From: Leptolyngbya sp. ES-bin-22
GTDB taxonomy: Bacteria > Cyanobacteriota > Cyanobacteriia > Leptolyngbyales > Leptolyngbyaceae
Assembly: GCA_014380065.1 (NCBI GenBank)
Contig: JACMKO010000011.1
Coordinates: forward strand, 1-36,570
Direction: 5' to 3'
Length of the DNA stretch: 36,570 nucleotides
Every line of letters begins with the position of its first letter. The stretch's first letter is position 1. The notes under the pieces are model-generated. The model searched no databases. It saw only the letters and a program-made list of their open reading frames with translations, and was not told where the DNA came from. Both the position numbers and the translations under genes were made by a program. Positions 1 through 36,570 of this stretch are shown in pieces.

Positions 1-171
1 ATTGAAGAAGCGCCTACCGAGGAAGGCTCAATTCTGGCGATCGAACACAGCAATGGCAAGATCAAGGTAAACGATGCCAAGGTCGTCAAAATGGATCTTC
101 TGACCGACAACGGCGTGATTCATGTCATCGATGGTGTCTTGATGCCTGCCATCCTGGCTGGTCATTCGTAG
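1..171 (+). CDS. Fasciclin (FAS1) domain protein, C-terminal fragment
   Basis: Only the last 56 codons lie in the window and the gene enters from the left edge. The fragment ends with the typical final strand of a FAS1 domain: a VNDAKVV segment, then NGVIHVIDGVLMP. FAS1 domains are secreted or surface adhesion modules. In cyanobacteria they are usually single-domain exported proteins, but the signal peptide cannot be checked here. The stop codon is only 2 nt from the stop codon of the convergent mscL gene, so neither gene has its own terminator in the gap. Confidence 0.85.
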   Translation: MEEAPTEEGSILAIEHSNGKIKVNDAKVVKMDLLTDNGVIHVIDGVLMPAILAGHS

Positions 172-173
172 CT

Positions 174-599
174 TTACAGATTTCGGGTTTCCAGTGCGTT
201 TGAGAGGCGATCGAGTGCGGCAGTTGTACGTTCCTGCGCGACAAGGGCAGCATCAGGCGCTTCTGCTTCGACCGTTTCCTGCCGGAAGAACCGTTTTTTC
301 GCCTTCTCAAACGCACGAATCATTAAGAAAATGACGAAGGCAATCACCAGAAAATTAATGACGGTGGAGAGAAAAACGCCATATTTGATGCCGTTGGCTG
401 ACAGTTTACTGATGTCGTCTGCACCCACTGCTGACAATGCTGGCTGCAAAAGCGTGGGTGTGATGATGTCGCCCACAAATGACTCTACAATTTTGCCAAA
501 CGCGCCGCCAATAATAACAGCAACCGCGAGATCAATGACGTTACCTCGCATGATGAATTTTTGAAAGTCAGCCAAAAAGCCGCCATTAGTCCGTGTCAT
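174..599 (-). CDS. mscL: Large-conductance mechanosensitive channel MscL
   Basis: The 141-residue product has the usual MscL length. It starts with the conserved amphipathic N-terminus (FLADFQKFIMRGNVIDLAVAVIIGGAFGKIV), which includes the first pore-lining helix. A periplasmic loop follows, then a second membrane helix (residues about 78-98, GVFLSTVINFLVIAFVIFLMI) and a charged C-terminal bundle rich in Lys, Arg and Glu. MscL forms a homopentamer in the plasma membrane and releases solutes on hypo-osmotic shock. The ATG is preceded by a purine-rich GAGAAG. The gene converges on the fasciclin gene with a 2-nt gap. Confidence 0.96.
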   Translation of the reverse strand: MTRTNGGFLADFQKFIMRGNVIDLAVAVIIGGAFGKIVESFVGDIITPTLLQPALSAVGADDISKLSANGIKYGVFLSTVINFLVIAFVIFLMIRAFEKAKKRFFRQETVEAEAPDAALVAQERTTAALDRLSNALETRNL

Positions 600-1040
600 G
601 CTTCTCTACGTCTCCCTGATTAAGGTCTGTTTCAGTTGGTTGCATTGTAGGGCAAAGCAGACGTTCGGCAACATGATGACTGATACATCGGCGTACGCTA
701 GTTAGACGGAGTACGTTTCAGTGACTTAGTAAATAAGCTTGTCACTTGCTGATCTGGTTCTTGTCAGAAGCTGGTGAACGAGACTTTATAAATCGCCGCG
801 AAGCCTAACCTTCACCTTGCAGAGCAAGATCGCATCCAACTTCGCCAAACGTTGACAAGAAACCACTGAAAATGAGGCACCTGCTGACGGTGACTGGCGG
901 CTCACAAGCTGTCTCCAAGTAAACCAATTGCTGGCTGGCTGCTAGTCTGTCATCAGAATTGGCTACTATAGAAGTAAGGCGGAATCATTCCGACATTAGA
1001 ATCATTCCGATATAAGACAATCGCTGCGAGTGAGAGATTC
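600..1040. other. Intergenic region between mscL and def, no gene seen
   Basis: This 441-bp gap separates the divergent mscL and def genes and should hold both promoters. I see no open reading frame with coding character. A sequence resembling an extended -10 element (TACTAT, 964-969) lies about 70 bp before def, but there is no convincing -35 box. The duplicated AATCATTCCGA motif further downstream is listed separately. Confidence 0.4.
983..1010 (+). repeat. Two direct copies of AATCATTCCGA, 17 bp apart, before def
   Basis: The 11-bp word AATCATTCCGA occurs at 983-993 and again at 1000-1010. The second copy ends 30 bp before the def start codon. The copies are identical and their start-to-start distance is 17 bp. 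That fits either a tandem protein-binding site in the def leader or promoter, or a simple local duplication. Which one it is cannot be told from the sequence. Confidence 0.5.
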
Positions 1041-1607
1041 ATGACTGCTCAGGTTTTGGTCGAGAAGAAGAAGCTGGCAAAGCCCCCTTTGGATATTTAT
1101 CGGTTGGGCGATCGCGTGTTGCGGCAGCCAGCCAAGCGCATTGCAAAAGTCGATGCGGAAGTAAAGCAGTTGATCCGCGAAATGCTGCAAACGATGTATA
1201 GCGCCGATGGGATCGGGCTGGCAGCACCGCAAGCCGCTGTCAACAAACAGCTCATTGTGATCGACTGTGAGCCGGATGAAGCTGCCACACCGCCTTTGAT
1301 CTTGATCAATCCGGTGATCAAGCAAGCAAGCGCCGATCTGTCCGTGACGCAAGAAGGGTGTCTCAGCATCCCTGGAGTGTATCTAGATGTAAAACGTCCC
1401 ACTGCAATCGAAGTTTCTTACAAAGATGACCAGGGTCGTCCGCAAAAATTGTCAGCTACAGGGCTTCTAGCCTGTTGCATTCAGCACGAAATTGACCACC
1501 TTAATGGGGTTTTGTTCGTCGATCGTGTTGAAAACGCACTCATGCTAAACGAAGAGCTGACTAAGCATGGCTTTTCGGCTCAGGCGGTCAAATCGATCGT
1601 ACACTGA
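1041..1607 (+). CDS. def: Peptide deformylase
   Basis: The enzyme removes the formyl group from the initiator methionine of new proteins. All three catalytic motifs are present: GIGLAAPQ (57-64), EGCLS with the metal ligand Cys107, and HEIDH (149-153), where two histidines bind the metal and Glu150 is the catalytic acid/base. The length of 188 residues is normal for a bacterial deformylase. A Cys-Cys pair precedes QHEIDH where I would expect a residue such as Arg, an odd but probably harmless change. An adenine- and guanine-rich GAGAG lies just before the ATG. A duplicated 11-bp motif lies upstream. Confidence 0.97.
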   Translation: MTAQVLVEKKKLAKPPLDIYRLGDRVLRQPAKRIAKVDAEVKQLIREMLQTMYSADGIGLAAPQAAVNKQLIVIDCEPDEAATPPLILINPVIKQASADLSVTQEGCLSIPGVYLDVKRPTAIEVSYKDDQGRPQKLSATGLLACCIQHEIDHLNGVLFVDRVENALMLNEELTKHGFSAQAVKSIVH

Positions 1608-1670
1608 CCGTGGGCTAGGCGCTTAAGCTGTAGCAATAAACTCAAACTTCAAAACTTGGGACTAAGTAAC

Positions 1671-1865
1671 GTGACTCCAAAGAGCGGTGTGTTTCTAGGC
1701 GGCTCGTGCATTACGGCGATCGCAGCCGTTGGTTCAGTCTTTGAGCTGTCGTCGGGTGTACCGCAACTTGGCAGCGTGTTGACTGGCGTTATTCTGGCAG
1801 TGTGTATCCCTTTAACGGTCGTCTTTTTCCTGGCGGCAGTACGAGACACGCGGGCAAACCAGTAG
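1671..1865 (+). CDS. Small two-helix membrane protein, unknown function
   Basis: The 64-residue product has two hydrophobic stretches (about residues 4-24 and 30-56). A short polar turn lies between them, and the tail is charged and ends in RDTRANQ. I chose the GTG at 1671. An upstream in-frame TTG at 1656 would add five residues, and neither start has a strong ribosome-binding site. It follows def by 63 bp on the same strand and could be read with it. I do not recognise a named family. Codon use looks real, and the reading frame ends cleanly before the next gene. Confidence 0.6.
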   Translation: MTPKSGVFLGGSCITAIAAVGSVFELSSGVPQLGSVLTGVILAVCIPLTVVFFLAAVRDTRANQ

Positions 1866-1969
1866 ACACAAGGTAGGGTAGACGGTGTAGGGTGTAAAGC
1901 ATAGATAATGCAACTACCACTGCGAAATCATTTTCAGCCCTTTTAGAAGCTGGTCAGAATCCCCCGACG

Positions 1970-3385
1970 ATGACGGGAACGGATCGCTACACACCATTTC
2001 TGCGGCTGCTGCCTTCTGGTGACGCTGCTGGAAACTACCCCCTGTATCCGCTATCGCTGACGGAGACGGTAACGCTTGGGCGTGATCCACAGTGCCAAAT
2101 CGTCTTAGACCCACTGGTTTATCGGGCTGTGTCACGGCGACATGCCGAAGTAAAGCCCGTCTTGGGGTTTGAGTCACCTGATGGCAACCACTTTTGGCAG
2201 GTTGGCGACCTGGGCAGCGCTAATGGCACGTTTGTCAATGGCGAGCGGCTCAAAGATGTCCAGGTGTTGCATCCAGGCGATCGCATTGCACTGGGGCAGA
2301 ACGGACCTGAATTTCTCTTTGAATGCCAGCCTAGCGTAAGGACTGCTAAACCAGCACCACCAACTCCACCAGCGCGGATCAATCTGCCCGTCGCTACTCG
2401 TCGTAAGCGGACTCCTGCTCCCGATCGACTCTCTGCAACCAGCCCACCGCCACGCCGCCGCGAACCCGATGCGATCAGTCTGACGCAGTTGTTTCCAATC
2501 CTTTCTACAGGACGACAGCTAACGCGCAAAGCCTATTTGCTTCCAGGCGGCATCACGGTCGCGTTTGTGGTGCTCATGTTTGTGGCGGTTGGCAACCCGC
2601 TGGCGTTCAACATGCTGCTGGCAGCCTATCTAGCGGGTGCTGCGTACTATTTTGTCTACGAGCTGTGTGGAAAGCGGAAACCCTGGTGGATTCTGTCGGG
2701 TGCGGCTGTGTTTACGCTGCTGCTGCTTATCAGCCCCGTGCTTAAGCTCTTCGTGTTTGTGTTTCGGCAAGTCTTACCAGGCGAGTTGCCTACAGGGGAT
2801 GTTGCAGTCCCCTTCCCAATCTTGCTGATCAAGATGTTCTTTGGTGCGGGGTTGATGGAGGAGTTGCTGAAAGCAATTCCGGTCTTTGCTGCTTATTTGC
2901 TAGGAACTCAGTTGCGATCGCCCTACCGAGAGCGTCTAGGCGTGTGGGAACCGTTAGACGGGATTCTGCTGGGCAGTGCGTCCGCAGTTGGCTTCACCTT
3001 GCTGGAAACATTGGCACAGTATTTACCCGAAGTGTATAAAGCCACGTTGTCCTCTGGCGAAGGAGCCGCCCAACTCGCCAGCTTGCAACTGTTGATTCCA
3101 CGCGTTTTGGGTTCCGTGGCAGGGCATATGGCGTACAGCGGCTATTTGGGCTACTTTATTGGACTCAGCGTGCTGCGATCGCGACGACGCTGGCTCATTT
3201 TGGGCATCGGCTATCTCACCGCTTCCGGACTCCACGCCCTCTGGAACACCGTTGGCAGCATTAGTCCCGTTTTCCTGGCGCTGGTTGGTCTGCTGTCATA
3301 CGCCTTCCTCGCTGCCGCCATTCTTAAAGCACGTGAATTATCACCGACGCGATCGCAGAACTTCGCCACCCGCTTCTACAAGTAG
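1970..3385 (+). CDS. FHA domain fused to a PrsW-type intramembrane metalloprotease
   Basis: The N-terminus (about 34-118) is an FHA domain with the expected LGRD, SRRHAE and NGTFVNG elements, which reads phosphothreonine on partner proteins. A proline- and arginine-rich linker (120-175) joins it to a multi-spanning membrane domain. That domain has the PrsW/M82 signature residues: MEELLK (Glu297, Glu298, Lys301), FTLLE (Glu346), His386 in GHMAYSG and His422 in LHALWN. PrsW proteins cut membrane-bound substrates, classically the anti-sigma factor RsiW in Bacillus. The FHA part suggests that phosphorylation selects the substrate or switches the protease. This is inferred from architecture only. 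The substrate is unknown and no anti-sigma gene is nearby. Confidence 0.88.
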   Translation: MTGTDRYTPFLRLLPSGDAAGNYPLYPLSLTETVTLGRDPQCQIVLDPLVYRAVSRRHAEVKPVLGFESPDGNHFWQVGDLGSANGTFVNGERLKDVQVLHPGDRIALGQNGPEFLFECQPSVRTAKPAPPTPPARINLPVATRRKRTPAPDRLSATSPPPRRREPDAISLTQLFPILSTGRQLTRKAYLLPGGITVAFVVLMFVAVGNPLAFNMLLAAYLAGAAYYFVYELCGKRKPWWILSGAAVFTLLLLISPVLKLFVFVFRQVLPGELPTGDVAVPFPILLIKMFFGAGLMEELLKAIPVFAAYLLGTQLRSPYRERLGVWEPLDGILLGSASAVGFTLLETLAQYLPEVYKATLSSGEGAAQLASLQLLIPRVLGSVAGHMAYSGYLGYFIGLSVLRSRRRWLILGIGYLTASGLHALWNTVGSISPVFLALVGLLSYAFLAAAILKARELSPTRSQNFATRFYK

Positions 3386-3662
3386 TTTGAGTTGAAAGCA
3401 CTGTTAGCGTCCAAGTTTTTATGACTGCAAGCGGTCTGAATCTACTTCACTCAGTCTGTGTTTCGCTTGAAAAATTGGCTAGACGATCACAGAGATACAA
3501 TCGCAGAATGCACCCGTAAAGCATAGCGTTCGTAGTCAGCGGCTGTAAACAACTTTAGCAACGCTATCAGTGGCTTCGGTTAATTCACTTCAGCAAGGTT
3601 GTCATGCTGCCTTTTTACAGCGATCGCAACAACTTCATTCAGGCTCGAATTGGGCTCGATCG

Positions 3663-4154
3663 CTACTCCTCAAACGACATTAAAAGCTTACGCAGCAATT
3701 GAGCGAGAGCGTCACGTTCCGCCTCTTCTAAAGTGCTCAGGAGCCTATGCTCATTGGCAACATGAACCGCAATCGCTTTTTCAATCACGTCAAACCCCTT
3801 GTGGGTCAACTGAATAAGCGTCACTCGGCGATCGATTGAATCAGGAATACGCTGCACCAGTTCAGCTTGTTCTAAACCATCAAGCCGATGCGTCATCGTA
3901 CCGGATGAAACCATTAAGGTGTTGAATAGCTCCGTCGGTGTCAGTTGGTGCGGCTGACCAGAGCGGCGCAACGTTGCCAACACGTCAAATTCGCCAGCGT
4001 TCAAATCAAACTCTGAAAACGTCTTTTGAATCCCTCGCAGCAGGTGCTGTCTCACGCGTCCTATTCTGCCAATGATGCCCATCGGTGATACATCTAAGTC
4101 AGGGCGCTCTTTCTGCCATTGCGCCAAAATTGCATCGATCTGATCACCACTCAT
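3663..4154 (-). CDS. MarR family transcriptional regulator
   Basis: The protein has the winged-helix arrangement of MarR repressors: a dimerising N-terminal helix, a recognition helix around LTPTELFNTLMVSSGTMTHRL, and the wing with the DRR motif (DSIDRRVTLIQLT). It would bind palindromic DNA and release it on binding a small ligand. It is transcribed divergently from an EamA-type exporter, and strong palindromes fill the gap between them. This fits a repressor of itself and of the exporter. I chose the ATG at 4154. A GTG at 4169 would add five residues but sits only 6 bp from the palindrome. The product is 163 residues, a normal length. Confidence 0.93.
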   Translation of the reverse strand: MSGDQIDAILAQWQKERPDLDVSPMGIIGRIGRVRQHLLRGIQKTFSEFDLNAGEFDVLATLRRSGQPHQLTPTELFNTLMVSSGTMTHRLDGLEQAELVQRIPDSIDRRVTLIQLTHKGFDVIEKAIAVHVANEHRLLSTLEEAERDALAQLLRKLLMSFEE

Positions 4155-4175
4155 TGAAATGCCAGACACCTAAAA

Positions 4176-4206
4176 ATCTTGATGCTAACCATCTTAGCAT
4201 CAAGAT
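4176..4206. promoter_or_regulatory. Perfect 13-bp inverted repeat, probable MarR operator
   Basis: ATCTTGATGCTAA (4176-4188) and its exact reverse complement TTAGCATCAAGAT (4194-4206) are separated by 5 bp. The site lies just upstream of the marR-type gene and 48 bp before the exporter gene. Size, symmetry and place fit a MarR dimer site controlling both genes. The TATCTTGAT core recurs in the second site at 4232. Confidence 0.75.
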
Positions 4207-4210
4207 AAAT

Positions 4211-4253
4211 GCTAGAATTTCGATGTTAAGTATCTTGATATAAAGATTCTAGC
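4211..4253 (+). promoter_or_regulatory. Nested palindromes just before the EamA gene
   Basis: An inner half-site pair ATCTT-GATATA-AAGAT (4232-4247) repeats the ends of the main operator and is a likely second MarR site. An outer pair, GCTAGAAT (4211-4218) and ATTCTAGC (4246-4253), ends one base before the exporter start codon. In mRNA it could also form a hairpin over the ribosome-binding region. The two pairs overlap by two bases. Confidence 0.55.
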
Positions 4254-4254
4254 C

Positions 4255-5172
4255 ATGAAGACACCTACTGTTCGGCTGTCCGACATTCTGCTGACTGCTT
4301 TAGCGCCGATGGCATGGGGAACGACATATGTTGTGGCAACTGAACTCCTGCCGCCTAATCATCCGCTCTTGGTGGCTTCGTTGCGATCGCTGCCCATTGG
4401 TCTTCTGCTAATAGCATGGGTACGACAACTGCCTCAAGGCATTTGGTGGTGGCGTATTTTGCTCTTAGGTAGCCTCAATATCGGCATTTTTCAGGCACTA
4501 TTGTTTGTGGCGGCTTATCGTCTTCCAGGTGGCGTTGCGGCGACAGCAGGTGCAATCCAGCCTTTGTTAGTCGTTTTGTTTTCCTGGATCATCTTGCATG
4601 AAAAACCGTCTAAGCTGTCGATTGTGGCGGCGATCGCTGGCTTTGTAGGTGTCGGCTTGCTGGTGCTCGGTCCGGCAGCGCGACTGGATGGCGTTGGCAT
4701 TGCGGCAGCGATCGCGGGAGCCGTAACGATGGGGTTGGGCACGGTACTCGTCAAACGGTGGAAACGCCCAGTGTCTCTACTGGTTTTTACAGCATGGCAG
4801 TTAGCCGTTGGTGGTTTCGTTCTGCTGCCGATCGCTCTGGTGGTTGAAGGACCGATCACGCATGTCTCAACCACTAATCTATGGGGCTTTGCTTACCTGG
4901 GCTTGATCGGCACTGGGCTTGCTTATGCGCTTTGGTTCCGGGGCATTGATAAACTCAAAACGTCGGCAGTTGCGTCTCTAGGTCTGATGAGTCCTCTAGT
5001 TGCAACGCTTATCGGCTTCGTTTTACTCGGTCAAACCTTTACACCCATTCAACTGATTGGGATTGCGATCGTGTTGGTGAGTGTTTTGATCGGACAACAG
5101 ACGAATCAATCACCTCAACCTCCCTCTCATCCTTCCAAATCACGGCTCAAAAAAGCACGTTCAGGTTTGTGA
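4255..5172 (+). CDS. EamA/DMT family transporter, probable efflux pump
   Basis: The 305-residue protein has about ten hydrophobic helices in two similar halves, as expected for two EamA repeats of the drug/metabolite transporter superfamily. Recognisable family segments are WGTTYVVATELLPPNHPLL near the N-terminus and YALWFRGIDKLKTSAVASLGLMSPLVATLIGFVLLGQ in the second half. Related proteins (YedA/PecM type) export amino acids, pigments or toxic metabolites. The substrate here is unknown. The divergent MarR gene and the shared operators suggest the pump is induced by the compound it exports. The last 20 residues are polar and rich in Pro, Ser and Lys. Confidence 0.9.
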   Translation: MKTPTVRLSDILLTALAPMAWGTTYVVATELLPPNHPLLVASLRSLPIGLLLIAWVRQLPQGIWWWRILLLGSLNIGIFQALLFVAAYRLPGGVAATAGAIQPLLVVLFSWIILHEKPSKLSIVAAIAGFVGVGLLVLGPAARLDGVGIAAAIAGAVTMGLGTVLVKRWKRPVSLLVFTAWQLAVGGFVLLPIALVVEGPITHVSTTNLWGFAYLGLIGTGLAYALWFRGIDKLKTSAVASLGLMSPLVATLIGFVLLGQTFTPIQLIGIAIVLVSVLIGQQTNQSPQPPSHPSKSRLKKARSGL

Positions 5173-5294
5173 GGTGCCTTCACCATCAGCCTTGAACACG
5201 ACCTTGCCCATAGCTCACGCTCACCTGATGTTGCAGTCAAAAACTAGCTTTTAGGGTTTGCCCCGGTCAAAAACTCAACAGCCTAACAATTGCC

Positions 5295-5963
5295 TCACCC
5301 ATCACTCGTTGCGTCTAGTTCAACCAGCGCGTAGCGGGCGATCTCCAAACTCAAACGGGCTTGTTCAACATCAGAAAGCGCGTCCCATTCAATCGAACGG
5401 ACGCGCTCTAAGGTAGCTTCAATGGGAGCGTCATTGCCTCGCATGGCGTAGGCAAGAGGACGCGCTAAAACGTATAAGTCGTCTTCTGCCAAATTGGGGA
5501 GTGCGTCTTGAACACACTGCACTAACTGCTCGGCAAGGGAAGCGGACGTAGACAAAACTTGTTGGGCGCGAGTGGCGATCGCGGTGAGCAACTGCTGAGG
5601 AACGCGGGTCGCGAAGCGCTGCATCAGGGTTTCTTGAAGGGTTGCGGTTGACCAAAGTTGGTTTACCTGGGCAAAGAAGACACTGGAACGGGACGCAACC
5701 TCGTCCGCATTCCAGCCATCCAGGGAGAACTCTTGCTCTAATTCTGTAAAAAATGCTTCCGATTCAGGCGCAGCAGGATTCCAAATATACGGAGCTTTAG
5801 CGGTTGGGTCTTCGGCAACAGTCAAGGCATCTTCGGTGAGCGGTTCATTGCCTTGCCAGGAGCAGTGTGCGCCGTCAGCATGGAGCAGTGTTGCCCAGAG
5901 CGCTTGCTCAACCTTCGCCTCTAACTCTGTTTGATCGTCGGGACACATTACCTTATTTTCCAT
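5295..5963 (-). CDS. Conserved protein of unknown function beside the CHAT-FHA gene
   Basis: This is an acidic, soluble, mostly helical protein of 222 residues. It has no signal peptide, membrane segment or known catalytic motif. The WNPAAPESEAFFTELEQEF segment (about residues 58-76 of this start) looks like a conserved block, and the C-terminal half is Ala/Leu-rich helix. I chose the ATG at 5963 because AGGAG lies at a proper distance before it. The upstream ATG at 5978 has no ribosome-binding site. It is the next gene downstream of the CHAT-FHA protein on the same strand, 175 bp away, so a functional link is possible but not shown. Confidence 0.75.
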   Translation of the reverse strand: MENKVMCPDDQTELEAKVEQALWATLLHADGAHCSWQGNEPLTEDALTVAEDPTAKAPYIWNPAAPESEAFFTELEQEFSLDGWNADEVASRSSVFFAQVNQLWSTATLQETLMQRFATRVPQQLLTAIATRAQQVLSTSASLAEQLVQCVQDALPNLAEDDLYVLARPLAYAMRGNDAPIEATLERVRSIEWDALSDVEQARLSLEIARYALVELDATSDG

Positions 5964-6138
5964 ATTGGACTCCTGCATGCACTGAAAACAATACCTCGTT
6001 GGTGTTACCTACAGGACGATCGCAATCAGTTCCGCAACTCCATCTAATTTACGTCATTTATCCGCTCAATGAGTTAGCTCAACCAGGTTCGCCGACTGAC
6101 CAAACCAGCAGGGCATGGGTGAGCTTGCTCTGAATCGG

Positions 6139-7866
6139 CTATTCCAGAGCGCGATCGTCGTAGGGAAGCTTTACCGAGGTCGTGAACTCTAGCGCTTCGT
6201 TATGAGCGCTGCCAAACTTCAGATGGCTGCCAGGCTGCAACGGTACCTCCTGACGATGCACTTTGCGCCAACCATTCGCTTCTAAACCAGCATCGAGCAT
6301 CCAGGTGCCAAAGCGGGAAAAGTCTTCGAGAAAGTAAGCCAACTCGGTGCTGCCGTTGCGCTGCGACTGGCGACAAAAAATGACTGCATGTTTGCGAGAC
6401 ACACCGCCCTGATCTTCTTGCAGCACCAAATCGTTTTCAGCACGGTCTCTCCCCACGCGCATGAAGCCGCCCTGAATCTGCCAGACTCTTGCTGTGGTGA
6501 GCGATCGCAGTGCCGCATCTGGCTTTGGTTGCCCCAGGCGAGTAATGGGTCCTGGCATGGCGGTCATGCCCCCTTCGATGGGTTGCAACAGTTCGCCATC
6601 AAATTCGGGATGCATGTAGAGTACAGGCAATGTCCAGGCTTGTTGGTTAAAGCGATACAGCGTCAACAGGTGCTGTCGGGCAACGGCAACCGCCTGATCG
6701 ATCGGCACTCGTCCTGATAGCGCTCGTGCAAAGGCCTGGATAAAACTGAGCGCTTCTTCATCCGTAATCGAATCCCGCATCCCCAAAACAGCAGGAACCC
6801 CGTGATGAATAAGCACCTCGGCTAAACTGCTGCGCGGCATTGCCTGCGATCGCACTGCTTCGGTTGCAACACCGTCAGCAAGCGTTTCATGATCGGGTTG
6901 GGCACCCCAGCAGGCGTTGAAGACAGCTAATTTCACCTGGCAGCGCGTAAGCACCTGTGCTAGTTCCGTCCCATTGAGGGTCATGTCGGGGCGCAAAAAC
7001 AGCAGCCCACCGTCTGGAGCAGGCATACCATGACCAGCGTAAAAAAAGACATTATACCCATGCTGCTCAAGCTGGCTGATTAGGGCTGCTGGCGTTGGTT
7101 GCACCAGCGTATCAACCTGACAAGGCGTAATAGTTCCACCGCCAATGCCACTGCTGCCAGAGGTTGTGAGCAGACGAGCCAGCACATTCGCTTCTTGCTC
7201 AAGCTGTAAGGTTGGCGAGGCTTTGGGATCGATCGTGCTAACAGATCCCTCTAACCTGTCGTTTGACGGTGGTTCAGAATCCTGACCCAGCACGAGCAGG
7301 ATTTTGAGGATGTTGTCCGATCGTAGGGCGGGCAGCGAATGCACATCGCGGGTGGTGCGGCTAAACAATAGTTGCTGCCGAAGCGAAATCGGCTGTTTAC
7401 CCGCTCCATCCTGCATGATTTCCCAGGGCAGCGCGACCAGATTGGGATCACGAATTTCTAAGCGCAGACGCAGCGGTTTTGATTGTCCCATCGCAATGCC
7501 CTGACTATGGTCGAGGCTCCCTTGAATCGGACCATCGAATAACCACTGCCAGAGGCTAATACCCAGATTTTGCATCAATCGACCCGACTGGCTTACAGGC
7601 TGACTGGGCGCAGGTGGCGGCGTTTCCAGCGGCAGCACAAGATCTGGAGGCAGCTCATCAACTTGCGACACCTGGGGTACATTGGGCAAGCTTCTAGCAG
7701 AAAACATTTCCTGCCAACCCAGCCACAGGTGGTTTTGAGCCTCTGCCCAGGCACAGTCATGCAAAACGTAGCCCCCTGGATATGGGGCTTGAGTGACGTA
7801 GATGGCGAAATGATTCACTGTCAGTAAAGGATCGATCGCCAGATTCAAGCAGGGAATTTCAGACAA
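6139..7866 (-). CDS. CHAT caspase-like protease domain with C-terminal FHA domain
   Basis: Residues about 1-160 form an N-terminal region of a type I associate with cyanobacterial CHAT proteins. Residues about 190-400 are a CHAT domain, a clan CD (caspase/separase-like) peptidase fold. The probable catalytic pair is His279 in FFYAGHG and Cys319 in FNACWGA. Supporting motifs are LAEVLIHHGVPAVLGMRDSI and the DQAVAVAR helix. Residues about 455-565 are an FHA domain (VGRD, SRKHAV, SRFGTW). The start is a TTG with no clear ribosome-binding site, but the SEIPCLNLAID N-terminus looks native and the next Met is at residue 54. FHA binding of phosphothreonine could direct the protease to its target. 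No substrate is known. Confidence 0.88.
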   Translation of the reverse strand: MSEIPCLNLAIDPLLTVNHFAIYVTQAPYPGGYVLHDCAWAEAQNHLWLGWQEMFSARSLPNVPQVSQVDELPPDLVLPLETPPPAPSQPVSQSGRLMQNLGISLWQWLFDGPIQGSLDHSQGIAMGQSKPLRLRLEIRDPNLVALPWEIMQDGAGKQPISLRQQLLFSRTTRDVHSLPALRSDNILKILLVLGQDSEPPSNDRLEGSVSTIDPKASPTLQLEQEANVLARLLTTSGSSGIGGGTITPCQVDTLVQPTPAALISQLEQHGYNVFFYAGHGMPAPDGGLLFLRPDMTLNGTELAQVLTRCQVKLAVFNACWGAQPDHETLADGVATEAVRSQAMPRSSLAEVLIHHGVPAVLGMRDSITDEEALSFIQAFARALSGRVPIDQAVAVARQHLLTLYRFNQQAWTLPVLYMHPEFDGELLQPIEGGMTAMPGPITRLGQPKPDAALRSLTTARVWQIQGGFMRVGRDRAENDLVLQEDQGGVSRKHAVIFCRQSQRNGSTELAYFLEDFSRFGTWMLDAGLEANGWRKVHRQEVPLQPGSHLKFGSAHNEALEFTTSVKLPYDDRALE

Positions 7867-7966
7867 AGATATTCAGGGGTTAAGGCTAGACCCATCACCA
7901 CATCAGGATTGTTTTAATAGTCTAGTCCTTGTTTGCCTTAGTTGATAGCAGTAAGCACTAGATAAC

Positions 7967-8012
7967 GTGAGGAGTGAGGAGTGAACCTCAACTACTGACT
8001 GCTAGCTACTGA
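7967..8012. repeat. Degenerate heptanucleotide repeats before the PBP2 stop
   Basis: GTGAGGA occurs twice in tandem (7967-7980), followed by GTGAACC. After that comes a 7-bp-periodic CTACTGA-CTGCTAG-CTACTGA run. This belongs to the 7-bp repeat class seen at many other gaps in the window. It lies between the PBP2 and CHAT-FHA genes. Confidence 0.6.
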
Positions 8013-8027
8013 CCTTCCTGTTCGCCT

Positions 8028-9848
8028 TCAGTCTGTCGGTACTGCCTCAATCTGGCTAGGGCTACTAACCGCTTTTTGGGGATGAAAATAGGCTTCCAGC
8101 ACCTGACGCACCATTGGAGCCGCAAACGAACCGCCGCCGCCACCGGAGTTTTCACCAAACGCAACGACGACAATTTCTGGTTTGTTGGCTGGGGCAAAGC
8201 CTCCGAACCAGGTATGGGATTGCCGTCCGATATCCTCTGCGGTGCCGCTTTTACCTGCTACAGGCGGCAGTGTCGGTACGTTGAGAGCCGCGCCTGTTCC
8301 GCCGTCAACCACAGCGCGTAGCCCTGCACGGAGAATGCGAACGGTATCTGGCTTCAGGTTGAGGGATTCAGTCCAGTTTTGCGCGGCTTCGTTATCTTTC
8401 AGCAGGTGTGGCTTCACCAAAGAGCCACCGTTCGCAGGCACGGCAAACATGACGGCAACTTGCAGTGGCGTTGCTTGCAGAAAGCCCTGCCCGATCGACA
8501 TATTGACTGTATCGCCCAAAAACCAACCTTCTTTCACTTCCTTACGCTTCCATTCATCATCGGGCACCAGACCGGGGCTTTCTTCTTCTCCCAAGTCAAT
8601 GCCCGTCTTGCGCCCAAAGCCGTAGCGGCGTGTCCATTGAATTAAATTGCGATCGCCAACGCCCATCCCAATCTGGTAGAAAAAGGTGTCGCTACTCCAC
8701 TGCAACGCACCCACAAAGCCTAATGGACCAAAGCCAGCGTGGTTCCAGTCGCCAAATTCAATGCCGCCCACGGTGAGCGATGGATAGGTGCCTAAGACGG
8801 TATCCGGGCTGAACTTACCGGTTTCTAGTCCAGCCGTAGTCGTCACAATTTTGAAGGTGCTGGCTGGGGGAAAGCCTTGTATAGCGCGGTTGACAAACGG
8901 GTGATCTTTGCTTTGTAGGCGCTGCCACTGGGCATCCGTAATGCGCGTGGAGAATAAGTTGGGGTCAAAGGTAGGACGGCTGACCATCGCAAGGACAGCG
9001 CCATTGCTGGGGTCGATCGCCACGATCGCTCCTTTGCGATCGCCCAACGCTGCCTCTGCTGCCTTCTGCAAATCCAGATCTAGCGTCAGTTGCACATTCT
9101 TACCAGTCTGAGTCGGCTTTTTGCCTAGCACTCTTACCACTTGCCCAGCGCCATCCACTTCCACCTGTTGCCCGCCCCATTCACCCCGCAGCAGCTTTTC
9201 GTATGTCGCTTCAATGCCCATCTGACCAATCACATCGCCAAGTCGATAGCCTTCACCTTTGCGCTTTTCGAGTTCGCGATCGTCCATTTCGCCCGTATAG
9301 CCAATGACATGCGCTGCCAGATCGCCATTAGGGTAATAGCGCACAGCCTCAGCATCCACCTGTACACCTTCCATCTCACCGCCATATTCTGCTAGCGCTG
9401 TTACTTGGGCTGGACTAACACCACGCGCAATCCGTACAAGGAAAGGAGAGGTATAGCCTGCTTGCTCTAGACGGTTTTTGATGTTTGCTTCGGGCACGTT
9501 GAGAATCTGAGACAGCCGCTGTAGTGTCGTTGCCCATTCTGCTTTTTTGCGTGCCAACGGCCAAAGAAAGACTGAATGTGACAAGCGGCTACCCGCCAGC
9601 ATCTTGCCTTTGCGATCGAGAATTTTGCCACGCTCCGGCTGCTCAGGAATCAAGCGAATGCGATTGTTTTCGGCAAGTTGACGATTGCGATCGCCCTCCA
9701 CCAGTTGCAGGTAAGCGAGGCGACCACCAATGCCCACTAGCATGACCAGCGAAACGCCTAACATCATCGCGATCGACTGAGCGCGCCGCCCCACAGTGCG
9801 GGGAGTCGTCTGGCTAGCGATCGTAGTAGAAGGGTGGGTTAGAGTCAT
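8028..9848 (-). CDS. mrdA: Penicillin-binding protein 2 (transpeptidase)
   Basis: This class B penicillin-binding protein cross-links peptidoglycan during growth of the side wall. It has a cytoplasmic N-terminus, one membrane anchor (about 26-48), a dimerisation/pedestal domain and a transpeptidase domain. The three active-site motifs are STFK (330-333, Ser330 is the nucleophile), SSD (385-387) and KSGT (533-536). The length of 606 residues is normal for PBP2. A glycine run GGGGG at about 570 and a variable C-terminal tail of 20 residues are unremarkable. No rodA is visible next to it. The start ATG has no strong ribosome-binding site. Confidence 0.94.
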   Translation of the reverse strand: MTLTHPSTTIASQTTPRTVGRRAQSIAMMLGVSLVMLVGIGGRLAYLQLVEGDRNRQLAENNRIRLIPEQPERGKILDRKGKMLAGSRLSHSVFLWPLARKKAEWATTLQRLSQILNVPEANIKNRLEQAGYTSPFLVRIARGVSPAQVTALAEYGGEMEGVQVDAEAVRYYPNGDLAAHVIGYTGEMDDRELEKRKGEGYRLGDVIGQMGIEATYEKLLRGEWGGQQVEVDGAGQVVRVLGKKPTQTGKNVQLTLDLDLQKAAEAALGDRKGAIVAIDPSNGAVLAMVSRPTFDPNLFSTRITDAQWQRLQSKDHPFVNRAIQGFPPASTFKIVTTTAGLETGKFSPDTVLGTYPSLTVGGIEFGDWNHAGFGPLGFVGALQWSSDTFFYQIGMGVGDRNLIQWTRRYGFGRKTGIDLGEEESPGLVPDDEWKRKEVKEGWFLGDTVNMSIGQGFLQATPLQVAVMFAVPANGGSLVKPHLLKDNEAAQNWTESLNLKPDTVRILRAGLRAVVDGGTGAALNVPTLPPVAGKSGTAEDIGRQSHTWFGGFAPANKPEIVVVAFGENSGGGGGSFAAPMVRQVLEAYFHPQKAVSSPSQIEAVPTD

Positions 9849-10260
9849 ACAGTCATTACACGAAGCAGAGTACTGTTAGAGGCGTATAGACACGTTGGCA
9901 AGGTTGAGTTCCTTACCGATGAGTCGTTAGTCGCCAAGTTGGGCAAGCTAAAGCAAAGTGCTTTTCCATTCTCTTTCCTCTTGTAAGCTGCAATGTAGAG
10001 CCGTTAGTGCAACAGCCCAACATGAAGCGCTGATCAGGCAAATGGCTTAGCTTTTTAGAGGCTTAACCGATCGCCAGGTGATTGAATGGGCATCAGGTGG
10101 ATAAAATAAACCAGGTATCATAGTCTGTCACTTTATCAGAAGATGGACAAACCCCACTAAGTGCTTGTTCTCTCAGGCATTCAGAGACACGCCTAAAACC
10201 GTCATTGTGCCTCAAGCGTCCCTCACATCGCGACAGAATCAACCATAGGGAATTGTCACT
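9849..10260. other. Intergenic region between mrdA and potA, no gene seen
   Basis: This 412-bp gap separates the divergent mrdA and potA genes and must hold both promoters. I find no coding frame, no strong hairpin and no tandem repeat. AGGGAA 8 bp before the potA ATG is a weak ribosome-binding site. Confidence 0.4.
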
Positions 10261-11391
10261 ATGTCTCAAACCATTACGCATAACCAGCGTGCCTTAGCGG
10301 CTGATACCGGGTTTGATGTTGAACTCCGCAAAGTTTTTAAGGTTTTTAACGGGGAAACGGCAGTACGGGGCATTGACCTGAGTATTCGTCGAGGCGAGTT
10401 TTTTAGCATTCTGGGTCCTTCGGGCTGCGGTAAAACAACGACGCTGCGGATGATCGCCGGATTTGACTCTCTCTCAGCGGGGGAACTCTTCATTCAGGGG
10501 CAGTTGATGAGTCAGGTGCCGCCCTACCGCCGTCCGGTGAACACAGTGTTTCAGAGTTACGCCCTGTTTAACCACCTCACTGTGCGTGAGAATATTGCCT
10601 TTGGGCTGCGGATTAAGAAGCGAGATAAGGCAGAAATTGTCGATCGAGTGCAAACGGTAATCAAGCTGGTCAAAATGGAAGCCTTTGCCACTCGCTTTCC
10701 TGCCCAACTTTCGGGTGGACAGCAGCAGCGAGTGGCACTGGCGCGTGCCCTCATCAACCGTCCCGCCGTTCTACTCTTAGATGAACCGCTCGGCGCACTT
10801 GATCTAAAGCTGCGTAAAGAGATGCAGGTCGAGTTGTCAAATTTGCATCAAGAGTTGGATTTGACCTTTGTCATGGTCACTCATGACCAGGAAGAGGCAC
10901 TCAGCCTTTCAGACCGCATTGCGGTGATGAACCTCGGCAGGATTGAACAAATTGACACCCCCAACCGCATTTATGAGCAGCCTCAAACTGCCTTTGTGGC
11001 TGATTTTATTGGCAATACCAATCTCTTTCCTGCCAAAATCGAGGGCGCTCATCCAGCCATGCTGTGGATCACCACAACCAACGGGCTAAAGATGAAAGTT
11101 AAACCCCTCGACACATCAACTCCGCTCACATCAGGGCGAGTGGTTGTTAGCGTCCGTCCAGAAAAAATCCACGTTAGCCGCACCATCCCCAACGATGTGA
11201 TCAACTGCTTTGAAGGACGTTTGCGGCATGTGATGTACCTCGGTGCCCACGTGCATTATGTGGTAGACCTCACGTCGGGCGATCGCCTCACCGTCATGCA
11301 GCCCAGCGCGATCAATGACCTACCGGGTGCCGACACCCCCATTTACGTCCAATGGGCACCGGAAGACTGTTTGGCGATTCCAACGAGTTAG
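10261..11391 (+). CDS. potA: Spermidine/putrescine ABC transporter, ATP-binding subunit
   Basis: This is the ATPase that drives polyamine import, first of four pot genes. It has Walker A GPSGCGKT (52-59), the ABC signature LSGGQQQR (150-157), Walker B VLLLDEP (170-176) and the switch histidine His208 in VMVTHD. A C-terminal TOBE-like regulatory region (about 290-376) follows. At 376 residues it has the length of PotA rather than of the shorter amino acid ATPases. The substrate class is assigned from the company of PotD-, PotB- and PotC-like genes. Related importers carry other substrates, so polyamine is likely but not proven. Confidence 0.92.
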
Positions 11392-11451
11392 TAGTCAATA
11401 GGCAGTAGTCAGAATTAATTCAACACTCAGCACTCTTCTCACCCAATCCCC

Positions 11452-12585
11452 GTGCCCCACCTTTCTCCCACCGTCTCCTCTTGTGCCAAGGTAAATCGAT
11501 CGCGGCGAGCGTTTTTGCGGGCAGCGACGGGGGTTGTGTCTGGGTTAACCCTCTCAGGCTGCGGCTGGACGTTGGCGGAAGTGCGCCCCTTGCAAGCCAG
11601 CGCTAAAACAGCAAACGAGCTGCACATTTACACATGGTCAAGCTACATTGACGATGCGTTGCTGGAAGAGTTTAAAGCACAGACTGGTGTCACGGTCATT
11701 GCCGATACGTTTGACTCAAACGAGACTATGCTCGCAGCCTTTCAGGCGGGTAAGGGAGCCGCCTACAGCATCATCTATCCATCTGACTACGCTGTGGCGA
11801 AGATGATTGAGTTGAAGCTGCTGCAACAGCTTGACTTGAGCCGTATTCAGGGTTTGGAGAATATTCTGCCTCGCTTTCAATCATCTGTGCATGACCCAGG
11901 AAACCGGTACCATGTACCCATTAGCTGGGGCACAACGGGCTTAATCTACAACAGCACGAAGCTCAATCCTCCACCCACTGATTGGAGCTATTTATGGACT
12001 CAGCAGCGCACGCTATCGCGCCGCATGACGTTGATTAACGATACGCGAGAAGTGATGGGAGCGACGCTACGATCGCTCGGCTACTCCTACAACTCCAGCA
12101 ATCCTCAAGAAATTAAGCAGGCATACGAAAAGCTCGTTGTTCTCAAACCTGCGATCACTACCTTCACCACCGACGCATGGCGGGATCAGCTCATTGCGGG
12201 AGATTTGCTCATTGCAATGGGCTATTCGGCAGATGCTATGTCCGTCACGCTCGCCAATCCCGCGTTGAAGTATGTCATTCCCAGTAGCGGCACCTCCCTT
12301 TGGAGCGACACGATGGTGATCCCCAAATCTGCCCCCAACCCTGATGTTGCCTATGCCTGGATTAACTACGTGCTGCAACCATCTGTCGCTGCCCAAATGA
12401 CCGAACGCCTCAACTTTGCTTCCCCAAATCAGTCGGCTCACGATCAGTTGCCCGCGCCGCTACGTGACAATGAAATTTTATTTCCTCCAGAAAGTTTATT
12501 AACAAAATGTGAGGGCGTTGCCCCCGTAAAAGAATCGATCACAGAGCTTTATGAGAAGTATTGGACGCAGTTGACTAGCAGCTAG
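11452..12585 (+). CDS. potD: Spermidine/putrescine-binding lipoprotein
   Basis: This is the substrate-binding component of the importer. It carries a combined export signal: a twin-arginine motif (SRRAFLRA, about 17-24) followed by a hydrophobic stretch and the lipobox LSGC with Cys37. It is therefore probably exported folded by Tat and anchored as a lipoprotein. Periplasmic binding protein features of the PotD class follow (LHIYTWSSYIDDALLEEFKAQTG, then PISWGTTGLIYN). The start is GTG, 60 bp after potA. Both starts I can see are weak. The leader is pyrimidine-rich. Confidence 0.9.
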   Translation: MPHLSPTVSSCAKVNRSRRAFLRAATGVVSGLTLSGCGWTLAEVRPLQASAKTANELHIYTWSSYIDDALLEEFKAQTGVTVIADTFDSNETMLAAFQAGKGAAYSIIYPSDYAVAKMIELKLLQQLDLSRIQGLENILPRFQSSVHDPGNRYHVPISWGTTGLIYNSTKLNPPPTDWSYLWTQQRTLSRRMTLINDTREVMGATLRSLGYSYNSSNPQEIKQAYEKLVVLKPAITTFTTDAWRDQLIAGDLLIAMGYSADAMSVTLANPALKYVIPSSGTSLWSDTMVIPKSAPNPDVAYAWINYVLQPSVAAQMTERLNFASPNQSAHDQLPAPLRDNEILFPPESLLTKCEGVAPVKESITELYEKYWTQLTSS

Positions 12586-12588
12586 GAA

Positions 12589-12688
12589 GTTGTTGGTTGT
12601 TAGCTGTTAGTTATTAGAGAACAGCAGTCAAAAAGCTTATCACTTATAACTCCTCACCCCTCACTCCTCACCCCTCTCCCCTCTCCCC
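12589..12688. repeat. Two heptanucleotide repeat tracts in the potD-potB gap
   Basis: The first tract (12589-12617) is a degenerate array of GTTGTTA-type units. The second (12650-12688) is a CT-rich array of TCACCCC, TCACTCC and CCCTCTC units. It runs directly into the ATG of potB at 12689, leaving no purine-rich ribosome-binding site. Both tracts are periodic at 7 bp. Confidence 0.75.
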
Positions 12689-13588
12689 ATGTCCCAAGCA
12701 TCGCCCTCTGCACCATCTGACGTTCCGCCTCGCGATCGTGACCTTCCCAAATGGATTGAGCCGCTGTTGCTGCTGGGACCAACAGGAATTTGGCTGAGCT
12801 TACTGCTGGTGATTCCCACCCTGCTCATTCTGGAACTCAGCTTAGTTCCTGGCATTCGACCGGGGCAGGTGGTGAACCCTTCCGGGTTGAACAACTATGC
12901 CTTAATTTTCCAGCCGATTTATCTTCAGGTATTGGGGCGATCGCTGTTCTTTGCTCTGGGCACGACCATCATCTGCCTGCTGCTAGGGTTTCCAGTTGCC
13001 TACTGGATTGCCCTCATGGTGCCGAAGCGCTGGCAAAATCTACTGATTGTTGGCTTTGTCTTGCCCCTATGGACATCATCGCTGCTCCGTTCCTACGCCT
13101 GGATCACGATCCTACGACCAACCGGTGTGCTGAACTCGGCGCTCAACAGCATCGGGCTACCATCGCTAGATATTCTCAACCGAAGTTCCGCAGTACTCGT
13201 TGGCATGAGCTACAGTCTGTTGCCCTACATGGTGCTGATTCTCTACGCCTCATTGGAGAAGCTCGATCGACGACTGCTGGAAGCGGCGGCAGATCTGGGC
13301 GCACCACCGTCGCAGGTATTCTGGCGAGTGACCGTGCCGCAAACCTTACCAGGCATTACAGCGGGTGCGCTCTTAGTCTTCATCACAGGTCTCGGCGACT
13401 TCGTTGACCCGGAACTTTTGGGCGGCGCATCCAGCATGACGGCTGCTCGTTTGATTTACAATCAATTCCTTGGTGCAACCCAAAACTGGGGCTTTGGTTC
13501 AGCCCTCAGCAGTCTGCTCATTCTGGCGGTCAGTCTGGCGATCGCGCTGCTGCTGAAATACGGCGATCGCAATGCCAGCAACGTTTAG
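12689..13588 (+). CDS. potB: Spermidine/putrescine ABC transporter permease PotB
   Basis: The 299-residue inner-membrane protein has about six helices. The conserved EAA loop, which docks to the ATPase, reads LEAAADLGAPPSQVFWRVTVPQTLPGI (about 194-220). It would pair with PotC to form the channel. The N-terminal cytoplasmic arm is rich in Pro and Asp. The ATG follows a pure pyrimidine tract, so translation probably depends on coupling or on leaderless-like or S1-assisted initiation. This is an inference from the missing ribosome-binding site. Confidence 0.92.
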   Translation: MSQASPSAPSDVPPRDRDLPKWIEPLLLLGPTGIWLSLLLVIPTLLILELSLVPGIRPGQVVNPSGLNNYALIFQPIYLQVLGRSLFFALGTTIICLLLGFPVAYWIALMVPKRWQNLLIVGFVLPLWTSSLLRSYAWITILRPTGVLNSALNSIGLPSLDILNRSSAVLVGMSYSLLPYMVLILYASLEKLDRRLLEAAADLGAPPSQVFWRVTVPQTLPGITAGALLVFITGLGDFVDPELLGGASSMTAARLIYNQFLGATQNWGFGSALSSLLILAVSLAIALLLKYGDRNASNV

Positions 13589-13659
13589 AGCTTGCAGGCA
13601 GACGCTAGAGGCATATTAATCGTTAGTGATTCTGTTAGCGCCACCTGTTAGAAAGCAGG

Positions 13660-13722
13660 GAGCAGCGGGCAACCATAACTCATCCCTCATCTCTCACCCC
13701 CTTCATCCCTCTTCTTCTTCAC
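13660..13722. repeat. CT-rich repeat tract ending at the potC start codon
   Basis: The stretch contains CATCCCTCATCTCTCACCCC-like units with an approximate 7-bp period, then CTTCTTCTTC. It ends at the ATG of potC at 13723. It resembles the tract before potB and again removes any usual ribosome-binding site. Confidence 0.6.
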
Positions 13723-14547
13723 ATGTCCTCACCCAAAGTCAAACTCCCTCTCTCCTGGCAGGCATTGTTCTCACTGCTGATGTTTGGCTTTATGTACCTC
13801 CCCATTCTGGTGCTGACGTTTTACAGCTTTAACCAGTCGCCCTATAGCGTTGGCTGGCAGGGCTTTACGTTAGAGTGGTATCGCAAGTTCTTTAGCGACC
13901 AGCGCATTCTTTCAGCTTTGAGAGCTAGCCTGAGTGTGGCGTTTTTTGCGGTGGGGATTGCAGCGGTGATTGGCACGCTGATGGCGGTGGGGTTGGCGCG
14001 CTATCAGTTTCCAGGGAAAAGTCTGTATCGGGGTCTTTCGTATCTGCCGCTCATCATTCCAGATATTGCGATCGCCGTGGCAACGCTGGTTTTTTTGGCG
14101 GCAGTGGCGATCCCGTTCAGTGGTGGTGCGATTCAACTGAGTTTATGGACCGTCGTAGCGGCACACGTTGTCTTCTGCCTGTCCTATGTAGCGCTTGTCG
14201 TTTCCACTCGTCTGACGAACCTGAATCCACATTTAGAGGAGGCTGCGCTCGATCTGGGCGCAACGCCCGGTCAGGCGTTTGTGCAAGTGCTGCTGCCGGA
14301 GTTGATGCCTGCGATCGTCTCTGGCTGCTTGCTCGCGTTTGTGCTGAGCATGGACGATTTCCTGATCGCTAGCTTCACGGCGGGAGGAGGCACAAACACG
14401 TTGCCAATGGAAATCTTCAGCCGCATTCGCACGGGTGTGAAACCAGACATCAATGCTCTGAGCGTTGTCCTGATTCTGGCATCTGGATTAGTCTTTTTTA
14501 CAGCAGAATGGGTGCGCCTCCGCAGTGAGCGGAAGCGACTGAGCTAG
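13723..14547 (+). CDS. potC: Spermidine/putrescine ABC transporter permease PotC
   Basis: This is the second channel subunit, with 274 residues and about six helices. Its EAA loop is LEEAALDLGATPGQAFVQVLLPELMPAI (about 167-194). The N-terminal segment LPILVLTFYSFNQSPYSVGWQGFTLEWYRKFF is typical of PotC and distinguishes it from PotB. It closes the potA-potD-potB-potC cluster, in which the intergenic gaps grow from 60 to 134 bp. The gaps carry repeats. The gene converges on rpsU with a 31-bp gap. Confidence 0.92.
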   Translation: MSSPKVKLPLSWQALFSLLMFGFMYLPILVLTFYSFNQSPYSVGWQGFTLEWYRKFFSDQRILSALRASLSVAFFAVGIAAVIGTLMAVGLARYQFPGKSLYRGLSYLPLIIPDIAIAVATLVFLAAVAIPFSGGAIQLSLWTVVAAHVVFCLSYVALVVSTRLTNLNPHLEEAALDLGATPGQAFVQVLLPELMPAIVSGCLLAFVLSMDDFLIASFTAGGGTNTLPMEIFSRIRTGVKPDINALSVVLILASGLVFFTAEWVRLRSERKRLS

Positions 14548-14548
14548 A

Positions 14549-14562
14549 CGCGGCTTGCCGCG
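14549..14562. repeat. Short GC palindrome between potC and rpsU
   Basis: CGCGGC-TT-GCCGCG forms a perfect 6-bp stem with a 2-nt spacer between the two convergent stop codons. No T-run follows on either strand, so it is a weak terminator candidate at best. It may be a dispersed palindrome. Confidence 0.4.
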
Positions 14563-14578
14563 AGAGGAGACGGTTTGT

Positions 14579-14755
14579 CTACTTAAAGCGATGCTTGCGT
14601 TTTGCGATCGCCTTGCGCTTGCGCTTTTCGATCGGGGTTTCAAATTGCCGCAACCGTTTGATGTCTGCAAAAATGCCAGCTTTAGAAACCTGACGTTTGA
14701 ATCGCCGTAGTGCCGATTCAATACCCTCGTTTTCACCTAAAACTACCTGAGTCAT
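14579..14755 (-). CDS. rpsU: 30S ribosomal protein S21
   Basis: This 58-codon gene encodes a very basic protein that starts [20 protein letters not shown] and ends in a Lys/Arg-rich tail ([16 protein letters not shown]). This is the S21 pattern. S21 joins the small subunit near the anti-Shine-Dalgarno region and helps initiation. It lies 97 bp downstream of an RNA-binding protein gene on the same strand. The same rbp-rpsU order is known from Anabaena, where the pair is cold-regulated. The stop codon is a TAG next to the palindrome at the end of potC. Confidence 0.95.
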
Positions 14756-14852
14756 TCAATCCTCTGAGCCTTAGCTCCATATAAAGACCTCCAGTAAAAC
14801 TCGCGAACAAGAATCTCGCTGGAGCAAATACATTTTGTCACGAAAAAGCTGA

Positions 14853-15176
14853 TTAGCGATCGCCGTAATCGCCGCCTCGACTGCTGGAATAGCCCCTGCT
14901 GCCCATCTCACTGCCTCCAGATGGCTTCCGATCCTCACGTGGACGGGCTTTATTGACTTTGAGATCACGCCCCATCCATTCTGCGCCATCAAGAGCTTCA
15001 ATCGCGGCTGTCTCTTCAGCGTCGGTTTCCATCTCAACAAAACCGAAACCACGGGGGCGACCCGTCTCACGATCGGTGGGAAGCTGAACACGCTTGACCG
15101 TGCCATACTCCGCAAAAATGCTACTAAGATCTTCTTGTGTAACGGCGTAGGAAAGGTTGCCTACATAGATTGACAT
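14853..15176 (-). CDS. Cyanobacterial RRM-type RNA-binding protein (Rbp)
   Basis: The 107-residue protein has a single RNA recognition motif (residues 1-80). The RNP2 segment is IYVGNLSY near the N-terminus and the RNP1 segment is RGFGFVEM (about 43-50). A short Gly/Ser/Arg-rich tail (GSRGYSSSRGGDYGDR) follows, as in the cold-induced class of cyanobacterial Rbp proteins. These bind U-rich or G-rich RNA and are implicated in cold response and mRNA placement. CCGGAG at a good distance precedes the ATG. Cotranscription with rpsU downstream is likely. Confidence 0.93.
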   Translation of the reverse strand: MSIYVGNLSYAVTQEDLSSIFAEYGTVKRVQLPTDRETGRPRGFGFVEMETDAEETAAIEALDGAEWMGRDLKVNKARPREDRKPSGGSEMGSRGYSSSRGGDYGDR

Positions 15177-15184
15177 GGAATAGC

Positions 15185-15223
15185 TCCGGAGAGTGATCAG
15201 TATGAAGGTTTAAATCCGGAGAG
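15185..15223 (-). promoter_or_regulatory. Duplicated TCCGGAGAG motif in the rbp leader
   Basis: On the plus strand TCCGGAGAG occurs at 15185-15193 and 15215-15223, exactly 30 bp apart. On the coding strand the nearer copy (CTCTCCGGA) contains the ribosome-binding GGA and lies just before the rbp start codon. The second copy could compete for the ribosome or bind a factor. The leader of Anabaena rbp genes is known to carry cold regulation. Whether this motif takes part is a guess. Confidence 0.4.
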
Positions 15224-15339
15224 AAGCCTGCTGAAACCAAGAACAAACACCGCAACCGAATCAAACTCTGCAACCTAGATTAGCACAGGATCAAGATCCG
15301 TAAACCCTACTCACCATACTGTGAAGGAATCTCACGTTC

Positions 15340-15975
15340 TTAACGCAATGAAATATCCACACCGCCCTGTTCATCCTTGACCTTGATTTGAGCAGACCGC
15401 GCTTGCCCTTGAGCGCCAGTCACTTTGCATTCAAACGCGTCTCCTGGTTGCGCAACGCGAAGCTTGCCACCGCAATTTGCCGTCACGTCCGGTCCACCTT
15501 TGTCACGAATGCGGCTCTGGATGAACTGCTCTAGTTTTGACAGGACTAATAATTCTTTGGTGTTCCACTGAAACTGACCGTCTGGATTGGTCAGTTCGAC
15601 CGCGATCGTAAAGGGCTGACTATCAGCGGTCGCATCACAGTTAAAGCGGTTACCTGCCTTCACATCAAACTGGGCTGGACAATCAACCGAGTCCAAAGGC
15701 ACTTCGGTAGACGCTGTAAACGCTTTGCCTAAACGGCTTTCCAGATCTTTCGTTGCCTGCGATTTATTTGCCATTGCAGGGCTGGGGGTTGCCACAGGGC
15801 TAACCACGATTGAAGGGGTTGGCGAAACGTTGCCCGTTGCTTGGGGTTGAGTGGTACATCCTGCTAAAAGCACGAAGGCAGATAGGCTTGCTGCTACGGG
15901 TGACCATTGTTTGGTGTTGCCGGCACGAGGCACGGTCGATCGCGCTCCCACCTTAGAACTATAGGACTGGCTCAT
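15340..15975 (-). CDS. DUF4333 lipoprotein with two domain copies
   Basis: The product is 211 residues from the ATG at 15975. It has a basic N-terminus and a hydrophobic stretch ending in the lipobox LLAGC, so it is probably a lipoprotein. A Pro/Thr/Ser/Ala spacer follows, then two related repeats. The first contains VDCPAQFDVKAGNRFNCDA, the second VTANCGGKLRVAQPGDAFECKV. Each has a pair of cysteines spaced like those of DUF4333 domains, probably forming disulfides. The function is unknown. An upstream GTG-type start at 16023 would extend the frame by 16 residues, but the signal peptide fits the chosen start better. Confidence 0.78.
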   Translation of the reverse strand: MSQSYSSKVGARSTVPRAGNTKQWSPVAASLSAFVLLAGCTTQPQATGNVSPTPSIVVSPVATPSPAMANKSQATKDLESRLGKAFTASTEVPLDSVDCPAQFDVKAGNRFNCDATADSQPFTIAVELTNPDGQFQWNTKELLVLSKLEQFIQSRIRDKGGPDVTANCGGKLRVAQPGDAFECKVTGAQGQARSAQIKVKDEQGGVDISLR

Positions 15976-16105
15976 GAATACGCTCTCTGCTGCACTGCCT
16001 ATGGTAACGCAAACAAGGGTCAACGCTTAGTCAGTAGGGCATCGGGGAGCCTCAAAACTCCGTAGCGCAGCGGTACAGAGCGTTACTCAATCAGCGGTCA
16101 GCCAT

Positions 16106-16900
16106 CTATTCGGTGTAGGACAACGCTTCCTGCTCGGCTGCAAAAATATAGTCGTAGTCGAAGATGAGCGATTGGGAATGGCGAATAATGGAGAAGCCAA
16201 AATTTGTGGTGATTTCAGTGGTGAAGGTGGCGATCGCCAGTTCAACTAGCTTCTTCTCACTCATCAAGGGCTTTTGCACAAAATAATCGCGTCGTGCAAA
16301 AAACAGGCGTTCATCTTTTGGCACGATGATGCAATTCAGCTTATGGGTGTGTTGAATCGGTCGAATGTAGGTGTTAATAAACTCATCCTGGTTTCGCTGC
16401 AACCGATAAAGTTTTTCGTGCTGAAACCAGCTCATCCGAAACATCATTTTGATCAGCTCAAAGCCCAGGATGTAGTTGAATACATTGTTGCGCTCTGCGG
16501 TACTCATCACCAATCGCAGTGCCGATTCTAGATAGAGGTCGGGTTGACCGCGCACGTCCTGAGCCGAGTGGATGTAAAACTGTCGAATATAGCCTCTGAG
16601 GGCGATCGCATTTAGCTCGGCTTTAACGTTGAATTCCTTTAAATAATGGCTGACTTTTTGTTTGGTATCGCGGTCTTCCAGAACTTTTGAAATTAACCCA
16701 TCAGCCGTGTAGTCATCCAAAAAAGTGGCTTGCATTTCAGGCGAGGCAGCACACATCAAATGACAGAGCGACAGCACAAAACGACGCTGCTTCCAGGGCA
16801 AGCTCTCTGCCCATTGTTGGGCTTCTAGGGGCAGCATGGAGAGAATGCTTGCAGCGCTGGACGCTTCGGGCGGGCTTGTCTTGGCTGTGCGCTTGCTCAT
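16106..16900 (-). CDS. Conserved protein of unknown function downstream of ligA
   Basis: I think this is a protein conserved in cyanobacteria but cannot name a function. It is 264 residues from the ATG at 16900 (a GTG at 16993 would add 31). It looks soluble and helical. Notable blocks are LPWKQRRFVLSLCHLMCAASPEMQATFLDDYTADGL (about 28-63) and a C-terminal half rich in aromatic residues (NYILGFELIKMMFRMSWFQHEKLYRLQRNQDEFINTYI). No catalytic motif or membrane segment is evident. It follows ligA on the same strand, by 12 bp if the long start is used, and is probably cotranscribed. Confidence 0.75.
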   Translation of the reverse strand: MSKRTAKTSPPEASSAASILSMLPLEAQQWAESLPWKQRRFVLSLCHLMCAASPEMQATFLDDYTADGLISKVLEDRDTKQKVSHYLKEFNVKAELNAIALRGYIRQFYIHSAQDVRGQPDLYLESALRLVMSTAERNNVFNYILGFELIKMMFRMSWFQHEKLYRLQRNQDEFINTYIRPIQHTHKLNCIIVPKDERLFFARRDYFVQKPLMSEKKLVELAIATFTTEITTNFGFSIIRHSQSLIFDYDYIFAAEQEALSYTE

Positions 16901-17005
16901 GAGTGACCGAAAAGAGCGTCGATCGGTAGCTTCAGTGTTCCCAGGCAAAGCGTGAATGAACAGGATGCCGTTGCAGCGACGATAGAAGACCACGATCTGC
17001 CTTGG

Positions 17006-19132
<2,127 letters not shown>

Positions 19133-19257
19133 CTAGTTTAGCGCTGTGACGCATGAGGATGTATGGTTTCCGCTGCGTTGAGGCGAGGCAGCGATCGAAA
19201 CCGAATTTTTCGGGTATGCTGCGATGTAATGTGTACCGTTTCGGTAGCCTGGGTTCG

Positions 19258-19584
19258 ATGGTGAAGGTCTGGATTACCTGCTTTGTTTTGCTGTTTGGCG
19301 CAACAGAAGGACTGCAATGGGTGCAGCAGTTCTCGTTGCCGCTGCCGATTTTTATGTTGGGTGGTGCGCTTTTGGCGATCGCGTCCAACTACAACAAGCT
19401 GACTCATCTGCCGTTTCATCTGGACTATAAAAAACCAGAAGCGCTTCAAGACGACGTTTCAGCCGCTCAGGTGCCTCCTAAACCACAGACAGCCGTGCAA
19501 AAGGATTTGCCGCTACAGCGCGATCGCGCGACCGATCATCCCATCTCTTTCACCATCAGCAAACCACACCAACCTAGGGGGTAG
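19258..19584 (+). CDS. Small membrane protein, probable cyanobacterial family
   Basis: The 108-residue product begins MVKVWITCFVLLFGATEGLQ, a first hydrophobic helix. A second hydrophobic segment follows (about 24-42, QFSLPLPIFMLGGALLAIAS), then a soluble polar tail with many Gln, Lys and Pro. The ATG at 19258 starts the hydrophobic part directly. The frame is open further upstream to 19153, but that part is basic and has no ribosome-binding site. Function is unknown. It is divergent from ligA. Confidence 0.7.
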   Translation: MVKVWITCFVLLFGATEGLQWVQQFSLPLPIFMLGGALLAIASNYNKLTHLPFHLDYKKPEALQDDVSAAQVPPKPQTAVQKDLPLQRDRATDHPISFTISKPHQPRG

Positions 19585-19588
19585 CGTT

Positions 19589-20164
19589 CTACCGTCCCAT
19601 CTTGCGCTTGAGTTCCTGTAGCTCTTCTTCGGCTTCCCAACGGCGAAACTGATGTTCTAAATCGCCCACGCTGCTGGATGAAGTGGGAATTTGGTTCCAG
19701 CCAGCGCTATTCCATTTCTGTTCAGTCGTCGCAGCCGTCGCGCGAGTTGCTTGCGCCTGGGTAACTTTGACCTGAACTTCTTTGCGGCGCTGCTGGATTT
19801 GCTGCTGCAACTGCTGAGTTTGCTTGAGGCGCTCTTTCAACACTTCCATCTGTCCCCAGCGCTGGTTGCCTTGCCGTAACAGACTGGCTTCATGTTCCTG
19901 GGCAGGTTCTGCCAGATCAAGCCTTCCTGATGCTTTGGCTTTTTCAATGCGCCCATGCCAAAGCTGGATTTCCCGCGCGATCGCCAGAATTTCGTCCTGA
20001 AGCGCTTTCTCCTGTCGCCTCAGATCGGTCATCAGCTTGAGGGTTTCTTCTTCCTGATCGCGCAGCGTCTCTTCGAGAACGAGCAATTCTAGCTGCGGAT
20101 TGTCTCGCAAAAATTCCTCAAGTCGCGTTTCGAGAAACTGGCTGAAATCGTCAAATAGACCCAT
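19589..20164 (-). CDS. Coiled-coil protein, TIGR04376-like
   Basis: The 191-residue protein begins MGLFDDFSQFLETRLEEFLR, which I recall as the opening of the cyanobacterial TIGR04376 family. Residues 25-150 are highly charged helix with heptad-like Leu spacing and many Glu/Gln, so a long coiled coil is likely. A short linker and a C-terminal helix (LEHQFRRWEAEEELQELKRKMGR) follow. Superficially it resembles PspA-like proteins, but the sequence is not close enough to call it that. GGAG seven bases before the ATG supports the start. Confidence 0.78.
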   Translation of the reverse strand: MGLFDDFSQFLETRLEEFLRDNPQLELLVLEETLRDQEEETLKLMTDLRRQEKALQDEILAIAREIQLWHGRIEKAKASGRLDLAEPAQEHEASLLRQGNQRWGQMEVLKERLKQTQQLQQQIQQRRKEVQVKVTQAQATRATAATTEQKWNSAGWNQIPTSSSSVGDLEHQFRRWEAEEELQELKRKMGR

Positions 20165-20177
20165 GTGTGTGCTCCGA

Positions 20178-20299
20178 AGCAGTTGTTAGTGGTTGGTTTT
20201 TAGTTGTTAGAGGCGTTAACCAGACGTGAGGAGCCAGAAATAACCCAGAACTCAGAACTTTCTCTCTACTAACAACCAACCACTAAAAACTAACAACTT
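20178..20299. repeat. Inverted GTTGTTAG-type repeats between two minus-strand genes
   Basis: Left: AGTTGTTAGTGGTTGG and a second AGTTGTTAG unit (20178-20209). Right: CTAACAACCAACCACT and CTAACAACTT units (20265-20300), their approximate reverse complement. The two arms enclose about 55 bp. The units are heptanucleotide-periodic and could form a long imperfect hairpin. The right arm abuts the end of the GspC-like gene. Confidence 0.65.
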
Positions 20300-21379
20300 C
20301 TAAAAGCTCTGACCAGTGAAAATCGATCGCACTTCACCATTGCGGCGAATAACGGCTTGATTTTGAGATACTTCAACCAATGTCCAACCGCTTGTAGCGA
20401 TGCTTTCGCCGATGCGGTAGCGCTGGGTCACGCCGTTGATTTCGATGAGGGCAGCGGAGCGATCGCCCAACTCCAAGACTCCCACCAACTTTTTGGCAAT
20501 ACCAGGCACCGAAAGCGGAATCGGCTGACGCACAGCGGTCGGTGCCTTTACAGAGGGCAATGGTGTGACAGACGGGCTACCAGGCTGACCAGCTTGCGGC
20601 ACTTGATAGACAGGCACATAAAGCCGTGATAGCCCTGTCGCTGGGCGGGTAGTCGTGCCAGGTGTAGTCGTGCCTGTGGGTGATGTGTTTTGGATCGTGG
20701 GGGTGCCTGGTAGGGCTACGGTTGGCAGGCTCGTTGGTGCGCCATTCGCGCCAACCGTGGTCGAGCCGGATTGCTGTTGATCGATCGCCTTGAGTGCTTG
20801 CTGTAAGTAGTTAACAAACTGATTGTCGGCTGTGGAAGGAACAGCATTGGTGGCGGGCGGCGCAATGGCAACGGGAGCAGCCTGACGCTGGGTGTACTGA
20901 CTAAGCAGCCATACAGCCAAAACAGTCAACAGCGAAAGGCAACCCACACCTAGCAGCAGGCGATCGTACGAGCGGACGGATGCACTCACACTCTCGCTTA
21001 AAGGCTGCTGTGCAAGCGATCGCTCCGTTGCATTCCGGTTCACCAGCAACGCATCAGCGTCCTGTTCGTCTAGCGCTGACGGTGGCTCTACCTCCGATCG
21101 ACGCATCAACGGCGACACCAGATCGACAAAGCTGCTACGTTTTGGTGCTGCTAACACAGTCTCAAGAGGCTCCAGGCGTACAGGCTCCGATGGCATCGTG
21201 CCGCTATCGAGCAGGCGTTCCACGTCGCCAAACAAATCGTCCATGAGGCGATCGGCGTAGGATTCGACTGGAAAGCTGGCGGACTCTGTAACATCGGAGC
21301 CAAGAGATTCGGCTGAAAACGGTGAGGCATCAGACGACGGCTGAAGAAGTTTTGTACGGGCGCTGGCATCCTGAGACAT
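20300..21379 (-). CDS. Single-pass membrane protein with GspC/PilP-like C-terminus
   Basis: The product is 359 residues from the ATG at 21379. It has an acidic N-terminal cytoplasmic part, one membrane helix (YDRLLLGVGCLSLLTVLAVWLLSQY) and a Pro/Thr/Gly-rich extracytoplasmic linker. It ends in a compact domain: VPGIAKKLVGVLELGDRSAALIEINGVTQRYRIGESI, then VIRRNGEVRSIFTGQSF. That final part resembles the homology region of GspC or PilP, which connects secretion and pilus machinery to the outer membrane. The assignment rests on pattern, not a search. The frame is open up to 21568, but the extension lacks family features. Confidence 0.7.
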   Translation of the reverse strand: MSQDASARTKLLQPSSDASPFSAESLGSDVTESASFPVESYADRLMDDLFGDVERLLDSGTMPSEPVRLEPLETVLAAPKRSSFVDLVSPLMRRSEVEPPSALDEQDADALLVNRNATERSLAQQPLSESVSASVRSYDRLLLGVGCLSLLTVLAVWLLSQYTQRQAAPVAIAPPATNAVPSTADNQFVNYLQQALKAIDQQQSGSTTVGANGAPTSLPTVALPGTPTIQNTSPTGTTTPGTTTRPATGLSRLYVPVYQVPQAGQPGSPSVTPLPSVKAPTAVRQPIPLSVPGIAKKLVGVLELGDRSAALIEINGVTQRYRIGESIATSGWTLVEVSQNQAVIRRNGEVRSIFTGQSF

Positions 21380-21609
21380 AGTTTGCTTGAGGAGTGGTTG
21401 CTCATTGAGGCGGTTGAGACACGAAAGCAGTATAGAAGATGCCCATCGTTTGGGATCAACTAATCTGGAGCGATTTAGTGTAGATGCCGCGATCGCCTGA
21501 TGCTTTGTAGAATGCCTCACTGTAACAGCAGACTGGGTAAAGGGAGCGTCTTTCTGTTCACTATTCAAAAAACTATAGAAACGGCGTGTGTATCGGGATG
21601 GAATGGCTC

Positions 21610-21640
21610 ACCGCAGAGGCGCGGAGACGCAGAGGCGAAA
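21610..21640. repeat. GCAGAGGCG-type repeat before mutS
   Basis: The stretch has GCAGAGGCG twice with GCGGAGAC between, in an ACCGCAGAGGCGCGGAGACG-like context. A close relative of this sequence forms the left part of the insertion in the decarboxylase gene (30491-30520). I have seen this kind of repeat widely in cyanobacterial genomes. Confidence 0.6.
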
Positions 21641-21701
21641 CGCCATACGGCAGCAGAACTTTTACGATAGAGTCTATGGAACTGTGCCTCTACGTTGATT
21701 C

Positions 21702-24653
21702 ATGACGGATTTTGATGCCGAGCTTACCAAGGGGCTGCCAGAACGCCTGGTGAAACATGCGGTGCGCTACGCCGATCATCGCTCGGTCGATCGCGCCTTG
21801 CTCACGCCTATGATTCGTCACTATGTGGAACTAAAAGACCAGTATCCTCATGCGCTGCTGCTGTACCGCGTGGGGGACTTTTTTGAGACGTTTTTTCAGG
21901 ATGCGATCGCCATTGCGCGTGAGTTAGAGCTGATTCTGACTGCGAAGGATGCGGGAAAGGAGGTTGGAAAAGTCCCTCTCGCGGGCATTCCTCACCATGC
22001 GCTCGATCGCTACTGTGCCCTGCTGGTCGAAAAAGGCTACGCGATCGCCGTGTGCGACCAGATGGAAGACGCGGCTGAAGCGCAGGGACAACTGGTGCGG
22101 CGCGACATTACCCGCGTCATTACCCCTGGCACCATTCTGGAAGAAGGGATGCTCAACGCTCGTCGCAACAATTTCCTGGCTGCGATCGTGATCGCAGGCA
22201 ATCATTGGGGCTTAGCGTACGCCGATGTGTCCACGGGCGAATTTCTCACCACCCAGGCGCAAGAGCTAGAGCAGTTGACCCAGGAACTTCTGCGCTTGCA
22301 GCCCTCGGAAGTGCTCGTACCCACCAATGCGCCCGATCTGGTCAGTCTGCTGCGACCGGGCGAAAAATCAGAACATCTGCCTGCTTGCCTGCCGCCTCAG
22401 TTCTGCTACACGCTGCGATCGCAAGCTCCCTTTGTCCTCTCCGAAGCCCGGTATCGGCTTTTGCAACGCTTTCGGGTGCGATCGCTTGAAGGCATGGGCT
22501 GTGAGCATCTGCCATTAGCCGTCCGAGCAGCAGGTGGGCTGTTGGAATATGTGGCAACCACGACGGAGAAAGGGATCATAAAGGATAAAGGCGAAAGGAT
22601 AAAGGATAAAGGCAAAGGAATAAAGGATGAAGGCGAAAGCGATCCGTCATCCCCCAATGCCCATGCCACCGAGGAGCGGAAGCCAACTTCATCCCTTATC
22701 CTTCATCCTTCATCCCTTAAGACTTTCCCTCTACAGCCCCTTTGTACCTATACACTGACGGAGTATCTGGTGATTGACCATCAGACGCGGCGCAATCTGG
22801 AGATTACACAGACGGCGCGGGATGGCACCTTTCATGGGTCGCTGCTGTGGGCGCTCGACAAGACGGTGACAGCGATGGGCAGTCGGGCACTGCGGCGGTG
22901 GCTCCTGCAACCATTGCTCCAGCCAAATCAGATTTGCGATCGCCAGGATACGATCGCCGAACTGGTCGCCAATGGTTCGCTACGCCAAACGCTGCAACGC
23001 CTGCTCAAGCAAATCTATGACCTGGAGCGCTTGGCGGGTCGCGCTGGGTCAGGCACCGCCAATGCCCGCGATCTCGTGGCGCTGGCAGACTCACTCGACA
23101 AGCTGCCCGATTTGGGGCGACTGGTGGAATCCGCGCGATCGCGCTACCTGCAAGACCTCCAGACCGTGCCACCTGTCCTGGAACAGTTGGAGCAGCATCT
23201 CCACGCACACCTCGTCGATACGCCCCCGCTTTACCTTACCGATGGCAACCTGATTCGATCGGGCGTGAACCCTCAATTGGATTCCCTGCGCCAGCAAGTG
23301 GAAGCGGATCAGGAATGGATTAAAAATCTAGAGATCGTCGAGCGCGATCGCACAGGCATTTCAACGCTCAAAGTCGGCTACAACAAGACCTTTGGCTACT
23401 ACATCAGCATCTCGCGGAACAAAGCAGGTCAGGTGCCCGATGGTTACACTCGCAAGCAAACCCTCACCAACGAAGAGCGCTACATCACCCAGGACTTAAA
23501 AGAACGCGAAGGCCGCATCCAGGTGGCTCAAGATAGCCTGAGCCACCTGGAATACGAAATCTTTGCCGAGTTGCGATCGCAGGTCGGTGAACACGCAGAA
23601 TTGATCCGCACCGTCGCCCGGTCAGTCGCAGCGATCGATGTTCTCTGTAGCTTTGCTGAAATCGCCGTTTACCAAGGCTACTGCCGTCCCGCGATCGGGA
23701 GCGATCGCGAGATCCACATCCTCGAAGGTCGGCATCCCGTGGTCGAGCAATCTTTACCCGCAGGGTTCTTTGTGCCTAATTCAACGGAGTTGGGAGGAGA
23801 GGGGAGAGGGGAGAGGGGAGAGGGGTATAAAGGAGCGGAGGAAGTAGAGGGAGCAGAAAGCAAAGAAAAACTTAAAGCTTTGCCTCTCACTCCTCACCCC
23901 TCACCCCACCGCGAAGCGGAAGCAAGCTACACTCCTCACTCCTCACCCGATTTAATCGTCCTCACCGGACCCAACGCCAGCGGCAAAAGCTGTTACCTCC
24001 GTCAGGTGGGGTTGATTCAACTGATGGCACAGGTGGGCAGCTTTGTACCAGCGCAGGCAACGACGCTGGGCATTTGCGATCGCATTTTCACCCGTGTGGG
24101 TGCCGTGGATGATTTGGCAACAGGGCAATCGACTTTTATGGTGGAGATGAATGAAACTGCGAATATTTTGAACCATGCGACCCCGCGATCGCTCGTTCTA
24201 CTGGACGAAATTGGGCGGGGTACGGCAACGTTTGATGGGCTGTCGATCGCGTGGGCTGTCGCTGAGCATCTCGCAACCGAAATTCGCGCCCGCACAATTT
24301 TTGCCACCCATTACCACGAACTCAACGAACTCGCGTCCATGCTGCCCAACGTCGCTAACTATCAGGTGGTGGTGAAGGAACTGCCTGACCAAATTATTTT
24401 TCTGCACAAGGTACAGCCCGGTGGAGCCGATCGCTCCTACGGGATTGAAGCCGGACGGTTGGCAGGCTTGCCCACATCCGTCATTCAACGCGCACGGCAG
24501 GTAATGGGACAAATTGAGAAGCACAGTAAGATTGCGATCGGTCTACGCAAAGGGGGGCAAACCAGTCTCTCAGCCCGTGAGAAGAACGGTAACCGCTACG
24601 AAACCACCCAGCAACCCATAGAGCAGTTAGACATCTTTGGCGTGTCCTCCTAA
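21702..24653 (+). CDS. mutS: DNA mismatch repair protein MutS
   Basis: MutS recognises mismatches and starts repair. The mismatch-binding Phe60 and Glu62 are in GDFFETFF, followed by connector, lever, clamp and ATPase domains. The ATPase carries Walker [10 protein letters not shown] (near residue 755), the [14 protein letters not shown] block and ATHYHEL. At 983 residues it is about 100 longer than most MutS proteins. The surplus is two low-complexity insertions made by heptanucleotide repeats, one near residues 288-340 before the core domain continues and one near 695-750 just ahead of Walker A. Both keep the frame and lie where loops are expected. All catalytic motifs are intact, so it is probably functional. 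Confidence 0.96.
22566..22719. repeat. Heptanucleotide insertion 1 in mutS, fold-back form
   Basis: A purine arm (22566-22640) is made of GATAAAG, GCGAAAG and GATGAAG units. It is followed by a unique spacer and a pyrimidine arm (22687-22719) of TCATCCT/TTATCCT units. The arms are complementary; for example AAGGATGAAGG (22623-22633) pairs exactly with CCTTCATCCTT (22700-22710). The encoded peptide has a seven-residue period ([21 protein letters not shown]). Confidence 0.85.
23791..23948. repeat. Heptanucleotide insertion 2 in mutS, fold-back form
   Basis: The purine arm contains three perfect GGGGAGA units and a partial one (23801-23825). A variable middle part and a pyrimidine arm of TCACTCC and TCACCCC units (23883-23948) follow. 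The insertion gives a Gly/Glu/Arg peptide followed by a Pro/His/Thr/Ser peptide, and it ends just before the strand leading to Walker A. Confidence 0.85.
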
Positions 24654-24667
24654 AATTCGGCGCGTTC

Positions 24668-25372
24668 TCATAAAAGAGGGGAAGCCGTTGAGCGGACGAC
24701 CGCTGCTGGCATCGCCTCGATCTCGACCAACTCGACAGGCACTACTGGCGCAAACAGCGCCGGCGCTGCACTGGCTTCGAGCCTTGGTGGAGCGTCATCC
24801 GGCTGGGTCGCTGGATACAGCCACCAGGCAAAGAGATGCGTCATTTGGGGCATGAGGAAGTAGGTCATAGTCGGTACAGCGATCGCAGCGACAACCATCA
24901 CCCGGAAGACGATCGGAAACGGCGAAAGTTGGGTTTGAAGCACCGTCGAAATCACCGTAATGAGTGGAAAGACGGCTAGCCATGTCACCAATGCCATTTT
25001 GTAGCGGGGCGGTGGGACGATCGCAGCCTTACCAGGTAAAGTGAACCAGGTTTCCAGACCAGATAAAACCTGCACCTTGGGAGGGCATTCAGTCAACGCT
25101 TCTGCCTGGATAAACCACTGCTGGCGCGCCTCTGATGCTTCCCAACGACGGAGATTGCCCAGCCGATCGAACTTAAAGATGACCCGATATTCAGGATCAT
25201 CGGCACTGGCTGGACGAAAGATGCTGCTGCCCAGGTAGCCTGAAAACTGGCTGCAAGTTGCGGTGACTCCAGTCAAAAAGGCTTCAAATTCGGCTTCGTA
25301 TCCCCGCTTAACTCGTCGTGAAATAACAACCGTGACTGAGGAATCTTGAGGGTTCCCGTTGCTTTCAGACAT
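24668..25372 (-). CDS. Antibiotic biosynthesis monooxygenase (ABM) domain protein with membrane anchor
   Basis: Residues about 10-110 form a ferredoxin-like ABM domain (VTVVISRRVKRGYEAEFEAFLTGVTATCSQFSGYLGSSIF, then YRVIFKFDRLGNLRRWEASEARQQWF). The second half has two to three membrane helices (about 135-195). A Pro/Ala-rich tail follows. This combination is widespread in bacteria. The role is unknown; despite the family name such proteins are often not antibiotic enzymes. I chose the ATG at 25372 (234 residues). The frame stays open upstream to 25468. The stop lies 14 bp from the mutS stop in convergent orientation. Confidence 0.82.
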   Translation of the reverse strand: MSESNGNPQDSSVTVVISRRVKRGYEAEFEAFLTGVTATCSQFSGYLGSSIFRPASADDPEYRVIFKFDRLGNLRRWEASEARQQWFIQAEALTECPPKVQVLSGLETWFTLPGKAAIVPPPRYKMALVTWLAVFPLITVISTVLQTQLSPFPIVFRVMVVAAIAVPTMTYFLMPQMTHLFAWWLYPATQPDDAPPRLEASAAPALFAPVVPVELVEIEAMPAAVVRSTASPLL

Positions 25373-25492
25373 GGAGATTAGTGCTCTCAGTATAGGTTCC
25401 TGTAGAACGGTCAATTCATTGCTGAAGCCTAATGTATTCATGCCGATCAATCTGTTGCTGAAGCACATTTGCCGCCTGTCTAAAATGACGTG

Positions 25493-27331
25493 CTACTGCG
25501 CTGTCTTCACATCAGACTCGGCATGATGTGCGATCGAGGTCAGAAGCGGGCTAATCTTGTCTGCTTCTAACGGTTTGAAGAAGAAAAACCCTTGCCCAAA
25601 ATCACAGTTTAAAGCTCTTAAATGGTTTAATTGATTCTGGGTTTCAATGCCTTCAGCGGTCACTGTCATGCCCATTTTATGAGCAATGTTGATAATTAAA
25701 GGCACCAGTCCTAAATCGTCTGAGTGTTCGCCCATCTGTTGAATAAAAGAGCGATCGATCTTCAGCGTATTGACTGGAAACGAATGTAAATAGCTGAGTG
25801 ATGAATAGCCTGTGCCAAAATCATCAATGCTAAGTTGAATTTGCCGTTTTCGTAGTGCTTGTAAGACGCTTTCTGCCGCTTGAGCGTTATCCATAATGGC
25901 GCTTTCGGTAAGCTCCAGCTTGAGGTACTGAGGGTCGAGCTGGGTTTCGGCAAGAATCTGGTCAATTTGCTCAACTAAATCGGCTTGTGCCAATTGACGG
26001 GCTGATAAATTAACGCTCATTGTGAGCGATCGGTCAGTGGTTTCGTCTTGCCACTGCCGCATTTGTTGACATGACTGCCTCAAAACCCAATGTCCAATCT
26101 GTGCAATCAAACCAGTTTCTTCAGCAATGGGAATAAACACGCCTGGTGAAACTAACCCTTGCTGAGGATGCAACCAGCGGACGAGTGCTTCAAACCCTAC
26201 AAGGTCGCCCGTTGGGATCGCCATAATGGGCTGATAGTGAACGATCAGCTCTTGCTGGTAAAGCGCTTTACGGAGGTCGATTTCGAGCTGCAAGCGCTTG
26301 AGCGCGTTTTGATGGAGTATCGGGTCAAAGACTTGGTAGCGCTCTTTGCCAGAGGCTTTAGCGCTATACATCGCCATGTCGGCATCGCGCAACAGATGTT
26401 CTGGTTGACTGTACTTTACATTGCCAATCGCTACCCCAATACTGGCTGTAATAAAAACCGCACGCCCCTCAAGCTGAAACGGTTGGGTAAAGGCAGCCAG
26501 CATTTGGTTAGCCGTTTGGATCACACTCGTGCTATCGGCAGTTTCTGTCAGCAAGACGGTGAATTCATCGCCGCCTAACCGTGCTAGCGTCACTGTGGGA
26601 TGAAGAGTCTCTTTAAGCCGACACGCGATCGCCACCAAGAGTTGATCACCAATGAAGTGCCCTAGAGAATCATTCACTACTTTGAAGCGATCGCAGTCGA
26701 GAAACAGCACGGCAAACTGTGCGTTTGCATCGGCTTGCATGGCACTGAGCGCCTGTCGTGTGCGATCAATAAAGAACGCGCGATTGGGTAAGCCTGTAAG
26801 GGCATCGTGAGTCGCCTGTTCCAAAAGCTGGGACTGGAGCATCTTACGCTCTAAAATTTCGCGATACAGTTCCCGGTTGGCAATTTCGAGTTGGCGGGTG
26901 CGCTCTTTAACCCGATCTTCGAGGTGAGCGCTAAGCTGTTGGTTTTGGGTTTCGGCTGCCACGAGTGCCAGTTGATTTCGCACCCGCGCTAACACTTCTT
27001 CTAGTTGAAAGGGCTTGCTGATGTAGTCTGCGCCACCCACCGCAAATGCCTTTGCTTTATCGGAGCCATCCGTGAGAGCACTCAAAAAAATGACTGGAAT
27101 CGCAGCAGTCTCCGCCTTCGCTTTCAAGGTTTGACAAAAGCTGTACCCATCCATTTCAGGCATCATAATGTCCAGCAGAATCAGATCTGGCGGCACAGCC
27201 TGGATTGCTGTCATTGCCATCTTGCCGCTGAGCGCCTGACGGACTAGATAGCCTTCTTTCGTCAAAATATTGGAAAGGAGACGCAGGTTCTGCGGGGTGT
27301 CGTCAACTACAAGAATGTCTGCTCTGGTCAT
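25493..27331 (-). CDS. Receiver-GGDEF-EAL protein (cyclic di-GMP turnover)
   Basis: The order is receiver (5-120, phospho-acceptor Asp54 with Asp10, Asp11 and Lys106 context), a coiled linker (125-165), GGDEF (170-330) and EAL (345-595). The GGDEF motif is intact at 253-257. The inhibitory RxxD site is absent because HPTV stands in its place. The EAL domain keeps EALVRW (381-386), NLSARQL, ELTES, DDFGTGYSS (503-511), Lys524 and Glu560, so phosphodiesterase activity is expected. The protein would change cyclic di-GMP in response to a histidine kinase that is not in this window. Net direction is unclear because both catalytic motifs look good. Confidence 0.94.
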   Translation of the reverse strand: MTRADILVVDDTPQNLRLLSNILTKEGYLVRQALSGKMAMTAIQAVPPDLILLDIMMPEMDGYSFCQTLKAKAETAAIPVIFLSALTDGSDKAKAFAVGGADYISKPFQLEEVLARVRNQLALVAAETQNQQLSAHLEDRVKERTRQLEIANRELYREILERKMLQSQLLEQATHDALTGLPNRAFFIDRTRQALSAMQADANAQFAVLFLDCDRFKVVNDSLGHFIGDQLLVAIACRLKETLHPTVTLARLGGDEFTVLLTETADSTSVIQTANQMLAAFTQPFQLEGRAVFITASIGVAIGNVKYSQPEHLLRDADMAMYSAKASGKERYQVFDPILHQNALKRLQLEIDLRKALYQQELIVHYQPIMAIPTGDLVGFEALVRWLHPQQGLVSPGVFIPIAEETGLIAQIGHWVLRQSCQQMRQWQDETTDRSLTMSVNLSARQLAQADLVEQIDQILAETQLDPQYLKLELTESAIMDNAQAAESVLQALRKRQIQLSIDDFGTGYSSLSYLHSFPVNTLKIDRSFIQQMGEHSDDLGLVPLIINIAHKMGMTVTAEGIETQNQLNHLRALNCDFGQGFFFFKPLEADKISPLLTSIAHHAESDVKTAQ

Positions 27332-27653
27332 GTCAACTACTTGCCTGTTCTGGAGAGGGTTGTCTCATGTTCTGGTTGCCGCTTGATACCTAGCCGCGAT
27401 CGCAAACGCAAGCACCATTAACCCCAGTCGCTACGTGCCCATCGTTCCACTCTCCATAGGCGGTTAACCACTGTTATAAAGCACCGCTTCTCTGTTGTCT
27501 TGAGCTAGTATGCCCAAACAATTCCAGGCATAGCGACAAACACCCACTGGAAAAAGCTGTCTCAAACAGCCGTGCCAGGTTTCGCAGGTTTGGTCGTCAC
27601 TCCGCAAGCATTGATGGCAAGGCATGATCAGTGTTTAAGGTCGATTGTCTTAC
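27332..27653. other. Intergenic region between ychF and the GGDEF-EAL gene
   Basis: This 322-bp gap lies between two minus-strand genes, so it holds the leader of the GGDEF-EAL gene's downstream neighbour and its own upstream region. I see only a small hairpin (GCTGT-CTCAA-ACAGC, about 27558-27572). No coding frame or repeat array is visible. Confidence 0.35.
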
Positions 27654-28745
27654 CTACACGTTAAACCGGAATAGCAGTACATCTCCTTCCTGCACCACGT
27701 ATTCTTTGCCTTCGCTGCGAACCAGCCCTTTTTCTTTAGCGGCGCTCATCGAGCCAGTCGTGGTGAGATCTTTATACGCGACGGTTTCAGCACGAATGAA
27801 GCCGCGCTCAAAGTCGGTGTGGATGACACCTGCGGCTTGAGGAGCCAGCATTCCGGCATGAATCGTCCAAGCACGCGTTTCTTTGGGTCCTGTGGTGAAG
27901 TAGGTGCGGAGTCCAAGCAGTTCGTAAGTAGCGCGAATCAGTGCTTTCAGCCCGCCTTCCTGAACGCCCAACGATTCGAGAAAATCGGCACGATCGGCTT
28001 CGGGAATATCCACCAGTTCCGACTCCACCTGCGCTGAAATGATGACAACCTGAGCGTTCTCGGTAGCGGCGATCGTCCGCACTTCCTCAACCCATGCATT
28101 ACCCGTTGCCAGATCATCTTCTGAAACATTGGTGGCGTAGATGATCGGCTTGCGAGTCAGCAGTCCCAGCGTTTTGATGGCTGCCTCTTCGTCTTCATTC
28201 AGGCTGACCTGACGAGCAGGTTTGCCTTCGTTGAGGACTGCGGTTAGTTTTTCCAGGGCATCCACTTCCACTTGCAGCTCTTTGTTGCCACGGGCTTGCT
28301 TGCGGGCGCGATCGATCCGCTTCTCAATCTGCCCCAAATCTGACAGTGCCAGTTCAAGATTAATGATCTCAATATCCCGTGCCGGATCTACAGACCCAGA
28401 CACATGAATGATATCGTCATCGTCAAAACAGCGCACCACGTGGACGATCGCATCGACCTCACGAATGTTTGCCAAAAACTGATTGCCCAAGCCTTCGCCC
28501 TGGCTGGCTCCCTTCACCAGTCCGGCAATATCTACAAACTCGACTCGCGTTGGCACAATTTCTGCGGAAGTCGAAATCTTTGCCAGCACTTGCAGCCGTT
28601 CGTCCGGGACTGCAACGACACCCACGTTGGGTTCGATCGTGCAAAAGGGAAAGTTGGCAGCTTGCGCCTTGGCGTTTGCAACCAGGGCATTGAATAAAGT
28701 CGATTTTCCAACGTTGGGCAGTCCAACAATCCCGGCTCTCAGCAT
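27654..28745 (-). CDS. ychF: Redox-regulated ATPase YchF (Obg-related)
   Basis: This universal P-loop protein of 363 residues binds ATP rather than GTP and interacts with the ribosome. It starts with MLRAGIVGLPNVGKSTLFNAL, which contains the P-loop (GLPNVGKS). The G3-like block DIAGLVKGASQGEGLGNQFL follows, then the coiled helical arm (RIDRARKQARGNKELQVEVDALEKL). The C-terminal TGS domain begins near LRTYFTTGPKETRAWTIHAGM and ends GDVLLFRFNV. The start is well supported because the P-loop is the standard N-terminus of the family. Confidence 0.97.
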   Translation of the reverse strand: MLRAGIVGLPNVGKSTLFNALVANAKAQAANFPFCTIEPNVGVVAVPDERLQVLAKISTSAEIVPTRVEFVDIAGLVKGASQGEGLGNQFLANIREVDAIVHVVRCFDDDDIIHVSGSVDPARDIEIINLELALSDLGQIEKRIDRARKQARGNKELQVEVDALEKLTAVLNEGKPARQVSLNEDEEAAIKTLGLLTRKPIIYATNVSEDDLATGNAWVEEVRTIAATENAQVVIISAQVESELVDIPEADRADFLESLGVQEGGLKALIRATYELLGLRTYFTTGPKETRAWTIHAGMLAPQAAGVIHTDFERGFIRAETVAYKDLTTTGSMSAAKEKGLVRSEGKEYVVQEGDVLLFRFNV

Positions 28746-28897
28746 GAATTTTAGGGTTTAGAGTTGTGATTTTAGCGGGGTCAGTCCATAAAAATGGAAC
28801 TAACGTCAACCCTCATTCTAAGTTTTGGCTGGATGTTTCGACTCATCAACCGAAGCTAAAATCTGCGATCGCCAAGCTAAACCCTGCGTCGCCTTGC

Positions 28898-29086
28898 CTA
28901 AACTGGCTCTGGAATGGTCTGCGGAATCGTTCCTGGCACCGTTTGTGGAATCGTTCCGGGGACAGGTTCCGGTACGGGACCAGGAATCGGTTCGGGCACA
29001 GGTCCGGGAATCGGCTGTGGCACTGTACCAGGGTTAGGGATCGGCGGATCGGGCATGGGAATCGGTGGCTCGGGTATGTAGATCAT
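28898..29086 (-). CDS. Small proline-rich repeat protein
   Basis: The 62-residue product begins MIYIPEPPIPMPDPPIPNPG and continues as tandem six-residue units of the form GPVPEP/GTIPQT/VPGPI. About half of the residues are Pro. The repetition is visible in DNA as near-identical 18-bp blocks. I have seen similar short proline-rich frames in cyanobacteria, which supports it as a gene, but repeats can keep a frame open by chance. A GTG at 29110 would add eight residues. Function is unknown; a wall or surface-binding spacer is possible. Confidence 0.45.
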   Translation of the reverse strand: MIYIPEPPIPMPDPPIPNPGTVPQPIPGPVPEPIPGPVPEPVPGTIPQTVPGTIPQTIPEPV

Positions 29087-29300
29087 GATGGTGTCTCGAA
29101 TGATGGACACTCATCAGCCTAGAAAGCCACTAGAGAGATTACATCTTCCTAACTAGGCATCACCTTTGGCAGAGAATGCTTTAACGACTGAGACGAAACC
29201 CGATGCAGGCGATCGTTGAACAGCAAGGGAGTCAGCACTGCCTCAAACGACGATCGACGTGCAATGGTAGGGTAACGCTCACACAAGGGCTTCCTGCTTG

Positions 29301-30815
29301 ATGCAACCTGATTTCGGTCGCGTTCTAAACCCTCAAACCGAGACACCTTTACTAAAGGCGCTTCAGTCTTGTGTTCAAAAGCCCCACGCCCCGTTCTACA
29401 CACCAGGACATAAGCGTGGGCAAGGCATTCCAGCGTCCTTAGCGGCTCTATTGGGAGCACAGGTCTTTCAAGCCGATTTGCCAGAATTGCCGGAGTTGGA
29501 TAATCTCTTTGCGCCGCAAGGGGTGATTCAGGAAGCTCAAGCCTTGGCAGCAGGAGCCTTTGGAGCCGATCGCACCTGGTTTTTGACTAACGGTTCAACC
29601 GCAGGCGTGATCGCCGCGATACTGGCAACCTGCAACCCTGGCGACAAAATCATCCTGCCGCGCAATGTGCATCAATCAGCCGTTTCAGGACTCATTCTTT
29701 CGGGTGCCGTCCCCATTTTCATCCAGCCAGACTACGATCCAACGCTGGATCTTGCCCATAGCCTTACGCCTGCTGCGATCGCTGAAGCACTAGCTCAGCA
29801 TCCCGACGCGAAAGCAGTGCTGATGGTCTACCCAACCTATTACGGCGTGTGTGGTGATGTGGCGGCGATCGCGCAGCTTGCCCATCAACACAACATGCCC
29901 CTGCTGGTGGATGAAGCGCATGGTGCCCATTTTGCGTTTCATCCAGAGCTGCCGATCGCTGCACTGACAGCAGGAGCAGATTTAGTGGTGCAGTCTACCC
30001 ATAAAGTGCTGTCTGCCATGACCCAAGCGGCAATGCTGCATACCAGGGGCGATCGCGTCAAGGGCGATCGGATTAGCAAAGCGCTCCAGCTTGTGCAGTC
30101 CACCAGTCCCAGCTATCTGCTGCTGGCTTCCCTGGATGCAGCGCGTCACCAAATGGCTACCCAGGGCAAGCAACTCCTGGAATACACGCTACAACTGGCA
30201 GACGAAGCACGATCGCGCCTTGACCAAATTCCAGGGCTGTCAACGCTGAAGCCAGAGCAAGCCGGAACGGCAGGGTTTATAGCGCTCGATCGTACCCGTC
30301 TCACTGTCACTGTCACCGGTCTTGGCATCAGTGGCTTCGCAGCTGACGCAATCCTCAATGAACAACTCGGTGTGACGGCTGAATTGCCATCGTTGCAGCA
30401 CTTGACGTTTATTGTAAGTGTGGGCAATACCAGCGCTGACCTTGAGGCATTAGTGCAGGCTTTTGGGGCACTGGCAGCGATGCAAGGAGAAACCGCAGAG
30501 ACACAGAGGCGCAGAGAGAAGCAACGTCCTTCATCCCTTATCCTTCATCCTTTATCCTTTATCCCTCCTTCCTCCCTCCTCACCCCTCGCGACGCTTTCT
30601 TCGCTGCCACTGAAGCCGTCCCGGTCGCGCAAGCCGTCAATCGCATCAGCGCCGAGCTAATTTGTCCTTATCCACCAGGGATTCCGGTGTTGATGCCGGG
30701 AGAGGTGATTTCGGCAGAGGCGATCGCTTCTTTGCAAACTATCCTCGCGATCGGTGGCACGATTAGCGGCTGTGCCGATTCCAGTCTGGGAACGTTACGA
30801 ATCGTCCTTTGCTAG
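29301..30815 (+). CDS. Orn/Lys/Arg decarboxylase family PLP enzyme
   Basis: This is a fold-type I PLP enzyme of the basic amino acid decarboxylase group, about 504 residues from the ATG at 29301 (a TTG lies directly before it). Key segments are FYTPGHKRGQG near the N-terminus, NGSTAGV for phosphate binding, DEAHGAHFAF with the PLP aspartate, and STHK, whose lysine (Lys235 of this start) forms the Schiff base. Its product would be putrescine, cadaverine or agmatine. The substrate cannot be told from sequence alone. An insertion of about 36 residues encoded by repeats lies near residues 396-432. The stop codon appears to come from a mobile-like element. Confidence 0.9.
   Translation: MQPDFGRVLNPQTETPLLKALQSCVQKPHAPFYTPGHKRGQGIPASLAALLGAQVFQADLPELPELDNLFAPQGVIQEAQALAAGAFGADRTWFLTNGSTAGVIAAILATCNPGDKIILPRNVHQSAVSGLILSGAVPIFIQPDYDPTLDLAHSLTPAAIAEALAQHPDAKAVLMVYPTYYGVCGDVAAIAQLAHQHNMPLLVDEAHGAHFAFHPELPIAALTAGADLVVQSTHKVLSAMTQAAMLHTRGDRVKGDRISKALQLVQSTSPSYLLLASLDAARHQMATQGKQLLEYTLQLADEARSRLDQIPGLSTLKPEQAGTAGFIALDRTRLTVTVTGLGISGFAADAILNEQLGVTAELPSLQHLTFIVSVGNTSADLEALVQAFGALAAMQGETAETQRRREKQRPSSLILHPLSFIPPSSLLTPRDAFFAATEAVPVAQAVNRISAELICPYPPGIPVLMPGEVISAEAIASLQTILAIGGTISGCADSSLGTLRIVLC
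30487..30596. repeat. Repeat insertion inside the decarboxylase gene
   Basis: The left part (30491-30520) is a GCAGAGACACAGAGGCGC-like sequence. The right part (30529-30596) is a pyrimidine heptanucleotide array of TCATCCT/TTATCCT units, with CCTCCTCACCCC at its end. The encoded peptide AETQRRREKQR is followed by PSSLILHPLSFIPPSSLLTP. It shares PSSLILHP with insertion 1 of mutS. Confidence 0.85.
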
Positions 30816-30921
30816 TAGTCCGTCAACTAAAATTTGACGGGTAAACCAAAGCTGGGAAATTTTTAAGGTGTGTTTTTTGAGGGTTTTCAACCCGTCAAAA
30901 AATTCTTGACAGAACACTAGC
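30811..30921. mobile_element. MITE-like element at the end of the decarboxylase gene
   Basis: The 111-bp segment has terminal inverted repeats of 16 bp with 13 matches. The left end is GCTAGTAGTCCGTCAA, and the right end read in reverse is GCTAGTGTTCTGTCAA. Inside are further inverted copies of the CCGTCAA word (30820, 30834, 30890). A central hairpin (30873-30902, 13-bp stem with one bulge, TTC loop) also lies inside. The TAG in the left terminus is the stop codon of the decarboxylase. There is no transposase, so movement would need one supplied from elsewhere. Confidence 0.6.
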
Positions 30922-30925
30922 AGTA

Positions 30926-31003
30926 GATCGGTTTGATGTGATTTTTGGGACACCAGGATTCCGGGTTATTCGATAGGCTTGGGAAGCACTTATCAGACCG
31001 ATC
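30926..31003. mobile_element. Short palindromic element flanked by TA, possible MITE
   Basis: GATCGGTTTGAT (30926-30937) and ATCAGACCGATC (30992-31003) are inverted repeats with one mismatch. TA stands on both outer sides, as in elements related to IS630/Tc1-mariner. The 78-bp segment has no coding capacity. It follows the first element by 4 bp. Confidence 0.45.
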
Positions 31004-31017
31004 TAGATGCGATCGCC

Positions 31018-31070
31018 CCAAAAGCCCTTCATCCTTTAGCCTTCATCCTTTAGCCTTCCCCCCCCTTCCC
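31018..31070. repeat. CT-rich heptanucleotide array directly before cbiT
   Basis: Units such as CCTTCAT and CCTTTAG repeat at 7-bp or 14-bp spacing. They end in a C8 tract and TTCCC next to the ATG at 31071. The arrangement matches the tracts before potB and potC and leaves no usual ribosome-binding site. Confidence 0.7.
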
Positions 31071-31673
31071 ATGCCTTCCTCTCTCTGGTCTTACGTTACT
31101 CCCGGCATTCCTGACGATCTGTTTGAGCGGTTGCCCGGTATTCCTATGAGTCCACGCGAAGTACGCTTACTCATTCTGTCTTCGTTACGGCTCAAGGCAG
31201 ACTCAATCCTATGGGATATTGGTGCGGGAACAGGCACCATTTCGGTGGAGGCAGGCTTGCTCTGTCCACAGGGGCGTATTACCGCGATCGAACGTGACGA
31301 AGACGTGGCTAACCTGATTCGACGGAACTGCGATCGCTTTGGCGTGAGTAATGTCGAGGTGATTGAGGGCATTGCGCCTGAATGTTTGACCAGCCTACCT
31401 CAGTCGCCGCACCGTGTTTGCATTGAAGGTGGACGTTCCATTAAAGCGATTCTAGCTGAGGTATGGCAGCACTTACAGCCACAGGGACGCATCGTCGCTA
31501 CGGCTGCGACACTGGAAGGTCTGTATCAGGTTTCTGAGAGCTTTGCTGAACTGCAAGCTCGCAATATCGAAGTGGTGCAATCGGCTGTGAATCGATTGGA
31601 AAAACGGGGCATGAACCAAACCTTTGCAGCGATCGATCCAATTTTTGTTCTTAGTGGAGAAAAATTAGACTAG
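31071..31673 (+). CDS. cbiT: Precorrin-6Y/cobalt-precorrin decarboxylating methyltransferase, CbiT part
   Basis: The 200-residue enzyme methylates and decarboxylates the corrin precursor in cobalamin synthesis. It opens with TPGIPDDLFERLPGIPMSPREVRLLILSSLRL, the typical CbiT start. The SAM-binding motif is DIGAGTGTISVEAG, followed by the acidic residue in ITAIERDEDV. The ATG at 31071 was chosen because the family start follows it at once. An upstream frame from 30945 would only add repeat-derived sequence. No other cobalamin gene is nearby, and I see no cobalamin riboswitch box upstream. Confidence 0.92.
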   Translation: MPSSLWSYVTPGIPDDLFERLPGIPMSPREVRLLILSSLRLKADSILWDIGAGTGTISVEAGLLCPQGRITAIERDEDVANLIRRNCDRFGVSNVEVIEGIAPECLTSLPQSPHRVCIEGGRSIKAILAEVWQHLQPQGRIVATAATLEGLYQVSESFAELQARNIEVVQSAVNRLEKRGMNQTFAAIDPIFVLSGEKLD

Positions 31674-32118
31674 AAGGGTGAGCGAGTGGCTGAAATGCCC
31701 TACCCGGATGAACCATCAGCGGTGAACCGTAAGGCGATCGCGGTTCACACGTTAATCAAACGTAACCGACTTCAGCGTTTAGGTTTCTGTTTTTTGTCAT
31801 GGTTGACCAAAAGCGCTTAAGAATTACTGGGAGAGCACCCTGGATTCAGCTAAAGTGATCCAAAGGATTCTTAACCTTCTTAATCTTTTGCTAATCTCAT
31901 CTCCGTTCGCAGCCTGACGAACCGATCGCGGTCAACAACTACTATTAGTTTCTTTCAAAGCGCTTTGGGTCTCCACTCAGGCGGTTCAGAGAGCGTCAGT
32001 CCAAGCGTTAAGCCTGACAAAATTTCGGGGTATCACTGTGAAGTGAGGTTCATCAACGACGTTAAATCGTTTAGCCGAGTCGCTGTCAACAGAAAGCAGG
32101 TCAAAAGAAACCAGTCTC
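31674..32118. other. Intergenic region between cbiT and cdsA
   Basis: This 445-bp gap has one clear hairpin, GTGAACCG (31722-31729) and CGGTTCAC (31741-31748) with an 11-nt loop. No T-run follows it, so a terminator role is weak. A run TTTTTT lies about 40 bp later without a stem. The rest holds neither coding frame nor repeat that I can recognise. It should contain the cdsA promoter. Confidence 0.4.
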
Positions 32119-32988
32119 ATGTCTTTTCCCCGTGTTGCAAGTGGAGTTGTCGCGATCGCCCTGGCGCTCAGCATGATCGTGCTGGGAGGCTGGTACTTTA
32201 CCGTTGGTTTTGGCATCATCATTTACCTGGGACAGTTGGAGTACTTTCAGCTTGTCCATGCCAAAGGCATTGCACCTGCTGCCAAAACTACGCTAGCGGT
32301 CAGTCAGGCATTGCTGCTGATTTCCACCGTTTCACCAACGCTAGCGGATGCGGTCTTTCCGGTCGCAGGCACATTTATCTGCTTCTATTTACTGTTTCAG
32401 CCCAAACTCGCCACGATCGCCGACATTTCTACCTCCATCCTGGGCTTGTTTTATGGCGGCTATTTGCCAAGCTACTGGGTCAGGCTACGATCGCTAGGGC
32501 AAACGGCTGTGAGCAATCTGCCGCTAGATGGTTATTTTCCACACTCCTGGTCAGCTTTACACAGTTTGCCTCAAGGCTTGACCAACACGCTGCTGGCGTT
32601 TAGCTGCATTTGGGCCGCCGATATTGGCGCGTACATCTTTGGCAAAACCTTCGGACGCACGCGCCTCTCAAACATCAGCCCCAAAAAGACGGTTGAAGGC
32701 GCAGTCTTTGGTGTCACGGGGAGCATCGTAGTGGCGATCGTCGGCTCTTGGGCGCTTCACTGGTCAGGCTGGCCTGTCACAGGTGCCGCTCTTGGCTTAC
32801 TCATTGGCATTGCCAGTCTGCTAGGCGATCTGACGGAATCGATGATGAAACGCGATGCAGGTGTCAAAGATTCTGGGCAACTCATTCCCGGACATGGCGG
32901 CATCCTCGATCGCGCTGACAGCTACGTCTTTACGGCTCCGTTGGTATACTACTTTGTCATCCTAGTTTTGCCGCTGCTGCCTCGGTAA
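32119..32988 (+). CDS. cdsA: Phosphatidate cytidylyltransferase
   Basis: This integral membrane enzyme of 289 residues makes CDP-diacylglycerol from phosphatidate and CTP, the branch point of phospholipid synthesis. It has about seven hydrophobic helices. The C-terminal family signature is complete: SLLGDLTESMMKRDAGVKDSGQLIPGHGGILDRADSYVFTAP, with its paired acidic residues. The ATG at 32119 begins a hydrophobic N-terminus; no strong ribosome-binding site is visible. The gene converges on the DUF2993 gene with a 29-bp gap. Confidence 0.94.
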   Translation: MSFPRVASGVVAIALALSMIVLGGWYFTVGFGIIIYLGQLEYFQLVHAKGIAPAAKTTLAVSQALLLISTVSPTLADAVFPVAGTFICFYLLFQPKLATIADISTSILGLFYGGYLPSYWVRLRSLGQTAVSNLPLDGYFPHSWSALHSLPQGLTNTLLAFSCIWAADIGAYIFGKTFGRTRLSNISPKKTVEGAVFGVTGSIVVAIVGSWALHWSGWPVTGAALGLLIGIASLLGDLTESMMKRDAGVKDSGQLIPGHGGILDRADSYVFTAPLVYYFVILVLPLLPR

Positions 32989-33017
32989 GGAAAGACCGTG
33001 AGGAGAGAAGTAAGGCC

Positions 33018-33758
33018 CTATTCCTCTTCTGGTGACACCATGATCTGCCCTTGACAGCGAATTTGCCCAGGTTCCAGACTGAGCGTCCTTAGAGAAACAT
33101 CAGAGCCGAGATCGAACGCAAAGCCATCGAGATCGCGGAGGGGAAAGCCTTGACGGGCGTTGACATGGGGCAACCAATGCGGGCGATCGAGGTGCAGTTT
33201 GTTACCCTCGCTCAAACGCAACCCCGTACGAATGACTACGGCTGTAGTCTGACCACTAACCGACAGCAGCGTTGCCGCCAGGGTAACCTGCCCATCACCC
33301 AACACGACTTGCGGATCTTGCAGGCGAATTTCCTCTGGCGTACGCTGCCTTAGATCGTCTTCTTTGTCCCCGTCAGCTTGCAACAGCGTCAACAAAAATT
33401 CAATCACGCCCTGCGCCAACAACGGTGCCTGCAAAGAGGCGTTCAAATCAGCTTCGTACAGTAACACTTCGCCCACGATCGGAAACGCCTGGGTGAGTCG
33501 AAGCGGCTTGCCCCGCAGCACTTGAGCAACGTTTGTGCAGATCTGCTCTCCCACAATAGAAACCTGGCTGAGGTACAAACCTCGATAAACAGCATTGCGA
33601 GCAGAAACAGAGATCCGCTTGATGCAACCAGACAAAAGCTGACGATCGCCCGCTTCGATGGCAAGTTGGAGGTCGTCTACATGCTCAAGTTGCGATCGCA
33701 GCCAAAGCCGGACTGCCGGAGACAGAACCGTGCTCATCAAACGACTTTGGTTGGACAT
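33018..33758 (-). CDS. DUF2993 (LmeA-like) protein
   Basis: The 246-residue protein fits the DUF2993 family. Members are predicted lipid-binding proteins related to mycobacterial LmeA, which binds phosphatidylinositol. Recognisable parts are VDDLQLAIEAGDRQLLSGCIKRISVSARNAVYRGLYLSQVSIVGEQI and the LLYEADLNASLQAPLL strand. No signal peptide is evident, so it may act at the cytoplasmic membrane face or thylakoid. Lipid binding is by family only. A perfect 13-bp tandem duplication spans its start codon, which creates an out-of-frame upstream ATG. Confidence 0.8.
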   Translation of the reverse strand: MSNQSRLMSTVLSPAVRLWLRSQLEHVDDLQLAIEAGDRQLLSGCIKRISVSARNAVYRGLYLSQVSIVGEQICTNVAQVLRGKPLRLTQAFPIVGEVLLYEADLNASLQAPLLAQGVIEFLLTLLQADGDKEDDLRQRTPEEIRLQDPQVVLGDGQVTLAATLLSVSGQTTAVVIRTGLRLSEGNKLHLDRPHWLPHVNARQGFPLRDLDGFAFDLGSDVSLRTLSLEPGQIRCQGQIMVSPEEE

Positions 33759-33775
33759 AAAAGTTGGACATAAAA
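33750..33775 (-). repeat. Tandem 13-bp duplication across the DUF2993 start codon
   Basis: GTTGGACATAAAA occurs twice in tandem (33750-33762 and 33763-33775). On the coding strand each copy holds an ATG. Since 13 is not a multiple of three, the outer ATG is in another frame and would give a short overlapping peptide. Confidence 0.8.
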
Positions 33776-34371
33776 AACGTGAAGCCTTTAGCGAAGACGG
33801 TAACGCGACCTGTGTACCTGTCAGATTCAGTCAAGCCAGGCAGCGAAGCTTGAAACGCCTGCTTGCGGTCAACGATACAACGTTATCGTTACAAACCACA
33901 CCAGTAGACCGATGTGGAGACACGACACTGAAACCAGACCATTCGTACAACCCTTCAAGACGGATGCTTTCCAGCTTTAACGAAGGATATGCCCATGCCA
34001 AAATCTCACATCTACTGTCGATTCACAAGTGTAAGTGTCAAGCGCCAGCAATGGCCGCTGTTTAGCTTGCACGTCTCTAGCCCACTCATCCAAAGGCAAG
34101 CTGGGGGATCGCTTCATGTGCTCATCTTGATGAAGCGATCCCCCAGAGCCTGTAATGTCAAGATTTACTGACATTACAGGCTCTGTCTTACCTGATAATC
34201 CGTATATATGCTTAAAATTTGCGCTTTAACCCCTTGACCCAACCTTTAGTTTGTCGCAACATACCCCTAGCTGCGATCCCCGCACCTACAACGCTGTGCA
34301 ATCCCAACCCTTATCAGACGTAACTGCTTAAACAGAATAACTACCAACGAATACTTAACATTGGAGAGTAA
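33759..34371. other. 613-bp intergenic region before the DUF4912 gene
   Basis: The gap separates divergent genes. Apart from the start-codon duplication at its left end and the double hairpin at 34101-34185, I see no coding frame with good character. The right part (34186-34371) is AT-richer and may contain the promoter of the DUF4912 gene. A TTGACC at about 34237 is the best -35-like word, without a convincing -10. Confidence 0.4.
34101..34185. repeat. Two adjacent perfect 17-bp hairpins
   Basis: Hairpin 1: CTGGGGGATCGCTTCAT (34101-34117) pairs with ATGAAGCGATCCCCCAG (34130-34146), loop 12 nt. Hairpin 2: CAGAGCCTGTAATGTCA (34144-34160) pairs with TGACATTACAGGCTCTG (34169-34185), loop 8 nt. 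They share the three bases CAG. Neither has a mismatch. No T-run follows, so they do not look like simple terminators. They could be part of a structured RNA, a bidirectional barrier, or mobile-element ends. Confidence 0.8.
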
Positions 34372-35640
34372 ATGACCATGACCAGAGAACGTCCGCCTCT
34401 CGCAGACATGACACTGCGACAGCTTCGTCGAGTTGCCAGCGAATACGGTGTCTCTCGCTACAGCCGTATGCGTAAAGAGCAACTTTTAGCATCAATCCAG
34501 GAGATTCAGCGTAGTCAAGGGTCATCTAATCCACTCCGACCCCTGGAGGCTCAGGCAGAAGTGGAAGCAGCAAAGTTTGACCTGGGGCAGGACGATCGAG
34601 TCGGTGGCTCACTCTCTGCTGTTGATGAAGGATTGGTAGACCTCCCAGCAGGCTACGGCGAGAGTCGGATTGTTCTGATGCCACGCGATCCACAGTGGGC
34701 GTATACCTACTGGGACATTTCCAATGAGCACAAAGAGGCTCTGCGCGGTCAAGGTGGTCTACAAATTGCACTGCGCCTCTATGATGTGACTGACATTAAT
34801 CTGGCATATCAGTCACCTCACAGCATTCAGGAGTATCCTGGCGATGAACTGTCGCGGGAGTGGTATTTGCCCATTCCAGTGAGCGATCGCGATTACGTAG
34901 TTGATATTGGCTATCGGTGTGCAGACGGACGCTGGTTGATTCTTGCGCGCTCTGTCCCAGTGCGCGTTCCCCCCGTTTATCCCTCCGACTGGATTGACGA
35001 CCATTTCATTACCGTTGCCTGGGAAGAACCATTGGTGGACAAAACCTTCCTGGAACTGGTGCCACCTAGCCGTCAAACAACCAGGGCTGGCGCTGGTATG
35101 GCAAATATGGGTACGGGTACAGATACGGCTAGTGCCATCTATAATCAGATTTTTGGTTTGGCAGAAACAACGGAAGCTCAGCGGGTTGCAGGCTCTTTGT
35201 ATGGCTCCATGCAGCAGGCACCTGTGCACGAACAAACAATTAGCTCTTACGTGTTTCCTTCGGGTATGGGTTTATGGGCACTTCCCACGACATCAGGGCT
35301 TACCATGTCAGGCGTTGGGATGTCAGGGGCTGGGTTCTCCGCCTCTGCGCCACCCATCCGTCCCCGCCAATTTTGGCTCGTTGCTGATGCTGAACTCATT
35401 GTTTATGGCGCGACGGAACCTGATGCTACCGTAACGATCGGCGGTCGTCCCATCAAGCTTAACTCTGACGGCACCTTCCGCTTTCAAATGTCTTTCCAGG
35501 ACGGTTTGATCGATTATCCTATTCTGGCAGTGGCGGCGGATGGTGAGCAGAACCGTGCCATTCACATGACGTTTACCCGCGAAACCCCCGAACGGAAGAC
35601 CAATACTAAAGAAGAAGCCGTACAAGAATGGCTGGTCTAG
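34372..35640 (+). CDS. DUF4912 protein with N-terminal Rho_N-like domain
   Basis: The 422-residue protein has three parts. A Rho_N/SAP-like helical domain (13-46, LRQLRRVASEYGVSRYSRMRKEQLLASI) may bind nucleic acid. A DUF4912 domain (about 95-215) is marked by VLMPRDPQWAYTYWDIS. A Gly/Ser/Thr-rich linker follows, then a C-terminal beta domain (333-404, with ELIVYGATEPDATVTIGGRPI). The architecture is common in cyanobacteria, but the function is unknown. Both the ATG at 34372 and that at 34378 are possible. GGAGAG before the first favours it. A good terminator follows the stop codon. Confidence 0.88.
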   Translation: MTMTRERPPLADMTLRQLRRVASEYGVSRYSRMRKEQLLASIQEIQRSQGSSNPLRPLEAQAEVEAAKFDLGQDDRVGGSLSAVDEGLVDLPAGYGESRIVLMPRDPQWAYTYWDISNEHKEALRGQGGLQIALRLYDVTDINLAYQSPHSIQEYPGDELSREWYLPIPVSDRDYVVDIGYRCADGRWLILARSVPVRVPPVYPSDWIDDHFITVAWEEPLVDKTFLELVPPSRQTTRAGAGMANMGTGTDTASAIYNQIFGLAETTEAQRVAGSLYGSMQQAPVHEQTISSYVFPSGMGLWALPTTSGLTMSGVGMSGAGFSASAPPIRPRQFWLVADAELIVYGATEPDATVTIGGRPIKLNSDGTFRFQMSFQDGLIDYPILAVAADGEQNRAIHMTFTRETPERKTNTKEEAVQEWLV

Positions 35641-35668
35641 CCTGACCACTTGAATGCGTTACTCCCTT

Positions 35669-35698
35669 GCCCTCGATCGTGCGATCGAGGGCTTTTTT
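35669..35698 (+). terminator. Rho-independent terminator after the DUF4912 gene
   Basis: GCCCTCGATCG (35669-35679) and CGATCGAGGGC (35682-35692) form an 11-bp stem on either side of TG. Six T residues follow at once (35693-35698). It lies 29 bp after the stop codon. This is the strongest terminator in the window. Confidence 0.88.
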
Positions 35699-35849
35699 GG
35701 TATAGGTAGTCACGTGGATTGCCATCAAACTGTCGCTGAACACGATCGTGCGAATAAGCAAGATTGAGCCAACAAGAATGAGCAGTTGTTAGGCAAAGTT
35801 GCTTAAATTGGGAAAGATCGGCATTCAGCACTCAACGAGGTAACTCCGC

Positions 35850-36570
35850 ATGGTCGAGCATCGCTTCCCAAACACTACATCAGTGGCTAGCAAGGCACTC
35901 GACGACAATTCCTACCTCGACTACTTCTCCGACATCCCCGGCAGTATGCCGGGAACGCTCAACATTGAGTCCGACTCTTCTCCGCCCGTGATTGTGCTCA
36001 TTGATTATGATGAAGCAAATGCTGTCCGGCAGGAGATCGAAACACCTGAAGATTGTATCCCCTTCCTGGATAGTGAATCGGTTTCCTGGCTCGATGTCAA
36101 AGGGCTTGGCAGCGAAGACGTGTTGCGCCGCCTGGGGCAAGTGTTTAACCTTCATCCCCTGGTGCTCGAAGACATTGTGAATGTGCCGCAGCGTCCCAAA
36201 ATCGAAGAATATGATGAACAACTGCTCATCATTGCGCGGATGGTCACAATCAAGTCATCTGGTCATGGGTTTATTAGCGAACAGGTCAGTCTGATTTTGG
36301 GTCGGCACTATCTGTTGACCGTACAGGAAGAACCGGAGTATGACTGCTTTGGACCCATTCGTGAACGCATCCGCACCAATAAAGGCACAATCCGCAAACA
36401 AGGAGCCGACTATTTGGCATACGCGCTTTTAGATGCCATTATCGATGGGTTTTTTCCCGTACTGGAGGAATATGGCGAAAAAATTGAAGCGCTAGAAGAT
36501 GAAGTGGTTGCCAATCCATCCCGTCAAACGCTCGAAAAAATTCACGCCGTCAAGCGCGAATTATTGGGGC
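35850..36570 (+). CDS. corA: CorA family magnesium/cobalt transporter, N-terminal part
   Basis: The gene runs off the right edge after 240 codons. The visible part is the cytoplasmic funnel of a CorA channel: WLDVKGLGSEDVLRRLGQVFNLHPLVLEDIVNVPQRPKIEEYDEQLLIIARM, followed by VSLILGRHYLLTVQEEP and the helical DAIIDGFFPVLEEYGEKIEALEDEVVANP. The pore helices and the GMN signature lie outside the window. CorA imports Mg2+ (also Co2+ or Ni2+) and is gated by internal Mg2+. The start ATG at 35850 follows GAGG. About 30 residues precede the first conserved element. Confidence 0.9.
   Translation, partial: MVEHRFPNTTSVASKALDDNSYLDYFSDIPGSMPGTLNIESDSSPPVIVLIDYDEANAVRQEIETPEDCIPFLDSESVSWLDVKGLGSEDVLRRLGQVFNLHPLVLEDIVNVPQRPKIEEYDEQLLIIARMVTIKSSGHGFISEQVSLILGRHYLLTVQEEPEYDCFGPIRERIRTNKGTIRKQGADYLAYALLDAIIDGFFPVLEEYGEKIEALEDEVVANPSRQTLEKIHAVKRELLG

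Follow-up and report, generated by a model that had tools for sequence, protein, structure and literature searches.

Architecture and functional residues of the FHA-PrsW protein

The window, by which we mean the whole stretch of DNA analysed (36,570 nucleotides of Leptolyngbya sp. ES-bin-22), encodes on its forward strand a protein that joins an FHA domain to a PrsW membrane domain, hereafter FHA-PrsW. The features of this gene and of the neighbours considered below are as follows.

1041..1607, + strand: peptide deformylase gene (def), upstream of FHA-PrsW and on the same strand
1970..3385, + strand: FHA-PrsW protein, 471 aa, ATG start (ORF, Pfam, alignment and AlphaFold2)
2069..2296, + strand: FHA domain, residues 34-109 (Pfam PF00498, E=1e-16; Foldseek matches to solved FHA domains)
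2333..2473, + strand: variable disordered linker, residues 122-168, 10-66 aa among homologues (alignment and AlphaFold2)
2474..2539, + strand: conserved juxtamembrane segment, residues 169-190 (alignment)
2678..3319, + strand: PrsW domain, residues 237-450 (Pfam PF13367, E=3.3e-33)
2858..2872, + strand: PrsW motif 1, E297-E298-x-x-K301, invariant
2993..3007, + strand: PrsW motif 2, F342-x-x-x-E346, invariant
3125..3127, + strand: PrsW motif 3, H386, invariant
3233..3247, + strand: PrsW motif 4, H422-x-x-x-N426, invariant in 51 homologues, N426 near-invariant against other PrsWs
5295..5978, - strand: S, an all-helical protein of unknown family, 227 aa, convergent with FHA-PrsW
6139..7866, - strand: CHAT-FHA protein, 575 aa, with CHAT at about 6634-7563 and FHA at about 6211-6459

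The initial annotation, made from the letters of the DNA and their translations, had described a complete FHA domain joined to a PrsW domain, and both Pfam matches agree with this, the two domains being separated by a linker that is disordered. The PF13367 match scored 115.3 bits against a curated cut-off of 23.5 and spans profile positions 1-195 of 196. The FHA motifs LGRD, SRRHAE and NGTFVNG, which the same annotation had listed, are present at residues 36-39, 55-60 and 85-91 respectively, and the phosphopeptide residues R38, S55 and N85 are invariant in 51/51 cyanobacterial homologues. Two FHA-PrsW sequences have FHA loops that are partly degenerate in the alignment, which we count against the interpretation preferred below.

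The PrsW of Bacillus subtilis (YpdC) is defined by the motifs E75E76xxK79, F110xxxE114, H138 and H175xxxD/N179 (PMC12943098), and its function needs E75/E76 and H175 (PMC12943098; PMC4602095). The window protein carries all four motifs; it differs from YpdC by its FHA domain, and for YpdC the substrate is known, the anti-sigma factor RsiW, on which it acts as site-1 protease. Residues E297, E298, K301, F342, E346, H386, H422 and N426 are invariant in the 51 cyanobacterial homologues, and the five Glu and His residues among them that had been proposed at the outset (E297, E298, E346, H386 and H422) lie exactly where they were placed. When 16 PrsW proteins were aligned, divergent short cyanobacterial forms (18-26% identity) among them, the first seven of these residues are found in 16/16 proteins and N426 in at least 90%, and a homologue devoid of the Glu or His residues was encountered neither here nor among the 51. 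That the protein is a protease is a prediction from its sequence, every B. subtilis PrsW motif being present.

The AlphaFold2 model (mean pLDDT 81.5, pTM 0.61, the position of one domain relative to the other being undefined) combines a confident beta-sandwich FHA, a disordered linker at residues 125-181 (pLDDT<50) and a confident long-helix membrane domain, in which helices 282-314, 328-362, 364-402 and 404-431 carry the PrsW motifs; neither this model nor the alignment gave a membrane part unlike PrsW. Foldseek supported the FHA fold by solved FHA domains (best E=9.8e-7, probability 1.00). The best 50 PDB fold matches were all FHA or FHA-like, with no solved PrsW relative and no Rce1 among them, and when the PDB was searched with a sequence profile, FHA chains alone and no PrsW structure came up, so that the PrsW assignment rests on sequence. 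In a published model, the EExxxR and HxxxN motifs of Rce1 superpose on EExxK and HxxxD of PrsW (PMC4602095), although the type II CAAX proteases of the Rce1/CPBP superfamily belong to a family other than PrsW.

Between the two domains, the linker is poorly conserved (24% identity, 10 to 66 residues among homologues), and the juxtamembrane segment 169-190, SLTQLFPILSTGRQLTRKAY, reaches 69% mean identity, equal to the catalytic core. Positive residues are found in this segment, in the 234-238 and 315-327 loops and at the C-terminus, and negative residues at 269-281; since this charge distribution fits the positive-inside rule, we infer that the FHA domain lies in the cytosol.

The initial annotation knew of no PrsW system with an FHA input, which is contradicted by Zhang et al. 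2012 (PMC3482391), where PrsW is reported to be fused in several bacteria to PilZ, cyclic-nucleotide-binding, FHA or Zn-ribbon domains, such fusions being read as likely "signaling peptidases". That FHA-PrsW has the same two domains and the same proposed signalling-peptidase role as the protein described here, so the fusion and its general interpretation were already known and novelty of the fusion is ruled out. Zhang et al. 2012 devote a single sentence and a supplementary list to these fusions, and the sentence gives for FHA-PrsW no organism, no residues and no gene neighbourhood. A further PrsW with a cytosolic signal-binding domain has been described in Leptospira interrogans, the PilZ-PrsW LIC_20173, in which the added domain is C-terminal and of the c-di-GMP type, whereas the window protein has an N-terminal FHA (PMC12943098). 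What is added here is the cyanobacterial breadth of FHA-PrsW, the invariance of the residues on which its function should depend, and a neighbourhood of PP2C, CHAT-FHA and S that is conserved.

Distribution and gene neighbourhood in the phylum

PrsW was searched for in 292 genomes sampled from the phylum. Matches were obtained in 70 of them, and 64 carry the long form close to the window protein, distributed over 18 families and 36 genera. The FHA domain was found by sequence search at every FHA-PrsW locus except two, both of family f17; in one of these (L105), which was scanned, Pfam recognised an FHA (E=1.4e-12), and the alignment of both runs through the FHA region. Many genomes of family f7 have in addition a shorter PrsW that lacks the FHA; the single PrsW of the window's own genome is the FHA form. 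No plasmid-borne copies were found. Okeania, Planktothrix and Hydrocoleum (L010, L011 and L012) have a PrsW of the same clade, 57-59% identical, from which the FHA is missing, and neither a separate FHA gene nor an FHA-like stretch was found at their loci. These three relatives indicate that the FHA is dispensable in some lineages, a point that we also count against the preferred interpretation.

About 16 kb were fetched around each match and all neighbouring genes were clustered. Besides FHA-PrsW itself, four groups recur most widely: S is in 38 loci from 10 families, peptide deformylase in 16 from 10, CHAT-FHA in 35 from 8 and a four-Cys/PP2C protein in 29 from 7. Next come a group of ABC-ATPases with 6 families and ndhM with 5, everything else being present in 4 or fewer. 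The usual gene order is def, FHA-PrsW and then, in convergent orientation, S, CHAT-FHA, PP2C and ndhM. The gene for S is convergent with FHA-PrsW in 37/37 linked genomes of 9 families, and def adjoins FHA-PrsW in 16/64 loci of 10 families. As the housekeeping gene def is retained as widely, linkage alone may be partly an ancestral residue.

In the window, a PBP2 gene occupies the place of PP2C, and MarR and EamA genes separate FHA-PrsW from S. These last two, a regulator and a transporter gene at 3663-5172 that are divergent, were absent by BLAST from the other loci compared.

Ser/Thr kinases and anti-sigma factors had been suggested as neighbours to be looked for. Kinase genes are not conserved neighbours, as Hanks-like motifs were detected near 4/64 loci only (by a motif screen that could miss distant kinases), and the conserved phospho-signalling neighbour is instead the PP2C phosphatase. 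Likewise, sigma or anti-sigma genes were not found as conserved neighbours of FHA-PrsW. Identity with a defence system was also considered and rejected, FHA-PrsW, S, CHAT-FHA and PP2C all being without a PADLOC match at E<=0.001. The conserved PP2C/CHAT-FHA/S neighbourhood of FHA-PrsW appears not to have been described before: full-text literature searches, whose coverage leaves out most subscription papers, gave no paper on this cyanobacterial gene set.

Partner proteins and their co-occurrence

S has no match in Pfam, NCBIfam or PADLOC and no significant fold in the PDB, and its predicted structure is all-helical (pLDDT 75.7). CHAT-FHA combines a caspase-like CHAT domain, whose His279/Cys319 dyad is invariant in 26/26 sequences, with an FHA domain in which the Arg is kept in 25/26 and the Ser in 26/26 sequences and the Asn is not kept. 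It resembles HetF in having a CHAT domain whose His/Cys dyad is conserved and differs from it by carrying an FHA and by having no TM segment of HetF's kind; its score against the HetF model NF045509 (156-158 bits, for an equivalog cut-off of 1200) makes it a relative and not a member. The PP2C protein keeps its catalytic Asp residues and four N-terminal Cys in 20/20 sequences and has, again in 20/20, exactly one TM segment, C-terminal to the phosphatase domain.

In 38 genomes, the PP2C gene, with its four zinc-ribbon-like N-terminal Cys, lies directly upstream of CHAT-FHA and shares its strand (for example L104:1860-4343 and L044:2213-4474). It is found at a hisS-like locus in the window's own genome (L135, C591) and in genomes of the same family (L149, G289). 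In these same-family genomes, CHAT-FHA and S come after PP2C at this locus; in the window's own genome the two lie near FHA-PrsW instead, so this pair has relocated in the course of the family's history.

S and CHAT-FHA occur together in 67 of the 71 genomes that have either of them and apart in 4, and in 17 of the 67 the two are unlinked or on different contigs. This near one-to-one co-occurrence, even when the genes are unlinked, suggests that they are a protease-partner pair; on the YchF tree, about 4/5 supported contrasts between them agree and 0 disagree, which is too few for significance. PP2C, CHAT-FHA and S also move as a unit away from FHA-PrsW. FHA-PrsW and S are both present in 54 genomes, with FHA-PrsW alone in 10 and S alone in 16, and their association within the 87 genomes of the class has p=1.8e-4. 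Fisher tests over the whole phylum overstate co-occurrence, since roughly half of the genomes sampled do not belong to the class and many that do are picocyanobacteria. The YchF tree provides just 2 supported independent contrasts between FHA-PrsW and S, with which co-inheritance cannot be called. FHA-PrsW is thus a frequent but separable neighbour of S and CHAT-FHA, and its co-occurrence with them is inseparable from shared ancestry.

Proposed mechanism and alternative readings

The architecture of FHA-PrsW, the conservation of its functional residues, its distribution and its linkage can be read directly from the genomes; catalytic activity and phospho-docking we infer. With a full FHA and every PrsW motif, an active protease with an input that reads phosphopeptides is the best reading, and we consider it fairly likely that FHA-PrsW is a phosphothreonine-docked signalling intramembrane protease working with Hanks-type kinase and PP2C signalling. 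According to this reading, the N-terminal cytosolic FHA would bind a phosphothreonine peptide, and the flexible linker and conserved juxtamembrane segment would connect it to the membrane-embedded glutamate protease of PrsW type. The mark would be set by a Hanks-type Ser/Thr kinase, either on a membrane protein itself or on an adaptor that binds such a protein; docking of the FHA to the mark might recruit the substrate or switch the enzyme, and PrsW would cut a single-pass membrane substrate in or beside its TM segment, PP2C phosphatases then erasing the phosphothreonine mark. In many cyanobacteria, FHA-PrsW may act in this way alongside the conserved operon of PP2C, CHAT-FHA and S. The observation is real and conserved, and the mechanism is plausible. 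The window's own genome has 28 Pkinase and four PP2C matches.

Two candidate substrates have the one-TM layout of RsiW. One is the PP2C protein, a cytosolic enzyme with a short extracytoplasmic tail, homologues of which are found in all 64 FHA-PrsW genomes and in 34 without it. The other is an anti-sigma-like protein of the window's own genome, 211 aa long, with one TM segment and a partial zf-HC2 match, whose gene follows an ECF sigma gene (L155:2358-3879) and which has homologues in 103/292 genomes, namely the 64 with FHA-PrsW and 39 others. Both candidates are thus also present in genomes without FHA-PrsW, so that presence does not discriminate between them, and gene linkage favours PP2C over the anti-sigma-like protein.

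It is in this light that an RsiW-type system can be weighed, in which FHA-PrsW would carry out the site-1 cleavage of the one-TM anti-sigma-like protein that pairs with an ECF (SigG-like) sigma factor, and the FHA would couple it to kinases. The RsiW topology of the 211-aa protein beside the ECF sigma gene, the presence of a homologue in 64/64 FHA-PrsW genomes and the M50 site-2-protease candidates of the window's own genome all speak for such a system, whereas the anti-sigma-like gene also occurs in the 39 genomes without FHA-PrsW and is a neighbour in 0/64 loci; we regard it as unlikely, and for the same two reasons the anti-sigma link of the initial annotation is not supported. The FHA might also be a mere localisation or assembly module, its partner being constitutively phosphorylated or unphosphorylated, and PrsW a protease of housekeeping membrane-protein turnover. 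The highly variable linker length and the three same-clade relatives without FHA speak for this, but pure scaffolding would not require three phosphopeptide-contact residues to be invariant in 51 proteins, and we give this explanation a low probability. Very improbable, finally, is a membrane domain that has no protease activity and acts as a membrane sensor or as an anchor for the FHA: the literature found shows activity for no cyanobacterial PrsW and the PDB sequence search was without a PrsW structure, but all catalytic-motif residues are invariant.

The phosphothreonine-docked protease could be extended to a joint reading, which we hold to be doubtful, in which FHA-PrsW and CHAT-FHA would be the membrane and cytosolic proteolytic arms of one phosphothreonine-controlled system. 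Kinases would write the mark, both FHA domains read it and the linked PP2C erase it, with S as substrate or inhibitor of CHAT-FHA and the one-TM PP2C as the protein cut by PrsW.

If the phosphothreonine-docked protease is confirmed, phosphothreonine signalling would feed straight into intramembrane proteolysis in a large cyanobacterial group, and two signalling routes that have mostly been studied separately would become joined. The gene set is a short one, and since it is linked to ndhM in many genomes from one large family, it can readily be located in genetically tractable filamentous strains. S gains in CHAT-FHA a near-constant partner, which offers an entry point for experiments, and the FHA-less PrsW of Okeania, Planktothrix and Hydrocoleum is a natural control form.
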